Shown here piece by piece: positions 1-64,000 of a stretch of 64,000 nt of DNA. This DNA is from an uncultured Flavobacteriaceae bacterium (lineage in GTDB: Bacteria > Bacteroidota > Bacteroidia > Flavobacteriales > Flavobacteriaceae), in the NCBI GenBank assembly GCA_947494565.1, contig CANLVG010000002.1, positions 372,001 through 436,000 on the forward strand, given 5' to 3'. The translations under genes were made by a program, and so were the position numbers. Positions within the stretch are counted from its first letter, which is position 1. Each line of letters starts with the position of its first letter. Under the pieces are notes generated by a model. That model was not told where the DNA came from. It did not search any database and saw only the letters and a list, made by a program, of their open reading frames with translations.

Positions 1-1856
1 ATGAAGCCTTTGATTCCCTTTTGTAAACGTGTACCCGAAACATTGAACTTACTGACTGACAAGGCATTGCCATCGTTCAACTTCACATAGTTCTTTTGAC
101 CATTGTTTTCCGCAATGGCAAAAAAGGCCAATTCTTCTGAATCAAAAATCGAAGTACCGTCGGCATCCGTAATGATATGGCCTACGGTCTGTTGTTGATA
201 ATTGTAAAAAGTAACCTTGGCTCCGGCAATCGGATTGGTATTCAATAGGTCGTTCACGGCAACAAAATAGCTCTTGTTCGCCTCTCTTTTAATGGTGACA
301 CCGATATCGGTCGCCAAGACGTTCATTCCTATTTCTTTGTCATAGTAATACGATTTATCGCACGGGTTTTCTCGCTCGTTCCAGTTGTAGCCATAATAGT
401 CATATTCATTGTAGTAGCCCTCGACGCCGTCCCAGAAGCTATCTTCCTGCTCCTCATCAAAATCGTCTTCTTCCGTTTCCTCGTGGTCAAAATTGGTCGT
501 GTCACATTTATAGGAACTGTACTTGGGCCTAAAGTTCAACTCAACACGGTACATCGCACCGACTTCCGGGGAAATCAGTTTGCTCAAATCAAGCGCGTGC
601 GCGGACCATTTTCCATTGGTAATCGCCAAGCTATTCTGAAGAGCGATCGTTTTTCTCGCAATGGGTCGGGCCACACTGCGCAAATTGGATTGGCCGTTGA
701 TACTATTATTCTGTAAAAACTGCAGGATGTTATTTTGGTATATCTTGAATACAGAAACATCGATCGCCTTCAAGTTGACTGCTTCAAAATTGATTTTCAG
801 GTTATTCGAAGAGGGCAAGATCGTTCCGTTTGAAAGTAGCCTCACTTGAGGCTTGAGCTGTTCAAAAGCAAGACGTTGGTCATACTTCACCTTCAATTTG
901 TACCCATCCTCACTTTCAATACCTTGCAACACCTCAAGCATCGCAGTCCCCTTTAGTTCTTGTGATGGATACAGTTTCAACGTATTCCCTTCTACTGTAT
1001 ACTTCGGGTTTGCACTTCCTTCAAGAACCACCAAGCCCTTAAAATTTTGACCTTTTTTTAAAGGGTCCGAGAAACTGACACTAACGGTTTGTCCGTCACC
1101 GATTTCGACACTCGCATCAAGAACAGTGAAGTTGCTTTTACCGGGAACATTCAAAATATTCTTTCCTTCACTTTCGATGTTGAACTTTTTTCCGTTCCAA
1201 GAGATTTCCAGATTTGAATCTTCTTCATGACGTTGAATACTATCTATTCTAAATTGAAACTGGGTTCCTTTGGAGACTACTTCATCAAACTTTACGGCAA
1301 CGGCCTTCCCTTGGTGATGTACCGAAACCAACTCTTGGGCCATTTCCAGAGACATGATATCCGAAGTACGAAGTTGTCCATCTACGTATTGTCTGTCTTT
1401 CGAATACGATTGAAGGGCATTCGTATATATATTGAACTGTTGTTGTAGCGTCCGAACCCCGAACGTCATCGTCCTCAAAGCCTTTGGAAGGTCATCGACG
1501 ATGTCCGATAGAGCGAATTGAAACGTATACTCTGTATCTTGTTCAAATCCTTTTTCGGGTATAAAGGCTATCGTTCTGGTATCTAAGGCGACTACCTTTC
1601 CTTTCGTTCTTGGGGAAACCCTGAGTAAATCAGAATCTAATTCATCACCTTTGTTCCATACGGCGACAGGCATGTTCATGACCACTCGGACATCACTTTG
1701 CGCCGAGATGATTCCATGGGATACTTCGGTAACATACGCTTGGTATTGGTTTAGGTTTTCAAACGCTTCAGCTACAGTAGATTTATCCTCTTTCGTATTA
1801 CATGCAGTAAGTAATATCAGTAAAAGAGCAATACGTAGGATCGGTTTTATTGGCAT
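1..1856 (-). CDS. alpha-2-macroglobulin-like (MG2 domain) lipoprotein, C-terminal part beyond window
   Basis: The frame is open from an ATG at 1856 to the left edge (about 618 codons), so the 3' part is missing. The N-terminus is a lipoprotein signal ending in LLTAC, followed by a small-residue-poor linker. The body looks like stacked beta-sandwich domains typical of bacterial alpha-2-macroglobulins (for example FIPEKGFEQDTEYTFQFAL, then an MG2-like segment with VSVFKIYQNN near residue 310). Bacterial A2Ms are envelope protease traps; the thioester motif would lie in the missing part, so it cannot be checked. An odd stretch near residues 450-500 is very rich in Asp/Glu and then Tyr/Trp. Full-length Bacteroidota members are about 1800 residues. 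The family call rests on the fold pattern and the lipoprotein start, and is moderately sure. Confidence 0.7.
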   Translation of the reverse strand, partial: MPIKPILRIALLLILLTACNTKEDKSTVAEAFENLNQYQAYVTEVSHGIISAQSDVRVVMNMPVAVWNKGDELDSDLLRVSPRTKGKVVALDTRTIAFIPEKGFEQDTEYTFQFALSDIVDDLPKALRTMTFGVRTLQQQFNIYTNALQSYSKDRQYVDGQLRTSDIMSLEMAQELVSVHHQGKAVAVKFDEVVSKGTQFQFRIDSIQRHEEDSNLEISWNGKKFNIESEGKNILNVPGKSNFTVLDASVEIGDGQTVSVSFSDPLKKGQNFKGLVVLEGSANPKYTVEGNTLKLYPSQELKGTAMLEVLQGIESEDGYKLKVKYDQRLAFEQLKPQVRLLSNGTILPSSNNLKINFEAVNLKAIDVSVFKIYQNNILQFLQNNSINGQSNLRSVARPIARKTIALQNSLAITNGKWSAHALDLSKLISPEVGAMYRVELNFRPKYSSYKCDTTNFDHEETEEDDFDEEQEDSFWDGVEGYYNEYDYYGYNWNERENPCDKSYYYDKEIGMNVLATDIGVTIKREANKSYFVAVNDLLNTNPIAGAKVTFYNYQQQTVGHIITDADGTSIFDSEELAFFAIAENNGQKNYVKLNDGNALSVSKFNVSGTRLQKGIKGF

Positions 1857-2203
1857 CGAGTTATTTTTTTTAAAAGTACGATAGGGCCTAATAAAAAACA
1901 TCCCAAAATACCGTGAATATGAAGCCCCGAATATCCCCGTATGCTGTTAAAACGGAAACCGTTACTTATTTATTACTTTACGTCATCGGAATTCCGGTAT
2001 CGTTAAAATGCATGCTTTGACATACAAAAGGTAGTTTTTATTGCACCATTCATCGAAAAAATAACGGTATTCGAAGATGAGCCCCTTATTTTACGTATTA
2101 TTACCAACGCTAGCTTCCCCAACTAGCTTTTAGAACACAAGAGTACCCCATAACTCTACCCACCTACTTCTTTACAAGGCCTACTTACAATTTAGAACGT
2201 TGT
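1857..2203. other. divergent intergenic region, no gene seen
   Basis: 347 bases between two divergent lipoprotein genes. Only a 34-codon chance ORF and short palindromes (for example around 1989-1998) are present. No clear TAnnTTTG box with a good upstream TTG was found on either strand. Confidence 0.5.
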
Positions 2204-2680
2204 ATGAAAATGAGAACGCAGTATGTGGCCCTCGTTTTATTTGTATTTACCTTGGCCTCTTGCTCAAAAGAGTCTTTAGAAACTACAAATATCGTCGAGG
2301 CGGAAAATGCCAGGGAAGTTGAACAAAAACTTTTGGCTATTGTGAATGATCACAGGACTTCACTGGGTCAGTCTACTTTGGAATTTAATGATGTCGCTTA
2401 TTCCTATGCGAATGAGCACAACGACTATATGATTGCGTTAGGCGATATCAATCATCACAATTTTAGCTCAAGAGCATCAAAAATATCATCGCAAATTGGA
2501 GCTGAGCTCGTTGCGGAAAATGTGGCCAAGGATTATAATAGTGCCCTTGAAGCATTTGAAGGTTGGTTGAACAGTTCTAGCCATAAGAAAACGATGGAAG
2601 GTGATTTCACCCATACCGCAGTAAGTGTCAAAGTGAGCGCCTCAGGCGACTTTTACTTTACGCAGATTTTCTTTAGATAG
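2204..2680 (+). CDS. CAP/SCP (PR-1) domain lipoprotein
   Basis: 158 residues. Residues 1-20 form a lipoprotein signal peptide with lipobox LASC (Cys20), so the protein should be anchored in the envelope. The rest is a compact CAP domain (about 40-158): IVNDHRTSLGQ, then YANEHNDYM, a GDINHHNFSSRA strand carrying the conserved His, and GAELVAENVAKDY, which matches the G-E-N motif with the second acidic residue. The C-terminal FTQIFFR is the usual last strand. CAP proteins are secreted proteins of varied and often unknown biochemical role; in Bacteroidota they are common single-domain lipoproteins. It stands alone, divergent from the macroglobulin-like gene. Confidence 0.85.
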   Translation: MKMRTQYVALVLFVFTLASCSKESLETTNIVEAENAREVEQKLLAIVNDHRTSLGQSTLEFNDVAYSYANEHNDYMIALGDINHHNFSSRASKISSQIGAELVAENVAKDYNSALEAFEGWLNSSSHKKTMEGDFTHTAVSVKVSASGDFYFTQIFFR

Positions 2681-2762
2681 CTTCTGTTTTTCTTTCTTAG
2701 TTACTTTCTTTCAGGTTCTCCGAGCTGAATGCTTTTCTTTTTATAAATTTGGTTAACCCGTT

Positions 2763-2770
2763 TACTTTTG
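2763..2770 (+). promoter_or_regulatory. candidate -7 box (TAnnTTTG) for the 3-hydroxyanthranilate dioxygenase operon
   Basis: TACTTTTG fits the Bacteroidota -7 consensus exactly and would give a start near 2777, 50 bases before the chosen start codon. No convincing -33 TTG at the right distance. Confidence 0.45.
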
Positions 2771-2826
2771 TTCGGTAGATGAATCCCGTAGGGAAACGCC
2801 ATAAGGTAAACTGCTAAATGAACCCT

Positions 2827-3369
2827 ATGGCCATTGCTCCTCCTTTCAACCTCGGCAAATGGATTGAAGAGAACCGTGAAACCCTAAAACCTCCCGTAGG
2901 CAACAAGAACCTGTATAAAGACGCGGGCGATTATATTGTAATGATCGTTGCCGGACCTAATGCCAGAAAAGACTATCACTACAACGAAACAGAGGAACTT
3001 TTTTATCAGTTAGAGGGTCACATCGAAGTTCATATTCAAGAAGAAGGGCAAAAAAAAACCATGAAACTAGGTCCAGGAGACATGTACCTGCATCCCGCGA
3101 AGGTTCCACATTCCCCGGTTCGGCACGAAGGAAGTATCGGTTTGGTGGTTGAGCGCAAACGCGCGGATATGAATGTCGACGACGGACTACTATGGTTCTG
3201 CGATAACTGCAACCACAGACTGTACGAAGCTTATTTCACCTTGCATGATATTGAAAAGGACTTTTTAGGTCATTTTAAGCATTTTTATGGTTCGGAAGAA
3301 TTGAGAACCTGTAACAATTGTGGAACCGTAATGCCGGTTGATGAACGATTTATCGCCGATGAAAATTAA
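2827..3369 (+). CDS. nbaC: 3-hydroxyanthranilate 3,4-dioxygenase
   Basis: Opens the ring of 3-hydroxyanthranilate with O2 to give 2-amino-3-carboxymuconate semialdehyde, in the kynurenine branch of tryptophan breakdown. The first half is a cupin with the expected Fe(II) ligands His51, Glu57 and His95 and catalytic Arg47 and Arg99. The C-terminal third has two CxxC pairs (125/128 and 162/165) that bind a rubredoxin-like iron in bacterial homologues. I chose the ATG at 2827 over an in-frame ATG at 2818 because it reproduces the residue numbering of the Cupriavidus enzyme as I remember it, and gives the usual MAI-PPF start. It is the first gene of a run with DUF1304, an NTF2-like gene and ALDH7. 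Other kynurenine genes are not in the window. Confidence 0.95.
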   Translation: MAIAPPFNLGKWIEENRETLKPPVGNKNLYKDAGDYIVMIVAGPNARKDYHYNETEELFYQLEGHIEVHIQEEGQKKTMKLGPGDMYLHPAKVPHSPVRHEGSIGLVVERKRADMNVDDGLLWFCDNCNHRLYEAYFTLHDIEKDFLGHFKHFYGSEELRTCNNCGTVMPVDERFIADEN

Positions 3370-3374
3370 AACCT

Positions 3375-3740
3375 ATGCAGATATTCATTAACATATTAAT
3401 CGGCCTAGTTGCATTTCTTCACCTATATTTTCTCTATTTCGAGATGTTCGCTTGGACCACCAAAGGACCGAAAATTTTCAGAAGTTTTCCAAAAGACTTA
3501 TTCGAACCCACAAAGGCAATGGCCGCAAACCAAGGCTTGTATAATGGCTTTCTAGCGGCCGGATTGATTTGGACCTACTTCATTGAAACAATAGAATGGA
3601 AGACCAACGTCGCTCTTTTCTTTTTAGGATGTGTGGCCATCGCGGGTATCTTCGGAGCCTTGACGGCCTCGAAAAAAATATTCTTTGTACAAGCTATGCC
3701 AGCACTGGTGGCAATGATTTTAATTTTTCTTACACTATGA
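3375..3740 (+). CDS. DUF1304 family small integral membrane protein
   Basis: 121 residues, almost entirely hydrophobic, with four predicted membrane helices (about 3-25, 50-70, 76-96 and 101-120). The FEMFAWTTKGPKIF segment after helix 1 and the FNGFLAAG-like start of helix 2 (here LYNGFLAAG) are typical of DUF1304. The biochemical role of this family is unknown. It begins five bases after the dioxygenase and its TGA overlaps the ATG of the next gene (ATGA), so all three are probably cotranscribed. Confidence 0.88.
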   Translation: MQIFINILIGLVAFLHLYFLYFEMFAWTTKGPKIFRSFPKDLFEPTKAMAANQGLYNGFLAAGLIWTYFIETIEWKTNVALFFLGCVAIAGIFGALTASKKIFFVQAMPALVAMILIFLTL

Positions 3741-4138
3741 AGTGTATTTTGATATTCTCCCTAATTCTGACCACCTTCTCCATATCCGCTCAAATGACTC
3801 CAGAACAAGTTGTACAAAAACAATTGGAAACGTATAACAATAGAGATATTGAAGGTTTCATGTCGGTTATTGATGATCATGTAAAAATGGTCGATTTCAC
3901 CTCGGGGAAAGTTACCTTAGAAGGTTCCGACGCCTGCAGAAAAGTATACACTTCCTTATTTGAAGCCTCGCCTGAACTGCATTCGAAGATATTGACCCGA
4001 ACCGTATTCGATAATAAGGTAATCGACCATGAATATATCACTGGAAGAAAAGGTAGTGAGATCCCCATTGAATTGGTCTTGATTTACGAGGTAGACCAAG
4101 AAAAAATCACCAAGATGACGGTTCTTAGAAAGCAGTAG
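3737..4138 (+). CDS. secreted NTF2-like (SnoaL-like) protein
   Basis: 133 residues from the ATG at 3737, which overlaps the preceding stop codon; a longer frame upstream runs inside DUF1304 and is not used. Residues 1-19 (ending ISAQ) form a signal peptide. The mature part is one NTF2/SnoaL-like cone fold: MTPEQVVQKQLETYNNRDIEG is the usual first helix, followed by strands ending in KITKMTVLRKQ. Members of this fold are small-ligand binders or enzymes; nothing here fixes the ligand. Its place between catabolic genes hints at a link with that pathway but does not prove one. Confidence 0.8.
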   Translation: MKCILIFSLILTTFSISAQMTPEQVVQKQLETYNNRDIEGFMSVIDDHVKMVDFTSGKVTLEGSDACRKVYTSLFEASPELHSKILTRTVFDNKVIDHEYITGRKGSEIPIELVLIYEVDQEKITKMTVLRKQ

Positions 4139-4157
4139 CGAATCAGTACATTATTCG

Positions 4158-4165
4158 TAACTTTG
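4158..4165 (+). promoter_or_regulatory. candidate -7 box for the ALDH7 gene
   Basis: TAACTTTG is an exact TAnnTTTG match 38 bases before the ATG at 4203. It suggests the dehydrogenase can be transcribed separately from the genes upstream. The -33 region is weak. Confidence 0.45.
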
Positions 4166-4202
4166 CAAAAAATTTAACAATACATATCCAAAAAGTTATA
4201 AA

Positions 4203-5756
4203 ATGTCAAAAGTTGCACTAGAATTTGGTATTGATGAGGCCCTGAAAGCCTTAGGGATTATAGAAATCAACGATGGAACATCGACCGGTTCAAGCTGTTT
4301 TTCTTCAGGGGAAATTATCGAATCGTATTCTCCTGTCGATGGCGCATTGATCGCGAAAGTCAAAACCACGACCCAGGCCGATTATGAAAAGGTGATGGAC
4401 GCTGCTACCGATGCATTTAAAACCTGGCGCCTTAAACCCGCACCGCAGCGTGGTGAAATTGTACGTCAGTTTGGTGAAAAACTACGTGAATTAAAGGAAC
4501 CACTTGGAAAATTGGTTTCTTACGAAATGGGCAAAAGTTACCAAGAAGGTCTTGGTGAGGTTCAGGAAATGATCGATATCTGTGATTTTGCAGTAGGCCT
4601 TTCAAGACAATTGCACGGTTTAACGATGCACTCTGAAAGACCCGGTCACCGTATGTATGAACAGTATCATCCATTAGGAGTGGTCGGTATTATTTCGGCA
4701 TTTAACTTTCCCGTTGCCGTTTGGGCATGGAATACCGCCTTGGCCTGGATCTGTGGTGATGTATGTGTCTGGAAGCCGTCCGAAAAAACTCCACTTTGTG
4801 GAATTGCATGTCAAAATATCGCTGCGGAGGTTTTCAAGGCAAATGATCTTCCAGAAGGTATTTCATGCTTGATCAATGGAGATTACAAGGTAGGGGAAAT
4901 GATGACCCAAGATGTACGTGTTCCATTGGTTTCAGCTACAGGCTCCATTCGTATGGGAAAAATAGTGGCACAAGCTGTCGCCGCAAGACTGGGAAAATCG
5001 CTCTTGGAACTCGGAGGCAACAACGCGATTATCGTTACGCCGGATGCCGACATTAAAATGACGGTCATCGGAGCGGTTTTTGGAGCCGTCGGTACTGCCG
5101 GTCAGCGTTGTACCTCAACACGCAGATTGATCATTCACGAGTCCATTTATGACAAAGTAAAGAATGCAGTTGTGGATGCCTATGGGCAACTTCGCATCGG
5201 AAATCCGTTGGACGAAAACAATCACGTCGGTCCATTGATCGATACGGATGCCGTGGCACAGTATAAGAGTGCACTTCAAAAAGTGATTGCCGAAGGAGGA
5301 AAGATCGTTGTTGAAGGCGGTATCTTGGAGGGAGATGGTTATGAAAGTGGCTGCTATGTAAAGCCTGCTATCGCTGAGGCCCAGAACGATTTTGAAATCG
5401 TACAGCATGAGACGTTCGCGCCAGTGCTTTATCTTCTCAAGTATTCTGGAACTATTGAAAACGCCATCGCCACGCAAAACGGAGTCGTTCAAGGACTTTC
5501 TTCTGCAATCATGACGAATAATCTTCGCGAAGCAGAACATTTTTTGAGCCACAGGGGAAGTGATTGTGGTATTGCCAATGTAAATATCGGTACTTCGGGA
5601 GCTGAAATCGGCGGTGCCTTCGGTGGAGAAAAAGAGACCGGTGGTGGTCGTGAGTCCGGTTCGGATGCATGGAAAATCTATATGAGAAGACAAACCAACA
5701 CCATCAATTATACTACTGAACTGCCCCTTGCACAGGGAATCAAATTTGACTTATAG
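4203..5756 (+). CDS. ALDH7-family aldehyde dehydrogenase (alpha-aminoadipic semialdehyde dehydrogenase type)
   Basis: 517 residues. It should oxidise an aldehyde to the acid with NAD(P)+. The catalytic Cys303 lies in GTAGQRCTS and the general base Glu269 in LLELGGNN; ISAFNFPVAVW is the cofactor-binding strand. The wording of these motifs is that of the ALDH7/antiquitin group, which acts on alpha-aminoadipate semialdehyde in lysine breakdown, rather than ALDH8 (2-aminomuconate semialdehyde), which would fit the neighbouring dioxygenase better. The substrate is therefore open, though ALDH7 is the better match by sequence. Length is normal. A downstream inverted repeat at 5771-5828 has no T-run on this strand. 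Confidence 0.9.
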   Translation: MSKVALEFGIDEALKALGIIEINDGTSTGSSCFSSGEIIESYSPVDGALIAKVKTTTQADYEKVMDAATDAFKTWRLKPAPQRGEIVRQFGEKLRELKEPLGKLVSYEMGKSYQEGLGEVQEMIDICDFAVGLSRQLHGLTMHSERPGHRMYEQYHPLGVVGIISAFNFPVAVWAWNTALAWICGDVCVWKPSEKTPLCGIACQNIAAEVFKANDLPEGISCLINGDYKVGEMMTQDVRVPLVSATGSIRMGKIVAQAVAARLGKSLLELGGNNAIIVTPDADIKMTVIGAVFGAVGTAGQRCTSTRRLIIHESIYDKVKNAVVDAYGQLRIGNPLDENNHVGPLIDTDAVAQYKSALQKVIAEGGKIVVEGGILEGDGYESGCYVKPAIAEAQNDFEIVQHETFAPVLYLLKYSGTIENAIATQNGVVQGLSSAIMTNNLREAEHFLSHRGSDCGIANVNIGTSGAEIGGAFGGEKETGGGRESGSDAWKIYMRRQTNTINYTTELPLAQGIKFDL

Positions 5757-5762
5757 AAAGGC

Positions 5763-5828
5763 AAAAAAAATCCGCTGCTACTCAAAATCCATTGTTCCCC
5801 CGATCGATGGTTTTGAAATAGCAGCGGA
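5763..5828 (-). terminator. intrinsic terminator of a minus-strand transcript
   Basis: Arms TCCGCTGCTA (5771-5780) and TAGCAGCGGA (5819-5828) pair perfectly and are extended inward by CAAAA/TTTTG and CCAT/ATGG. Eight A at 5763-5770 give a T-run on the minus strand. It therefore ends a leftward transcript, best explained by the small ORF at 5872-6009. It can also form on the plus strand after the ALDH gene, but lacks a T-run there. Confidence 0.8.
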
Positions 5829-5871
5829 ATTAACCAAACTAACTCAAACACTAAGTTATCTTAAATATTAT

Positions 5872-6009
5872 TTAGCTTCTTCTAGCTGTATCGTTTCTTT
5901 TAGTGGCTTCAAATTCAGGTATCTTCCAGCTCCCATGAAGCAACTCTTGTACCCCAAGAACTACCACCATACTTATAAAAGTCAATACTTTTAGCACTTC
6001 CGTTTTCAT
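5872..6009 (-). CDS. possible small single-pass membrane protein, 45 aa
   Basis: A 45-codon frame from an ATG at 6009 to a TAA at 5872. It begins MKTEVLKVLTFISMVVVLG, a basic start followed by one hydrophobic helix (about residues 7-22), and ends in a short charged tail (TKRNDTARRS). I do not recognise a family. Support for reality is indirect: a strong intrinsic terminator lies 43 bases after the stop in the correct orientation, no other leftward gene exists for it to serve, and a pair of putative regulator boxes sits 67 bases upstream. It could still be an RNA with an incidental frame. Confidence 0.5.
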   Translation of the reverse strand: MKTEVLKVLTFISMVVVLGVQELLHGSWKIPEFEATKRNDTARRS

Positions 6010-6075
6010 AATCAATATCGTTTCTTAAATCGTACGTTTCGAAAGTATCCCATTCTCACCTTATCCCAGTTCACT

Positions 6076-6109
6076 TCTGTATAATTGGATGATTTTTCTG
6101 TGTAACTGG
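6076..6109 (+). promoter_or_regulatory. paired direct repeat, site 1 (LytTR-type spacing)
   Basis: TCTGTATAATTGG at 6076-6088 and TCTGTGTAACTGG at 6097-6109 share 11 of 13 bases and are offset by exactly 21 bp, two helical turns. This is the layout bound by LytTR-domain response regulators. It lies upstream of the 45-aa ORF on the minus strand. Confidence 0.55.
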
Positions 6110-6193
6110 TATATTTTACTCCCTCCTTCGATTTCTTTCCCAGGGACAATCCGGAAAAGGCAATGAAATCAAACCAATATGAGCAAAAACAAA

Positions 6194-6234
6194 ACCCTAT
6201 CGCAATGCCGGAACTTTGTCGGGAGCCATAGGGT
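6194..6234. promoter_or_regulatory. imperfect hairpin between the two repeat pairs
   Basis: ACCCTAT (6194-6200) and ATAGGGT (6228-6234) are complementary, with a partial inner CCG/CGG pairing. A loose A-run on the left gives a weak T-run on the minus strand, so it may be a minus-strand terminator or only a structured spacer. The 9-bp word CCGGAAAAG also occurs twice nearby (6151-6159 and 6267-6275). Confidence 0.3.
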
Positions 6235-6286
6235 CTCTGTATATTTTAAAGGCAATTTAATACATTCCGGAAAAGAAGAAACCAAT

Positions 6287-6320
6287 TCTATATAATTGGT
6301 AGTCAATGCTGTATAAATGG
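6287..6320 (+). promoter_or_regulatory. paired direct repeat, site 2 (LytTR-type spacing)
   Basis: TCTATATAATTGG at 6287-6299 and GCTGTATAAATGG at 6308-6320 match the boxes of site 1 and again are offset by 21 bp. The first box is also half of an inverted repeat, ACCAATT (6281-6287) with AATTGGT (6294-6300). It lies 123 bases before the OmpA-family gene. Confidence 0.55.
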
Positions 6321-6442
6321 CAACTATTTGTTGTTTTTCATCCTTTTATCCCATAGGGCAATCCTGGGATTTGATCCTATTAATTTAACATTTCGTTATT
6401 TTTTTAATACATTGTAGGATAAACACTAAATGAAATTTAACA

Positions 6443-7351
6443 ATGACAAAGACAACTACGAACCTGTTGTTGATGCTCATTACCATTCTCGCGGGAGTTT
6501 ATTTTTACGTGATGTACTGCAGTTCATGTGGTGCATCGGGTCAAGAAGAACCGATGCAGGAAACGGTTACGGCACCAGTGACACCGAAAGCTACGTCCTA
6601 TCCTTTCGCATTAAGCGACGGGGCATATGCGTACAACACAAACGACAATTATAATTTTAATGTGTCGTCTTCATCTTTTCTGACACCCTTATCACAAAAT
6701 GTTATTGATGGTATTGCTAGCTTAAGAACGTTTTTCGCTGAAAATACGGGAAAAGTCATCAACATCACTGGGTATTACACTAGTGATGAGAACAACAACA
6801 CAGCATATCCTGATTTGGGATTTGCCCGTGCCATTGCGGTAAAGAACCATATGGCCGAAATTGGTATTCCGAGCAATCAGATCAACACCACGAGCAAATT
6901 GATGGATGAGATGATCCCTCAAGAGGCTGTGTATCTGGGGCCCGTAAGCTTCAGTATCGGTGAAAAAGCCGAGGATGAAGAAGCTGCATTAAAAGTGTTA
7001 TACGAAAAAGTAAAGGCCAACCCTTTGGTGCTCTATTTTGACACGGCGGAAACTACCATTGACCTTACTATGGAGCAACGCCAAGAAATCGCGGATATTT
7101 CGCGCTATTTAGACAAGGTCGCCGATGCAAAAGTGATCATTGTCGGACATACCGATGATACGGGTGATGCGGAAAACAATATGGTTCTTGGGCAAAACAG
7201 GGCCGATTTCGCGAAAGACTACCTGATGAGAAATGGTATATCGGCAGCAAAGATCAGTTCTACCTCAAAAGGTCAAACAGAACCTATAGCAAGCAACGCC
7301 ACGGAAGAGGGCAAAGCAAAGAACAGAAGAACTGTTGTCACATTAAACTAA
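6443..7351 (+). CDS. membrane-anchored OmpA-family protein with two OmpA-like domains
   Basis: 302 residues from the ATG at 6443; an overlapping frame from 6430 is out of phase and reads as noise. Residues 8-26 form one hydrophobic helix followed by Cys-Ser-Ser-Cys, so the protein is held in a membrane by its N-terminus, as a signal anchor or an atypical lipoprotein. Residues 195-302 are a standard OmpA C-terminal domain (LYFDTAETTID, GHTDDTG, NMVLGQNRA, NRRTVV), which binds peptidoglycan. Residues 85-150 repeat the same pattern in worn form (INITGYYTSDENNN, LGFARAIAVKNHM, IPSNQINTTSK), so there are probably two tandem OmpA folds, the first without key residues. It is followed 25 bases later by a membrane HHH protein, likely in the same operon. 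Confidence 0.85.
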   Translation: MTKTTTNLLLMLITILAGVYFYVMYCSSCGASGQEEPMQETVTAPVTPKATSYPFALSDGAYAYNTNDNYNFNVSSSSFLTPLSQNVIDGIASLRTFFAENTGKVINITGYYTSDENNNTAYPDLGFARAIAVKNHMAEIGIPSNQINTTSKLMDEMIPQEAVYLGPVSFSIGEKAEDEEAALKVLYEKVKANPLVLYFDTAETTIDLTMEQRQEIADISRYLDKVADAKVIIVGHTDDTGDAENNMVLGQNRADFAKDYLMRNGISAAKISSTSKGQTEPIASNATEEGKAKNRRTVVTLN

Positions 7352-7376
7352 TCAATTAAACATAAAAATAAAGAAC

Positions 7377-7931
7377 ATGGATTTCGAAAATATGAACGTT
7401 TGGTGCTGGTTGATTCCCTTATTAACTGGCGTGATTTGTGGGGTTTTGGGCTATTTGATAGGTCAGAGCTCAAGAGAGACCATTGATAATACCGCAGAAC
7501 TCGACACCTTGAAAAATAAGAACGCCAAGTTACAAGCCGATCTTGATGCCTGTAATGGTAAACTTAACGTTGCCTCAACGGCCGCAGCTGCTGCCGTTAC
7601 GGCTATAGCCCCTGAAGTAGAACAGGACCCGCCTTTTGATGCTGCTGCGGCCAAAGCTGCCATGGGTAAGACCATCAAAAAAGATGACTTAAAAGTAGTA
7701 GAGGGTATCGGACCCAAAATATCAAGCATGTTCCACGAGGGCGGAATCAAAACCTGGAAAGCCCTATCGGAGACTGCCGTAGCCAGGTGTCAAGAAATAT
7801 TAGATGGTGGTGGCGAACGCTACAAAGTTCACGATCCCGCATCATGGCCCATGCAGGCTAAAATGTGCTATGAGGGCAAATGGTCCGAATTGGCAAAATG
7901 GCAAGATGAACATGATCATGGGAAACTGTGA
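7377..7931 (+). CDS. membrane protein with coiled coil and C-terminal helix-hairpin-helix domain
   Basis: 184 residues. One membrane helix (about 9-29, LIPLLTGVICGVLGYLIG) is followed by a short coiled-coil stretch (40-62), an Ala-rich linker, and a helix-hairpin-helix segment from about 104: DDLKVVEGIGPKISSMFHEGGIKTW. The last 50 residues contain DPASWPMQAKMCYEGKW, seen with this domain in other Bacteroidota proteins. HHH motifs of this sort often bind DNA non-specifically, yet here the domain is tethered to a membrane, so it may instead mediate protein contacts. The exact role is unknown. It is paired with the OmpA protein and followed by a strong terminator. Confidence 0.75.
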   Translation: MDFENMNVWCWLIPLLTGVICGVLGYLIGQSSRETIDNTAELDTLKNKNAKLQADLDACNGKLNVASTAAAAAVTAIAPEVEQDPPFDAAAAKAAMGKTIKKDDLKVVEGIGPKISSMFHEGGIKTWKALSETAVARCQEILDGGGERYKVHDPASWPMQAKMCYEGKWSELAKWQDEHDHGKL

Positions 7932-7961
7932 TTCAGTGATGCCTACGCGCAATCAATAACC

Positions 7962-7996
7962 AAAAAATCCGATGTAGTGATACATCGGATTTTTTT
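7962..7996. terminator. bidirectional intrinsic terminator
   Basis: Perfect 9-bp stem TCCGATGTA (7968-7976) / TACATCGGA (7981-7989), with A-run on the left and T-run on the right. It serves the HHH gene on the plus strand and the desaturase on the minus strand. Confidence 0.93.
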
Positions 7997-8022
7997 AGTT
8001 ATCTAAGATAGTAGTACGGCAT

Positions 8023-9018
8023 TTATACCATTCCGTTCGCTTCAACCCATTTAAACCGGTATTGATCTTCAGGAAATTTCATACGCTCGGCAATTCGCTC
8101 GAGTCGTTCCGGAAGTCGAATGAGGTAATCACGTGCCTTTTCAGCTTCTTCCGACAGGCTTCTCACGGTCTCAAGTTCCCAATACACATTTAATTTTCGC
8201 AAGATATCCACGTAATCCTGTGCTGTATAGACACCTAAGCGTTGCGCACAATTGGAGAAATTTTCAAAGGCTTCCCCGATGAATCCTCCTGATTCCCTCA
8301 AGAAATGGGCGGGCATCACTATTTTCTTTTTCATCATATCGGCGAATGCCAACATCATTCCCGACGGATCTTCCCCGAAAATGGTCTTTACAAATTCACG
8401 ATAGGCCAGATGATGACGCATTTCATCTCCAGCGATAATGGTACACATCTTTCCAAGGAGGGCATTCCCTTTTTTCTTGGCCATTTGACCTACCCTTTTG
8501 TGAGAGATGTTCGTGGCCAGTTCTTGAAAAGAAGTATAAACGAAGTTCTTGTAGGGATCTCTGTCCGTTCCGATATCGAAGCCATCGGTAAGCAAGTGCT
8601 GTGTGGTGATTTCCACTTCCCTCATATTGACCCTTCCAGAGAGATACAAGTATTTATTCAGCACATCACCATGACGGTTTTCCTCGGCGGTCCAAGCCCG
8701 CACCCATTTTGACCAACCGCTGCCCTTGCCATCATGCTGGTTAATTCCTTCTACATCCATTAGCCACGACTCATAGGTTGGCAGGGCTTCCTCGGTAATA
8801 GTATCGGCAACCATGGTCACCCAAAAATCATAACCCAATTCTTTTGACTCGCCACGCAGGGTTTCAACATCATCCAAAAAACGGTCGTTTTCGGAATCAG
8901 GCAAAAAATCAGATGGTTGCCAAATATCTTCTACGGGAATCAGAAATTTCTCCATGAATCCTTCTACTTGAGGTTCGATCGCTTGCATCACCTCTAAACG
9001 TATGTTCTTTTCGGCCAT
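8023..9018 (-). CDS. acyl-[acyl-carrier-protein] desaturase (soluble di-iron)
   Basis: 331 residues, the usual size for the soluble plant-type stearoyl-ACP desaturase family. It introduces a cis double bond into an ACP-bound fatty acid with O2 and ferredoxin. The di-iron ligands can be matched one by one: Glu76 or Glu77, the EENRH motif (Glu113, His116), Glu166 in SFQELATNISH, and DEMRHH (Glu199, His202). No membrane segment. It is 61 bases downstream of the metallophosphoesterase, on the same strand, and ends at a shared terminator. It would adjust membrane fluidity; no cold-response element was seen. Confidence 0.93.
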   Translation of the reverse strand: MAEKNIRLEVMQAIEPQVEGFMEKFLIPVEDIWQPSDFLPDSENDRFLDDVETLRGESKELGYDFWVTMVADTITEEALPTYESWLMDVEGINQHDGKGSGWSKWVRAWTAEENRHGDVLNKYLYLSGRVNMREVEITTQHLLTDGFDIGTDRDPYKNFVYTSFQELATNISHKRVGQMAKKKGNALLGKMCTIIAGDEMRHHLAYREFVKTIFGEDPSGMMLAFADMMKKKIVMPAHFLRESGGFIGEAFENFSNCAQRLGVYTAQDYVDILRKLNVYWELETVRSLSEEAEKARDYLIRLPERLERIAERMKFPEDQYRFKWVEANGMV

Positions 9019-9079
9019 TTTCTGTTTTTTACAAAGATCGTGAATAAAATGATCAATTACTCTTTAAAATCGAAGTCTC

Positions 9080-9817
9080 TCAATTTCGTCCCCTTTCTAA
9101 AGGATACAATTGGCATACGGGGTCGCTTTGCCAGACCTCTTTCGTATCGACATCCATAAGTGACAGCGCGCCTTTAAAGGCCGCACCCGTATCTATGTTC
9201 CAAACGTTTGCAGCGTTTTTTGGCAATACCGAAGCGCTTTTTGAAATGGGCGTATGCCCTATATAGATTTCATTATAATGCGTTAATCGCTTTGGGTATC
9301 TGTTATTGTCTTTTGCCAGTTTTTTATCCATAGACAGCGCGAGTTCCCATAAGGTTCTATCCCAATAAAACATCTTTGGGAAGTATTCATGGTCTACTCC
9401 ATTGAGATTGGTAAAGCCTGCATGAAGAAACAACCGGTTCTGATCATCCAAGTGATAATTTATCAGGCTTTGATAAAATGCAATATGCTTATCAATAACA
9501 TCATTGCCGACCGTATCATAGGAGGCTAGGGTAGCTGCGCCTCCGTGCTTTATCCAAGTAGGGTTATCGGTTCCTTCTTTTAACCAGTTCAGACAGAGTT
9601 CGTCATGATTGCCACGAATAAATACGCATTCATGGTTGGCACTCAATTGAATCAAGAACTCAATGGTCTCGACGGCCTGACTCCATCCATCGACGTAGTC
9701 CCCTAAAAAAATCAAAGTGTCATCGGACCGGACATCAGCTCGTTCCAATACCTGTTGGAGCCCTTTTAGTCCTGAATGGATATCACCGATAACAAGTGTT
9801 CTTCCTTTCCTACTCAT
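9080..9817 (-). CDS. metallophosphoesterase (PPP-type, Ap4A hydrolase/protein phosphatase-like)
   Basis: 245 residues from the ATG at 9817, chosen because VIGDIHSG follows within ten residues and because it overlaps the previous stop (ATGA). Motifs of the calcineurin-like fold are complete: GDIHSGLKG, FLGDYVDGW, RGNHDELC, a His in LFLHAGF and GHTPIS near the end. They bind two metal ions and hydrolyse phosphoesters. Motif spacing resembles bacterial PrpA/PrpE and symmetrical Ap4A hydrolases; the substrate cannot be settled by eye. Translational coupling to the zinc-ribbon protein suggests a functional link with the SPFH pair upstream. Confidence 0.88.
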   Translation of the reverse strand: MSRKGRTLVIGDIHSGLKGLQQVLERADVRSDDTLIFLGDYVDGWSQAVETIEFLIQLSANHECVFIRGNHDELCLNWLKEGTDNPTWIKHGGAATLASYDTVGNDVIDKHIAFYQSLINYHLDDQNRLFLHAGFTNLNGVDHEYFPKMFYWDRTLWELALSMDKKLAKDNNRYPKRLTHYNEIYIGHTPISKSASVLPKNAANVWNIDTGAAFKGALSLMDVDTKEVWQSDPVCQLYPLERGRN

Positions 9818-10905
9818 TTCGCAAAAATCGAAATTAGGGCGATGACCGTGATAATAAATAGCACCAAAAAGAAAATTTTCCAAAACGAATAGGGCCTTGT
9901 TCCACTTAATACACCGGTTTGGCCATTGATGTAAAAGTGATATTCCTTACCGTTGAATCGATATGAGCTAATGTACACCGGAAGGAGCACATGCTTGAAC
10001 GTTTCATCGGCCAATTTAATATCGGCCTGGTGTATTCGTTGTGTATCGCCCCCGATATCCCTTCGAATCCAGTTATGCGCGATTTGTTTGGCTTCTTGAA
10101 AGGATTGGTGATGTCCTTCCTTTAAGGAAACGGTATACTTTTCGGTTACAAACCCTGAAAGATACTTTGAATTGAACGCAACCAGTTCTTTCATATTCCA
10201 AAAAGCGATGTTCGATGGTATATCACGTCGTTTTTTCTGGGATGCGTTGATCAGAATATCATCAACAAAACCTTTTACCGACCCAGAGGCATGAGACCAC
10301 CGGGTCTTTCGAACTTGTTGGGTCTGCACTCCGTTTTTAGTGCGTATGCGTCTAGTTTCATAATAATAATCCCCACGTTGCCCTTGATAAGACGAAAATA
10401 AATTCGCATCAAACGTCCAGTAGGGCACATAAAGTCCGTGCAATCCTTCCGGATCTAAAGCGGCCCTTTTCAACTTATTGGGAGCAAACCAAATACCGCT
10501 CACCCATTTTTCAAAAATCCCCCTAGCCTTTTTGACGTCCAATTTGAATGGAATCAGGGCTCCGGGAAGAATCCACCCTTCCCTTTCAACGTCTTCTCGA
10601 ATCAGCGGTTCTCCGCAATAGACACAACCGAGAGACTTGTAATTTTCCTCAACATGTTGGTTGGCGCCACAGTTCTTGCAGAGCAACAGGTCTATTGTTT
10701 CGGTATAAGCATTCTCGCCAACGATTTTTAGGTAATGTTCGAGTTCTAGCTCTTCAAAACTGCTCTTGGATTGTTCGATAAATTCCTCATATCCGCAATA
10801 CTCACATTTTAATTGATGCGAACCGGGCTTGAACTTTAGTTCGGCACCACAATTCGCACATGCTTTTTTGTACTCTGAATTTGTTGGAGTTCGTTCTTCT
10901 TGCAT
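9814..10905 (-). CDS. zinc-ribbon membrane protein (YdjG-like)
   Basis: 363 residues from the ATG at 10905; an upstream ATG at 10956 adds a stretch that does not look native. Two N-terminal zinc ribbons are clear: CANCG...CEYCG (about 17-40) and CKNCG...CVYCG (76-101). A large central region follows (YVPYWTFDANLFSSYQGQRG), seen in proteins loosely labelled PriA-like or TFIIB zinc-ribbon. The C-terminus is one membrane helix (FFLVLFIITVIALISIF). The layout matches Bacillus YdjG, which with YdjI and PspA forms a membrane-stress module. Here it lies directly after an SPFH gene of YdjI type, which strengthens the match. No helicase motifs are present. Confidence 0.78.
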   Translation of the reverse strand: MQEERTPTNSEYKKACANCGAELKFKPGSHQLKCEYCGYEEFIEQSKSSFEELELEHYLKIVGENAYTETIDLLLCKNCGANQHVEENYKSLGCVYCGEPLIREDVEREGWILPGALIPFKLDVKKARGIFEKWVSGIWFAPNKLKRAALDPEGLHGLYVPYWTFDANLFSSYQGQRGDYYYETRRIRTKNGVQTQQVRKTRWSHASGSVKGFVDDILINASQKKRRDIPSNIAFWNMKELVAFNSKYLSGFVTEKYTVSLKEGHHQSFQEAKQIAHNWIRRDIGGDTQRIHQADIKLADETFKHVLLPVYISSYRFNGKEYHFYINGQTGVLSGTRPYSFWKIFFLVLFIITVIALISIFAK

Positions 10906-10995
10906 CTTCACTGAAAAGTGATTAGGGCGTTTGCCACCTATAAGGACCGCTTCCATAGTTTTATGGGCACCAGGGAACAGCCTCTCTTTGTATCA

Positions 10996-12138
10996 TCAAG
11001 CGGTAGGTAATGGGGGTGGAACACTACCTCCTAAGAACGACTTCAATTCTTCCACTTCTTTCAAAGCCAGCCAGTTTTGCATGCCCTGTTTCCATACCAA
11101 AGAATCTCTATTTATCGCTCTTGCAGCGAAAAGTTCTTTCAGCCGGTCAAAGCTTACCGGACCCATTTGTTGGCCATCAACGGCATAATGATACATCACC
11201 TGTACGGGAATCGGTGGTGGGGCAACGGCAACGGCTTGCGGCGCTTGGGTTCCAAAAATCTGTTGTGGCGCTTGCGGATTCATCATATTGCCCATTTGCT
11301 GAGCGAGTACAAAACCCATGCCCATTCCCATTCCGGCGCCGGCAGTTCCGCCTTCGTTCTTTGCGGCCGCTTCCATGGCCTTGGCGGCCTTGAATTGCGC
11401 GAGCTTGGTCATATCTAATTTATCTAACCTGCTGTATTCGAAAATCTCTTTCTTTAGCTCCTCGGGCATCGAAACGTTTTCGATGTAAAATTTCTCTAGC
11501 TCGATACCGACCCTTCCAAATTCGGGTTGCATCACCTCTTGACATGTTTCCGATAGTTCTGAAGTATTCGCGGCATACAATTCGACAGGCAAGTTGGCCT
11601 CACCCACCGTATCGGTGAAACGGGTCACGATTAAACTCTTAAGATGTTCATTGATTTCGAAATTAGTGAAGTTACCATCGGTTCCGACTACATCGACCAC
11701 GAACTTCCCTGGGTCGTTGATTCGAAAGCTATAGGTGCCAAAAGCACGGATTTCAACCAGACCAAATCGCTCATCGCTCAACATAAACGGATTTTTCGTT
11801 CCCCATTTTTCATCTGTAAACAAGCGTGTATTCACAAAATAGACCTCAGCCTTAAACGGACTATCAAAGCCATACTTCCACCCCTTTAAAGTGGTTAAAA
11901 TGGGTAGGTTCTGTGTATTGAGCGTATACGTGCCCGGTTGAAAGACATCGGCAAGTTGTCCTTCATTTACGAATACCGCTGCTTGCCCCTCTCGTACAAT
12001 GAGTTTTGCATTGTTCTTGATTTCATTTTGATACCGCTCAAAACGGTGTACTATAGTATCATCGTTCGTGTCTAACCACTCGACAATGTCTATAAACTCA
12101 TTACTCAGTTTCTTTTTTATTTCATCAAATAAACCCAT
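10996..12138 (-). CDS. SPFH-domain protein with C-terminal GYF_2 domain (YdjI-like)
   Basis: 380 residues. The N-terminus MGLFDEIKKKLSNEFIDIVEW and the SPFH body (about 40-240) are those of the YdjI/virion-core-like group; SPFH proteins form oligomers on membranes and organise other proteins there. Residues 260-300 are rich in Gly, Met, Ala and Gln, and the last 60 residues hold a GYF_2 domain (YHYAVDGQQMGPVSFDRL, WKQGMQNW) that usually binds proline-rich partners. It is the first gene of a leftward run with the zinc-ribbon protein, the phosphoesterase and possibly the desaturase. No PspA gene is seen in the window, so the stress role is an inference from Bacillus. Confidence 0.87.
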   Translation of the reverse strand: MGLFDEIKKKLSNEFIDIVEWLDTNDDTIVHRFERYQNEIKNNAKLIVREGQAAVFVNEGQLADVFQPGTYTLNTQNLPILTTLKGWKYGFDSPFKAEVYFVNTRLFTDEKWGTKNPFMLSDERFGLVEIRAFGTYSFRINDPGKFVVDVVGTDGNFTNFEINEHLKSLIVTRFTDTVGEANLPVELYAANTSELSETCQEVMQPEFGRVGIELEKFYIENVSMPEELKKEIFEYSRLDKLDMTKLAQFKAAKAMEAAAKNEGGTAGAGMGMGMGFVLAQQMGNMMNPQAPQQIFGTQAPQAVAVAPPPIPVQVMYHYAVDGQQMGPVSFDRLKELFAARAINRDSLVWKQGMQNWLALKEVEELKSFLGGSVPPPLPTA

Positions 12139-12226
12139 TTCGATAGTGTTTTTATAGTGTTGATCAAAAGATACGTATTTCTAAATATTCAACCAGATAG
12201 TGAACTCGAAATTTTAATTTAAAAAA

Positions 12227-12254
12227 TCTCACACCATTCATCGATTTTGTGAGA
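12227..12254. promoter_or_regulatory. inverted repeat in divergent promoter region
   Basis: TCTCACA (12227-12233) and TGTGAGA (12248-12254) form a 7-bp perfect inverted repeat between the divergent SPFH gene and the secreted protein. It could be an operator or a 5'-leader hairpin; nothing decides which. Confidence 0.3.
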
Positions 12255-12319
12255 AAACATACACGTCATTAACATTTAATTAATATATTGAAGGCGCTAA
12301 TTAATTTAAAGAACACTCT

Positions 12320-15300
12320 ATGAAAACAGTTTTACTCAAAAAGTTTTTCAATTGCCTTTTAATATTCGGGTTTTTAAGTACCGCTGGGGTACAGGCCCAA
12401 CAGAAAGGCGTGAAGACCTCACACGAAGATTCCCCCAAGAAGGGGCACGCACTCTACAAGCAAAGTAAACTTTACGACAACCAATCAGGCCCTACCGCCA
12501 AGAAGCTGCGAATCGCGGATAATGCCCTAAAAAGGTTGGAGTATGAAAAGTCGATAACTCGTAATCCGTATACTAGGGAAATTCCAGAAGGTATCCGCGA
12601 ACTGGAAACGAGGTTTTCAACCAATATCAAGGAACGTGCTATTACATCGGAAGCTTCAAAAAGTGCTTCTAAAAGTAGTTCAAAAAGTACGTTTAACAAT
12701 TGGGAGAATAGAGGGCCAGGAAACATCGGTGGTCGTACAAGAGCATTGGCCATTGATAGCAAAGATGAAAATACGATTTTTGCAGGAGGGGTTTCCGGAG
12801 GACTATGGAGATCGACAGATCTTGGCCAAAATTGGGAAAAAATAACGAAAAAGAAGATTTCGCCCAGCATCACTGCGATAGTCCAGGACCCTAGGAAGAG
12901 AAATAGCAATACTTGGTATTACGCCTCAGGTGAACGCTTTGGAAACTCCGCAAGCGCAGGAGGTGCTTTTTACACAGGAGATGGTATCTTCAAATCTAAT
13001 GACAATGGTCAAACCTGGAGGTCTTTGCGAAATTCAAACGACAATAGTTTAGATGCGATTACCTCATTGGACATCATAAACAGCCTTGCTGTGCATCCTC
13101 AGACCGGGGATCTTTTCGCGGCAACCTTCGACGGGCTCTTTAGATTTAAGCAAGGTGGTGGCAACAGGGTAGAGGAAGTCTTGCCCAGTGGATTCGATAG
13201 CCAGACAGAGGTTATGATTACCCCTCGTGGGAAAATCTATGCCACTGTAGATATTTTTGGCGCTGAAAATGCCGGTTTTTATACCTCCGATGATGGCGGC
13301 GAAACCTTCATGAATATTACACCTGAAGGCATCAGTCCAAGTTATGGAAGGACCATTATTACCTACGATCCCTCTAACCAGAATATTGTATATTTTTTCT
13401 CTTACAATGAAGCTGATTTTTCAGAAGCCTTTCTCTGGCAATACAGACCATTTAACCGACCAGGTAAAAGATGGACAGACCTAAGTGAAAACTTGCCTGA
13501 CAATATCGGTGGCCCTGTAGGAAGTCTTAATTTGCAGGGAGGCTATAACATGGTTATCAAAGTACACCCAGAAAATCCGGATATGATTTTCTTGGGCGGT
13601 ACAAATCTTTATCGCTCTACAACTGGATTTACAACGCCTACAGGTGCTGAGGGTTGGATCGGTGGCTATGACACTGCCAATGACATTAGTATATATCCGA
13701 ATCAACACCCAGATCAACACAATTTGGTGTTTTTACCCTCGGATCCAAATCGAGTGATTTCATCACATGATGGAGGAGTCTCGCTTACAGATGATATCAC
13801 TAATCCCGATAGGGTTGAGTGGATGTCGTTGAACAACCTATATCTCACTACTCAGCCATACGCAGTATCATACGACCCAGAGGGAAATAGCGATGATGTG
13901 ATGGCCGGTTTCCAGGATAACAGCACATGGTATACCAATTCGGAAAGCATTGACCAACCATGGGTGGACCAATTTGGTGGTGACGGTTCTTTCAATGCAA
14001 TTGCCGATGGAGGTAGAACACGGTATGTCTCTGCCCAAGGAGGTGTCGTATACCGCTTAAATATCAATGAAGCAGGTGAAGAAGTATCGTTTACCAGAGT
14101 GCAACCTGCGGGTGCGACAGGTTTTCGTTTTATTGCCCCCTTTATGTTGGATCCGGTAAACGATAATATCATGTATATGCCTGCGGGAAATACAATGTGG
14201 AGAAATAACGATTTGGACGGAATACCTTTATTTTCAAATGCCCCGACTCCTGTGAATTGGTCAAAATTGGACCAGACCGTTACTTCTGACGACTCGGACA
14301 TCACCGCAATGGATGTTTCAAAATATCCGATTGCAAATCGCTTATACTATGGCACGGCTTCAGGCATGATTTTTAGAATGGATAATGCCAATATTGATGA
14401 CCAAGAAGCCGTCGATATTTCAACAGGGAAAGGATTGCCTCCTGGAAATGTCAATAACATCTATGTGGATCCAAAAAATCCGGATCGTGTATTCGTGGTT
14501 TTTTCCAACTATCGCATTCCCAGTATTTTCCTGACCAGAGATGGTGGAGACACTTGGAGGAACATCAGTGGAAATCTGGAAGAAAATAGAGATGGGTCGG
14601 GTAATGGACCATCCGTTCGTTGGTTTGCGATGAATGGAAACAACGATGGGTATTATGTAGGTACGAGTACGGGGCTTTACTTTACCGAAGATCTCAAGGG
14701 AAGCATTGAGTGGGAAAGAGAGCCACGAATCGGCAATGGAGTTGTCACACAAATACGAACAAGATCGGACGGATTTGCAGTGGCTGGAGTTCACGGAAAT
14801 GGCGTTTATAGTGCTAATTTCCCTGTACGCCCTAGACCTGAACCCAGTTTGAGCGTGGCTTATTTATTACCTGACATCAGTATGCCTATCAACTCAGAAC
14901 CCTTCGAAGTTGATGTTACTGATCTATTTGTAAGTACAAAGAAAAATGCCAACATCGATATTGAATTCACGAACAGCAATCCTGAGTTGGTGACAGCTAT
15001 GTTGGATGGCGATAAAATAAAAATCTCCATTGCTCCTGATATGGACGGAAGCGCTGCCATTGGACTTGTAGCTACTTCTGGAAAAGAGCAGGTTTCCGAA
15101 GGCTTTGCAATTAAGGTCTTTGAGCCACCTATTTATGATCAGTTCGGTCCGGCTACAAGTTCAGCCCCTTCGCAGCAGTTTCCTGACTTTGGTGGAATTT
15201 TGGCACAATCGGCAGATGATTTTGTGGTTCCCGAAGGAAGCTCTTGGAAAGTTAGCAGTATAGTAGCGTACGGCGTTGCCAATAATGGTCCGGAATTTAC

Positions 15301-15982
15301 GGACGTTACGGTTGAAATCTATACCGACGTAGACGGATTACCTGGAGCATTGGTGTACAACAGTGGTTCTATCGAACCTACCTCTGAACCTGAGAATACC
15401 GTTTTAGAGCTCGAATTGCCTGAAATGGTTGAACTTGAAAGTGGCTCCTACTGGCTTTCAGTATATACCAACCTAGCTTTCGGAGCAGAAGAACAACAAT
15501 GGTTTTGGTCGACTCAAGATAATGTTATCGGTAGTGAATCGGCATTTAAGGATAGCGGTGTTTTCTTGGAAATCGACTGGATTCAAAAATCATTGGTGTT
15601 CGGTGGGGCTCCAAACGATATGGTCTTTCAAATATTCGGATCTGTCGAAACCATGGCTGGCGAAGGGGAAGCCTCGAAGTCGGCAATTGTTTTAGATCAA
15701 GCCATTGAAACCGAGGCCCTGGCAGAGATAGAAGCAAGCGGCATCACTACGGTTTGGCCAAATCCCTCTTCCTCTGAATTCTTCTTTTCCCTAAGGGATA
15801 ACGTAGATACGGAAGTAGATGCCAAGGTATACAATATCTTAGGTCAATTGGTCTATGAAAAAGAGAAAATAGATGCCTCGCAAACTTTCTCATGGAATGC
15901 TAACGGTAGCCCGGCTGGTTTGTATATTGTGAAGATTACTGGAGCGAATACCAGCAAAAGCTTCAATATTGTAAAAAAGTAA
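12320..15982 (+). CDS. secreted beta-propeller (BNR/VPS10-like) protein with type IX sorting domain
   Basis: 1220 residues. A signal peptide (1-26, ending GVQAQ) sends it to the periplasm. Residues about 130-840 carry repeated BNR/sortilin-like motifs of the form S-x-D-x-G-x-x-W (GLWRSTDLGQNW, GIFKSNDNGQTW, FLTRDGGDTW), which build one or two beta-propellers. A further beta-rich region lies at 870-1120, and the last 75 residues are a type IX secretion C-terminal domain (VWPNPSSSEF... PAGLYIVKITG, ending in FNIVKK). The protein should be exported by the gliding/T9SS machinery and released or attached to the surface. Ligand or enzymatic activity is not evident; such proteins are often annotated as glycosyl hydrolases without proof. 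It stands alone before a terminator. Confidence 0.9.
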   Translation: MKTVLLKKFFNCLLIFGFLSTAGVQAQQKGVKTSHEDSPKKGHALYKQSKLYDNQSGPTAKKLRIADNALKRLEYEKSITRNPYTREIPEGIRELETRFSTNIKERAITSEASKSASKSSSKSTFNNWENRGPGNIGGRTRALAIDSKDENTIFAGGVSGGLWRSTDLGQNWEKITKKKISPSITAIVQDPRKRNSNTWYYASGERFGNSASAGGAFYTGDGIFKSNDNGQTWRSLRNSNDNSLDAITSLDIINSLAVHPQTGDLFAATFDGLFRFKQGGGNRVEEVLPSGFDSQTEVMITPRGKIYATVDIFGAENAGFYTSDDGGETFMNITPEGISPSYGRTIITYDPSNQNIVYFFSYNEADFSEAFLWQYRPFNRPGKRWTDLSENLPDNIGGPVGSLNLQGGYNMVIKVHPENPDMIFLGGTNLYRSTTGFTTPTGAEGWIGGYDTANDISIYPNQHPDQHNLVFLPSDPNRVISSHDGGVSLTDDITNPDRVEWMSLNNLYLTTQPYAVSYDPEGNSDDVMAGFQDNSTWYTNSESIDQPWVDQFGGDGSFNAIADGGRTRYVSAQGGVVYRLNINEAGEEVSFTRVQPAGATGFRFIAPFMLDPVNDNIMYMPAGNTMWRNNDLDGIPLFSNAPTPVNWSKLDQTVTSDDSDITAMDVSKYPIANRLYYGTASGMIFRMDNANIDDQEAVDISTGKGLPPGNVNNIYVDPKNPDRVFVVFSNYRIPSIFLTRDGGDTWRNISGNLEENRDGSGNGPSVRWFAMNGNNDGYYVGTSTGLYFTEDLKGSIEWEREPRIGNGVVTQIRTRSDGFAVAGVHGNGVYSANFPVRPRPEPSLSVAYLLPDISMPINSEPFEVDVTDLFVSTKKNANIDIEFTNSNPELVTAMLDGDKIKISIAPDMDGSAAIGLVATSGKEQVSEGFAIKVFEPPIYDQFGPATSSAPSQQFPDFGGILAQSADDFVVPEGSSWKVSSIVAYGVANNGPEFTDVTVEIYTDVDGLPGALVYNSGSIEPTSEPENTVLELELPEMVELESGSYWLSVYTNLAFGAEEQQWFWSTQDNVIGSESAFKDSGVFLEIDWIQKSLVFGGAPNDMVFQIFGSVETMAGEGEASKSAIVLDQAIETEALAEIEASGITTVWPNPSSSEFFFSLRDNVDTEVDAKVYNILGQLVYEKEKIDASQTFSWNANGSPAGLYIVKITGANTSKSFNIVKK

Positions 15983-16000
15983 ATTTTTAATCATCTAATA

Positions 16001-16030
16001 AAAAAGGCACGGATTAATTCCGTGCCTTTT
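16001..16030 (+). terminator. intrinsic terminator
   Basis: GGCACGGA (16006-16013) pairs with TCCGTGCC (16019-16026), followed by TTTT. An A-run precedes it. It closes the T9SS protein gene. Confidence 0.9.
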
Positions 16031-16086
16031 GCTATATAAACCTATCGGAACCAACTATTTTTTTATCTTGTTGTAAATTACTCTGC

Positions 16087-16518
16087 ATGAAATCTTTAAT
16101 AATTCTATTATTATTCACGTTTGGCTTGGCATGCCATTCAGTAAAGGAGACGCCTAATGAAAACAATTCAAAAGAAACAAATGAACAACCCGTGAACACT
16201 ACCGCTACGCCCGGGCAATTTGGAATACCTGGCAGAATAACGTTCAAGGCCAAAGTCAAGGAAATCTACGTTGAAAAGAAGAATATATGTGGCGTAGAAA
16301 AATCGAACGTCGCTCAGGTCGAGGTACTGAAAATTATGGAACGAGGCTCTGGTATCACAAACTTGCCTACAGAAAAAGAAGTCATCTTGGTAAGCTTTTT
16401 ATTGCCCCCCAAAAATCTGGGTTCTGAAATGATTATACAGGCAAAAGCAAAAGAATCGCTTTGTCCCACAGCATCCAAAACCTACTTTACAATAAATTCT
16501 TATAAAATTTTAGAGTAA
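16087..16518 (+). CDS. hypothetical lipoprotein, 143 aa
   Basis: Lipoprotein signal with lipobox GLAC (Cys16), then a low-complexity Asn/Glu/Thr linker to about residue 45, then a small beta-rich domain (ITFKAKVKEIYVEKKNICG to the C-terminus). Two Cys (about 73 and 127) could form a disulfide in the periplasm. No family recognised. The domain reads like a small OB-like or beta-barrel fold, as in other proteins with a KVKEI strand, but this is a guess. It is 41 bases before the sugar kinase and may be cotranscribed. Confidence 0.75.
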   Translation: MKSLIILLLFTFGLACHSVKETPNENNSKETNEQPVNTTATPGQFGIPGRITFKAKVKEIYVEKKNICGVEKSNVAQVEVLKIMERGSGITNLPTEKEVILVSFLLPPKNLGSEMIIQAKAKESLCPTASKTYFTINSYKILE

Positions 16519-16559
16519 GCCCGATTTTGTGAGTATCTTGTTCTGGTTGAATTTTGATT

Positions 16560-17528
16560 ATGACGAGGCAAGTATACTGTGTTGGTGAACTTTTAATCGA
16601 CTTTGTTGCGGAGAAGCAGGGAAGCGATTTATCCGTAGCAAACCTGTTTAATAAAAAAGCTGGGGGAGCTCCGGCAAATGTGGCCTGTGCCATTGCTAAA
16701 CTAGGGGGTAGCAGTAGGTTTATCGGCTGTGTTGGCAACGACCCCTTTGGTACTTTTTTGTTAAATGTCCTAAAGGAAAACAAAGTTGATATTTCCTTAG
16801 CACAACGTTCAAAGACCTTTACTACCATAGCTTTTGTTTCCTTGGCTGAAGATGGCGAACGCGATTTTGTATTTAGCCGAGGCGCCGATAAGAAGCTCGT
16901 TTATGATTCCGATGTCAAGAGTGGTTTTGAAGGAAATATTCTTCACCTTGGTGCGGCAACGGCAATGCTAGGAGGGGATCTTGAAAAGGCCTATGGTCGT
17001 TATTTCTTCGATGCGTTGACCAAAAATATGTTCATCAGCTTTGATCCCAACTTCAGGGGCGACCTATGGAAAGATGAAGAGCAAGCCTTCATTAAAAAAT
17101 GTATGACCTTTATCGAAAAGGCAGACCTTTGTAAGTTTAGCTTAGAGGAAGCCCAATTGCTCTCTGGTAAAAAGGATTTGAATGAAGCCTGCGATGTTCT
17201 TCATGAAATCGGTGCAAAAATCATTACCATTACTTTGGGGAGTGAAGGCACGCTGGTCAGCACTTCTTCAAACGTAAAACACACTATCCCAAGTATTAAA
17301 GTCAATCCCGTGGATACCACAGGTGCTGGGGACGCATTTATCGGTTGTTTGCTTCAGCAGATCTCTACATTGAACGATCCACATGAGATTATTTCGAATA
17401 CCGAGTTGTTATTGAAAATGGTAGAAAGAGCGAATAAGGCCGGTGCCATCACAACAACGAATTATGGCGCAATCCCTTCTTTACCGACCCGCGACTTGAT
17501 ATTTGACTCCTCTGAGCCCCAAGTCTGA
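16560..17528 (+). CDS. PfkB-family carbohydrate kinase (fructokinase-like)
   Basis: 322 residues from the ATG at 16560; a TTG two codons earlier is possible but needless. The N-terminal GGAPANVACAIAKLGG motif and the C-terminal DTTGAGDAFIGCLL motif, with its catalytic Asp, identify the PfkB fold. The GELLIDF start and FDPNFRGDLW are those of bacterial fructokinases and 2-keto-3-deoxygluconate kinases, so the substrate is probably fructose or a similar sugar, phosphorylated with ATP in the cytosol. No transporter or sugar regulator sits nearby. It converges on the AlbA_2-domain gene with only six bases between them. Confidence 0.9.
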   Translation: MTRQVYCVGELLIDFVAEKQGSDLSVANLFNKKAGGAPANVACAIAKLGGSSRFIGCVGNDPFGTFLLNVLKENKVDISLAQRSKTFTTIAFVSLAEDGERDFVFSRGADKKLVYDSDVKSGFEGNILHLGAATAMLGGDLEKAYGRYFFDALTKNMFISFDPNFRGDLWKDEEQAFIKKCMTFIEKADLCKFSLEEAQLLSGKKDLNEACDVLHEIGAKIITITLGSEGTLVSTSSNVKHTIPSIKVNPVDTTGAGDAFIGCLLQQISTLNDPHEIISNTELLLKMVERANKAGAITTTNYGAIPSLPTRDLIFDSSEPQV

Positions 17529-17534
17529 TTCTGA

Positions 17535-18671
17535 TTAGTTATACCTGACCTTTCGTAAAATGCGCAACGACTCCTTTAAGGTCTTATACACGTTTTCATC
17601 TTGTTTTTTGAGTAACCCTCTGGCCATTTCCATTTGCTCCTTCGCCTCTTCAAATCCATTTAGGTAACAAATCAAATAGGTGTCCGGGAGATGCCTCAAG
17701 TCCTCTTTTTCATTTGACTTGAGTGCTATTTCCTTTTCAAGTTTCTTTAAAAGCGCATTATTCGCATTGAAAATATGATGAAGGTTCTTTTTATCGTATT
17801 TCGGCGGTTCAAAAATCAGGTCACTACTAATAGTATACGTGCCATTATCGGCAAACGTGATCACCACCTTTTCCAAAGGATAGTATTTCTGTTTCGCCCC
17901 TAGTCCGAGCTGCACGTACTCAACGGTGGTAAATGAATGCTCGTCATAGGCAATCGTGATGTCATCCAATGCGGAATAAAACAATTTCACTTGCTCATTG
18001 ATTAATTCGATGTCCACACGTGAAAAGTAGGTTTCCCCTTTTACCTTCTGTTGATTGCCTGCCCAACAGACGACGAATTGTTCTTTAAACACCTTATAAT
18101 TACTCTGCAGGTCTCGATGCCTATTGTTGATGAAATCGATTACACCGTCTAGCGTCAATTCGATATTGTTTCGAGCATGCTGCTCTATAGTGGCTACTGT
18201 TTGCGAATTTATATCGTTCAATTCGATGTCATAGGCCTTGGGCATGCTAATGCTTCCTTCTCTAAAGAATACCATGCCCCCATAGTATTTCCATATGTTT
18301 TTTCGTAGGGTACAGACTTTTCCATTTGATTTGATGGTGACCAGCCCGACCACCTTTCCTTCCTTGAGGTGAGGGAAGGGAATATTCTCGTAAGATATCA
18401 GTGGCGGGTTGTCCAAATAAGCATTCACCAGATTCTGAATCTTGCTGTCATCGAAGAAATCCACGCCAACAATTCTATTGTCCTCATCCTCAACACCTAC
18501 CACAATGAACGAGTTATTTTTTGGATTGCTGTTTGCTAGGGCACATACATGCTTTAAGAACTTCGCCTTTCCTTCCCTCTGTCCAATCGCTATAAACCTT
18601 TTCTTGTCGTAAAAACTGTTCTCATCGTTATGCGCAAGAAGGTTTTTGACTAAAAGGCGTTTATTGATCAT
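17535..18671 (-). CDS. AlbA_2 (Schlafen-like) domain protein
   Basis: 378 residues from the ATG at 18671, which overlaps the SDR stop (ATGA). Residues about 20-150 form an AlbA_2 domain (ALANSNPKNNSFIVVGVEDEDNRIVGVDFF is its core) found in putative nucleic-acid-binding or ATP-binding regulators. Unlike many AlbA_2 proteins it lacks the classic FKES motif: the matching place reads EGKAKFLKHV. The rest has no recognised domain; the last third is rich in Lys and Glu and partly coiled-coil. Coupling to an SDR and an aldo/keto reductase is probably positional. The molecular role is unknown. Confidence 0.75.
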   Translation of the reverse strand: MINKRLLVKNLLAHNDENSFYDKKRFIAIGQREGKAKFLKHVCALANSNPKNNSFIVVGVEDEDNRIVGVDFFDDSKIQNLVNAYLDNPPLISYENIPFPHLKEGKVVGLVTIKSNGKVCTLRKNIWKYYGGMVFFREGSISMPKAYDIELNDINSQTVATIEQHARNNIELTLDGVIDFINNRHRDLQSNYKVFKEQFVVCWAGNQQKVKGETYFSRVDIELINEQVKLFYSALDDITIAYDEHSFTTVEYVQLGLGAKQKYYPLEKVVITFADNGTYTISSDLIFEPPKYDKKNLHHIFNANNALLKKLEKEIALKSNEKEDLRHLPDTYLICYLNGFEEAKEQMEMARGLLKKQDENVYKTLKESLRILRKVRYN

Positions 18672-19423
18672 AGGTCTTTTTTCACAATAGTGGAAGACGC
18701 CTGAGCAGTACACATCACCACCAAATCGGCTATGTTTACATGACTTGGTCTTGTGACTACAAAATGAACGATATCCGCCACGTCCTTAGCAATAAGGGGT
18801 TGAAAGCCCTTGTAGACATTATTCGCTCTATCGACATCTCCCTTAAATCTGACATCGCTGAATTCGGTCTCCACCAAACCCGGGTTGATCGCGCCAACGC
18901 GAATGCCATGGGCGTTCAAGTCGATGCGCATGCCCTGATTAATGGCATCGACAGCATGTTTACTGGCGCAATAAACATTTCCCTTTGGATAGACTTCTTT
19001 GCCCGCTGTCGAACCTATATTGATAATATGACCCTCTTTCTTTTTGACCATCTTCGGAATTATCGCTTTGGAAACATACAACAGGCCTTTCACATTGATG
19101 TCCAACATGGCGTCCCAGTCATCCATACTTCCTTCATCAATGAAATCAAGACCATGGGCATTTCCGGCGTTATTGACCAGAATATCTATGTCAGCAAAAT
19201 CCGGTGGTAATGATTTGATACTATCATGTACTTTTTCACGGTGTCGGACATCAAAATTCAGCGTGTGAACTTTCGTTTGTTCACTTAATGCGGTCTTAAG
19301 TTCATTCAAACGTTCTTGTCTTCTTCCACAAATGACCAACTGAATCCCATGCTTCGCAAAACACTCGGCAATGGCCTTGCCAATTCCGCTAGTAGCTCCT
19401 GTAATCAATGCTGTTTTACTCAT
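18668..19423 (-). CDS. SDR-family NADP-dependent oxidoreductase (YdfG-like)
   Basis: 251 residues. Classical short-chain dehydrogenase: TGATSGIGKA binds the cofactor, GRRQERL after strand 2 favours NADP(H), NNAG closes the nucleotide site, and the catalytic set is Ser in INIGSTAGK, Tyr and Lys in YCASK. The overall wording (KVHTLNFDVR, HGIRVGAINPGLVETEFS) matches YdfG, which acts on L-allo-threonine, serine and 3-hydroxy acids or malonic semialdehyde. The C-terminal 10 residues differ from YdfG. It lies between the aldo/keto reductase (14 bases upstream) and the AlbA_2 gene it overlaps. Confidence 0.9.
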   Translation of the reverse strand: MSKTALITGATSGIGKAIAECFAKHGIQLVICGRRQERLNELKTALSEQTKVHTLNFDVRHREKVHDSIKSLPPDFADIDILVNNAGNAHGLDFIDEGSMDDWDAMLDINVKGLLYVSKAIIPKMVKKKEGHIINIGSTAGKEVYPKGNVYCASKHAVDAINQGMRIDLNAHGIRVGAINPGLVETEFSDVRFKGDVDRANNVYKGFQPLIAKDVADIVHFVVTRPSHVNIADLVVMCTAQASSTIVKKDL

Positions 19424-19437
19424 ATCGATTTTTTAGT

Positions 19438-20313
19438 TTAAGGTACTTCACAGCCTTGGCTTGCCTCCAATAATAAAAACCAATCTTGAAGTTCCAAGTC
19501 TATTTCCATTGCCATCAGGGCATCTTTTAATCTACTCTTGGTGGCCGTACCCACCACTGGGCGCACCTGGGCAGGATGTTTTAGTATCCACGCCAGTAAC
19601 AATTGGTCAGCACTCACATTGTATTTTTCGAGTAATGGGCGCATCGCCTTTTCAATACGCTTCTCCTTCGTGGTACCTTCTTTAAAATAGGACCCTAATG
19701 GACTCCAAGACATCGCCATTCTATTCTTAGCCCTACAATCATCCAGGATGCCATTGTACATGACCTCATTGGAGGTCAATGAAAACTCGACTTGGTTGGC
19801 GCTAACCGCAACCGAAGTCTCAAGCAAAGCGATTTGGGAAGGCAAAAAATTGGATACCCCAAAACTCTTGATCTTACCATCTTTGGTCAAGCTGGCAATC
19901 GCCTCTGAAATCTCATCGGGTTCCATAAGTGGACTAGGTCTATGCAGCAACAAAAGGTCGAGATATTCGGTCTGTAGGTTTTTTAAAGACTGCTCTACCG
20001 ACCAAATGATATAGGCCTTCGTATAATCGTAGTGCTTAACGACGTTGGGCCGTTTTTCAGAATCAAATTGAATTCCACACTTACTGATAAACTGTACTTT
20101 CTCTCGCGGCACTCCACTTCTCAAGAAACCTGCGCCGAAATCGGCTTCCGTGGTGTATCCACCATAAATGTCGGCATGATCGAAAGTGGTCAACCCTATA
20201 TCGCTACAATAGGCTATCAGGTCGGAGATTTCGTCGCTCCCGAATCCTTTCCCCCATTGGCCCCAAGTCATGGCCCCGGCAATTATTCTTGAATATTCCG
20301 TTTGTTTCATCAT
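19438..20313 (-). CDS. aldo/keto reductase (YdhF-like)
   Basis: 291 residues, a TIM-barrel oxidoreductase using NADPH to reduce carbonyls. Catalytic Asp and Tyr lie in FDHADIYGGY, the Lys in FISKCGI, and the His in LLLHRPSPL. SWSPLGSYF and the C-terminal GTATKSRLKDA are cofactor contacts. The best family fit is COG4989 (YdhF), substrate unknown. Two Met codons start the frame; either could serve. It is the first gene of a three-gene leftward operon with the SDR and the AlbA_2 protein. Confidence 0.9.
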   Translation of the reverse strand: MMKQTEYSRIIAGAMTWGQWGKGFGSDEISDLIAYCSDIGLTTFDHADIYGGYTTEADFGAGFLRSGVPREKVQFISKCGIQFDSEKRPNVVKHYDYTKAYIIWSVEQSLKNLQTEYLDLLLLHRPSPLMEPDEISEAIASLTKDGKIKSFGVSNFLPSQIALLETSVAVSANQVEFSLTSNEVMYNGILDDCRAKNRMAMSWSPLGSYFKEGTTKEKRIEKAMRPLLEKYNVSADQLLLAWILKHPAQVRPVVGTATKSRLKDALMAMEIDLELQDWFLLLEASQGCEVP

Positions 20314-20635
20314 AGGTCATCGAAATTATAAAATAATACGCGAAAACGCCTGCGTAAATTACAATCCTTTCCATATTTCGGTCACTCACTTTTTGTGACT
20401 ATATTTCACGATGGAAAAATGGGCTTGTCAAAATTTATAAATCCCACGAAATACAATTCCCCTATGGAACGCGTTTTTTTGGTTTGCCCGAAATTGCAAT
20501 CCCTTAAAGACTTCATAAAAATAGGGGGTTATCCCATTTTTTAACCAATCGTTAACAGCGGAACAATGAATAAATTTTCAATTTGCAGGCCTGATTAAAT
20601 TACAACCATCCAACACCAAAATTTTTAATGAATCT
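20314..20635. other. divergent intergenic region upstream of moxR
   Basis: 322 bases between the aldo/keto reductase and moxR. It holds an imperfect hairpin at about 20517-20541 (GGG...CCC core flanked by A and T runs) and a short GTCAC/GTGAC repeat near 20385. No exact TAnnTTTG box was found on the plus strand. No ORF worth reporting. Confidence 0.5.
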
Positions 20636-21637
20636 ATGGAAGAAAATACTACTGTTGATATTAGTGCGGTAAACGAGAAAATTGCTCAAGAAAGTGCTTT
20701 TATCGACTTGTTGCTTTTAGAAATGAATAAGGTTATCGTTGGCCAAAAACATATGGTTGAACGATTGCTCATCGGGCTCTTGGGTCAAGGTCATATTCTT
20801 CTTGAAGGTGTTCCCGGTCTGGCAAAGACCCTCGCCATCAACACGCTCTCAAAAGCGGTCAAAGGGGAGTTCAGCCGTATTCAATTTACGCCTGACCTGT
20901 TGCCTGCCGATGTAGTGGGTACCATGATCTACAACATGAAAGTCAATGATTTTTCGATAAAGAAAGGACCGATTTTCGCCAATTTCGTGTTAGCGGATGA
21001 AATTAACCGTGCGCCGGCCAAGGTACAATCGGCATTGCTTGAGGCAATGCAAGAAAAGCAGGTGACCATAGGAGATGAAACCTTTATTTTGGATAAACCT
21101 TTCTTGGTCATGGCCACGCAAAATCCTGTTGAACAGGAAGGAACCTATCCGTTGCCCGAGGCCCAAGTCGATCGTTTTATGTTGAAAACGGTAATCGACT
21201 ATCCAAAAATGAACGAGGAGCAGATGATTATGCGTCAAAATCTTTTGGGTGCTTTCGAAACGGTTAAACCTGTAGTTACCCTAAAACAGATTTTGAGCGC
21301 TCAAAAAGCGGTTCGTGAGGTCTACATGGATGAAAAAATTGAAAAGTATATTTTAGATATTGTTTTCGCCACGCGATATCCCGAAAAATATAACCTAGAA
21401 AATCTTAAACCCTTAATCAGTTTCGGAGCTTCCCCTCGTGGTAGTATCAACCTTGGCAATGCGGCAAAATGTTATGCTTTTATCAAACGTCGAGGGTATG
21501 TGGTACCTGAGGATGTCAGGGCAGTTGTGCACGATGTACTGCGTCACAGAATAGGCATTACCTATGAAGCCGAGGCTGAAAATATTACTTCAGAGGAAAT
21601 TATCAACCAGATCGTAAACGAAATAGAAGTGCCCTAA
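20636..21637 (+). CDS. moxR: MoxR-family AAA+ ATPase
   Basis: 333 residues. Walker A GVPGLAKT (about 58-65), Walker B VLADEINRAP, sensor 1 MATQNP, and the C-terminal lid of the MoxR subfamily are all present. MoxR ATPases act as chaperone-like partners of VWA proteins, which here are encoded downstream (DUF58, BatA, BatB). It heads the nine-gene run to 29937. A 74-base spacer with a hairpin separates it from the DUF58 gene. Confidence 0.95.
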   Translation: MEENTTVDISAVNEKIAQESAFIDLLLLEMNKVIVGQKHMVERLLIGLLGQGHILLEGVPGLAKTLAINTLSKAVKGEFSRIQFTPDLLPADVVGTMIYNMKVNDFSIKKGPIFANFVLADEINRAPAKVQSALLEAMQEKQVTIGDETFILDKPFLVMATQNPVEQEGTYPLPEAQVDRFMLKTVIDYPKMNEEQMIMRQNLLGAFETVKPVVTLKQILSAQKAVREVYMDEKIEKYILDIVFATRYPEKYNLENLKPLISFGASPRGSINLGNAAKCYAFIKRRGYVVPEDVRAVVHDVLRHRIGITYEAEAENITSEEIINQIVNEIEVP

Positions 21638-21653
21638 CGGTAGAAGCCGTTTG

Positions 21654-21689
21654 CAGTATTCTTCGAAAAACCACAACTGCTTACCGGTG
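21654..21689 (+). promoter_or_regulatory. intercistronic hairpin between moxR and DUF58 gene
   Basis: CAGTATTC (21654-21661) and GAATACTG (21682-21689) form an 8-bp stem with a 20-base loop, extendable by one G-T pair. There is no T-run, so it is more likely an mRNA-stability or processing element than a terminator. Confidence 0.35.
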
Positions 21690-21711
21690 CTGAATACTGT
21701 TTGCTGAACAA

Positions 21712-22578
21712 ATGGATACGAAAGAACTCCTTAAAAAAGTCCGCAAGATCGAGATTAAGACCCGGCGTCTTTCCGATCATATCTTTGGTGGTGAATACCA
21801 TTCTACCTTCAAAGGTCGCGGTATGACCTTCAGTGAAGTACGTCAATACCAGTTCGGAGATGATGTTCGAAGTATCGATTGGAATGTAACCGCAAGATAT
21901 AACGAACCTTTTGTCAAGGTTTTCGAGGAAGAAAGGGAGCTGACCATGATGCTCATGGTCGACGTAAGTGGTTCGGAACTTTTCGGGACCACCAATCAGT
22001 TCAAAAAGGAAATCATCACTGAAATCTCGGCCACCTTGGCATTCTCTGCACTACAAAACAATGATAAGGCCGGATTGATCCTCTTTTCCGATCAGGTCGA
22101 ACTTTTTATTCCTCCTAAAAAAGGAAAAAGTCATGTACTACGTATCATACGCGAATTATTGGAGTTTAAGCCCAAAAGCAACAAAACCGATATTGCCGAA
22201 GCGTTGAAGTTCATGACGAGTGTAATGAAAAAGAAAGCTATTGTTTTTGTGCTTTCCGATTTCATCTCCGACCATTACGAAAGAACACTAAAAATTACAG
22301 GCAATAAACACGATGTAACCGGAATTCGAGTCTATGATCACCGGGAAGAAGAAATTCCGAATTTAGGTATGGTTCAAGTGAAAGATGCCGAAACCGGTGC
22401 GATCAAGCTTATCAATACCCAATCAAAAAGCGTTCGCGCGGCCTATGGAGCCTACCATCGTGAGCGGGTGGATTATTTCAAGGATTCCTTCACCAAATCA
22501 GGCTGCGGTGTGTTGGATTGTAGGGTAGATGAGAGCTACGTAAAGAAATTGTTGGGCTACTTTAAGCGAAGAGGGTAA
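21712..22578 (+). CDS. DUF58 domain protein (VWA-like)
   Basis: 288 residues, soluble. The RQYQFGDDVRSIDWNVTAR block is the DUF58 signature, and MVDVSGSELFG supplies a MIDAS-like D-x-S-x-S metal site in a von Willebrand A-type fold. DUF58 proteins accompany MoxR ATPases nearly everywhere and are thought to be their clients or adaptors. The stop codon overlaps the next start by one base (TAATG). Confidence 0.93.
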   Translation: MDTKELLKKVRKIEIKTRRLSDHIFGGEYHSTFKGRGMTFSEVRQYQFGDDVRSIDWNVTARYNEPFVKVFEEERELTMMLMVDVSGSELFGTTNQFKKEIITEISATLAFSALQNNDKAGLILFSDQVELFIPPKKGKSHVLRIIRELLEFKPKSNKTDIAEALKFMTSVMKKKAIVFVLSDFISDHYERTLKITGNKHDVTGIRVYDHREEEIPNLGMVQVKDAETGAIKLINTQSKSVRAAYGAYHRERVDYFKDSFTKSGCGVLDCRVDESYVKKLLGYFKRRG

Positions 22579-24242
22579 TGAGAACGAGGTGTTATCTATT
22601 CAAATCTATGGAACGGACTTCTTTTTTAAGAGGTGTTGCCCTGGTATTGGCGCTACTCGGTTTTAACTTTTCCAGTTTTGCGCAGACTACTCCCAAAGTG
22701 ACCTCCGAAGTCGATACCACATCAATTAAAATCGGAGAGCAGGTCAAGTTCAAGGTAATAGTGGAAGCGGACTCAACGGACCAAGTTATCTTTCCTGAAG
22801 GACAGACCTTTTCGCCACTCGAAACCGTTGAGGCCTTTGCTACCGATACCACCCGAAAAAATGATCGTCTTACACTGGCCAAAATCTATGCGCTGACACA
22901 GTTCGATTCAGGTTCCTATAAACTGCCGATGCAACGTATTGAAATCAACGGTCAAGGGTTTTTCACCGATTCGTTACGAATCGATGTAGCTACCGTACCC
23001 GTTGATACCCTCGCTCAAAAAATGTTCGATATAAAGCCCTTGATCGAAGTAGACAAGAGTTATCTCAACTGGTGGAAATGGTTTTTGGGTATTCTTGGAG
23101 CATTGTTGGTGATCGGCGGGGTACTCTACTGGTTCGTCTTCCGCAAAAAACCATTGTCCGAAGAAGAAAAAGTCGCGTTACTCCCCCCATATGATCGCGC
23201 ATTGCTCGAGCTTAAAAAATTGGAGCACTCCAAATATCTAATTCAAGACGAGTATAAGCAATACTATTCAGAACTTACGGAAATCGTGCGGTCCTATCTG
23301 GAAGAAGATGTCAACGTATCCGCATTGGAAAGTACCACCGATCAACTGATCGATAAGTTGGAATTAATGACCGATGCTGGGGAATTGGAACTCGACAAAG
23401 AGACCATTGTTCAGTTCAAAAGAATCTTGCAAACCGCTGATTTGGTAAAATTCGCAAAATCGAAACCGGATACCTCCGTGGCGGAGCAAGATCGAAAATC
23501 CATAGAACAAATTGTAATCAAGACCCATGATGCGTTGCCTGAGCCTACTGAGGAAGAGCTCATGCAACAGGCCGAATATCAAGAGGAACTCGAACGGAAA
23601 AAACAAAAGAAAAAAGTAATCATCGCCGTCACGAGTATTGTAGCCGCTTTTGTACTATCCACGGTCGCAGCTATTGGCTATTACGGTTGGGAATATTCAA
23701 AAGATACGCTTTTGGGGCATCCTACCAAAGAGTTGTTGGAGGGGGAATGGGTATCAAGTGCCTACGGGTATCCGCCAATTATCTTAGAAACTCCCAAGGT
23801 GTTGAAACGCCAAAAAGTCAAACTACCCCCAGAAACGAAAGAAGCCATTAAAGAGATTCAGGCTTTTGGGTACCGCAGTTCTTTAGGTTTGTTCACCATA
23901 GCCGCCACTTCTATAAGCATGACGCAGCTTGAGGAACCCAAATTTGAAGTCACGGTCGAGCAGATGATGAAGAACTTTGAAACGATGGGTGCTAAAAACG
24001 TCATTACCAAAGAAGAGGAATTTGTTACCATCTCTGGGGTCAAAGGAGCTAAAGTATACGGAAGTGGCAAATTTCCAGTGCCAGAATCAAAAGAACTCTT
24101 ACGCGGTAAATATGCCATGATTTTATTTGGAGGAAAGGGTTTTCAACAGAATATCATCGTCACTTGGTTAGATGGAGATCCCTATGCGGAGGAAATCGTT
24201 GACAAAATGCTCACCACTCTAGAAGTCAAAACGGAAATCTAA
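22578..24242 (+). CDS. BatD-like/DUF4381-type membrane protein of the Bat operon
   Basis: 554 residues; the ATG at 22608 may be the true start, since it gives a cleaner signal peptide (MERTSFLRGVALVLALLGF...FAQ). A periplasmic beta domain (about 40-145) follows, then a membrane helix (165-187, FLGILGALLVIGGVLYWFVF), a cytoplasmic helical region (195-335), a second helix (345-370) and a C-terminal domain (375-554) of unknown fold. The middle part resembles DUF4381 proteins seen in MoxR operons. Its place between DUF58 and batA fits a scaffold role in the same complex. The C-terminal domain is not one I recognise. Confidence 0.75.
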   Translation: MRTRCYLFKSMERTSFLRGVALVLALLGFNFSSFAQTTPKVTSEVDTTSIKIGEQVKFKVIVEADSTDQVIFPEGQTFSPLETVEAFATDTTRKNDRLTLAKIYALTQFDSGSYKLPMQRIEINGQGFFTDSLRIDVATVPVDTLAQKMFDIKPLIEVDKSYLNWWKWFLGILGALLVIGGVLYWFVFRKKPLSEEEKVALLPPYDRALLELKKLEHSKYLIQDEYKQYYSELTEIVRSYLEEDVNVSALESTTDQLIDKLELMTDAGELELDKETIVQFKRILQTADLVKFAKSKPDTSVAEQDRKSIEQIVIKTHDALPEPTEEELMQQAEYQEELERKKQKKKVIIAVTSIVAAFVLSTVAAIGYYGWEYSKDTLLGHPTKELLEGEWVSSAYGYPPIILETPKVLKRQKVKLPPETKEAIKEIQAFGYRSSLGLFTIAATSISMTQLEEPKFEVTVEQMMKNFETMGAKNVITKEEEFVTISGVKGAKVYGSGKFPVPESKELLRGKYAMILFGGKGFQQNIIVTWLDGDPYAEEIVDKMLTTLEVKTEI

Positions 24243-25241
24243 ATGCTGAAAGATATTGAATTCGCCAATCCTGATTTTTTTTGGTTGCTTTTACTGCTTC
24301 CATTGGCTATTCTATGGTACTTTTTCAAGCGCGACGAACAAAGTGCGTCACTCACAATTTCAAGTAGTCAAGGTTTTACGAAACAAGGTATTCTGCCTAA
24401 ATTAAGACCGTTGCTCTTCGCCCTTAGATTATTGGCTTTGGCCGCAATAATAGTTGCTATGGCTCGACCGCAGACCAAAGATGTTTCCACGAGAACCAAA
24501 ACTACCAAAGGTATCGATATCGTGATGGCCATCGATGTTAGTTCAAGTATGTTGGCCCGAGATCTAAAACCCAATCGGCTTTCCGCTTTAAAAGAAGTTG
24601 CTGCCGATTTTATCAGAAAACGCCCCAGCGATAGAATAGGTCTTGTGGCCTATGCCGGGGAAGGCTATACCAAAACACCGATCACAAGTGACAAATCGAT
24701 TGTGTTGAGTGCACTTCGGGAAATAACATACGGCCAATTAAATGATGGTACGGCAATAGGAATGGGACTGGCAACTTCGGTCAACCGATTGAAAGAGAGC
24801 AAGGCCATTAGTAAAATTATAATTCTTTTAACTGACGGAGTCAATAATTCTGGCTTTATTGAACCACAAACGGCGGCTGACCTAGCGATCGAATACGGCA
24901 TTAAGACCTATACGATCGGTCTGGGCACCAATGGAAATGCCTTATCACCTATAGCGTATAATGCCGATGGCTCTTTTCGATATGGTATGCGCCAAGTGGA
25001 AATCGATGAGGCCCTTTTAGAAGACATTGCCAAAGTAACCGGCGGAAAATATTTTAGGGCCACTGATAATGAAAAACTGGAGGCCATTTATGATGAGATC
25101 AATAAACTCGAAAAAACTGAAATCGAAGAATTCAGGTATACGAGATATGAGGAGAAATTCAGGCCATGGGTACTCTTGGCCGGATTACTATTGTTGTTGG
25201 AATGGATTCTAAGAAATACGCTTTTTAGAAGTTTCATTTAG
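24243..25241 (+). CDS. batA: BatA: VWA-domain membrane protein
   Basis: 332 residues. Two N-terminal membrane helices (about 10-27 and 55-77), a von Willebrand A domain (90-285) with the MIDAS motif DVSSS and later Thr/Asp residues (LLTDGVNNSG), and one C-terminal helix (308-326). BatA and BatB sit in the inner membrane of Bacteroidota and are linked to oxygen tolerance in Bacteroides fragilis. It starts directly after the previous stop codon. A small extra gene separates it from batB, which is not the usual layout. Confidence 0.93.
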   Translation: MLKDIEFANPDFFWLLLLLPLAILWYFFKRDEQSASLTISSSQGFTKQGILPKLRPLLFALRLLALAAIIVAMARPQTKDVSTRTKTTKGIDIVMAIDVSSSMLARDLKPNRLSALKEVAADFIRKRPSDRIGLVAYAGEGYTKTPITSDKSIVLSALREITYGQLNDGTAIGMGLATSVNRLKESKAISKIIILLTDGVNNSGFIEPQTAADLAIEYGIKTYTIGLGTNGNALSPIAYNADGSFRYGMRQVEIDEALLEDIAKVTGGKYFRATDNEKLEAIYDEINKLEKTEIEEFRYTRYEEKFRPWVLLAGLLLLLEWILRNTLFRSFI

Positions 25242-25243
25242 CT

Positions 25244-25510
25244 ATGATATTGTCAACTCTATGTTGGGTAGTCGGAATCATATACGGATTAGTGTTTCTT
25301 ACTATTTTAATAAGAACCATTCGAAACGAAGGTAAGGATCCCGCATTTAAGGTGTTTCTTGAAAATGGAATGGACTATTCTAAAATGTATGGTTTAACAA
25401 AGGGTGATAAAGAACACTATGATAGGTTTAAGAAAAAAGTTTACGTATTACTCTTTTTGGGCTTTATCTCGTTCATTTTAATTGTTTTAAACGACGTATT
25501 AGACTTGTAA
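25244..25510 (+). CDS. small two-helix membrane protein between batA and batB
   Basis: 88 residues with two hydrophobic helices (about 3-23 and 66-86) and a charged middle (GKDPAFKVFLENGMDYSKMYGLTKGDKEHYDRFKKK). Both ends should face the same side. I do not recognise a family. It sits two bases after batA and five before batB, in frame with the operon and with ordinary codon use, so it is very likely expressed with them. It might be a late insertion or an accessory subunit. Confidence 0.75.
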   Translation: MILSTLCWVVGIIYGLVFLTILIRTIRNEGKDPAFKVFLENGMDYSKMYGLTKGDKEHYDRFKKKVYVLLFLGFISFILIVLNDVLDL

Positions 25511-25515
25511 ATTAA

Positions 25516-26562
25516 ATGATTCAATTAGACGAAAAAATATATTTCTATCTGCTCTTCATCATTCCGGTGATGGTCGTCTTCTTTGTGTTGCTTCAGGTTT
25601 GGAAAAAAAGAACACAAAAAAAGTTTGCTGACTATCCCCTATTGAGGCGACTCACGCCGAATCGTTCCAATTTCAAATCGACCTTGAAACTCATTCTTTT
25701 TCTAATGGGATTATCGTTTCTGACGTTAGGCCTGGTCAATCCGAAAATAGGCACAAAACTTGAAACAGTAAAAAGAGAGGGAGTCGACATCGTCTTTGCT
25801 GTAGATGTTTCCAAAAGTATGTTGGCAGAGGACATTGCGCCGAACCGTCTGGAGAAAGCAAAACGACTGGTTTCTGAAATCATCAATCAATTGGCCAGTG
25901 ACCGAATAGGTATTATCGCCTATGCGGGTCAAGCCTTTCCACAATTGCCCATTACCACGGATTACGGAGCCGCAAAAATGTTCTTGCAAAGTATGAATAC
26001 CGATATGCTTACCTCGCAAGGCACCGCTATTGACCAAGCAATCGAACTTGCAACTACTTATTACGACGATGAAGATCAGACCAATCGGGTACTGTTCATC
26101 ATCTCGGACGGGGAAGATCATTCGGAAGGCACAACCTTAGGTGCTGTTGAAGATGCCACCGAGCTAGGTATTCAGATCTATACTATAAGCGTGGGCACAC
26201 CTAAAGGGGGACCCATTCCGATAAAACGAAACGGGGTCGTCGAAAGCTTAAAAAAAGATGTCAAGGGAGAAGTGGTCATTACGAAGCTCAATGAAGATGT
26301 CTTAATCGATATCGCCGATGATGGCAATGGCGAATACATCAATGGATCGAATACCGATGAAGCCGTCGAGTATATCAAGGAACAGCTGAACCAAATGGAT
26401 AAAAAGGAATTCGAGGCCAAACAATTTGCCGAATACAAAGACCAATACCAATGGTTTTTGGGCGCGGGCCTGTTGTTTCTATTTTTAGATATATTCGTGT
26501 TGGACCGAAAAACCCAATGGTTGAAGAAATTGAATTTGTTTAACGAGAAAAAAGTCGACTAG
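25516..26562 (+). CDS. batB: BatB: VWA-domain membrane protein
   Basis: 348 residues, laid out like BatA: two N-terminal helices (about 8-25 and 58-77), a VWA domain (90-300) with MIDAS motif DVSKS and IISDGEDHSEG, and a C-terminal helix (317-335). It differs from BatA in a longer acidic segment after the VWA domain. BatA and BatB probably interact. It is followed without a gap by batC. Confidence 0.93.
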   Translation: MIQLDEKIYFYLLFIIPVMVVFFVLLQVWKKRTQKKFADYPLLRRLTPNRSNFKSTLKLILFLMGLSFLTLGLVNPKIGTKLETVKREGVDIVFAVDVSKSMLAEDIAPNRLEKAKRLVSEIINQLASDRIGIIAYAGQAFPQLPITTDYGAAKMFLQSMNTDMLTSQGTAIDQAIELATTYYDDEDQTNRVLFIISDGEDHSEGTTLGAVEDATELGIQIYTISVGTPKGGPIPIKRNGVVESLKKDVKGEVVITKLNEDVLIDIADDGNGEYINGSNTDEAVEYIKEQLNQMDKKEFEAKQFAEYKDQYQWFLGAGLLFLFLDIFVLDRKTQWLKKLNLFNEKKVD

Positions 26563-27396
26563 ATGAGGATATCGGTAGTTCTTATTTTATTGATGTGTAC
26601 CTTTTCCTATGCTCAGGATGATAGCGAAAAGATACAGGCCCTGAATGAGTCAAAAAACCTTACTTGGGAAGGTAATAAAGACATTTCCGAAGATAATTTC
26701 ATTGAGGCCGAGGTAGACTATAGAAAGGCCATTTCGAAGAGCGACGAAAATGTCGCCGCTCCGTTTAACCTAGGTAATGCCTACTATAGGAACGAAACCT
26801 TCAGTGAGGCTTTTGGCCGGTTCAAGGAAGCTGGAGAAACCGCTACCGCGAAGCCTGATAAGCACAAGGCATATCACAACATGGGCAACGTGTTCATGAA
26901 ACGAAAGGAATATGAAAAAGCGGTGGAGGCCTATAAAGAAGCCCTACGTAATAATCCTACCGATGAAGAAACACGCTATAACCTGGCATTGGCCAAAGAG
27001 CTATTGAAAAAACAGCAAGACGAGCAGAAGAACGACCAAAACGAAGACAACAAAGAGAATAAGGACAACGAGGATAAAAAAGACGAAAACGAGGATAAAA
27101 AAGAGGGTGACCAGGGAGATCAAGACAAAGAAGACCAAAAAGACGAAGGAGATCAGGGAGACCAAGAAAAAGAAGAGAACAAAGAAGGCGAAGGAGACCA
27201 AAAAGAAGAACAAGAAAAGCAGCCAGATAAAGGAGATCAGGAAAAAGAGCAACAACAACCAAGACCCAACCAATTGTCAAAGCAGCAAATTCAAAACCTG
27301 CTTGAGGCCATGCAGAACGAAGAGAAAAAAGTACAGCAGAAAATAGATGCCCAGAAGGTGAAGGGAGTTAAGGTAAAAAACGAAAAAGACTGGTAG
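26563..27396 (+). CDS. batC: BatC: TPR protein with charged low-complexity tail
   Basis: 277 residues. Signal peptide to about residue 17 (FSYAQ), then two to three tetratricopeptide repeats (50-145; AAPFNLGNAYYRN, AYHNMGNVFMKRKEYEKAVEAYKEAL, TRYNLALAKELL). From 148 to about 230 the chain is almost only Lys, Glu, Asp, Gln, Asn and Gly, with repeated GDQ, KED and EKE units. The last part (QLSKQQIQNLLEAMQNEEKKVQQK) is helical. Periplasmic TPR proteins of this operon are thought to hold the Bat complex together. The simple tail is AG-rich at the DNA level and gives long meaningless frames on the other strand. Confidence 0.9.
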   Translation: MRISVVLILLMCTFSYAQDDSEKIQALNESKNLTWEGNKDISEDNFIEAEVDYRKAISKSDENVAAPFNLGNAYYRNETFSEAFGRFKEAGETATAKPDKHKAYHNMGNVFMKRKEYEKAVEAYKEALRNNPTDEETRYNLALAKELLKKQQDEQKNDQNEDNKENKDNEDKKDENEDKKEGDQGDQDKEDQKDEGDQGDQEKEENKEGEGDQKEEQEKQPDKGDQEKEQQQPRPNQLSKQQIQNLLEAMQNEEKKVQQKIDAQKVKGVKVKNEKDW

Positions 27397-27400
27397 TGCA

Positions 27401-29173
27401 ATGCTGAAAAAGTTATATATCATACTTGCATTCATTTTCGCAGCGCTCCCGCTTGCAGCTCAAAATGACCAAGCGGTCAGCTTTGAATTAAAGCTTAGTA
27501 AGCAAAAACTAGGGATTAATGAGCGATTGCGGGTAGAGTTTGCCATGAATCAGGATGGCGACAATTTTTCTCCACCTAAATTCGAGGGTTTCCGGGTTTT
27601 GATGGGTCCGCTCCAGTCGATCAGTTCTTCGTGGGTCAACGGGGTTCGCAGTTATTCTAAAACCTACTCCTATACCCTGGCTCCGAAGGCTAGAGGGAAG
27701 TTTACTATTGGTCAGGCCTCGATTGTTATCGGAGGCAAAACCTATAAGTCACTGGCAAAACAAGTTGAAGTCACCGCTGCCGTAGACAAGCCTAGTGATC
27801 AAATGACAGTTGACGATGTGGCCGACGAAAGTTTGCATTTGGTCGCTGAGGTCTCCAAAACCCGTCCGTACCTTAACGAAGCGGTTAGTGTTGTGTACAA
27901 GTTATACGTGAGTCCGTCCATAAGCGTTTCCAATTACATCCCCTTGGACAATCCGAAATACAACAATTTCTGGAGTCAAGATATTCCTGTCTCCATTAGA
28001 AATGCGAAGAACGGCACCTATAAGGGCAAAGCATATCGCTACGTGATTTTAAAACGGGTAGTATTGTACCCTCAGAAGACCGGTAAATTGGACATCGAGC
28101 CCCTTTCTTTAGAAGTGACGGTCGACGTGCCCACCAACAAACGTGATTTCTTCGGGGGGCGAATCTATTCACAGACCAATAAGACCGTTTCGGCCGGAAA
28201 ACGCATCATCGACGTAAAGCCGTTGCCCTTAGAAGGAAGACCTGCAGATTTCAGCGGCGCCGTGGGCGATTTTGACTTCTCGGTCACCACAAGTAAAAAA
28301 CGTTTGAATGCCTCCGAATCATTACAGGCCAAAGTAGAAGTGAGTGGTAAGGGAAATCTAAAACTCTTTCAACTGCCCGAGCCCAATCTGCCGAGTTCAT
28401 TGGAAGTATATGAGCCCGAGTTCAACGAAAAGGTACGTACCACGCTGGCTGGATCACAGGGCAAAGTGAGCAACAGTTACACAGTCGTTCCTGAATTCAA
28501 AGGTAAATACCCCATACCGCCCATATCGTTCAGTTATTTCAATCCGAAAACTGAAGAATACATTACCCGTTCCTCAGACGAAATTGTAATCAATGTACTT
28601 GAGGGCCCGACCAACGGCTCTTTGGGAACCGTGCCCTCTGCTGCGAACCGACAGACCGTTGTGGCCACTGGAGATCAGTTCAACTTTATTAAGATAAAGC
28701 CTAACCTTACCACCATTGGAACCCACTATTTTGTGGGCACATCACGATTTTGGCTCTGGTTACTTTTGCCTTTAGCCTTCATTCCGATAGCTATTCTTCT
28801 TCGCAAAAAGCGAGAGGCCATTGCAGGGGATGTTGCAGGAAACAAGATTAAAAAGGCGAACAGGCTCGCCAGAAAGTATCTATCGGCTTCAAAGAAGGCC
28901 CTAGGTGATAAAGATTCGTTTTATGTGGCCCTTGAAAAAGGACTCCATAACTATCTGAAGGCGAAACTTAAAATCGAGACTTCTGAATTCAGTAAGGACA
29001 AGATCGATACCCTACTCTCTCAAAGAGAAGTGGACAGCGCGACAAAAGACGGATTTATCGGTCTGCTAAAAAACTGTGAAATGGCCCGATACAGTCCTTT
29101 TTCAGATGTGCAAATGCAACAGGATTACGATAAGGCCAGTGAGGTCATCTCCTATTTAGACAAACAATTATAG
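27401..29173 (+). CDS. batD: BatD: periplasmic beta-domain membrane protein
   Basis: 590 residues. Signal peptide (1-20, LPLAAQ), then BatD/DUF7379-like beta domains to about 425: FELKLSKQKLGINERLRVEF, and a segment with EGFRVLMGPLQSISSSWVNG typical of the family. One membrane helix (447-464, FWLWLLLPLAFIPIAILL) leads to a cytoplasmic helical tail (475-590). BatD is the largest Bat protein and is needed for aerotolerance in B. fragilis along with the others. It sits four bases after batC and two before batE. Confidence 0.93.
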   Translation: MLKKLYIILAFIFAALPLAAQNDQAVSFELKLSKQKLGINERLRVEFAMNQDGDNFSPPKFEGFRVLMGPLQSISSSWVNGVRSYSKTYSYTLAPKARGKFTIGQASIVIGGKTYKSLAKQVEVTAAVDKPSDQMTVDDVADESLHLVAEVSKTRPYLNEAVSVVYKLYVSPSISVSNYIPLDNPKYNNFWSQDIPVSIRNAKNGTYKGKAYRYVILKRVVLYPQKTGKLDIEPLSLEVTVDVPTNKRDFFGGRIYSQTNKTVSAGKRIIDVKPLPLEGRPADFSGAVGDFDFSVTTSKKRLNASESLQAKVEVSGKGNLKLFQLPEPNLPSSLEVYEPEFNEKVRTTLAGSQGKVSNSYTVVPEFKGKYPIPPISFSYFNPKTEEYITRSSDEIVINVLEGPTNGSLGTVPSAANRQTVVATGDQFNFIKIKPNLTTIGTHYFVGTSRFWLWLLLPLAFIPIAILLRKKREAIAGDVAGNKIKKANRLARKYLSASKKALGDKDSFYVALEKGLHNYLKAKLKIETSEFSKDKIDTLLSQREVDSATKDGFIGLLKNCEMARYSPFSDVQMQQDYDKASEVISYLDKQL

Positions 29174-29175
29174 GT

Positions 29176-29937
29176 ATGTTACGTGCAACACTTGCTATTC
29201 TAATGCTACTATGCTCCTTTTTTATTCAAGGGCAGAACGAAACTATTTTCAATACGGGAACTGAAGCCTATAATGAAGGAGACTACAACAAGGCCATAGA
29301 GAGCTACCTCAAGATATTGGAAAATGGGGAACATTCGGCCGAGCTATACTACAATCTAGGCAATGCCTATTACAAGCTCAATCAAATAGCTCCAAGCATC
29401 TATTACTATGAAAAAGCGTTGTTATTGAAGCCCAACGATCCCGAAATACGAAACAATCTGGGGTATGCCCAGAACATGACCTTAGATGCCATTGAAATGA
29501 TGCCCGAAACCGGGCTTTCCAAAATATACGCGAACATTGTGGGTATGTTATCTTTCGATCAGTGGGGGTACGCCGCGGTCGCCTTTATGATGCTTTTTGT
29601 ACTGCTCTATATTGCCTTCTATTATCTAAATTATGCCACTCAAAAACGCATCGCCTTTATTTTAGGGATGTTTGCCCTTTTGCTCGCCATAAGCGCTACT
29701 GCACTTGCATATATGTCCTATAGCGATTTTCAAGCAGACCGACCGGCCATTGTATTTACCGACGAGGTTATCATAAAATCAGAACCTAACGATAGAAGTC
29801 AGGAAGTTTTTCGATTACATGAAGGGACGAAACTCAATGTTCTGGAAGAGTTCAACGATTGGAAAAAAATACGAATCGCCGATGGTCAAATCGGTTGGTT
29901 GACTTCAGAAAACATTAAACTGTTAAAGGACTTTTAA
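29176..29937 (+). CDS. batE: BatE: TPR and SH3-domain membrane protein
   Basis: 253 residues. Signal peptide (1-19), TPRs at about 22-95 (FNTGTEAYNEGDYNKAIESYLKIL, ELYYNLGNAYYKLNQIAPSIYYYEKAL), two membrane helices (128-150 and 159-178), then a bacterial SH3 domain (about 190-250) ending in WKKIRIADGQIGWL. This is the usual BatE layout and the last gene of the operon. A new promoter follows just downstream. Confidence 0.92.
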   Translation: MLRATLAILMLLCSFFIQGQNETIFNTGTEAYNEGDYNKAIESYLKILENGEHSAELYYNLGNAYYKLNQIAPSIYYYEKALLLKPNDPEIRNNLGYAQNMTLDAIEMMPETGLSKIYANIVGMLSFDQWGYAAVAFMMLFVLLYIAFYYLNYATQKRIAFILGMFALLLAISATALAYMSYSDFQADRPAIVFTDEVIIKSEPNDRSQEVFRLHEGTKLNVLEEFNDWKKIRIADGQIGWLTSENIKLLKDF

Positions 29938-29940
29938 AAT

Positions 29941-29972
29941 TTTGTTAACAGAAAATGATAGTAATACTTTTA
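29941..29972 (+). promoter_or_regulatory. Bacteroidota-type promoter for the 98-aa membrane protein
   Basis: TTTG at 29941-29944 and TACTTTTA at 29965-29972, 20 bases apart, fit TTG-N19/20-TAnnTTTG with one mismatch in the last base. The predicted start is near 29979. Confidence 0.5.
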
Positions 29973-29997
29973 TCTTTATATTTTCTTCCCTTTTTTT

Positions 29998-30294
29998 ATG
30001 AAAACACCAATGCTCATCATACTGTCCTTTTTGTTGGTTACGGCCATTCTGGCTCCAACGGTATTGATTTTGGTCGAGAATGGTGAAAACACTTCCGTTG
30101 CGATAGATTTCAACGAAGAAGAAAAAAAAGAGGAAAAAAAAGAAGTAGGTGAAAACGACTTCTTCTTGGGTTCGAATACGAACACACCGATTGTCGTGCA
30201 TGTTGAAATCGCTTCGATGGCAAATTTTTACTTGGAAAGCGACTATTCAACGGCCTTGGCCATTTTTCTTCCACCCCCTAAACAGCTCGCTTAA
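29998..30294 (+). CDS. small hypothetical membrane protein, 98 aa
   Basis: An N-terminal hydrophobic helix (about 5-25, LIILSFLLVTAILAPTVLIL) is followed by a highly charged stretch of Glu and Lys (39-50, EEEKKEEKKE) and a short C-terminal part without clear domains. I do not know the family. In its position before a SulP transporter it might be cotranscribed with it (72-base gap), but it has its own promoter-like sequence. The start is preceded by a T-tract, not a purine-rich ribosome site, as is common in this phylum. Confidence 0.7.
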   Translation: MKTPMLIILSFLLVTAILAPTVLILVENGENTSVAIDFNEEEKKEEKKEVGENDFFLGSNTNTPIVVHVEIASMANFYLESDYSTALAIFLPPPKQLA

Positions 30295-30365
30295 GGTATC
30301 TGTTATTTTATTTTCGATTAACTAATCAGTCTTCATGAGTACAATGAGGACCCAATTACTTTTTT

Positions 30366-31943
30366 ATGTTTAAATATTTAAAGAACGACCTACCCGCTAG
30401 TATCGTTGTATTTTTCGTAGCATTGCCCTTGTGTTTGGGCATTGCCCTGGCAAGTGGAGCCCCACTATTCTCTGGCCTTATTGCCGGTATTATCGGCGGT
30501 ATTGTCGTAGGTGTGGCCAGCGGATCCCATATCGGTGTCAGTGGACCTGCTGCCGGTTTAGCTGCCATTGTTTTGACCGCGATCGGAGCATTAGGTGGTT
30601 TTGAAAACTTCCTCCTTGCTGTTGTTTTAGGAGGGGCCATACAATTAGGGTTTGGAATTTTAAAGGCAGGTATCATTGGCTATTACTTTCCCTCTTCCGT
30701 AATCAAGGGAATGTTGACGGGAATAGGTATTATCATCATCTTGAAACAAATTCCGCATTTCTTTGGATATGATCCGGACCCAGAAGGTGACTTTGCCTTT
30801 TTTCAAGTGGATGGGGAAAATACATTTACGGAAATACTACAAACTTTTAATAACATAAGCCCGGGAGCAACTATAATCGCCCTAATCGGTCTCGGCATAC
30901 TATTGCTCTGGAGTAATATCCTATCTAAAAAAGGAAAGATTTTTCAACTTGTGCAAGGGCCGCTGGTCGCTGTAGTGGTTGGCATCATTTTTTTCAATCT
31001 CACCAAAGGCAACGAGATATGGGGTATTTCAGCCGATCATTTAGTAAGCGTGCCGGTACCTGAGGATGCATCTTCCTTTTTGGCACAATTCAGTTTTCCG
31101 AATTTCGGTGCCATTACGAATCCTCAAATATGGATTACGGCTTTCACCATTGCCCTCGTTGCAAGTCTGGAGACATTGCTCTGTGTAGAAGCGACGGATA
31201 AGCTGGATCCCGAAAAACGGGTTACCCCCACCAACCGTGAACTACTAGCGCAGGGTACTGGTAATATCATCTCAGGTATGATCGGCGGTCTACCTATAAC
31301 ACAGGTAATCGTTAGAAGTTCGGCTAACATTCAATCAGGGGGTAAGACGAAAATGGCAGCGATTATTCATGGTTTCTTCTTATTGACCTCGGTAATTCTC
31401 ATTCCTAGGCTATTGAACATGATTCCGCTTTCGGTGTTGGCGGCGGTTCTTTTTATCGTTGGTTTTAAACTAGCCAAGCCGGCACTGTTCAAAACCATGT
31501 ATAATTTGGGTTGGAAACAGTTTATTCCGTTTATCGTTACGGTGCTCGGCATCGTATTTACCGATTTATTGATCGGTATCGGACTCGGACTCGCTGTTGG
31601 AATCATCGTCATCCTGATTAAAAGCTACCAGAACTCCCATTTTCTACATATGGAAGGAGAAGATGTAGACGATGGTAAGATTAAAATGACCCTAGCAGAA
31701 GAGGTGACATTCTTTAACAAAGGTGCTATCTTAAAGGAATTGGATAAACTTCCCGAAAATTCATTTTTGGAGCTTGATGTCAGCAAAACGAGATACCTTG
31801 ATAATGATATCATCGAAATCTTGGAAGATTTTTCCGAAAAGGCGAGAAATAGAAATATCAATATCAAGCTAGTTTCCGAGCGTGGCGTGGTTGAAAATCC
31901 TCCTAGCTATATCGAGTTCTTCAAGCTGCGTAAAAAAGCCTAG
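30366..31943 (+). CDS. SulP-family anion permease, probable bicarbonate transporter
   Basis: 525 residues with 10-14 membrane segments in the first 425 and a short, diverged STAS-like tail (about 430-520) in the cytosol. The first helices (DLPASIVVFFVALPLCLGIALASGA) and GSHIGVSGPAAGLAA form the substrate-binding half-helices of SulP. It is 36 bases before a beta-carbonic anhydrase, the classic pairing of SulP transporters that carry bicarbonate rather than sulfate. The conserved Asp in the STAS anti-sigma-like site is replaced by a TRYLDNDII segment. Confidence 0.9.
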   Translation: MFKYLKNDLPASIVVFFVALPLCLGIALASGAPLFSGLIAGIIGGIVVGVASGSHIGVSGPAAGLAAIVLTAIGALGGFENFLLAVVLGGAIQLGFGILKAGIIGYYFPSSVIKGMLTGIGIIIILKQIPHFFGYDPDPEGDFAFFQVDGENTFTEILQTFNNISPGATIIALIGLGILLLWSNILSKKGKIFQLVQGPLVAVVVGIIFFNLTKGNEIWGISADHLVSVPVPEDASSFLAQFSFPNFGAITNPQIWITAFTIALVASLETLLCVEATDKLDPEKRVTPTNRELLAQGTGNIISGMIGGLPITQVIVRSSANIQSGGKTKMAAIIHGFFLLTSVILIPRLLNMIPLSVLAAVLFIVGFKLAKPALFKTMYNLGWKQFIPFIVTVLGIVFTDLLIGIGLGLAVGIIVILIKSYQNSHFLHMEGEDVDDGKIKMTLAEEVTFFNKGAILKELDKLPENSFLELDVSKTRYLDNDIIEILEDFSEKARNRNINIKLVSERGVVENPPSYIEFFKLRKKA

Positions 31944-31979
31944 TATATCATTTGAATCAATAAAAAATAATCTTAAGAA

Positions 31980-32609
31980 ATGAAAGCACATACAAAAGAA
32001 ACACAGGCGGCGATAACGCCAGATATGGCCATTCAACTTCTAAAGGAAGGCAATAACAGGTTTGTCGCCAACAAGAAAGCAGACCGTAATCTACTGAATC
32101 AGGTCGATGATACCGCCTCAGGGCAATACCCCTTTGCCACAATCTTAAGCTGTATCGATTCCCGAGTTTCGGCCGAGTTGGTATTCGATCAAGGAGTCGG
32201 TGATATTTTCAGTGCCCGGGTGGCAGGAAATATCGTCAATGAAGATCTTTTAGGTAGCATCGAGTTTGCCTGTAAACTAGCGGGCACAAAAGTAGTGGTC
32301 ATCCTTGGTCATACCGCTTGCGGAGCAGTAAAGGGAGCCTGTGATGATGCCAAAATGGGTAATTTGACCACTTTACTGCATAAAATCAAACCTGCGGTTA
32401 GGGCCATAAAAGAGCCATCAGAACCGGATAAAAGAAACTCCAAAAACATTGCTTTCGTGAACGAAGTGTCCATGAAAAATGTAGAATTGACCATAGAGGA
32501 CACCAGAAGCTTGAGTCCGGTACTCCAGGAAATGGAGGAAAACGGGGAAATCAAGATCGTAGGCGCCATGTATGATATCTCAAACGGGAAGGTCACCTTC
32601 TTAGACTAA
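31980..32609 (+). CDS. beta-carbonic anhydrase
   Basis: 209 residues. Interconverts CO2 and bicarbonate in the cytosol. The zinc ligands are Cys58 in SCIDSR, His111 and Cys114 in GHTACGAVKGA; Asp60 and Arg62 form the catalytic dyad. AGNIVNEDLLGSIEFA is the family's dimer region. Together with the SulP transporter just upstream it should supply bicarbonate or help pH balance. A strong terminator follows. Confidence 0.95.
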   Translation: MKAHTKETQAAITPDMAIQLLKEGNNRFVANKKADRNLLNQVDDTASGQYPFATILSCIDSRVSAELVFDQGVGDIFSARVAGNIVNEDLLGSIEFACKLAGTKVVVILGHTACGAVKGACDDAKMGNLTTLLHKIKPAVRAIKEPSEPDKRNSKNIAFVNEVSMKNVELTIEDTRSLSPVLQEMEENGEIKIVGAMYDISNGKVTFLD

Positions 32610-32619
32610 AAAGTAAGAT

Positions 32620-32660
32620 GACAAGAAAAGGCCAATGCTGTGCATTGGCCTTTTCTTGTC
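32620..32660 (+). terminator. long perfect hairpin, terminator of the SulP-carbonic anhydrase pair
   Basis: A perfect 19-bp inverted repeat (32620-32638 and 32642-32660) with a three-base loop. The stem itself contains the A and T runs (AAAA/TTTT), so it looks the same from both strands. Confidence 0.85.
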
Positions 32661-32771
32661 ATAAGGACAGGTACGAGCAAAAAAATGCGCGGTGCATATT
32701 CCTTATAGGGCATAGCTGTTTTTTGGTTTATCTTTTATGAGGGCAAAGAGGCCTCTATATCATAAAATAAT

Positions 32772-32779
32772 TAAATTTG
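32772..32779 (+). promoter_or_regulatory. candidate -7 box for pheS
   Basis: TAAATTTG matches TAnnTTTG exactly, 19 bases before the chosen pheS start. The transcript would start close to 32786, leaving a 12-base leader. The -33 region is weak. Confidence 0.4.
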
Positions 32780-32797
32780 CGGCTTGAGCTGACCGTT

Positions 32798-33817
32798 ATG
32801 ATCGACAAGATACAAGAGCATATTGCCGAAGTAGAACAATTCACCGCTGATTCACAAGAGGCCGTTGAAGCCTTCCGGATTAAATATCTAGGCAAAAAAG
32901 GATTGCTGCGAGAATTTTTCGCCGAATTCAAGAATGTACCCAACGATCAAAAGAAAGAATTTGGTCAAACGGTCAATGCATTACAAAAAAAGGCAACCGA
33001 TAAGGTAAACGAGCTAAAGAACCTTCTAGAGAATACGGTCGAGGAGGAAGGCATCTACGGTGATTTGACCAGGCCCGGCGAGCCTATGGCTTTGGGCGCT
33101 AGGCATCCGATTTCCATTGTGAAAAACCAGATTATCGAGATTTTCTCCAGAATCGGTTTCAATGTATCGGAAGGACCTGAAATCGAGGATGATTGGCATA
33201 ACTTCACCGCATTGAACCTCCCAGAGTACCATCCTGCCCGTGATATGCAGGATACCTTTTTCGTACAGACCGATCCCGATATCTTATTGCGTACCCATAC
33301 CTCTTCCGTACAAGTGAGGTATATGGAAAATAATAAACCACCGATTCGAACGATATCTCCAGGGCGTGTGTATCGCAATGAGGCAATTTCAGCTCGTTCG
33401 CATTGCTTCTTTCATCAAGTAGAAGGGCTATATATTGACAAAGATGTTTCGTTTGCTGATTTAAAACAGACCTTACAGTTCTTTACGACCGAGCTTTTCG
33501 GCAAGTCGAAAATACGATTGCGCCCTTCATATTTTCCGTTTACCGAACCTAGTGCCGAGGTTGATGTGTATTGGGGCTTAGAGACTGAAACCGATTATCG
33601 CATGACCAAGGGTACTGGCTGGTTAGAGATTATGGGCTGCGGTATGGTCGATCCGAATGTCTTGGAAAACTGTGGTATCGATTCAACCGAATACTCCGGT
33701 TTTGCGTTTGGGATGGGCATTGATCGTATTGCCCTACTATTGCATCAGATTTCGGACATCCGTTTGTTGAGTGAGAACGATATTCGTTTTTTGGAACAGT
33801 TTAGAAGTGCGCTGTAA
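32798..33817 (+). CDS. pheS: phenylalanyl-tRNA synthetase alpha subunit
   Basis: 339 residues from the ATG at 32798 (an upstream TTG at 32777 is not needed). N-terminal coiled coil (about 5-95), then the class II catalytic core: ARHPISIVKNQIIEIFSRIGF and EGPEIEDDWHNF (motif 1 region), RTHTSSVQ and GRVYRNEAISARSHCFFHQVEG (motif 2), and FGMGIDRIALL (motif 3, ATP-binding Arg). It charges tRNA-Phe as an alpha2beta2 tetramer; pheT is not in the window, so the two are unlinked here, as is common in this family. Confidence 0.96.
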   Translation: MIDKIQEHIAEVEQFTADSQEAVEAFRIKYLGKKGLLREFFAEFKNVPNDQKKEFGQTVNALQKKATDKVNELKNLLENTVEEEGIYGDLTRPGEPMALGARHPISIVKNQIIEIFSRIGFNVSEGPEIEDDWHNFTALNLPEYHPARDMQDTFFVQTDPDILLRTHTSSVQVRYMENNKPPIRTISPGRVYRNEAISARSHCFFHQVEGLYIDKDVSFADLKQTLQFFTTELFGKSKIRLRPSYFPFTEPSAEVDVYWGLETETDYRMTKGTGWLEIMGCGMVDPNVLENCGIDSTEYSGFAFGMGIDRIALLLHQISDIRLLSENDIRFLEQFRSAL

Positions 33818-33987
33818 TGACCGACTATACATAGGGTCACCTATAACAAACACCCAAGTCTCTATATATTCTTCAATGCCTCGGAGGAAACTTTCTTTTT
33901 AAGCGCCACTGAACTATATTTACGAAACTGTCGAGTCAATACGTACCCAAAGCCTTTATGGTACTAACCTTCAAATAACCAAGACCT

Positions 33988-35649
33988 ATGTTCAAAGATA
34001 TGTTTGATTTCAGTAATCTTAAGGGGGACCTTACTGGTGGCCTAGTCGCAGGAGTTGTCGCCTTACCATTAGCCCTTGCCTTTGGGGTACAATCGGGTCT
34101 AGGGGCTATTGCGGGCCTTTATGGGGCCATAGTAGTGGGTGTCCTTGCTGCACTTTTTGGAGGAACTTTGACCCAGGCCAGTGGCCCAACGGGACCGATG
34201 ACCGTTGTTTCCGCAGCGCTTGTGGCCAGTGCCATTGATATCGCCGGGAGTTTGGAAAGCGCCATGAGCATTATCATTCTGGCTTTTCTTCTTGGCGGTG
34301 TACTCCAAATCTTGTTCGGACTGATCAACATTGCCGGGTATATCAAGTATTTTCCGTATCCGGTAGTTTCAGGGTTTATGAGTGGGGTCGGATTGATTAT
34401 CGTCATTTTACAGCTTTTTCCGTTCGCGGGACTTGATTCGGCCAAATCGACCGTCGCCGTGATGAAAAATCTGCCCAGCCTATTTACCGATTTCAACTGG
34501 CAAGCCTTGGCTTTAGGTGGGCTAACCGTTCTTATTTACTACGTATTCCCAAAAATCACCAAAGCTGTGCCTAGTCCGCTGGTAGCCTTAATCGTTGCCT
34601 CAGTGGCCGCGTATTTTTTGAAATGGGATGTGCCGGTAATCGGTGAGATTCCATCAGGTCTTCCGAGCCTTCAACTTGACGGTCTCCTGACCGTTGATAG
34701 TTCGGCCTATTCCTTAATCGCGGAGTATGCCTTGGTATTGGCCGTCTTGGGCTCTATAGATTCCTTACTAACCTCGGTTATCGCCGATAATATGACGAAG
34801 ACAAAACACAATAGCAATCGGGAACTTATCGGTCAGGGCATCGGCAACGCCGTAGCTGCCATGTTCGGGGGTATCCCCGGTGCCGGTGCCACAAAAGGAA
34901 CGGTTGTCAATATCAACTCTGGTGGAAGAACACGATTGTCCGGTATGTTTCACGGCTTATTCCTCTTGGCGGTACTCCTAGGTCTAGGGTCTTTGGCAGC
35001 CCATATTCCGCTAGCAGTGCTCGCGGGAATCTTGATTCCGATTGGCTTCAAGATCGTCGATACCAAAGGTCTAAAACATCTGACCAGTGTACCTCGCGCC
35101 GACGCAATCGTCTTAGTGGTCGTCTTGTTGTTCACCACTTTCGGTAGTTTGATACAGGCGGTAGGTATCGGTCTGATATTGGCTTCGTTATTATTCATGA
35201 AAAAGGCAAGCGACCTTGGGGAAGAAGGTATCCAAATAGGTTCATTGGCCGGCTTCGACGGCGAAAAACCATGGAAAGATGAAGAAGCCTTTTACGAAAA
35301 ATACAAAGACAAGGTGTTGATCAAACACCTCTATGGCCCGTTGTTTTTTGGTTTTACAGCCCATTTCAAAGACCAACTACAAGAAATATCACCGGAAGTC
35401 GATGCCCTTATCATCCGGTTTGAAGAGGTGCCGTATATTGACCAATCAGGACTCTATGCCCTGGAAGACGCCATGCTAGAGCTTCAAAAAAAGGGCGTCA
35501 AGGTGCTATTCACCGGTCTGCAGACCCAACCCCTTGACCTGATGACCTCCATAGATATTATTCCCGATGTCATTCCTGAGGAACAACTCTTCGATACCAT
35601 CGAGGCCAGTTTCAACTGGTTACGGTCTCATTTCAAGAGTTTTGAATAA
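33988..35649 (+). CDS. SulP-family anion permease with STAS domain
   Basis: 553 residues. Membrane part to about 425 with the SulP signature QASGPTGPMTVVSAAL near residue 65, then a complete STAS domain (about 445-545; KHLYGPLFFGFTAHFKDQL, EVPYIDQSGLYALEDAM with the usual Ser). It is only distantly like the transporter at 30366 and is more like general SulP sulfate/bicarbonate carriers. It has no cotranscribed enzyme, so the anion is unknown. Upstream 170 bases hold no clear promoter box. Confidence 0.92.
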   Translation: MFKDMFDFSNLKGDLTGGLVAGVVALPLALAFGVQSGLGAIAGLYGAIVVGVLAALFGGTLTQASGPTGPMTVVSAALVASAIDIAGSLESAMSIIILAFLLGGVLQILFGLINIAGYIKYFPYPVVSGFMSGVGLIIVILQLFPFAGLDSAKSTVAVMKNLPSLFTDFNWQALALGGLTVLIYYVFPKITKAVPSPLVALIVASVAAYFLKWDVPVIGEIPSGLPSLQLDGLLTVDSSAYSLIAEYALVLAVLGSIDSLLTSVIADNMTKTKHNSNRELIGQGIGNAVAAMFGGIPGAGATKGTVVNINSGGRTRLSGMFHGLFLLAVLLGLGSLAAHIPLAVLAGILIPIGFKIVDTKGLKHLTSVPRADAIVLVVVLLFTTFGSLIQAVGIGLILASLLFMKKASDLGEEGIQIGSLAGFDGEKPWKDEEAFYEKYKDKVLIKHLYGPLFFGFTAHFKDQLQEISPEVDALIIRFEEVPYIDQSGLYALEDAMLELQKKGVKVLFTGLQTQPLDLMTSIDIIPDVIPEEQLFDTIEASFNWLRSHFKSFE

Positions 35650-35812
35650 AAGACCGAACATGACTATCCCGTTCTGAAGAATGATTTTACACTTCCAATG
35701 GACGCAACTAGGTATGCCTATTTCAGTTCATGAAATCGATACTATTTTCGTAAAATAGGTCTTCCTACACTGTCCAAGAATATCAAATTCCCAATTTCAA
35801 CACTTCAAAAAT

Positions 35813-35856
35813 ATGGGATTTCGATTTTAACCCCTTGATTTTTATGGGATTGCGAT
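35813..35856 (+). repeat. two direct repeats 31 bp apart upstream of the aminotransferase
   Basis: ATGGGATTTCGAT (35813-35825) and ATGGGATTGCGAT (35844-35856) differ at one base and are three helical turns apart. They end about 63 bases before the start codon. They may be an operator pair, or coincidence. Confidence 0.35.
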
Positions 35857-35878
35857 AGCAATTTCCGGCCTCCGCCTT

Positions 35879-35886
35879 TAACTTAG
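35879..35886 (+). promoter_or_regulatory. weak candidate -7 box for the aminotransferase operon
   Basis: TAACTTAG is one base off TAnnTTTG and lies 33 bases before the ATG at 35919. Confidence 0.3.
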
Positions 35887-35918
35887 TAAGCACAGCTAAT
35901 TCAAATGAAAGGACACCT

Positions 35919-37112
35919 ATGGAAACAAAGACAATCAACAGACGAAATTGGATAAAAACCGGAATCTTGACCGCAGGAGGCGTACTCGCCTCGCCCTATC
36001 TCGGGTTCTCTAAAAATTCAGACCTCCCCCTACAATTAGACCAGAATGGCGATGCTATTTACAGCCCCTTTTTCAAGGAATACCTTCCCGATAATTTTCG
36101 GGACTATCCTGTTTTGGCAGCAAAACTCAATGCCAATGAGAATCCGTATGGCCCTTCACCTATGGCCTTGGAAGCCTTAAAGCAATCAGCTGCTGGGGGT
36201 AACCGCTATGCGTGGAAAGAACTCTTTGACCTCATGGACAAAATCGCGGATTTTGAAGGGGTCGCACAAAAAAATATCATGATGGGCCCGGGCTCTTCCG
36301 ACTTGTTAGAGAAGACCGCCATGGTCCTCTTTATGAATGGCGGAAATGTAGTATCAGCCGATCCGGCATATATGTCATTGATACGCGTGGCCGAAGCGGC
36401 AGGTGGCACATGGAAACCGGTTCCATTAAAGGACGATTGGTCGCACGATCTAGATGCTATGGAAAAGGCCATAGATGCCGATACCAAACTAGTCTATATC
36501 TGCAACCCCAACAACCCTACCGGAACCATTACGGAACATCAAAAGCTTTTGGACTTCTGTTCTCGGGTTTCCGAAAAAGTACCGGTATTCATAGATGAAG
36601 CCTACCTCGGTTTCCTCGACGACGGCATGAAAAAAAGTATGGTCTCATTGATTGCCGAAGGCAAAGATGTCATCATTGCCAGAACCTTCTCTAAAATACA
36701 CGGAATGGCTGGTCTACGAGTAGGGTATGCTGTCGCCCAACAAGACCGGCTAGAAAAACTTCAAAAAATCACCCGTGCCGGAATGGGCATTTCCTATCCT
36801 TCGGTTTTTGCTGCCTCAGGGGCTATGGACGATGTGGCCTTTATAACAGAATCGCGTGAGCGAAATGCGGCTTGCAGAAACTACGTGTATGAAAACCTGA
36901 CCAAAATGAATATCGAATATGTACCCTCTTTTACCAGTTTCATGATATTTCCTATTGAAATGGAAGGCAAAGCGTTTCTTCAAAAAATGACCGAACAAAA
37001 AGTAGGAGTTCGCGCATTCAATTTTATGGGCAAAAACTGGTGCCGCGTGAGTATGGGTACTATGGATGAAATGAAACTATTCACACAGGCATTGAATAAC
37101 GTATTGGTCTAA
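35919..37112 (+). CDS. Tat-signal PLP aminotransferase, histidinol-phosphate aminotransferase-like
   Basis: 397 residues. The N-terminus holds a twin-arginine motif (NRRNWIKTG) followed by a hydrophobic stretch (about 14-30), so the protein is probably exported folded with its cofactor. The rest is a class I/II aminotransferase like HisC: ANENPYGPSPMAL, GPGSSDLLE, CNPNNPTGT, IDEAYLGF and the PLP lysine in RTFSKIHGMAGLRVG. The C-terminal Arg in WCRVSMGT binds the substrate carboxylate. An exported HisC-like enzyme is not for histidine synthesis; the amino donor and substrate are unknown. It ends directly before an AEC permease gene, with which it must be coupled. Confidence 0.88.
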   Translation: METKTINRRNWIKTGILTAGGVLASPYLGFSKNSDLPLQLDQNGDAIYSPFFKEYLPDNFRDYPVLAAKLNANENPYGPSPMALEALKQSAAGGNRYAWKELFDLMDKIADFEGVAQKNIMMGPGSSDLLEKTAMVLFMNGGNVVSADPAYMSLIRVAEAAGGTWKPVPLKDDWSHDLDAMEKAIDADTKLVYICNPNNPTGTITEHQKLLDFCSRVSEKVPVFIDEAYLGFLDDGMKKSMVSLIAEGKDVIIARTFSKIHGMAGLRVGYAVAQQDRLEKLQKITRAGMGISYPSVFAASGAMDDVAFITESRERNAACRNYVYENLTKMNIEYVPSFTSFMIFPIEMEGKAFLQKMTEQKVGVRAFNFMGKNWCRVSMGTMDEMKLFTQALNNVLV

Positions 37113-38255
37113 ATGGATTTCACCTTACAAAAAACCATAACGTTTCTTATTTTCATTGGAATCGGTATGCTGATGAAATTGAAACTTAAGTCAAAAGAGG
37201 AAATCAATGGCATCAAGAAGATTATACTGAACCTGGCCTTACCCGCCACAATAGGTATTGCGCTACTGGGTGTCAAAATAGATACCGGGCTATTAGTGCT
37301 GCCGTTGGTGGCCCTTGGACTTAACCTGCTGCTATACTTGGCCTTTCCGTACCTTACTTCCTTTACCGGGCTCGAAAAGGATACGCCCCAGTACAGAACG
37401 GCCCGTTTGCTCATTCCCTCTTTGGCGCCCGGACTCTCTTGTTTTCCATTTATATTGGAATTCTTAGGGGACGCTTATCTTGCAAAAGCAGCCATGGCCG
37501 ATTTGGGAAACAAAGTATTCGTGCTGATCATTCTGTATCTCATTGCCATGAGTTGGCATTACAAATTACAGGCCAAGGATGTACGAAAGACCAGTTCGAA
37601 GGTGAAGTCGTTGCTCAAATCAATGGTTTCAGAACCCGTCAATATCTTTATCGGAGTGGCCCTGGTTCTTGTTACACTTGGCATTTCTATGGATTCGCTA
37701 CCGTTCGTCATCAGTGACAGCCTGCAGCGTTTGAGTGTCATGATGACCCCATTGGTTTTGTTATTCATCGGTCTAGCCGTAAACATCAAGAAAAAACAGT
37801 TTGCCCAGCTCATTTCGATACTGTTTCTTCGGGCTGCGTTCGTGACCTTTGTTTGTAGTATCGTCATCGCCCTCGGAGGCATATCCGTTACCAATGATAT
37901 TTTGCTTTTCCTAGCCTTCGGACTAAGTGCCTGTAGTTTTTGGCCCTTTGCCCATATTTCAGTGGTTGAGGTTCAAGAAGATGGGATATCCAAAAAAAAA
38001 CGCACCTTCGATTCCAATTTCGCAGTCAGTTTGCTTGCGTTATCGTTTCCATTGTCGACCATGCTGATTTTGGGTATACTCTCGAGTGGAAGTCTTTTTT
38101 CTAGCGCTGGATCCGTCTTAACACTGTCAGGGGTATTATTCACCCTTGGACTTGTTCCATTTCTTATGAAAAAAATAGCGGAGTCACGGAAAAGATCGGA
38201 AAAGGCAAAATTGGAACGCATACGCTATAGAACAGCGTTGACCGACAATTCATAG
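37113..38255 (+). CDS. AEC-family (auxin efflux carrier) permease
   Basis: 380 residues with about ten membrane helices in two halves separated by a charged loop (about 148-165). The family resemblance is in the broken helices (LALPATIGIALLG, GLSACSFWPFAHISVVEV). AEC proteins export or import organic acids and related anions. Its start codon follows the aminotransferase stop codon immediately, so the two are translated together. The pair might process and move the same amino or keto acid. The last 25 residues are basic and cytosolic. Confidence 0.8.
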   Translation: MDFTLQKTITFLIFIGIGMLMKLKLKSKEEINGIKKIILNLALPATIGIALLGVKIDTGLLVLPLVALGLNLLLYLAFPYLTSFTGLEKDTPQYRTARLLIPSLAPGLSCFPFILEFLGDAYLAKAAMADLGNKVFVLIILYLIAMSWHYKLQAKDVRKTSSKVKSLLKSMVSEPVNIFIGVALVLVTLGISMDSLPFVISDSLQRLSVMMTPLVLLFIGLAVNIKKKQFAQLISILFLRAAFVTFVCSIVIALGGISVTNDILLFLAFGLSACSFWPFAHISVVEVQEDGISKKKRTFDSNFAVSLLALSFPLSTMLILGILSSGSLFSSAGSVLTLSGVLFTLGLVPFLMKKIAESRKRSEKAKLERIRYRTALTDNS

Positions 38256-38277
38256 GCATATCACTTGGGCGGCACAC

Positions 38278-38787
38278 CTAGCGCAACGGAAACCCCTTGG
38301 CTGCCCACCAAGGATGTACCTCTATCCGTAATCTTCCGGATTTGACCATGGGATCCAAGTTGGCCAGACTATCTGCTATTTTCAAGGTTGGGGTATTGTA
38401 GATTGTGATACCTCGAATGTCTCCGTCATCTCCAAAAGGTCCGGAAATATCGGCATACCCTTCTTCATACATGCGCCCGAGATGAGCCATATGCAAGGCC
38501 TGCAGACTATCTGCCTCTGCCTTGTTCTGTGAACGATTCGGGCCACGTTTTAAAAAAGCGATATAATATTGCTGCATCAACACCGTATCCTTGGTTTCTT
38601 CATCGACATAATCGAATATCTCAAAACCTTTGCTCGTCAATTCTTCCTTTAACTGTAGTGCTGTTTTCTTTGGTTCTTCGGTCGCAACTATCGAGGTTTC
38701 AGTGACCTCATGTTGTGCTGAAGGGGTCTCTTTACAAGCCATTGCCATCAAAAAAATACAAATGCCGAACTGTTTTAGATGTACCAT
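38278..38787 (-). CDS. YCII-like domain lipoprotein
   Basis: 169 residues. A lipobox MAMAC (Cys18) makes it a lipoprotein. After a Thr/Glu linker (to about 50) the domain at 65-165 has the YCII pattern: a strand YYIAFLKRGPNR, the His in LHMAHLGRMYEEG, an Asp-rich GPFGDDGDIRG and a final strand ending in VHPWW. YCII domains resemble ferredoxin-like enzymes of ring-cleavage routes; here the function is unknown. Its start overlaps the end of the CYTH gene by 13 bases. Confidence 0.8.
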   Translation of the reverse strand: MVHLKQFGICIFLMAMACKETPSAQHEVTETSIVATEEPKKTALQLKEELTSKGFEIFDYVDEETKDTVLMQQYYIAFLKRGPNRSQNKAEADSLQALHMAHLGRMYEEGYADISGPFGDDGDIRGITIYNTPTLKIADSLANLDPMVKSGRLRIEVHPWWAAKGFPLR

Positions 38788-39248
38788 GTTTTAAAAGGGT
38801 TTTTACTCAATTTCGAATTATAATACTTCACATCTCCGGTAACCTCATCGCCCAACCAATAGGGATGTTCAAAATGCTCAACCTCTTCGGTCAATTCGAT
38901 TTCGCCGATGACCAATCCATCATTCTCGCCATGAAACTCGTCGATTTCAAAGATATGTTGTCCTTTTGGCACTCGATATCTGGTCTTATCGATGATTCCC
39001 TTTTCACATAGTTCGAGAAGTGCCTTTGCATCCGCTACTGGTAGTTCTTTCTCCCACTCAAAACGGGACGTACCCGAAGCATTTGATTTTCCCTTGATGG
39101 TCAAGTATCCGAAATCACCGGTAATCCGAATACGTACCGTGCGCTCTTCATGGGTGTTCAAAAAACCCTGAACGATGCGCTCTTTTGACACCGCCTCTTG
39201 CTTATAGGCATCCGATTTGATCAAAAACTTACGCTCTATCTCTATCAC
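38775..39248 (-). CDS. CYTH domain protein (inorganic triphosphatase-like)
   Basis: 157 residues, one CYTH domain. The N-terminal EIERKFL motif and alternating charged strands (TVRIRITGDFGYLTIKGK, EWEKELP, KTRYRVP, FEIDEFHG, IGEIELTEE) line the tunnel that binds a triphosphate and two metal ions. Bacterial members of this size hydrolyse tripolyphosphate, or make cAMP in a few species; triphosphatase is the more likely role. It is transcribed leftward with the YCII lipoprotein and divergently from dinB. Confidence 0.92.
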   Translation of the reverse strand: MIEIERKFLIKSDAYKQEAVSKERIVQGFLNTHEERTVRIRITGDFGYLTIKGKSNASGTSRFEWEKELPVADAKALLELCEKGIIDKTRYRVPKGQHIFEIDEFHGENDGLVIGEIELTEEVEHFEHPYWLGDEVTGDVKYYNSKLSKNPFKTWYI

Positions 39249-39287
39249 ACTGTCTTTTTTGGTCGATTAGTTCTATAAATTTACAAT

Positions 39288-40388
39288 ATGGAAACGGATT
39301 TACCTTTACGAAAGATAATCCATGTGGATATGGATGCTTTTTACGCTTCCGTGGAGGAATTGGACGACCCGGAATTAAAAGGAAAGCCCGTTGCAGTTGG
39401 GGGCAGCGAAAAAAGGGGTGTCGTATCCGCCGCCAACTACGAAGCAAGAAAGTATGGAGTACGCAGTGCTATGAGCGGTTACTTGGCCAAAAAGAACTGT
39501 CCACAAATCATTTTCGTAAAGCCCCGGTTCTCACGCTACAAGGAAATATCAAAACAGATCCGCAGCATCTTTTTCGAGTATACCGATTTGGTCGAACCGC
39601 TTTCCTTAGATGAAGCCTATCTCGATGTGACGGTCAATAAAAAAGGTAATCCTTCGGCAACACTCATTGCCAAAGAAATCCGTCAGCGCATTTTAGAGGA
39701 AGTCGGTTTGGCCGCTTCCGCAGGAATCTCTATCAACAAGTTCATTGCCAAGGTCGCCAGTGACATCAATAAGCCTAATGGTCAAAAAACGGTCAACCCG
39801 GAAGAAGTATTGCAGTTCTTGGAAAATCTTGAAATTCGAAAGTTTTACGGAGTGGGCAAGGTTACCGCTCAAAAAATGTACAAGCTCGGTATTTTTACCG
39901 GAAAAGATCTCAAAACCAAGTCACTGGATTTTTTAAAGGAACACTTTGGGAAAAGTGGCGGACATTATTATCAGGTGGTGCGTGGTATTCATACGAGCGA
40001 AGTCAAACCGCATCGGACTCCCAAGTCCGTTGGGGCCGAACGTACCTTTAGTGAAAATCTCAGCAGTGAGGTGTTCATGTTAGAACGATTGGAGCATATT
40101 GCCACAGAATTGGAACGTCGCCTAAACACCTCAAAGATCGCTGGCAAGACCGTTACCTTAAAGATAAAGTACAGCGATTTTACTCTGAACACCCGTAGCA
40201 AGACCCTTCCCTATTATATTTCGGACAAGGGGTTGATCTTGGAAACCGCAAAAGAATTGCTCTATCAGGAAGAACTTCAGAATTCTGTGCGACTCCTAGG
40301 CATTTCCTTGGCCAATCTGAATACCGAGAAAAAGAAAGTGACCCCTCAAGAAGAAACCGTCTCCGTTCAACTGAAATTCGACTTTTGA
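39288..40388 (+). CDS. dinB: DNA polymerase IV
   Basis: 366 residues, a Y-family polymerase that bypasses lesions. Catalytic acidic residues lie in HVDMDAFYASVEE and SLDEAYLDVT; the thumb helix-hairpin-helix is FYGVGKVTAQKMYKLG, and the little finger extends from about 240. The C-terminal QLKFDF is a beta-clamp binding motif. Length is normal. No LexA-type box was recognised upstream; only 39 bases separate it from the divergent CYTH gene. Confidence 0.96.
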   Translation: METDLPLRKIIHVDMDAFYASVEELDDPELKGKPVAVGGSEKRGVVSAANYEARKYGVRSAMSGYLAKKNCPQIIFVKPRFSRYKEISKQIRSIFFEYTDLVEPLSLDEAYLDVTVNKKGNPSATLIAKEIRQRILEEVGLAASAGISINKFIAKVASDINKPNGQKTVNPEEVLQFLENLEIRKFYGVGKVTAQKMYKLGIFTGKDLKTKSLDFLKEHFGKSGGHYYQVVRGIHTSEVKPHRTPKSVGAERTFSENLSSEVFMLERLEHIATELERRLNTSKIAGKTVTLKIKYSDFTLNTRSKTLPYYISDKGLILETAKELLYQEELQNSVRLLGISLANLNTEKKKVTPQEETVSVQLKFDF

Positions 40389-40511
40389 CGAACCTATCTT
40401 GGTCCATCTTGATAAAAGGGTGCATTTCATCGAATAAATTAACATTTGGCAATAAAGCGGTCATCTTACTGTTTTAGTAAAACAATTTTATCAACCCAAA
40501 CATTTTTTACC

Positions 40512-40667
40512 ATGAAGACCTTATTTAACAAAACAAGATTGATCGCTTTATTCGCCGTTTCTTTATTCGCTGTTTCCTGTAGTGTAAAAGGAGAGCTTGA
40601 AGATTTAGCGGAAGAGTTAGAAAACGAAACGCAAAATGCCAAGACCGAGCAGGTAGAGGCAAACTAA
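40512..40667 (+). CDS. small lipoprotein, 51 aa
   Basis: From the ATG at 40512: a basic start, hydrophobic helix and lipobox AVSC (Cys23), then a short acidic tail (KGELEDLAEELENETQNAK). The upstream extension of the frame is not used because the lipoprotein signal begins here. There is no recognised family. A terminator follows at once, which supports a real transcript. Small acidic lipoproteins of this type are frequent in Flavobacteriia. Confidence 0.7.
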   Translation: MKTLFNKTRLIALFAVSLFAVSCSVKGELEDLAEELENETQNAKTEQVEAN

Positions 40668-40687
40668 TGTGTTTCCAATAAACATTA

Positions 40688-40716
40688 AAAAGCCCCGCAG
40701 TGCGGGGCTTTTTTTA
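40688..40716. terminator. bidirectional intrinsic terminator
   Basis: AGCCCCG (40691-40697) and CGGGGCT (40703-40709) with loop CAGTG, an A-run on the left and seven T on the right. It separates the small lipoprotein from the convergent cupredoxin-like gene. Confidence 0.93.
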
Positions 40717-40734
40717 TTGATACTTGTCTAAATG

Positions 40735-41142
40735 TTATTCCACGGTCAGTATATTATCCGTTGCCGTCGGATTCATAGGGCAGAAATAAACATATTCTCC
40801 CTTTGCCAATTTCGTCGGTTTTGAGGTCTGGGTTTTTCCAGTACCGACCACTTCGGTTACATAGGCCGTTTGTATATGGTTTTCGGGTTTACTGATATCC
40901 TTTCCCTTTTCAACTAAGACAAACCCGACATCGTGACCTACCGCATTGTTGCTAATTTCGAAGATATAGGTACCTTCTTTCACCGTCAGGTTTTTCTGGG
41001 TAAACTCTCCAGGAGTCTGCTCTAAAGCGATCTTCTGCACGGTTTCCTTCATCATTTTGTCTTCCTTCATCATTTTGTCTTGGGCATTCATTGAAAATAC
41101 CGCTCCGAATACCAATGCTACTACTACAATTACTTTTTTCAT
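40735..41142 (-). CDS. cupredoxin-like periplasmic protein
   Basis: 135 residues. Signal peptide (1-20, MNAQ), then a perfect duplication of DKMMKE (from an exact 18-bp tandem repeat at 41044-41079), then a plastocyanin-like beta sandwich (about 45-135). The first copper-site His is in GHDVGF and the Cys in YFCPMNPT. The second His normally following the Cys is missing, so copper binding may be altered or absent. It is the last gene of a leftward group with an AhpD-like protein and a His/Cys-rich small ORF. Confidence 0.78.
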   Translation of the reverse strand: MKKVIVVVALVFGAVFSMNAQDKMMKEDKMMKETVQKIALEQTPGEFTQKNLTVKEGTYIFEISNNAVGHDVGFVLVEKGKDISKPENHIQTAYVTEVVGTGKTQTSKPTKLAKGEYVYFCPMNPTATDNILTVE

Positions 41143-41186
41143 GATCTTGTTTTTAAATTTAATTTTATGATTATATGTTGATTTAA

Positions 41187-41735
41187 TTATACTTCTACTG
41201 CTTCTAAAGGCTGTGCCTCTGGAAAATCTACTGGCACTTTAGTTGTTTTGTGCAAATAGTTTGAAATGGTTTTATCACCTACCAAAACAATCGTATCGAT
41301 AAGGTTTTCTTTTGTCCAGCCCTGGGCAAAAAAGTTTTCAAGAACTGTTTCATCGGCAGCACCCCTATTTTCGGTTAGGTTGTTGGCCAAACGGGCCAGT
41401 GCATCCAATTTGATATCGAAAGACGCCCTTCCTGCCCTCAACTCATAGATCTCACTTTCCGAAAAACCGTTCATTTTACCGATGGCCGTGTGGGCCGATA
41501 GACAATAAATACAGTCGTTTACCTCACTGACGGCAAGATTTACAGCTTCTTTCTGTTTTGCAGTCAATGATGTTTTGGCGTTGCTTAGGTTTAGATAATT
41601 TGCTAAAGCGTTTTCCGAATGCGCATAGGTGGCATATAGGTTAGGAACAAAGCCGATAGCTTTTTCAAGGGTATCGAAAATCGCTTTATTATTTTCACTT
41701 ACTTCTTCTCTTTGTGGTACATTGAATGTGCTCAT
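41187..41735 (-). CDS. carboxymuconolactone decarboxylase family (AhpD-like) protein
   Basis: 182 residues, all helical. The CxxC site with its downstream His (DCIYCLSAHTAIGK) is that of AhpD-type peroxidase partners, which use it for thiol-based reduction. N-terminal PNLYATYAHSENAL is also typical. It could protect against peroxides. It is flanked by a cupredoxin-like gene (44 bases downstream) and a small His/Cys-rich ORF (45 bases upstream), with an AraC regulator beyond, so the set may be a redox or metal response unit. Confidence 0.9.
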   Translation of the reverse strand: MSTFNVPQREEVSENNKAIFDTLEKAIGFVPNLYATYAHSENALANYLNLSNAKTSLTAKQKEAVNLAVSEVNDCIYCLSAHTAIGKMNGFSESEIYELRAGRASFDIKLDALARLANNLTENRGAADETVLENFFAQGWTKENLIDTIVLVGDKTISNYLHKTTKVPVDFPEAQPLEAVEV

Positions 41736-41780
41736 GTTTCTCTTGTTTTTAGTATCATTCTACTGAATGATGATTACGAC

Positions 41781-41942
41781 TTACTTTAAAATTGATATAA
41801 ACGGTTTCTCTGAATCACAATAAAAATCGTGATGGTGTTTTTGTTCGCAATGTGCCTTAACATTGATAGGCATCGGACGCGACGTGTTTCCTTTGCGGAA
41901 TATTTCAATTAGATTGAATAATGATTTGTTATGTGACTTCAT
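41781..41942 (-). CDS. His/Cys-rich small protein, 53 aa
   Basis: A 53-codon frame from the ATG at 41942 to a TAA at 41781. The middle part, AHCEQKHHHDFYCDSEKP, holds two Cys and four His within twelve residues, a pattern suited to binding zinc, copper or iron. The start is preceded directly by AGAAGG, and the frame fits between the AraC gene (91 bases upstream) and the AhpD-like gene (45 bases downstream) on the same strand. I do not recognise a family. The composition is not that of random sequence, but no other evidence of translation is available here. Confidence 0.55.
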   Translation of the reverse strand: MKSHNKSLFNLIEIFRKGNTSRPMPINVKAHCEQKHHHDFYCDSEKPFISILK

Positions 41943-42033
41943 CCTTCTTTATTTTTAATTACACGGCAAAGATGCGTCAACAAAGAGGGTGACTGTTATG
42001 AAGGATTGCCCGAAGGCTTGTAGAAATTTCCCG

Positions 42034-42882
42034 TCAGGAGGAAATAAGGGCGTTTTCTCGATATTTAGTGGGGGAGAGCTGGGTCATTTTTTTGAAAAAT
42101 CGACTAAAATGAGCCGGGTCGTTGAACCCAAGTTCATAAGCGATTTCTTGATTCTGTTTATCGGTAAAGGTCATCAAACGTTTTGCCTCAAGTGCAAGAC
42201 GTTCCAAAATAATCTGTTGCGGTGATTTCTGGTTATAAATCGCAAAAAGATTGGATAAGGTCTTCGGGCTCTTAAAAAGCATTTCGGCATAGTCGCCCAC
42301 TTTGCGTTTGGTCTTGTAATGCGTATCTACCAAAACATTGAACTTGCGTACTACATCGATCTGTTCATTATCTAGCTTCTGCACGATGTGCTGCTCTTTG
42401 GCAAGTCGTGTACAGATAATAATAAGCCGTTTGAGCAGCATTTGAAGCATGTCTCCTTGAATTTTATCGGGTGTGGAAAACTCATCCTCAAAAACCTCAT
42501 ATAGGGTATTGAACTTGCGTTCTTGTGCCTTGGGGATACTAATAATGGGAAGGTCTTGTGTACCGAAGAACAAAATACCATTACAGGAGACTTCACTGTC
42601 ATGGTCCGAAATACAGTAGAATTCCCGATTAAAAAGAAAGGCAGTCAATGGTGCCTCTGTACGTTCGTAGGAAACATGATGTAGGTAAGTGGTCGTCAAT
42701 AACTGATTGGCCAACAATTGAATCGGCATGCCATCTACCAGTACAGTTACTGGTTCGGAATTTCGATTCCAAAGAATGTTAATGGTTCCTGAAGCCATTG
42801 TAAATTGCTTCACGTACTTTTTGATATCGTCGGTCAATCCGAATAAGGAACCGATCTGATGGTCATGAAACTCAAATTTCAT
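42034..42882 (-). CDS. AraC-family transcriptional regulator
   Basis: 282 residues. An N-terminal ligand-type domain (about 1-170) lacks a recognised subfamily. The C-terminal DNA-binding domain (185-278) has both helix-turn-helix motifs: VGDYAEMLFKSPKTLSNLF and IAYELGFNDPAHFSRFFKKMTQLSPTKYR. It is upstream of, and in the same direction as, the small His/Cys-rich, AhpD-like and cupredoxin genes, and is probably their regulator. Its promoter region (42883-43096) contains AAATCT...AGATTT repeats that might be operator sites. Confidence 0.92.
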   Translation of the reverse strand: MKFEFHDHQIGSLFGLTDDIKKYVKQFTMASGTINILWNRNSEPVTVLVDGMPIQLLANQLLTTTYLHHVSYERTEAPLTAFLFNREFYCISDHDSEVSCNGILFFGTQDLPIISIPKAQERKFNTLYEVFEDEFSTPDKIQGDMLQMLLKRLIIICTRLAKEQHIVQKLDNEQIDVVRKFNVLVDTHYKTKRKVGDYAEMLFKSPKTLSNLFAIYNQKSPQQIILERLALEAKRLMTFTDKQNQEIAYELGFNDPAHFSRFFKKMTQLSPTKYRENALISS

Positions 42883-43010
42883 AGTTTTCTGCCCTTAAAA
42901 TCTATAATTCTAAGATTTAGTCCGTTTCTTTTGTTCATCCTTACGCCCATAAAATCTTGTTAAAAAACTTAATTCTTAAACAAGAGTGTTAATCATTTCC
43001 TGAGATTTTA

Positions 43011-43037
43011 TTGCCTGAAGCGCTTTTTATAGCTTTG
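43011..43037 (+). promoter_or_regulatory. candidate promoter for the PAS protein
   Basis: TTG at 43011-43013 and TAGCTTTG (exact TAnnTTTG) at 43030-43037, with a 16-base gap, shorter than the usual 19. The start would be near 43044, 53 bases before the ATG. Confidence 0.5.
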
Positions 43038-43096
43038 ATTATCAGAGCGGTGCTATTTCAGTGTTGAAATACGCCTCCAATCCAAGTTAACGATAT

Positions 43097-43618
43097 ATGA
43101 GCGAAATAAAAGCATACGATAAAGCAGCGAACAAATTTCATGATAGCTTAGACATTAACAGTCTACCCATTACCTCATGGGATATGTACGCTCCACATTT
43201 TGTTGCAGTCTGTAAAAATTACAAGGACATTGAATCATTGAGCCTTTTAGCGGAAACCAATGAATGGTCTTATCAAAGCCATTTTGCCAACGAATTATTG
43301 CACAAACAACAGGTTATAGTGGTCACAGATCCGCAACTCAAGATCGTTCATGCCACTAAGAACATTATTGACATGAACGGCTATGAACCTCATGAAATTA
43401 TTGGCAAGAGACCTACGATATTCCAAGGTGCCGATACGTGCAAAGAAACGACTGGGGCCATTCGTAAAGCCGTACAGTCGAAAACTCCATTTGAGACCAT
43501 AGTTCTGAACTACCGCAAAGATGGGTCAACTTATAAATGCTGGATTAAAGGCGAACCAGTATTCAACACCTCTGGAGAGGTGGTCAATTTTATAGCCTAT
43601 GAAAAAGAAGTAGCTTAA
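43097..43618 (+). CDS. PAS domain protein, LOV-like without the photoactive cysteine
   Basis: 173 residues. An N-terminal helical region (1-70) of unknown family precedes a single PAS domain (about 72-170): VTDPQLKIVHATKNIIDMNGYEPHEIIGKRPTIFQGADT, then NYRKDGSTYKCWIKGEPVFNTSGEVVNFIAYEKE. The GKRPTIFQG segment corresponds to GRNCRFLQG in LOV photoreceptors, but the flavin-reactive Cys is replaced by Pro/Thr. It therefore cannot form the normal adduct. It has no output domain, so it would act by binding another protein. It lies alone between two promoters and a shared terminator. Confidence 0.82.
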   Translation: MSEIKAYDKAANKFHDSLDINSLPITSWDMYAPHFVAVCKNYKDIESLSLLAETNEWSYQSHFANELLHKQQVIVVTDPQLKIVHATKNIIDMNGYEPHEIIGKRPTIFQGADTCKETTGAIRKAVQSKTPFETIVLNYRKDGSTYKCWIKGEPVFNTSGEVVNFIAYEKEVA

Positions 43619-43639
43619 GTGTATTTTGTTCAGATGTAA

Positions 43640-43670
43640 GAAGCCGTAATCGCTAAATGATTACGGCTTC
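43640..43670. terminator. bidirectional terminator between PAS and pyk
   Basis: Perfect 12-bp arms GAAGCCGTAATC (43640-43651) and GATTACGGCTTC (43659-43670) with a 7-base loop. T-rich after it on the plus strand (TTTACG). It separates two convergent genes. Confidence 0.85.
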
Positions 43671-43700
43671 TTTACGTTAGTTTCAATATGCTTTGTGACC

Positions 43701-45143
43701 CTAGAAACTACAGGTCTCAATTTCCGTCACCCTGAGGGTGTTCACCATACCCTTATCCTTTATGGGCATTGCCGCTAAGCTTATCAACATATCGCCAACA
43801 TCTAAAAAACCTTTTTTACAGGCTATGGCATTTACATCTTCTATTGTCTCATCGGTTGAAACGTATTTGTCATAATAGAAGGCCTTCACGCCCCAAAGCA
43901 AGTTCAGTTGCGTTAAAATCCTCCGGTTTGAGGTAAATACCAAAATATGGGCACTGGGTCGCCATGCCGAAATCTGAAAGGCCGTATACCCACTGTTGGT
44001 CAAGGTAGAAATGGCCTTTGCCTTAATCTCATTCGCCATGATAGCTGCATGATAGCATACTGCTTTGGTAATGTATCGTTTGGTGCGAATATGAGGGGGC
44101 TCTTGCGGTACCTGAATTAATTCTGAGCCTTCGACGCTCTTAAGGATACTTGACATTTTATCGATTACCTGTACTGGATAATTGCCTACCGAGGTCTCAC
44201 CGGAAAGCATCACGGCGTCGGCACCATCCATCACTGAGTTGGCAACATCATTTACCTCCGCCCTTGTGGGCGTCAAACTCGTTATCATGGTTTCCATCAT
44301 TTGGGTAGCGATAATAACGGGAATCCGTGCTTTTTTCGCACGTAAGACCAATTGCTTTTGGATAAGGGGAACTTCCTGTGCCGGAACTTCAACCCCTAAA
44401 TCTCCACGAGCGACCATTAGACCGTCACAATACGCTACGATTTTATCGATGTTCTCCACCGCTTCGGGCTTCTCGATTTTCGCTATAATCGGAATCTTGT
44501 GCTCTGAATGCTCGTTGATAATTTTCTGGAGATCGATAAGATCTTGGCTAAACCTAACGAACGAAAGGGCAATCCAATCAACATCTTTTGAAATGGCAAA
44601 AATGGCGTCCTTCACATCCTTCTCGGTCAATGCCGGTAGCGATATATTGGTATTGGGAAGGTTTACCCCTTTTTTAGATTTCAACGGGCCGCCTTGAACG
44701 ACTTTCGCCTTTACTTGATCTTTACCGTTTGTAGAAACGACTTCAAACATCAATTTTCCATCATCCAATAAAATACGCTCGCCAGGCTTGACATCCTTGG
44801 GGAAATTCGTGTAGTTCATATACACTTTCTCCGCAGTGCCTTCGAAGGGCTGACCGGTCACAAAGGTTATCTCATCACCAGGTGCTACGACCACTTCACC
44901 GGCCATTACACCCACCCTGAGTTTAGGGCCTTGCAAATCGGCTAAAATAGCCGTGTAGATCTGCATTTCTTCGTTCAGTTCGCGAATTATTTTGATTCGT
45001 TCGGTAACATCTTCATAATCCGCATGTGAAAAGTTGATTCTAAAGACATCGACACCCGCCTCAATCATCTTCCGTAATACCTCTTTCTTACTCGTAGCTG
45101 GGCCTAATGTGGCCACGATTTTCGTCTTCTTATTACTTGGCAT
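43701..45143 (-). CDS. pyk: pyruvate kinase
   Basis: 480 residues. Last step of glycolysis: phosphoenolpyruvate and ADP to pyruvate and ATP. KIVATLGPATSKKEVL opens the barrel; MVARGDLGVEVPAQEVP and IATQMMETMI are the active-site segments, and SGETSVGNYPVQVI the phosphoenolpyruvate side. The C-terminal domain is normal length. It starts two bases after the IPExxxVDY gene, so they share a transcript, whose putative promoter (45666-45701) carries a large palindrome. Confidence 0.97.
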   Translation of the reverse strand: MPSNKKTKIVATLGPATSKKEVLRKMIEAGVDVFRINFSHADYEDVTERIKIIRELNEEMQIYTAILADLQGPKLRVGVMAGEVVVAPGDEITFVTGQPFEGTAEKVYMNYTNFPKDVKPGERILLDDGKLMFEVVSTNGKDQVKAKVVQGGPLKSKKGVNLPNTNISLPALTEKDVKDAIFAISKDVDWIALSFVRFSQDLIDLQKIINEHSEHKIPIIAKIEKPEAVENIDKIVAYCDGLMVARGDLGVEVPAQEVPLIQKQLVLRAKKARIPVIIATQMMETMITSLTPTRAEVNDVANSVMDGADAVMLSGETSVGNYPVQVIDKMSSILKSVEGSELIQVPQEPPHIRTKRYITKAVCYHAAIMANEIKAKAISTLTNSGYTAFQISAWRPSAHILVFTSNRRILTQLNLLWGVKAFYYDKYVSTDETIEDVNAIACKKGFLDVGDMLISLAAMPIKDKGMVNTLRVTEIETCSF

Positions 45144-45145
45144 TA

Positions 45146-45607
45146 TTAAAATATTAGATTGGTTCTTGATTTTATGTTTTCAATTTCTATGGCATATACG
45201 GTAACTACCTTGGGAATGTTTGCCAATAGTTTCACGAAATTCCCTTCCAAATCATCATCATGTTCGATTTTCAACAGATAATCCGCCTCTTTGTATTCAG
45301 GCACCACATGAAATCTGGTGTAGGAAGGTTCGTTTTCAAATAAATTTCCTTTAAAACTTTGTTCTTCCTTGGTCCCATTATTCGTGAACAATGTTAAAAA
45401 CCTATCGTTCTTATGGTCTTTCCATTCAAATAAGGGAAAGGTAACTTCTTCATAGAGTTCCAAATCTTTGGAAGTTCTTCTGAAATTGGATTTTAAACAT
45501 AGATTCAAAGCATAAACCATGGCATAATCTTCGAGACTACTGTGAATCGCCAACAAAGTGAAGGTGTCTTCATAGAAATCCGTCAAAATTTTGTGTACTG
45601 CTGCCAT
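45146..45607 (-). CDS. IPExxxVDY family protein
   Basis: 153 residues from the ATG at 45607; an upstream ATG at 45625 begins with an unlikely Cys-rich stretch. The signature that names the family appears as VPEYKEADY near residue 104. No enzymatic motif is seen. This family is restricted to Bacteroidota and nearly always sits just before pyk, as it does here (two-base gap). Its role is unknown; the constant pairing suggests it may influence pyruvate kinase. Confidence 0.9.
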   Translation of the reverse strand: MAAVHKILTDFYEDTFTLLAIHSSLEDYAMVYALNLCLKSNFRRTSKDLELYEEVTFPLFEWKDHKNDRFLTLFTNNGTKEEQSFKGNLFENEPSYTRFHVVPEYKEADYLLKIEHDDDLEGNFVKLLANIPKVVTVYAIEIENIKSRTNLIF

Positions 45608-45665
45608 GTGGGCACAAAATTTCAAAGATAGGGTTAAAAACGAAATTAGCCTAGGCTGTATGGGC

Positions 45666-45701
45666 CTAAAGTAGGTTTCTCTAAAACGATAACGTTATCG
45701 T
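45666..45701 (-). promoter_or_regulatory. promoter of the IPExxxVDY-pyk operon with a 16-bp palindromic operator
   Basis: On the minus strand TACTTTAG (45666-45673) is one base off TAnnTTTG. A perfect 16-bp palindrome, ACGATAACGTTATCGT (45686-45701), lies where the -33 element should be. A central CG in a symmetric AT-rich site is typical of LacI/GalR-family operators. A second 10-bp palindrome, AGCCTAGGCT, lies at 45648-45657 near the expected start. Confidence 0.5.
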
Positions 45702-45717
45702 CTCCTTTTGTTAAAGA

Positions 45718-46455
45718 TCAAGCTTTGTTCATTCGATCTTGAAGCGCAAAAAAGGCCCGTTTTGATGCTCTCTCCTCGGCTTTTTTCTTAGAGGTGGCCC
45801 TTGCTTTTGCCACAACGTTATTCTCAATGGAAAGCTTGACCGCAAAATGCTTGATACTGTCATTACCAGTATCTTCATATACGTTGTAGTTGAAGGTTTT
45901 TTTCTTCTTTTGGCACCACTCGATGACTAGGCTTTTGTAGCTTATGACCTTTCCCTCAAGTTGTTCGATATCAACATAGGGCTCAATGACCCGTTCGTTG
46001 ATGAACTTTTCGCAGTATTTATATCCTCTATCCAAGTAGATCGCTCCGACCAAGGCTTCAAAAACGTTACCATGAATATTATCGCCAAAATGGGATTTCG
46101 GAATTCTGCTTTCGACAAACTTGATTAAATTCAGGTCTTTGCCCAATTCATTGAGATGATCCCTACTTACGATTTTCGAACGCATTTTGGTCAGATAGCC
46201 CTCGTCACCGTCAGGCACTTCGTTGTAAAGGTGCCGAGATATGATGGTGCCTAGCATAGAGTCTCCTAAAAACTCAAGGCGTTCATAGTTCATGGGGTTA
46301 CCTTCTTTATCTTTTTTATTTGCAGATCGATGCAAAAAGGCTTTTTTGAATATCTTGATATCTTTAGGCTTAAAACCCAGTATCTTGGTTATTCCCAAAA
46401 AAAAATTCCCATCTTCTTTAGAATGGGAATTGAATAAATTAGATGGGAAATTCAT
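45718..46455 (-). CDS. rnc: ribonuclease III
   Basis: 245 residues. Cleaves double-stranded RNA during rRNA and mRNA processing. The catalytic helix is ERLEFLGDSMLG, with the second acidic group at about 142 (VFEALVGAIYLD). The dsRNA-binding domain is C-terminal (about 170-240; YKSLVIEWCQKKKKTFNYNVYEDTG, KKKAEERASKRAF). It begins eight bases after fabF and shares its transcript, the standard acpP-fabF-rnc order. Confidence 0.97.
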   Translation of the reverse strand: MNFPSNLFNSHSKEDGNFFLGITKILGFKPKDIKIFKKAFLHRSANKKDKEGNPMNYERLEFLGDSMLGTIISRHLYNEVPDGDEGYLTKMRSKIVSRDHLNELGKDLNLIKFVESRIPKSHFGDNIHGNVFEALVGAIYLDRGYKYCEKFINERVIEPYVDIEQLEGKVISYKSLVIEWCQKKKKTFNYNVYEDTGNDSIKHFAVKLSIENNVVAKARATSKKKAEERASKRAFFALQDRMNKA

Positions 46456-46463
46456 TTTTTGGT

Positions 46464-47714
46464 TTAACTGATTTTCTTGAAAACAACACAGGCGTTATGG
46501 CCTCCAAAACCAAAAGTGTTACTCAATGCCACATTGACTTCCCGCTTCTGGGCCTTATTCAAGGTCAGATTCAATTTGGGATCTATATTTTCATCGACCG
46601 TTGTGTGATTGATGGTAGGAGGAACCACCCCGTATTCCATAGCCAATATGGATGCAATGGCCTCTATAGCTCCGGCGGCACCCAACAAATGGCCGGTCAT
46701 TGATTTCGTCGAATTGATATTGATGTTCGGTGCATGATCTCCGAAGACCTCTGATATCGCCTTCAATTCTGCTACGTCTCCCAAGGGGGTAGACGTTCCA
46801 TGTGTGTTGATCGTGTCTACATCTTCAGGCTTTAATCCAGCATCTCTAAGGCAGTTCTCCATCACACGTACCACTCCGATACCTTCTGGGTGGGGGGCTG
46901 TCATATGGTACGCATCACTTGAAAGGCCGCCACCAACAACTTCACAATAAATCTTGGCACCTCTTGCCTTGGCATGCTCATATTCTTCCAAAATCAACGC
47001 TCCGGCTCCCTCGCCGAGCACGAATCCGTCACGGGTCGCATCAAAAGGTCGCGATGCCGTTTCAGGGCTGTCGTTTCTAGTCGAAAGTGCGTGCATGGCA
47101 CCAAAACCGCCCATACCCGCTATGGTAACCGCAGCCTCACTACCTCCTGTAACGACCACATCACAGTGTCCTAATCGAATATAGTTCAAAGCATCGATCA
47201 TCGCATTGGCGGAAGAGGCACAAGCTGATACGGTCGTGTAATTTGGACCCATAAAGCCATGCTTTATAGAGATATGTCCGGGAGCGATGTCGGCAATCAT
47301 TTTTGGAATAAAGAACGGGTTGAAACGAGGTGTGCCATCGCCTTCAGCAAAGTTCATTACCTCATTTTGAAACGTCTCAAGACCTCCGATACCTGCACCC
47401 CAAATTACCCCAACGCGAAATTTGTCTATAGCTTCCAAGTCGAGTTTGGAGTCTTGTATCGCTTCATCAGAAGAGACTAAGGCATATTGTGCGAATTTGT
47501 CCAGTTTACGCGCCTCTTTTCGGTCGAAAAAGTCCGCTGGGTCGTAATTCTTAAGTTCACAGGCAAATTTAACCTTGAATTTTTCGGTATCGTAATAGGT
47601 AACAGGAGCGGAACCGCTCTTACCGTTCACCAAACCATTCCAGTATTCTTCAATGGTATTTCCTATAGGGGTTAAAGCACCTAACCCGGTAACCACAACT
47701 CGCTTTAACTGCAT
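46464..47714 (-). CDS. fabF: 3-oxoacyl-[ACP] synthase II
   Basis: 416 residues. Extends fatty acyl chains by Claisen condensation of malonyl-ACP. Active-site Cys in VSACASSANA, His in NTHGTSTPLGD and the second His in KSMTGHLLGAAGAIEA form the triad. Length and start (MQLKRVVVTGLGALTPIG) are standard. It lies between acpP and rnc; a terminator-like hairpin sits between acpP and fabF. Confidence 0.98.
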   Translation of the reverse strand: MQLKRVVVTGLGALTPIGNTIEEYWNGLVNGKSGSAPVTYYDTEKFKVKFACELKNYDPADFFDRKEARKLDKFAQYALVSSDEAIQDSKLDLEAIDKFRVGVIWGAGIGGLETFQNEVMNFAEGDGTPRFNPFFIPKMIADIAPGHISIKHGFMGPNYTTVSACASSANAMIDALNYIRLGHCDVVVTGGSEAAVTIAGMGGFGAMHALSTRNDSPETASRPFDATRDGFVLGEGAGALILEEYEHAKARGAKIYCEVVGGGLSSDAYHMTAPHPEGIGVVRVMENCLRDAGLKPEDVDTINTHGTSTPLGDVAELKAISEVFGDHAPNININSTKSMTGHLLGAAGAIEAIASILAMEYGVVPPTINHTTVDENIDPKLNLTLNKAQKREVNVALSNTFGFGGHNACVVFKKIS

Positions 47715-47753
47715 CGAACTTTATTTTTTTGCTTTTTAAGCTAAGTGTAAATT

Positions 47754-47793
47754 AAAAAAATTATCCATGCGATAAAGATACCACATGGATAAT
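47754..47793 (-). terminator. intrinsic terminator/attenuator between acpP and fabF
   Basis: ATTATCCATG (47760-47769) and CATGGATAAT (47784-47793) pair perfectly over 10 bp. Seven A at 47754-47760 give a T-run after the hairpin on the minus strand. It should stop many transcripts after acpP and leave part of them to continue into fabF-rnc. Confidence 0.8.
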
Positions 47794-47822
47794 TTGTAAA
47801 TCTTATCAAGAAATCATAAAGA

Positions 47823-48056
47823 TTACTTCGCTTCTTCTATATAACTGATAGCTTGGCCAACTGTTGCGATGTTCTCAGCCTGATCGTCTGGAATCTGGAT
47901 ATCGAATTCTTTCTCGAACTCCATAATTAACTCAACAGTGTCAAGTGAGTCTGCCCCTAAGTCATTCGTAAAGCTAGCTTCTGATACCACTTCGTTTTCA
48001 TCAACGCCTAATTTATCAACAATGATAGCTTTTACTCTTGATGCAATGTCTGACAT
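47823..48056 (-). CDS. acpP: acyl carrier protein
   Basis: 77 residues, acidic four-helix protein that carries growing acyl chains on a phosphopantetheine arm. The arm is attached to Ser37 in [15 protein letters not shown]. Sequence and length are ordinary. First gene of acpP-fabF-rnc, with a strong predicted promoter upstream and a partial terminator downstream. Confidence 0.98.
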
Positions 48057-48088
48057 AATAATTTGGTTTTAAAAATTTAAATTGTTGG

Positions 48089-48096
48089 CAAAAATA
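48089..48096 (-). promoter_or_regulatory. -7 box for acpP
   Basis: On the minus strand TATTTTTG is an exact TAnnTTTG match, 33 bases before the acpP start. A small inverted repeat, TCAC...GTGA, lies further upstream (near 48123-48138). Confidence 0.55.
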
Positions 48097-48169
48097 AAAA
48101 ACTTTGGACTAAATACACGTTTTCACGTTAAAATGTGACGTAATTTATGAAATTTAAATACAGTAGTAG

Positions 48170-48177
48170 TATTTTAG
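48170..48177 (+). promoter_or_regulatory. weak candidate -7 box for purN
   Basis: TATTTTAG differs from TAnnTTTG only at the seventh base and would start the purN transcript near 48184, 32 bases before the ATG. Confidence 0.35.
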
Positions 48178-48215
48178 TCGCAATAATTCTCTTGCCGTAA
48201 CGCCTTTCTTTTTCA

Positions 48216-48794
48216 ATGAAAAAAATTGTCCTATTTGCCTCCGGTTCCGGTTCCAATGTTGAAAACATCGTACAGTTTTTTCAAGGCAAGTCAAACGTTA
48301 CTATTGCCGCTGTGCTAACTAACAAAAGGGATGCCAAAGTTTTGGATAGATGCAACAACTTGAAAATCAATGGTTTGTATTTCAATAGAACGGCTTTCTA
48401 CGAAACTGATTGCGTCCTTGGCATACTCGAATCGCTTCGCCCCGACCTTATCGTATTAGCCGGGTTCTTGTGGAGAATTCCTCTTGATATGGTACAAAGG
48501 TATCCGGATAAAATCATCAATATACACCCAGCACTCTTACCTGATTATGGTGGGAAGGGCATGTACGGCATGCGCGTACACGAGGCGGTCAAAGAAAACG
48601 GGGAAACCGAAACCGGCATAACCATTCATTATGTCAATGAGAATTATGACGAAGGCGCCATCATTTACCAAGCAAAAACCGAAGTGGTATCGACCGACAC
48701 AGCGGAAGACATTGCCCATAAAGTGCATCAACTAGAATACGAGCATTTTCCGAAGATCATCGAAAAACTGTTATCTGCAAGGGCCGTACATTGA
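48216..48794 (+). CDS. purN: phosphoribosylglycinamide formyltransferase
   Basis: 192 residues. Third step of purine synthesis, adding a formyl group from 10-formyl-THF to GAR. FASGSGSNVENIV binds the phosphate, IINIHPALLPDYGGKGMYG contains the active-site Asn-His, and the catalytic Asp lies in NYDEGAIIYQ. It heads a plus-strand group with RNase H, a PfkB kinase and purF. Confidence 0.97.
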   Translation: MKKIVLFASGSGSNVENIVQFFQGKSNVTIAAVLTNKRDAKVLDRCNNLKINGLYFNRTAFYETDCVLGILESLRPDLIVLAGFLWRIPLDMVQRYPDKIINIHPALLPDYGGKGMYGMRVHEAVKENGETETGITIHYVNENYDEGAIIYQAKTEVVSTDTAEDIAHKVHQLEYEHFPKIIEKLLSARAVH

Positions 48795-48846
48795 ATTCTA
48801 ATACGATAACGACTGTCAATAGTATTTGAACTAATTAAACCTGCTC

Positions 48847-49482
48847 ATGGCAAAAAAGACGAAGTTTTATGTAGTCTGGAAAGGTAAGCGCCCCGGAATC
48901 TACGAGTCTTGGGACGATTGTAAATCCCAAATAACGGGTCAAAAAGGAGCACAGTACAAATCGTTTTCTACATTTGAAGAGGCGAAGAAAGCTTATAATA
49001 GCAATTACGAGTTCTACAAAGGTAAAAAGAAGGGTGCAACAGAACTATCACCTGAATTGTTATTAAAAATTGGAGAACCCAATTTCCACTCCATTGCCGT
49101 AGATGCTGCCTCAAGCGGTAACCCCGGCATCATGGAATATCAAGGGGTCGATACCAAAACCAAAAAGAAATTATTCAAACAGGGGCCTTTTCCCGAAGGA
49201 ACCAATAACATCGGTGAATTTTTGGCAATCGTTCACGGTCTCGCCTTTTTGAAACAAAAACAAAGTGACCGTATTATTTATACGGATTCTCGAACTGCCA
49301 TGAGCTGGGTGCGTAAAAAAAACTGCAACACCAAGTTAGTGGAAACCAAAAAAAACAAAGCCCTATTTGATTTGATTCGTCGCGCTATCGACTGGCTGAA
49401 CAAGAACTCGTACAATACCCCAATAGTAAAATGGGAGACCAAAGCCTGGGGTGAAATACCCGCGGATTTTGGAAGAAAGTAG
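48847..49482 (+). CDS. rnhA: ribonuclease H with N-terminal viroplasmin-type domain
   Basis: 211 residues. A short RNA-DNA-hybrid-binding domain (about 4-50, KFYVVWKGKRPGIYESWDDC...FSTFEEAKKAY) precedes the catalytic RNase H fold (77-211). Catalytic acidic residues are Asp in VDAASSGNP, Glu in NNIGEFLAI and Asp in IIYTDSRTA; the last one is near the C-terminal ADFG. It cleaves RNA in RNA-DNA hybrids. Placement between purN and a kinase before purF is conserved in this family as far as I recall. Confidence 0.93.
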   Translation: MAKKTKFYVVWKGKRPGIYESWDDCKSQITGQKGAQYKSFSTFEEAKKAYNSNYEFYKGKKKGATELSPELLLKIGEPNFHSIAVDAASSGNPGIMEYQGVDTKTKKKLFKQGPFPEGTNNIGEFLAIVHGLAFLKQKQSDRIIYTDSRTAMSWVRKKNCNTKLVETKKNKALFDLIRRAIDWLNKNSYNTPIVKWETKAWGEIPADFGRK

Positions 49483-49553
49483 TCGAAAAGAAAATCCCGC
49501 CCATTTTTTATTATTTGATATAAACACCCCTGTCAAATACCTTTACAAAACCG

Positions 49554-49561
49554 TATATTTG
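49554..49561 (+). promoter_or_regulatory. candidate -7 box for the PfkB gene upstream of purF
   Basis: TATATTTG is an exact TAnnTTTG match, 22 bases before the ATG at 49584. The -33 element is weak. Confidence 0.5.
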
Positions 49562-49583
49562 CAGCTTAATTTTTACAACCAAT

Positions 49584-50510
49584 ATGGGCAAGCTTCTTAT
49601 AGTAGGTACCGTCGCCTTTGATGCTATTGAAACTCCTTTCGGAAAGACCGATAAGATTTTAGGCGGTGCGGCCACCTTTATCGGACTGGCCGCTTCACAG
49701 TTCAATGTAAATTCTGGCATTGTCTCGGTCGTTGGAGATGATTTTCCTCAAGAATACCTAGACCTGTTCCATAGCAAGAATATTGATTTGACCGGCCTTC
49801 AAATCGTTAAGGGAGGCAAGACCTTCTTCTGGAGCGGTAAATATCACAATGACCTGAATAAAAGGGATACATTGGCTACCGAACTTAATGTTCTAGCGGA
49901 TTTCAAACCCATCGTACCCGATAGTTTCAACGATGCTGAAGTAGTCATGCTTGGAAATCTACATCCAGACATACAGATGAGCGTAATCAATCAAATGGAA
50001 AAGCGTCCCGAGCTCATTATACTCGATACGATGAACTTCTGGATGGATCATACCATGCCCGAACTTATGGAGGTGGTCAAGCATATTGATGTCATCACCA
50101 TCAATGATGAAGAGGCTCGGCAATTGACCGGCGAATATTCCTTGGTCAAAGCAGCGGCGAAAATTCAAACCATGGGCCCCAAGTATGTTGTCATAAAAAA
50201 AGGAGAACACGGCGCCCTGTTATTTCACGATGATAACATTTTCTTTGCCCCCGCCTTGCCCTTAGAAGAAGTATTCGACCCGACTGGTGCCGGCGATACT
50301 TTCGCAGGAGGATTTGCGGGATATTTGGCCGCAACCAAATCGGTCACTTATGAAAATATGAAGAATGCGGTGGTTCACGGCTCTAATCTCGCCTCGTTCT
50401 CTGTGGAAAAATTTGGAACGCAGCGAATGAAATCGTTGGAAAGGGCCGAAGTAAATAAAAGGTTACATCAGTTCAAAACATTGACACAATTTGATATTGA
50501 ACTATCATAA
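49584..50510 (+). CDS. PfkB-family kinase (adenosine/sugar kinase-like)
   Basis: 308 residues. The fold is clear from GGAATFIGLAASQF near the N-terminus and FDPTGAGDTFAGGF near residue 232, with the catalytic Asp. The N-terminal wording (LLIVGTVAFDAIETPFGKTDKILGG) is that of a Bacteroidota group next to purF. Position between purN/rnhA and purF suggests a nucleoside or ribose substrate, but this is only context. A terminator follows, so purF must have its own promoter or be reached by read-through. Confidence 0.88.
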   Translation: MGKLLIVGTVAFDAIETPFGKTDKILGGAATFIGLAASQFNVNSGIVSVVGDDFPQEYLDLFHSKNIDLTGLQIVKGGKTFFWSGKYHNDLNKRDTLATELNVLADFKPIVPDSFNDAEVVMLGNLHPDIQMSVINQMEKRPELIILDTMNFWMDHTMPELMEVVKHIDVITINDEEARQLTGEYSLVKAAAKIQTMGPKYVVIKKGEHGALLFHDDNIFFAPALPLEEVFDPTGAGDTFAGGFAGYLAATKSVTYENMKNAVVHGSNLASFSVEKFGTQRMKSLERAEVNKRLHQFKTLTQFDIELS

Positions 50511-50522
50511 CATAAATATTCG

Positions 50523-50545
50523 CCCCGTTGATTCGGGGTTTTTTT
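50523..50545 (+). terminator. intrinsic terminator after the PfkB gene
   Basis: CCCCG (50523-50527) pairs with CGGGG (50534-50538) around a 6-base loop, followed by seven T. Confidence 0.88.
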
Positions 50546-50642
50546 ATCGGTATCCCCAAGATTGTCGTCCTTGTTTAAACAGGAAGGCAGTTGATGGGAA
50601 ACCAAAACATATGAAATAGCTAAATTTAGATTACAACCTACA

Positions 50643-52541
50643 ATGAGCGACGCGATCAAACACGAATGTGGCATATCGATTATTCGATTGTTAAAACCTT
50701 TGGAGTATTACAAGGAAAAATATGGTACTGCCTTTTACGGAGTGAACAAAATGTACCTTATGATGGAAAAGCAGCACAATCGCGGTCAAGACGGTGCCGG
50801 GTTTGCGAGCATCAAATTGGATATGAACGCCGGGGAACGTTTCATGAGCCGTGTTCGCTCAAGCGCACAGCAACCGATACAGGATATATTTGCCCAAATC
50901 AATGAGCGCATCAACACTTCACTACAAGAAAACCCGGAATATATTGATGATGTATCCCTTCAGAAAAAACATATTCCATATATCGGGGAGTTATTATTAG
51001 GTCATGTACGTTATGGCACATTCGGTAAAAATAGTATTGAGAGCGTACACCCCTTTCTAAGACAGAACAATTGGATGCACCGCAACCTTATTGTGGCCGG
51101 AAACTTCAATATGACCAATGTTCATGAACTCTTTGATAATCTGGTGCAGTTAGGGCAGCATCCAAAGGAAATGGCCGATACAGTGACCGTAATGGAAAAA
51201 ATCGGACATTTCTTAGACGATGAGGTGGCTAAATTATACAAGCAGATCAAAAAGCAAGGCTATAACAAATTGGAAGCCTCACCCCTGATTGCCGAACGAT
51301 TGAAAGTGCATAAAATCTTAAGAAGGGCCGCCAAAAACTTTGATGGTGGTTATGCAATGGCCGGCCTATTGGGGCATGGAGATGCCTTTGTACTTCGTGA
51401 TCCAGGGGGTATTCGACCAGCATATTACTATAAAGATGACGAAATTGTGGTGGTTGCTTCTGAAAGACCTGCCATTCAGACCGTTTTCAACGTGCCTTTT
51501 AACAAGGTTGAGGAATTAGACCCTGGTCATGCCATCATTATCAAGAAAGATGGAAATACGGCCATTAAAGAGATCTTGGAACCGAAAGAACGGAAGGCCT
51601 GTTCTTTTGAACGGATCTATTTTTCTCGAGGTAGTGACAAGGAAATCTACAAGGAGCGAAAAGAATTGGGGAAATTGTTGTTCCCGAAAATCTTATCGGC
51701 TATTGACAATGACATTCAAAACACGGTGTTCTCTTACATACCCAACACTGCGGAAACCTCGTTTTTTGGAATGGTAATCGAAGCCCAAAATTACCTGAAC
51801 AAGAAGAAGGAAGAGCAAATTCTTTCTATAGGTTCAAAGATTACCAGTGAAGAATTGCATGACATTCTTAAGGTTAGGCCAAGAATCGAAAAGGTTGCCA
51901 TCAAGGATGCCAAATTAAGAACCTTCATTACACAAGACAGTAGTCGAGATGATTTGGTGGCCCACGTATATGATATCTCGTATGGCTCTGTTCAAAAAGG
52001 GGATAACCTGGTTATTATAGATGATAGTATCGTAAGGGGCACCACCTTAAAAAAGAGTATTCTTGGAATTTTAGATCGTTTGTCGCCCAAGAAAATTATC
52101 GTTGTGTCCTCGGCTCCGCAAATACGGTACCCGGATTGCTATGGTATCGACATGGCAAAGCTAGAAGATTTTATTGCCTTTAGAGCTGCCTTACAACTGC
52201 ACAAGGATAACGGTACAATGGACGTCGTAGAAGGCATTTATAAAAAATGCATTGCTCAAGTCAATACCAAAGATTCGGAGATCATTAATTATGTTAAGGA
52301 CTTTTACGCTCCTTTTACCGCAGGTCAAATCTCGGTGAAAATAGGTGAACTACTAAGTCCAAAGGATATCAGAGCCCAGGTAGAGATCCTATACCAAAAT
52401 ATCGAAAACCTCCATCAAGCCTGTCCTAAAAATTTAGGGGACTGGTACTTCACGGGAGATTATCCAACAGCAGGAGGAAATCGAGTTGTAAATAGAGCAT
52501 TTATCAACTTCTTTGAAGGTAAAAATCAACGTGCGTATTAA
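50643..52541 (+). CDS. purF: amidophosphoribosyltransferase, long Bacteroidota form
   Basis: 632 residues, against about 470-510 in E. coli and Bacillus. Commits PRPP to purine synthesis. The N-terminal glutaminase nucleophile Cys follows a short propeptide (KHECGIS, Cys9), and NRGQDGAGFAS is its glutamine-binding loop. The PRPP-binding motif VIIDDSIVRGTTLKKS lies near residue 460, about 90 residues later than usual because of extra segments in the first half. A further 90 residues extend the C-terminus. No iron-sulfur Cys pattern is obvious. The 11-bp inverted repeat after the stop codon has no T-run. Confidence 0.95.
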   Translation: MSDAIKHECGISIIRLLKPLEYYKEKYGTAFYGVNKMYLMMEKQHNRGQDGAGFASIKLDMNAGERFMSRVRSSAQQPIQDIFAQINERINTSLQENPEYIDDVSLQKKHIPYIGELLLGHVRYGTFGKNSIESVHPFLRQNNWMHRNLIVAGNFNMTNVHELFDNLVQLGQHPKEMADTVTVMEKIGHFLDDEVAKLYKQIKKQGYNKLEASPLIAERLKVHKILRRAAKNFDGGYAMAGLLGHGDAFVLRDPGGIRPAYYYKDDEIVVVASERPAIQTVFNVPFNKVEELDPGHAIIIKKDGNTAIKEILEPKERKACSFERIYFSRGSDKEIYKERKELGKLLFPKILSAIDNDIQNTVFSYIPNTAETSFFGMVIEAQNYLNKKKEEQILSIGSKITSEELHDILKVRPRIEKVAIKDAKLRTFITQDSSRDDLVAHVYDISYGSVQKGDNLVIIDDSIVRGTTLKKSILGILDRLSPKKIIVVSSAPQIRYPDCYGIDMAKLEDFIAFRAALQLHKDNGTMDVVEGIYKKCIAQVNTKDSEIINYVKDFYAPFTAGQISVKIGELLSPKDIRAQVEILYQNIENLHQACPKNLGDWYFTGDYPTAGGNRVVNRAFINFFEGKNQRAY

Positions 52542-52548
52542 CCATTTT

Positions 52549-52584
52549 ATCGATGAAATACACCAAAATATGCATTTCATCGAT
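52549..52584. repeat. inverted repeat after purF
   Basis: ATCGATGAAAT (52549-52559) and ATTTCATCGAT (52574-52584) are perfectly complementary with a 14-base spacer. It may protect the purF 3' end or be a regulator site for the first small RNA unit, which begins about 60 bases on. The word TGCATTTCATCGA also occurs after dinB (near 40420). Confidence 0.4.
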
Positions 52585-52633
52585 CATTACTGCTTTTCAG
52601 CGGGTTTTTAGCCGATAGGCAGTGAAGCACACC

Positions 52634-52717
52634 TATTTTAGACTCGCCATAGCATAAGTAGGTTAAGTTCATGGTAAGATTTGGGGCAAAAAAGGTGGAG
52701 GCTACTCCACCTTTTTT
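52634..52717 (+). ncRNA. tandem small RNA unit 1 of 4 (predicted RNA about 52647-52717)
   Basis: A -7-like box TATTTTAG (52634-52641), six bases, then the conserved block starting CCATAGCATAAGTAGGTTAA (52647-52686, 40 bases). It ends in an intrinsic terminator: GGTGGAG (52694-52700) pairs with CTCCACC (52705-52711), followed by six T. RNA length would be about 70 nt. The -33 region is T-rich. The block is nearly identical in all four units while sequences between units are unrelated. Confidence 0.72.
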
Positions 52718-52906
52718 ATTTTAAGCTTATTTTCTTCAGCACCCTACGCCATTCCCTAAAGAGCATCACGCATTCGTTTTTTTGTCGGCACACGTATTAT
52801 TCAAAGTAAGACCACACCCACTTTTCGTCATGAATGATCCATCATGCACTTTAACCAATTAATAGGAAGTTCAACAAGGATTTTTTCCTAACGGATGCAA
52901 CGGTCA

Positions 52907-52988
52907 TACATTTGGAGAACCATAGCATAAGTAGGTTAAGTTCATGGTAAGATTTGGGGAAAAAGGCGGAGCTCAGCTCCGTCTTTTT
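52907..52988 (+). ncRNA. tandem small RNA unit 2 of 4 (predicted RNA about 52920-52988)
   Basis: Exact -7 box TACATTTG (52907-52914) with a T-run 20 bases upstream (52881-52886), six bases, and the same 40-nt block (52920-52959). The terminator pairs GGCGGAGC (52965-52972) with GCTCCGTC (52976-52983), with one G-T pair, and ends in five T. The stem sequence differs from unit 1 while pairing is kept. Confidence 0.75.
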
Positions 52989-53108
52989 ATTTGCGCAAAA
53001 CTTTGGTAGCGTTTCATACGAATTCCTACCGTTTACGTTCAAAAAAAGCATTTCAACTAGGGATATGGACGTTCATCTAAAACCTTTTTACACGACAGCA
53101 TCTTGCCT

Positions 53109-53192
53109 TATTTTTGGAGGACCATAGCATAAGTAGGTTAAGTTCATGGTAAGATTTGGGGAAAAAAGGTGGAGCTCTGCTCCGCCTTTTTT
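53109..53192 (+). ncRNA. tandem small RNA unit 3 of 4 (predicted RNA about 53122-53192)
   Basis: Exact -7 box TATTTTTG (53109-53116) with TTTTT 19 bases upstream (53085-53089), six bases, and the conserved block (53122-53161). The terminator pairs GGTGGAGC (53168-53175) with GCTCCGCC (53179-53186), followed by six T. Confidence 0.75.
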
Positions 53193-53314
53193 ATTATGAA
53201 AACCCTAGTATTTAACAAGGTTAACCTCACTCTTCGGGGCGTAAGGACATGATTTTTGCGAAATGATGCTCTTAAAAAATCCTAAAATTCCTTTTTTATT
53301 TGAGGCAATACCAG

Positions 53315-53397
53315 TAATTTAGTGTTGCCATAGCATAAGTAGGTTAAGTTTATGGTAAGATTTGGGACGAAAAGGGTGGAGGCTTCTCCGCCCTTTT
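53315..53397 (+). ncRNA. tandem small RNA unit 4 of 4 (predicted RNA about 53328-53397)
   Basis: A -7-like box TAATTTAG (53315-53322), six bases, and the conserved block (53328-53367) with only two differences (TTC to TTT, last G to A). The TTT change lets CCATA pair with TATGG inside the block. The terminator pairs GGGTGGAG (53374-53381) with CTCCGCCC (53386-53393), followed by four T. Confidence 0.72.
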
Positions 53398-53420
53398 CTA
53401 TTTTGCGGCGACACCCAATA

Positions 53421-53455
53421 AAAAGGCCCCGTTACCTAGGTAACGGGGCCTTTTT
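53421..53455. terminator. bidirectional terminator between small RNA unit 4 and sodA
   Basis: Perfect 11-bp arms (53425-53435 and 53440-53450, GGCCCCGTTAC/GTAACGGGGCC) with a four-base loop, A-run on one side and T-run on the other. Confidence 0.93.
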
Positions 53456-53484
53456 ATTTAAGCGATCGAACGCCAGATTCTTAA

Positions 53485-54093
53485 TTACTTACCGGCTTCG
53501 TAAAGCGCAGAAACCTTATCCCAATTGATGACATTGAAAAAAGCCTGTACATAATCTGGTCTTCTGTTTTGATAGTTTAGGTAGTACGCATGTTCCCAAA
53601 CATCAAGCCCCAAAATGGGAGTGCCCCCACAGCCATTATCCGGCATCAGTGGGTTATCTTGATTGGGAGTGGAACAAACCTCTACTTGACCTCCTTTATG
53701 AACACAAAGCCAAGCCCATCCTGAGCCAAATCTGGTACCTGCGGCGGCGCTGAATTTTTCCTTGAAACCATCGAAGGATCCAAACGCATCATTAATGGCA
53801 TCGGCCAGTGCACCTGAAGGGGCACCTCCCCCGTCTGGAGACATCACTTCCCAAAAAAGGGAGTGGTTAAAGAACCCACCACCATTGTTACGCACGGCAC
53901 CATTAGACATATCTAAATTGGTCAGAATATCTTCAATGGTCTTGCCTTCTAAATCAGTACCGGCAATCGCGGCATTTAATTTGGAAGTATACCCATTATG
54001 GTGTTTCGTATGGTGGATTTCCATGGTCCTGGCATCAATATGTGGTTCCAATGCGTCATACGCATAGGACAATTGTGGTAATTCAAAAGGCAT
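53485..54093 (-). CDS. sodA: superoxide dismutase (Fe/Mn)
   Basis: 202 residues. Converts superoxide to O2 and H2O2. Metal ligands: first His in HTKHHNGY (the HHTKHH region), second His in [10 protein letters not shown], Asp and His in [13 protein letters not shown]. The wording [17 protein letters not shown] fits the iron or cambialistic Mn type. No signal peptide, so cytosolic. It has its own promoter (54129-54136) and terminator. Confidence 0.97.
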
Positions 54094-54128
54094 AGTTCTT
54101 GTTTTTTAGATTAATTCCTATAGTTGCC

Positions 54129-54136
54129 CAAATTTA
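54129..54136 (-). promoter_or_regulatory. -7 box for sodA
   Basis: On the minus strand TAAATTTG, an exact TAnnTTTG match, lies 36 bases before the sodA start codon. Confidence 0.55.
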
Positions 54137-54212
54137 CGTTTTTTAACACTTACATTCCACTAAATATTTGTTAAGAACCATTTGAAAATGTCTATTTTGC
54201 AACTAAAAATCA

Positions 54213-57200
54213 TTGGATACTTCCTTTAAGATATATAATGCCTCCGCGGGGTCGGGCAAGACCTATACCCTAACAAAGGAGTATCTGAAAATCATACTTT
54301 CAGGGAGCAGGGCCTACCGCAAAATTCTGGCCATCACCTTTACGAATAAGGCGGTCAATGAAATGAAGGAGCGTATCTTGGGCAGTCTTTTCGATTTCAG
54401 TCGAAAAGAGATCTCTTCGATGTATCACGATGTTTCAAAAGAACTTGGTTTGACCTCTGAACAGCTTCAAAAAAGAGCTGCAGTCACCTTGAAGGAGATT
54501 CTACATAACTATGCCTTTTTCGATATTGTAACTATCGATAAGTTCACACACCGCCTCATCAGGACCTTCGCAAAAGACTTGAAGTTACCACAAAATTTTG
54601 AAGTAGTCTTAGATACCGACCTTTTGCTAGATGAAGCAGTGTCAAAACTCATAAACAGAGCGGGGCGAGACCAAAAGTTAACCACAGTGCTCCTCGCCTT
54701 TGCCCTGGAAAAGATTGACGATGACAAAAGTTGGGATATTGGTATCGATCTGAATAAAATCGGCAAGTTGCTCTTCAACGAGACCAACACGCCACATCTC
54801 AAAAAATTAGAACCCAAGGCTATTGAGGCCTTTTTGGGACTTCAAGAAAACATTCAAGAGCAAATTAAAGTCCGTGAGAGCGAGATTAAATCCATTGCAA
54901 CAGGGGCTATCGATTTGATTCATGATTCAGGACTACAATCAGCGGACTTTCCTAGGGCCACGCTACCCAATCATTTCAAAAAAATTTCGACGGGGACCTT
55001 CGACGCTATTAAACTTTACGCGAATAAAATAGAAGAGACGTTAAGAGCGGGAAAACTACTGAAAGCCAATATCGAAATCCCAACAATGGAATTGGCCCCT
55101 CAGCTATTAGAGCGGTATCTACAGATCAAGCAAAAAATATATGACAGGGCACTTCTTAAAAATGTGTACCGTAACGTCGTACCCCTCACGGTACTCAATG
55201 CAATTCAAGGGGAAATCAAAAAAATAGAACAAGATCGGGACCAACTCTCCATTTCCGAATTCAATACCATTATAGCCAACGAAATAAAGAATCAGCCCGC
55301 TCCCTTTATTTATGAGCGTCTAGGGGAAAAATACCGTCATTATTTCATAGATGAATTTCAAGACACCTCTGAAATGCAATGGAAGAACCTCATTCCCTTA
55401 ATCGATAATGCATTGGCAATGGAGAACGGTTCGTTATTTTTGGTAGGAGATGCCAAGCAAGCGATTTACAGATGGCGTGGTGGTAGGGCTGAGCAATTTT
55501 TGAGCTTGGTCAACCTTCAAACTAATCCCTTTGTTGTCGATCCCGAAATCGAGGTTCTCCCGCAAAACTACCGCAGCCATACAGAGATCGTCAAATTCAA
55601 TAACGATTTTTTCACCGCTACTAGCCCATTGCTGAACAGTGAACTTTACCGAACGCTATTCGAAGAAGGCAATCGACAGTTGACCAATGCAAAAAAAGGA
55701 GGATTGGTTCAATTGACCTTTGTCGAGCCGAACGACTATGAAACCATTGAAATCGGTTATGGCGAGGAAGTATTGAAAACCATCGAAACCGTAAGGCAGA
55801 AAAAATATACATACAAAGATATTTGTATTCTAGTCAGAGGTAATAAGGAAGGAGCATTTTTGGCGGACTATTTGACCCAACATCACATTCCAATAATCTC
55901 TTCTGAAAGCTTATTACTGAAAAACAATCCGAAAATTCGTTTTTTGATCGACCTTCTTAAACTTCAGAATCAGCCTGAAGATACAGAGGTAGCCTATGAA
56001 ATGCTATCTTTTCTTTCACGCGAAATGGACCATCGCCATGCATTTATCGCACAGCATCTCAACAGTGCTGGCGAACTATTGAAAACGACTTTTGAATATG
56101 ATTGGGAGAAATTGAAGACCCTATCGGTCTATGATACACTTGAATACGCCATCAAACAATTCGATCTTGCCTCAAATTCTGATGGGTATCTCAATCACTT
56201 TATGGATGTAGTCATCGAGGTAGAGCAAAAAGAAGGTATCGGAACCCCTGTTTTCCTGAGCTATTGGGAAAAGAAGAAAGACCGTTTGAGCATCGCCGCC
56301 CCTGAAGCCGTTAATGCAGTTCAAATCATGACTGTTCACAAAGCCAAAGGACTTGAATTCGAAATCGTGATCTTTCCTTTTGCCAATTCGAATATCTACC
56401 AAGAAATCGAACCCAAGTTGTGGCTTCCGGTAGAAGCCACTGCCTTTCATGGCTTTGAAGAGGTCTTGATTTCCAAAAAACAGGAAGTGATCCACTATTC
56501 GTCAAATGCGGAAGCCTCATATACGGCCGAACAACAGAAGTTAGAGCTTGATGCGTTCAACATATTATACGTCGCACTGACAAGAGCAGTGAAAGCCCTG
56601 TTCGTGGTTACCAAAAAAGATCTGACCAAGACCGGGGGGCATAAACCCAACTACTATTCAGGTTTGTTCATACATTTTTTAATGGAAAAAAAAGTATGGG
56701 TCGAAAACTTGAATCAGTATGCTTTTGGTGAATTACATACCAATGAAAATGATATTCGGACGAATATGTCGCTAGAGATCCCCTATCAATACTCCTATAA
56801 GGACAGGCCCAGCTTTAAAATACTTGCAAAGACCGGTTTGCTTTGGGACACCACTAGGGAAGATGCTCTTTTCAAAGGAACCCTTGTTCATGCCCTATTA
56901 GGACTTGTGGAAACAAAAAAAGATGTGGAAACAGCGCTAGATACGATGAAAAACTCCGGTGAATTAGCTATGGATGAGGTCGAAGTTTTAAAAAAGAAGA
57001 TACTTGCTATTCTAGAACACCCTAAATTAGCATCGTATTATAAGGAAGGGATTGAAATCAAAAACGAGAGAGACATCATAACAGCGAATGGTAAGATTTT
57101 ACGGCCCGACCGTGTCGTAATTCAAGACTTAAAAGCTACGATCATCGATTATAAAACAGGAATGCAAAGCAATAGCCATAAAGAGCAGTTATATGCTTAT

Positions 57201-57287
57201 GCCGATGCACTTGAAGCCATGGGATATTCCATTGACAATAAAATCATTGTATACAGTAACGAAACAGTAAATCCAGTATTCCTTTAG
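54213..57287 (+). CDS. AddA-like UvrD helicase with C-terminal nuclease domain
   Basis: 1024 residues. The start is TTG at 54213: a stop codon lies nine bases upstream in frame, and Walker A ([11 protein letters not shown]) comes within twenty residues, so no ATG can serve. SF1 helicase motifs in order: [71 protein letters not shown] and [11 protein letters not shown]. The C-terminal PD-(D/E)XK nuclease is at about 900-1010 ([34 protein letters not shown]). It resects double-strand breaks with the AddB-like protein at 60015. A promoter-like TATTTTG at 54193-54199 would give a leader of only about seven bases. Confidence 0.9.
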
Positions 57288-57298
57288 ATTATATCACT

Positions 57299-58492
57299 AT
57301 GTACGGAAAAATAAAAGACCACTTACAAGCAGAGCTCCAACAGATAGAAGAAGACGGACTCTACAAAAAAGAGCGCATCATTACCTCGGCCCAAGATGCC
57401 GTTATAAAAATTAGCACCGGGCAAGAAGTTATCAATTTCTGCGCCAACAACTATTTGGGGCTTTCTTCACATCCGGAGGTAATTCAAGCGGCAAAAAATG
57501 CCATGGATACCCATGGATTTGGAATGTCGTCGGTTCGGTTCATTTGTGGAACGCAAGACATCCATAAGGAATTGGAAAAGAAGGTCGCAGACTTCTACGG
57601 TACGGAAGACACCATTTTATATGCCGCAGCCTTTGATGCCAACGGGGGGGTATTTGAACCCCTATTGACTGCAGCCGATGCCATCATTTCAGATTCACTG
57701 AATCACGCCTCTATCATAGATGGCGTTCGCTTATGTAAGGCCAAAAGGTATCGGTATGCGAACAACGATATGGCGGATCTTGAAAAGCAACTTGAGCAAG
57801 CCAATGCTGACGGTGCTCGATTTAAGATCATCGTAACCGATGGTGTTTTCTCTATGGATGGCTTAGTAGCTCCCTTAGATAAGATATGTGATCTCGCCGA
57901 CACCTACGATGCCCTTGTTATGGTAGATGAGTGCCATGCTGCAGGTTTTATCGGAAAAACGGGACGAGGAACCCTAGAGGAAAAATCAGTTATGGACCGT
58001 GTTGACATTATAACGGGTACCTTGGGCAAAGCCCTTGGTGGTGCCATGGGTGGATACACTACAGGAAAAAAAGAAATTATCGCACTGTTACGCCAACGCT
58101 CAAGACCTTACTTGTTTTCTAACTCATTGGCCCCAGCCATTGTAGGGGCATCGATCAAAGTGTTCGACATGCTGGAAAACGATACCACCCTTCGTGACCA
58201 GCTTGAAGCGAACACCACCTACTTTAAAAACGGAATGAAAAAAGCGGGATTCGATATTGTCGACGGCGATTCAGCCATTGTACCCGTTATGCTCTACGAT
58301 GCCAAGCTATCGCAACAGATGGCCAATATGCTTCTTGAAAAAGGAATCTACGTTATCGGCTTCTTTTACCCAGTAGTTCCAAAAGGAAAAGCCCGTATAC
58401 GAGTACAACTTTCAGCGGCCCACCAAACGGAACATTTAGACAAAGCCATAGACGCTTTTATTGAAGTTGGGCGCCAATTAAATGTCGTTTAA
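57299..58492 (+). CDS. kbl: glycine C-acetyltransferase (2-amino-3-ketobutyrate CoA ligase)
   Basis: 397 residues. Splits 2-amino-3-ketobutyrate with CoA into glycine and acetyl-CoA in threonine breakdown. PLP enzyme of the alpha-oxoamine synthase family: [43 protein letters not shown], and the PLP Lys in [14 protein letters not shown]. Length matches E. coli Kbl (398). It follows the AddA-like gene by 11 bases, an association without obvious functional sense. The partner dehydrogenase tdh is not in the window. Confidence 0.96.
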
Positions 58493-58540
58493 ATGCGTGA
58501 TTTCCTCCATGAAATACGTTAAAAAAAAAATAAATTGATT

Positions 58541-58570
58541 TTGTTAATAACGTTTAACAGCTTACATTTG
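58541..58570 (+). promoter_or_regulatory. textbook Bacteroidota promoter for the major OmpA protein
   Basis: TTG (58541-58543), 19 bases, then TACATTTG (58563-58570). Expected start near 58577, with a 28-base AT-rich leader to the ATG at 58605. This is the best promoter match in the window and suits an abundant outer-membrane protein. Confidence 0.75.
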
Positions 58571-58604
58571 CGGTTAAATAACACTTAAACTTAAAAATTT
58601 AAAC

Positions 58605-59945
58605 ATGAAACATCTTAGCAAATTAATGGTTGTTGCCCTATTAGTGGTAGGTTTCAACAACATACAAGCGCAAGACGAGAATAACCCTTGGCAGATTCAG
58701 TTTGGGGTTAATGCCATTGATGTATATCCTACTGGGGATGTTAGTTCTTTTGGTAACGAGTTCTTCAACGCTAATGATCACTGGAATATTCTTCCTTCAA
58801 TTTCCTACATCGGGGTTTCCAAGTCTGTTGGTGACGGATTCGCTGTGGGCGTTCGTGGTTCTTTGAATAGAATCACCAAATTGGGTGATGTTGCAGTTGA
58901 TGATCTTTCACACTACGCTTTGGATGGTACAATCAAATACAATCTTATTAAGGAAGCCACATTTCAACCTTTCATCGAAGTAGGTGGTGGTTATACATGG
59001 GTTGATGAAATCGGGGCCGGAACTGTTAATGGTGGTGTTGGTCTTAACCTATGGTTTACCGAGAACATCGGTCTTACACTTCAAACGAACTACAAACATG
59101 CATTCGAAGATTACGGTGTAGTACACTGGCAACATCTTGCCGGTATCTCTGTAAAATTCGGAGGAACCGATACTGACGGCGACGGCATCTATGACAAAGA
59201 TGATGCTTGTCCTGAAGTAGCTGGTCTAGAGGCTTTTAATGGTTGTCCTGATGCTGATGGAGATGGTATCGAAGATAGCAAAGATGCTTGTCCTAACGCA
59301 GCTGGTTCTAAAGAAATGAATGGTTGTCCAGATGCTGACGGTGACGGTGTTGCCGATAAAGATGATGCTTGTCCTAACGAAGCTGGTTTAGCTGCTTTGG
59401 CAGGTTGTCCAGATGCTGACGGTGACGGTGTTGCCGATAAAGATGATGAGTGTCCTAACGAAGCAGGTCCTGCTGAAAACAAAGGATGCCCATGGCCAGA
59501 TAAAGACGGTGATAGCGTTTTGGATAAAGATGATCAATGTCCAGATGTTGCCGGTACAGTTGCCAACAATGGTTGCCCAGAAGTTACCGAAGAAGTTCAA
59601 AAGAAATTGAACGACTATGCGAGAACTATCTTGTTCGATACTGGTAAAGCTTCTTTGAGCCCTGCGACTACTTCTGTATTCGTTGACATCATCCAGATCT
59701 TGAATGAGTATCCTAACTCTAAATTTACTGTAGAAGGTCACACTGATAGTGTAGGTAGCGAAAAGCTGAACCAATCATTATCTGAAAAGAGAGCAAATTC
59801 CGTTAGAGATTTCTTGATCGCTGAAGGAATTGCAGCTGATAGATTGACTGCCATTGGTTACGGTGAATCTAAGCCTATCGCTTCCAACAACACTAGAAGT
59901 GGTAGAAAAGAAAACAGAAGAACTGAAATTAACTTAGTGAAATAA
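58605..59945 (+). CDS. OmpA-family outer-membrane protein with thrombospondin type 3 repeats
   Basis: 446 residues. Signal peptide (1-22, NNIQA), an N-terminal beta-barrel of about eight strands (25-187), calcium-binding type 3 repeats (188-328; D-x-D-x-D-G-x-x-D with Cys pairs), and an OmpA domain (335-446; [48 protein letters not shown]) that binds peptidoglycan. It links outer membrane and cell wall. Two repeats share 46 identical bases (59322-59367, 59403-59448), a sign of recent duplication. It has its own strong promoter and terminator. Confidence 0.95.
59322..59448 (+). repeat. exact 46-nt direct repeat inside the ompA type 3 repeats
   Basis: 59322-59367 and 59403-59448 are identical, offset by 81 bp (27 residues, one repeat unit). 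Neighbouring units are more diverged. Confidence 0.9.
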
Positions 59946-59970
59946 GTTGGTCATACTTCTTTAAATTATA

Positions 59971-60004
59971 AAGAAAAGCCTCGCAAATGCGAGGCTTTTT
60001 TTAT
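59971..60004 (+). terminator. intrinsic terminator after ompA
   Basis: GCCTCGCA (59978-59985) pairs with TGCGAGGC (59988-59995), extended by A/T pairs, then a run of T. It lies just before the AddB-like start at 60015. Confidence 0.93.
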
Positions 60005-60014
60005 TTTTACTCCC

Positions 60015-62762
60015 ATGCAAAGTTTTTTGGAAGACGTCGTCGCGGCTAGTGTAGAAGAACCCCATTCTTTAGAAAATACCGTATTTGTACTTCCGAGTAA
60101 GCGAGCGGGCAATTTTTTAAAAAAAGCACTCGCCAACCATTTAAAAAATACTTTTTTTTCTCCTGAAATATGGAGTATTGAAGGTTTTGTGGAAAAGGTG
60201 TCAGGACTCACCTATGCCTCAAATACCCAGCTGCTATTCGAGCTTTATGACGTATATCAAAAAAGAACGAAAGGTGAAATCGATAACTTCTTTGCCTTTT
60301 CAAAATGGGGACAGACATTACTCCAAGATATCAATGAAATAGATAGATACCTCATTGATGCCAAAGCGCTTTTTTCCAACCTTTCAGCAATTCAGGAAGT
60401 CAACCATTGGTCTTTGGAAGGATCTCGAACAAAAATGGTTCAAGACTATCTCAAATTTTGGAACGGTCTTGAAGCGCTGTATGTGCATTTCAATGACGCC
60501 CTTTTACAGAAAGGATTGGGTCATCAGGGTTTGGTTTATCGGAAGGCCAGCGCTCATCTCAACAAGTATCTTGAATCCCACACGCATAAAAAACATGTCT
60601 TTGTCGGTTTCAATGCCCTAAACACGGCAGAAAGTAAGTTGATCCAGACCATCTTGGCCAAAACTGACGCTTCCATTTACTGGGATATTGACTCGTATTT
60701 TCTGAATGATCCTATTCATGATGCAGGACTTTTCATAAGAGCCCATCAAAAATCATGGCCTTATTTACAAAATCATCCATTAAAAGGGGTAAGCGATTAT
60801 TACGCATCAAAAAAGAACATTCAGGTTATCGGTGTTCCAAAAAATAGTTCACAGGTAAAGTATGTTGGAAAGCTCTTGAAAGAACGGTATGATGAAAATC
60901 GGGAAACCCTGAAGAATACGGCGCTTGTTTTAGCCGATGAGTCCCTTTTGAACCCCATTCTAAATTCAATTCCGAAAGAGATCGATGCCGTAAACATTAC
61001 CATGGGCTATCCCTTGAATAAAACGCCCTTAGCCGACCTTTTTATACAATTCATAGACCTATATATCAATCGTGACGAACAAGGGTGGTTTTATCCGAAA
61101 ATACTTCAACTACTTTCACATCCCTATGTTAAAACACTTCTTTTCGAAAAAGACTCGGACTATGCTACTCGTATTAGTACTGATATTAAGGACAGGAACC
61201 AAACATACATCAACACGATACATTTAGAAAAATATACTTCTGGGTGTGCCCAACTCACATTACTTTTCTCGGAAAAAACCCCTTCTTCGGCACAGCTTAT
61301 CACTCGCTGTATCGAAATTATTTGGCAACTAAAACCGAAATTTGAAGCCCTTGAGGACACCTTGGCCCTAGAATACCTCCATCGGTTTTATACCTTGCTC
61401 AATCAGGTTCAAAACCTCATCGAGAAAAACAGTTTTATTAATGATCTAAAGTCGTTACAGGGCCTTTTTAAAGAGCTTCTATCTTCTGAAACGGTAGATT
61501 TTCAAGGCGACCCTTTAGAAGGCCTACAGGTCATGGGTATGCTTGAAAGTCGAAATCTTGACTTTGAAACAGTTATTCTCACCTCGGTCAATGAGGGAAT
61601 CCTTCCCTCCGGAAAGTCGAATAATTCCTTTATCCCATTTGACTTAAAAACAAGTTTTGGATTGCCGACCTATAAGGAAAAAGATGCGGTGTATACCTAT
61701 CACTTTTATCGGTTGTTACAGCGTGCCAAAACCATCTATATCATATATAACACCGAACCTGATGTATTAGAAGGTGGTGAAAAAAGTAGGCTTATCGCAC
61801 AATTGCTAACAGACCCTTCTAAAACGGAAGCTATTACAGCCCACGTAGCCATGCCCCGTATCGCGCCAAATAAAAAAAGAGTGGATCATATCACTAAGGA
61901 TAGTGGCTTGATGCAGCTTATAAAACAGCACGCCCTCAAAGGGTTCTCTCCCACATCACTGAGCAACTATATTCGGAATCCGATTGATTTTTACAAAAGA
62001 AACCTCTTGGGCATTAATGATACGCTTGAGGTAGAGGAAACCATTGCGGCAAATACCTTTGGCACTATTGTTCATGATACCTTAGAAGACCTCTACACCC
62101 CCTTCGTAGGTGCGATCTTAAGCCAAGACATGTTACAACTGGCAAAGGCGAAAGTACAGGATACCGTAAAAAAGCACTTTGCCAAAAGTTATAGGGATGG
62201 TGATGTCACCAGGGGAAAGAACCTCATCGCTTTTCAAGTAGTGCAACGCTATATCTCTAATTTCATTGACCAAGAAATGGAGCTCGTTAAACATCATGAG
62301 GTCAAACTAATAGGAATCGAACAAAAATTGGCCATCCCTTTGGCGATATCAGGAATCGATTTCCCAATACGACTTCAAGGAAAATTAGACCGAATCGACC
62401 AAATAGATGGGCGTCTAAGAATCATTGATTATAAGACAGGTAAAGTAGAGTCAAAACACGTCGAAATCGTAGATTGGAATAGTCTCATCGAAGATTACGA
62501 CCATAGCAAGGCCTTTCAATTGCTGTGTTACGCGCTCATGTATACCGAAACCCAGCCTATCAACGAATTGGAATCGGGTATAATTTCCTTTAAAAATCTC
62601 AATGCCGGCGTGTTGCGCTTTGCCACCAAACCCAATAAAGGCAGTAGGGCAAAAGAGCATACCATCACAACCGAAACACTTTCTCGTTTCAAAGAACAAT
62701 TGATCCAACTGATACGGGAAATCTGCACACGAGATATCCCGTTGACCGAAAAAGAGATCTAA
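60015..62762 (+). CDS. AddB-like protein: inactive helicase fold with PD-(D/E)XK nuclease
   Basis: 915 residues. The N-terminus (VFVLPSKRAGNFLKKALA) resembles AddB in lacking a working Walker A. The central part has helicase-like remnants (VMGMLESRNLDFETVILTSVNEGILPSGK). The C-terminal nuclease (about 650-880) has FGTIVHDTLEDLY, LQGKLDRIDQIDGRLRIIDYKTGKVE with the D...(D)YK catalytic set, and AFQLLCYALMY. It should pair with the helicase-nuclease at 54213 for double-strand break resection. The four-Cys iron-sulfur pattern of Bacillus AddB was not seen. The two genes are split by kbl and ompA. Confidence 0.88.
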   Translation: MQSFLEDVVAASVEEPHSLENTVFVLPSKRAGNFLKKALANHLKNTFFSPEIWSIEGFVEKVSGLTYASNTQLLFELYDVYQKRTKGEIDNFFAFSKWGQTLLQDINEIDRYLIDAKALFSNLSAIQEVNHWSLEGSRTKMVQDYLKFWNGLEALYVHFNDALLQKGLGHQGLVYRKASAHLNKYLESHTHKKHVFVGFNALNTAESKLIQTILAKTDASIYWDIDSYFLNDPIHDAGLFIRAHQKSWPYLQNHPLKGVSDYYASKKNIQVIGVPKNSSQVKYVGKLLKERYDENRETLKNTALVLADESLLNPILNSIPKEIDAVNITMGYPLNKTPLADLFIQFIDLYINRDEQGWFYPKILQLLSHPYVKTLLFEKDSDYATRISTDIKDRNQTYINTIHLEKYTSGCAQLTLLFSEKTPSSAQLITRCIEIIWQLKPKFEALEDTLALEYLHRFYTLLNQVQNLIEKNSFINDLKSLQGLFKELLSSETVDFQGDPLEGLQVMGMLESRNLDFETVILTSVNEGILPSGKSNNSFIPFDLKTSFGLPTYKEKDAVYTYHFYRLLQRAKTIYIIYNTEPDVLEGGEKSRLIAQLLTDPSKTEAITAHVAMPRIAPNKKRVDHITKDSGLMQLIKQHALKGFSPTSLSNYIRNPIDFYKRNLLGINDTLEVEETIAANTFGTIVHDTLEDLYTPFVGAILSQDMLQLAKAKVQDTVKKHFAKSYRDGDVTRGKNLIAFQVVQRYISNFIDQEMELVKHHEVKLIGIEQKLAIPLAISGIDFPIRLQGKLDRIDQIDGRLRIIDYKTGKVESKHVEIVDWNSLIEDYDHSKAFQLLCYALMYTETQPINELESGIISFKNLNAGVLRFATKPNKGSRAKEHTITTETLSRFKEQLIQLIREICTRDIPLTEKEI

Positions 62763-62763
62763 C

Positions 62764-63477
62764 CTATTTTTTATCGGGACGGCTGGGGCGCACCTCTATT
62801 TTACTGGGCAACGTTCTGGGGTGCATTTTTAGTAAATCCAAGACCAATTCACCGATATCTTCGGGTTGAATTTTCCACGCATCCTTTTCCGAAGGTTCAT
62901 TGTTGTTAAAGTGGGTCGCTACCGAACCTGGCATGATGGTAGAGACCTTGATATCATATTTTCTCAAATCGAGCATGGCTGCTTGTGTAAACCCTACTAC
63001 CCCAAATTTGGTCGCATTGTAGCCAGCACCTTGGGCAAAGAAATTGGTCCCTGCCAAACTTGCCAAGGTCATATAATATCCCTTAGATTTCTTAAGGGCC
63101 GATACCGAAGCTTTCAGGGTATGGAAAACACCATTCAAATTGGTATCTATCATTTGATGCCATTGCGTATTGGACATTTCGTCTATCGGGGCAAAATTTC
63201 CTACTCCTGCATTGGCTAATACCACATCTAATTGTCCCCATTGGTCAAGAATCCGTTCTACGGCCTTTTTCTCATCCTCGGGGTCTGTAACATCCGAAGC
63301 CAAGGCTAGCACATTGGTTTCATCTCCTAAATATTCGGCGGCTTTTTGCACTGTTTTTAAGCTACGCCCGCTAATGGCTACTTTCATTCCTTCCGCAATT
63401 AGCTTTTGTGCTACCCCAAAACCTATTCCTTTGGAGCCCCCAGTGATATAGGCTACCTTGTTTTTTAAAGTTGTCAT
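62764..63477 (-). CDS. SDR-family oxidoreductase
   Basis: 237 residues from the ATG at 63477; an upstream ATG at 63540 gives an unlikely His/Tyr-rich start. Cofactor site TGGSKGIGFG, NAG in LANAGVGNFAP, catalytic Ser in TLASLAGT, Tyr and Lys in YNATK, and PGSVATHF near the end. GRSLKTV after strand 2 suggests NADP(H). Resembles 3-oxoacyl-ACP reductase-type SDRs of broad substrate range; no substrate can be assigned. It converges with the AddB-like gene, one base apart. Confidence 0.9.
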   Translation of the reverse strand: MTTLKNKVAYITGGSKGIGFGVAQKLIAEGMKVAISGRSLKTVQKAAEYLGDETNVLALASDVTDPEDEKKAVERILDQWGQLDVVLANAGVGNFAPIDEMSNTQWHQMIDTNLNGVFHTLKASVSALKKSKGYYMTLASLAGTNFFAQGAGYNATKFGVVGFTQAAMLDLRKYDIKVSTIMPGSVATHFNNNEPSEKDAWKIQPEDIGELVLDLLKMHPRTLPSKIEVRPSRPDKK

Positions 63478-63626
63478 GTTGCTGTATGTCTTTTTTTGGT
63501 AAAGATAAAAATGACAATGGGTTATGTGCGGGTATAGCACTCTTTTTATCAGTCTCTATAGGAGCAAAAGCCCGTGACTTACTTAAACATGCCTCAATAC
63601 CTCGTTACGATTTCTTCTTGAAGATC

Positions 63627-64000
63627 CTAGGCGCCCTTCCCGAACATAATCAATATTGCTTCCACCGCTTCTTCTTCAGACTCGTTCCACCATTTATGGG
63701 TAGTGCCCGGTGGTATGAATAGTGCATTCCCCTCTGAGAGTGAAACCCGCTTGCCATTCATTTCCCCTTCGGTATCTCCTTTTATAGATACTACGAGCAT
63801 CGGAAATGGCATGGCCTGTTCTCTGGGATCATGCCGTACTTTACCTTTGGGTGGAATGCTAAGCCAACCTGACCTGAATCCTTTTTGATAGTAAAACAAG
63901 ACCATATTGACCCCATGGGCCTGTCTGGTTAAATCCGCTCCAAAGGGTATGACCTCAGGAAATCCCTTTGTCCAAAAATGAAATGAAAATGAATTTATTT
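63627..64000 (-). CDS. cupin domain protein, start beyond window
   Basis: The frame is open from the right edge to a stop at 63627 (about 124 codons visible). An ATG at 63905 would give only 92 residues, but the sequence before it (FWTKGFPEVIPFGADLTRQAHGVN) still reads as protein, so the true start lies outside. The cupin barrel is seen in PFPMLVVSIKGDTEGEMNGKRVSLSEGNALFIPPGTTHKWWN, with the C-terminal metal His in GTTHKW; GKVRHDPREQ may give the other ligand. Substrate unknown. Small stand-alone cupins often bind a metal and act on small molecules. Confidence 0.75.
   Translation of the reverse strand, partial: INSFSFHFWTKGFPEVIPFGADLTRQAHGVNMVLFYYQKGFRSGWLSIPPKGKVRHDPREQAMPFPMLVVSIKGDTEGEMNGKRVSLSEGNALFIPPGTTHKWWNESEEEAVEAILIMFGKGA

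Follow-up and report, generated by a model that had tools for sequence, protein, structure and literature searches.

The DNA analysed here, a 64,000-nt window from an uncultured marine Flavobacteriaceae bacterium, contains four tandem units that are likely to be copies of one base-pairing, trans-acting small RNA (sRNA), conserved in the Flavobacteriaceae, that would repress a small gene set and be accompanied by a sponge RNA. The sRNA is nearly invariant over 40 nt in many genera and has a predictable purF-sodA locus in Zobellia and relatives. Flavobacteriaceae include major degraders of marine polysaccharides, and to our knowledge post-transcriptional control in the family has been little studied; with named predicted targets, a mutable two-part code and a candidate sponge, sRNA control there becomes directly testable.

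The units occupy a gap of about 0.94 kb, bounded by the purF stop at 52541 and the end of sodA at 53485, in which the sole ORF of at least 60 aa is one of 66 aa on the minus strand. The features, in window coordinates, are these:

50643–52541, plus strand: ORF of 632 aa that we take to be a purF-like amidophosphoribosyltransferase gene; upstream boundary of the array, with a homologue beside the array in relatives
52576–52601, plus strand: unit 1 upstream direct repeats TTCATC (52576) and TTCAGC (52596), at −71 and −51
52634–52641, plus strand: unit 1 promoter box TATTTTAG, from sequence; box position conserved across 399 units
52646–52717, plus strand: sRNA unit 1, predicted RNA, from sequence, alignment and fold; 95.0 bits with covariance model R1
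52850–52875, plus strand: unit 2 upstream direct repeats TTTAAC (52850) and TTCAAC (52870), at −70 and −50
52907–52914, plus strand: unit 2 promoter box TACATTTG, from sequence
52919–52989, plus strand: sRNA unit 2, predicted RNA, from sequence, alignment, fold and model R1
53052–53077, plus strand: unit 3 upstream direct repeats TTCAAC (53052) and TTCATC (53072), at −70 and −50
53109–53116, plus strand: unit 3 promoter box TATTTTTG, from sequence
53121–53193, plus strand: sRNA unit 3, predicted RNA, from sequence, alignment, fold and model R1
53130–53141, plus strand: unit 3 loop segment UAAGUAGGUUAA, block nt 9–20, complement of the target box beside the AUG; same in all four units
53152–53161, plus strand: unit 3 unpaired segment AGAUUUGGGG, block nt 31–40, complement of the upstream target box CCCAAA(UCU); same in units 1 and 2, last base A in unit 4
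53315–53322, plus strand: unit 4 promoter box TAATTTAG, from sequence; no upstream direct repeats
53327–53398, plus strand: sRNA unit 4, predicted RNA of the U24 subtype, block ending GGGACGAAAA, from sequence, alignment and model R1
53417–53459, strand not assigned: long, near-perfect GC hairpin of 43 nt with T-runs on both strands, from sequence; also matched by weak Rfam hairpin models
53485–54093, minus strand: ORF of 202 aa, presumably a sodA-like superoxide dismutase gene; convergent, downstream boundary of the array, with a homologue beside the array in relatives

A sequence-only reading of this DNA had placed four plus-strand units at 52647, 52920, 53122 and 53328, and the sequence, the ORF list and the alignment confirmed them. 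The TAnnTTTG-like box that it saw just before each block has its last base at −6 in all four units. Also as that reading had it, the 40-nt block is the same in units 1–3 and differs at two places in unit 4, C to T at position 24 and G to A at position 40; this subtype (U24, GGGACGAAAA) is present in many genomes of the genus. Folding gave each unit a 5′ hairpin and a 3′ GC hairpin leading into a T-run, with a predicted RNA of about 70 nt, which bore out the stem-loop and T-run described for each unit. The terminator stems differ in sequence, yet each copy in the window still folds, again as described. Of 63 units from this genome and its relatives, 60 measured 67–72 nt from block to T-run. A simple scan flagged only the unit 4 terminator on the plus strand, missing units 1–3 because the T-run forms part of their stem. 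Each copy has its own promoter box and terminator and no evident coding potential, as judged from sequence, and we infer that the array is transcribed. The hairpin at 53417–53459 is probably a shared terminator of convergent array and sodA transcripts.

Conservation was followed in 399 distinct units, a set that includes related species and was collected with a pattern fixing positions 1–28 (≤2 changes) and leaving position 29 onward free. Past the search pattern, UA-(A)GAUUU-GGG was almost invariant in this set, save for a one-base length difference. Cells of the 5′ hairpin were 97.5 percent paired in 125 model-aligned units (105 distinct), with one inner pair broken in 22 of the 105; the hairpin varies too little for covariation to prove it. 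Its stability was no better than that of shuffles (z −0.46 to −0.87), the folding energies of the units being ordinary. The loop around GUAGGUUAA and the segment AGAUUUGGGG are predicted to lie outside the outer stem.

The expected Bacteroidota promoter, TTG-N19-TAnnTTTG, survived in its downstream half. The exact TAnnTTTG was found in 163 of 399 units and TAnnTT in 351, while TTG near −33 was rare, no single offset between −37 and −33 having it in more than 40 of the 399; only the downstream box is therefore general. A sigma-70 scan, which does not cover promoters of this phylum, found one site against 2.2 expected from shuffles. Sequences between units had been called unrelated, which applies to the different upstream region of unit 4 but not to units 1–3, with their direct repeats at −71/−70 and −51/−50. 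TTnAnC stood at both positions in 171 of the 341 units not of unit-4 type, compared with at most 18 at any offset away from those two, and both repeats were present in none of the 58 unit-4-type units. U24 was found in all 58 of the latter and also in 104 of the 341 others. Since units 1–3 have common upstream direct repeats and unit 4 a different upstream region, units 1–3 are probably co-regulated, answering to one regulator and unit 4 to another. The proposal of separate promoters for graded or condition-specific output is thus half supported, for unit 4 with its different upstream region and not among units 1–3 with their one upstream repeat.

Outside the window, the family is widespread within Flavobacteriaceae. 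A pattern of the first 21 nt of the block (≤3 mismatches) was matched in 20 of 39 genomes, own included: in 13 of 13 other members of the genus, in six of ten other genomes of the family, and in no genome out of 15 from the order's other families. Covariance model R1, built from 51 units, found the family under stricter filters in 99 genomes from an order sample of 393 and in 36 from a phylum sample of 392; these samples overlap, and all matches were in Flavobacteriaceae. Named genomes among the matches listed include Maribacter, Zobellia, Flavobacterium, Aquimarina, Winogradskyella, Muricauda, Cellulophaga and others. Some genera within the family lack the sRNA, e.g. every listed genome of one genus (g28).

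Candidate targets emerged when 651 own-genome initiation regions were ranked by complementarity to the block, with genes not chosen beforehand; 19 of the regions were SusC-like, and 0.86 Mb of sequence supplied the 632 others. Four of the best-ranked regions had ACCTACTT beside the ATG and CCCAAA upstream. The two boxes, CCCAAA and ACCTACTT just before the ATG, are complementary to the unpaired tail (AUUUGGGG) and the hairpin loop (AAGUAGGU). Exact ACCTACTT within 22 nt of the ATG occurred in five of 651 regions, four of which also had CCCAAA upstream; 500 permuted words averaged 0.16 regions and never exceeded 3. The combination of CCCAAA and AACCTACTT (≤2 mismatches) likewise occurred in five regions, one of them a weak SusC site; 300 permuted pairs averaged 0.36 and peaked at 3, none of them reaching five. 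AACCTACTT alone (≤1 mismatch) was weaker, with seven regions against a mean of 2.28 and a maximum of 9, and nine of 300 permutations reaching seven. For a 16-nt antiseed through UUCAUGG the genome showed no enrichment (74 matches, four of them the units themselves, vs 94 for the control). CCCAAA is possibly situated at the 5′ end of the mRNA and may in part reflect the promoter.

Whole genomes were searched with the pattern CCAAA-N0-25-ACCTACTT-N0-5-ATG, with the reversed pattern as control. The own genome gave 14 rows, eight antisense to the array and six at other sites, vs two for the control. In 14 genomes of the genus a hand tally gave 56 rows (53 distinct sites) outside arrays vs 11 control rows. 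The 13 family genomes where the sRNA was not found, one of them (G016) only 80 percent complete, showed no excess (7 rows vs 18), and twelve genomes of other families gave 8 rows vs 6. Ten sRNA-bearing family genomes outside the genus, whose RNA block hardly varies, showed little excess (16 rows outside arrays vs 9). In the 14 Flavobacterium genomes searched the loop reads AUUAG, with U for A at position 10; there, 14 rows fell outside arrays vs 19 for the control, ten with ACCTACTA and four with ACCTACTT, and none of eight examined loci began a 60-aa ORF, so that the test for a compensatory target change failed. Complementarity to several mRNAs near their start codons is a feature of the genus and Zobellia and is weak elsewhere.

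We gathered 44 target-family sites with the pattern from hand-picked loci; box conservation in these alignments is partly guaranteed, because the pattern selected the sites. Thirty-five begin an ORF of at least 95 aa, six are the candidate sponge described below, and three begin 2, 22 and 35 codons. Among 11 sites in loci chosen by the tool in the genus and Zobellia, five begin an ORF of at least 100 aa, one is the sponge, one begins a 72-aa ORF and four begin none. No gene starts at any of seven tool-chosen sites in the order's other families, where one ATG lies inside a longer ORF, or at any of six further tool-chosen sites in the family (three in sRNA-bearing and three in sRNA-lacking genomes). 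The predicted target families are these:

545-aa lipoprotein, in 10 genomes including Zobellia: presumably LVIVD-like, with a weak DUF5074 match below cut-off
147-aa protein with no evident signal sequence, in 9 genomes: unmatched in Pfam, NCBIfam and PDB
159-aa membrane protein, in 3 genomes
524-aa secreted protein, in 3 genomes
CSKDTD lipoprotein, in 3 genomes: CBM96 in one, and a pectate-lyase-like match below cut-off in Zobellia

A single site in the own genome precedes a DUF5060 protein, and other single sites elsewhere precede mostly exported proteins, export being judged by eye from N-termini. Pfam and NCBIfam searches with nine target proteins each returned few names. In the 545-aa family, whose rows were selected by the pattern, the boxes are nearly constant and the spacer varies in length and sequence. 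Duplex energies of 13 mRNA leaders, picked for having a site, had z scores of −2.7 to −6.4 relative to their own shuffles.

One class of site has no gene behind it. It reads CCCAAATCTTACC-nnn-CTTAACCTACTTAATGC, runs directly into a GC hairpin and T-run, and has a box such as CATCTTTG upstream. This candidate sponge gene was found in at least six of the 14 genus genomes (G000, G001, G002, G006, G010 and G012 with a strict pattern); in the own genome it is intergenic, on the minus strand of contig C6 near 3530–3600. ORFs starting within it are short, 13 to 69 codons, and show no conservation past the terminator stem. Its duplex with the array RNA was −43.1 to −49.5 kcal/mol in six genomes, with z = −8.1 vs shuffles in the own genome. 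The element looks like a target leader turned stand-alone RNA and, if transcribed, is probably a sponge titrating the array RNAs.

We propose the following mechanism. The 5′ hairpin loop would expose UAAGUAGGUUAA, to be followed by the unpaired AGAUUUGGGG and then the terminator. In the genus and Zobellia the loop would pair with ACCUACUU, which adjoins the start codon on its 5′ side, and CCCAAA(UCU), at a greater distance upstream, would be bound by the unpaired segment. The duplex would cover the ribosome entry site, with repression rather than activation as the presumed outcome. The repressed set would be small, mostly exported or lipoprotein genes plus the conserved 147-aa protein. The separately encoded, leader-like small RNA, with its own terminator, would pair with most of the block and titrate the array RNAs, and a regulator bound at the upstream repeats would control units 1–3. 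A broader formulation, to which we give about equal weight for and against, is of a Flavobacteriaceae post-transcriptional switch, in which a sibling array (three units under one regulator, one under another) reads a CCCAAA/ACCUACUU code in the short leaders upstream of surface-protein genes, a dedicated target-mimic RNA keeping the array itself under control.

Nearly the entire 40-nt block is invariant across genera, stem and loop alike, and few targets were found outside the genus. Both observations would also fit a protein-binding decoy, an RNA that titrates an RNA-binding protein through its invariant hairpin and tail, the complementary leaders and the second RNA coinciding with it for other reasons. 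We consider this unlikely: complementary leaders occur in several unrelated gene families, and a dedicated, nearly full-length complement exists.

The units might instead be Flavobacteriaceae sRNAs of the FopS/GibS type, mainly repressing SusC-like glycan transporters by covering their start codons. FopS is also multicopy and from the same phylum, according to the available part of its description (PMC11697453), and UUCAUGGUA-AGAUUU in the block resembles the FopS seed. Furthermore AACTTAA, the complement of block nt 17–23, was found in the own genome in 7 of 19 initiation regions of SusC-like genes (−40 to +30) vs 9 of 632 others; in Zobellia, 6 of 20 SusC-like genes have it in the 45 nt before the ATG. 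The FopS model (RF04319) gave only 22.0 to 22.4 bits on unit 1 and 20.1 on unit 4, against a cut-off of 56 bits, and matched no genome of the own family in the phylum sample of 392. Of 3000 shuffles, 66 and 123 for the two sequences reached the score of the FopS/sRNA alignment. The SusC word enrichment was matched by 43 of 2000 shuffled sRNAs, and by pairing energy SusC genes were not clearly distinct from the rest, 4 to 28 of 60 shuffles doing equally well. AACTTAA was found in 3 of 20 SusC-like genes in Flavobacterium, which has the sRNA, and in 0 of 20 in two sRNA-lacking genomes, but base composition differs in this comparison. SusC targeting as the main function is lowered by these energy and shuffle controls and by the stronger ACCTACTT result, and we think it quite improbable; a link to the Bacteroides FopS sRNAs is not established.

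SusC-like genes in the own genome and Zobellia often have common leader words such as AACTTAA, frequently at −17 to −20 from the ATG; possibly these are a separate translation signal. The FopS model gave a match of 43.9 bits, below cut-off, in another family of the order (G043:C1:2970447), overlapping a predicted ORF start; it may be chance or a distant relative.

Copy number and synteny bear on whether the preferred sRNA array could be something other than a set of RNA genes. With ≤3 mismatches over the first 21 nt, the 5.4-Mb own genome has four matches, all in the array, vs two for a reversed control pattern. In 20 hand-picked loci from 18 relatives, purF, two to six units and sodA stand directly in line at 14; of the other six, an additional ORF separates sodA from the units at one, the contig stops short of sodA at another, and four have units elsewhere or sodA alone adjacent. 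This fixed synteny and the low copy number speak against a mobile or random repeat, the finding that the sequence-only reading had set against itself. That the units are a repetitive DNA element without RNA function, as their several near-identical copies and the few copies elsewhere in some relatives might suggest, is scarcely credible with only four copies in 5.4 Mb, purF-sodA synteny, a box and terminator at each window unit, and stems that diverge while each copy still folds. A phage origin was also considered and dropped, as no viral contigs contain the sRNA core. The proposed multi-copy, trans-acting sRNA family is instead supported by conservation in fixed synteny and by predicted targets with sites before start codons.

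Some relatives carry extra single sRNA copies away from purF-sodA, and in three genus genomes an extra copy has a GACAGGGG-type terminator stem. In one genus genome (57 percent complete) the array lies between a 309-aa gene and sodA rather than between purF and sodA, and a similar 309-aa ORF lies near an extra sRNA copy in another relative. The order of 309-aa gene, array and sodA may be a rearrangement or an assembly effect.

A search of the whole window against Rfam 15 gave no match at gathering score. Flavo-1, which the earlier reading had named for comparison, appeared neither at gathering score nor among 52 weak Rfam matches in the window; the covariance search that this reading had proposed did find the family, through model R1, in many Flavobacteriaceae. 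STnc40 was rejected at 31 bits against a cut-off of 45, its match resting mainly on the terminator. The core words of the array RNA led to no bacterial paper in the literature searched, matching only two papers, on watermelon and Candida. Because the FopS resemblance is reached by shuffles and the core words have no bacterial literature match, we read the array RNA, with Rfp RNAs compared by description only, as a new family of a known kind, whose predicted circuit is unusually testable.

RbpB, an RRM-1 protein, associates with FopS. An RRM_1 search of the own genome gave a single match, near the C-terminus of a longer protein (387-aa ORF, contig C13:59391), and found no stand-alone RbpB-like protein. 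We take the N-terminal part of this ORF to be AlbA-like and the whole to be an AlbA/Schlafen-like predicted regulator, for which a C-terminal RRM_1 would be an unusual fusion.

Several known systems resemble parts of this one. FopS (RF04319) is, in the accessible portion of its description, a multicopy sRNA of Bacteroidota that acts near start codons (PMC11697453), as GibS of Bacteroides thetaiotaomicron also does, per the corresponding portion of its own (PMC7366714). The array RNA shares with them multiple copies, the phylum, sigma-A type promoters, an intrinsic terminator and a model length of 71, and with FopS a seed that acts, or in the array RNA is predicted to act, around start codons and the common word UUCAUGGUA-AGAUUU (PMC11697453, in part). 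It differs from FopS in scoring below the Rfam cut-off, in having tandem units, in its predicted target boxes ACCUACUU and CCCAAA, and in the 5′ hairpin predicted in all four units (no more stable than shuffles), where FopS has a single-stranded 5′ seed. Rfp18 of Flavobacterium psychrophilum was the only Flavobacteriaceae sRNA with a deletion mutant in the literature searched, and like the array RNA it is conserved in Flavobacterium and has predicted secreted-protein targets; it pairs through a third stem-loop, according to the part of the source available, whereas the array RNA has two stem-loops (PMC9723704; Rfp RNAs compared by description only). A likeness in arrangement, with no sequence relation claimed, is to Qrr and its sponge QrrX of Vibrio cholerae, where sibling sRNAs are joined, as proposed here, by a separate titrating small RNA; in the available text those RNAs are placed with Hfq, whereas the candidate sponge described here resembles a target leader (PMC9732341).
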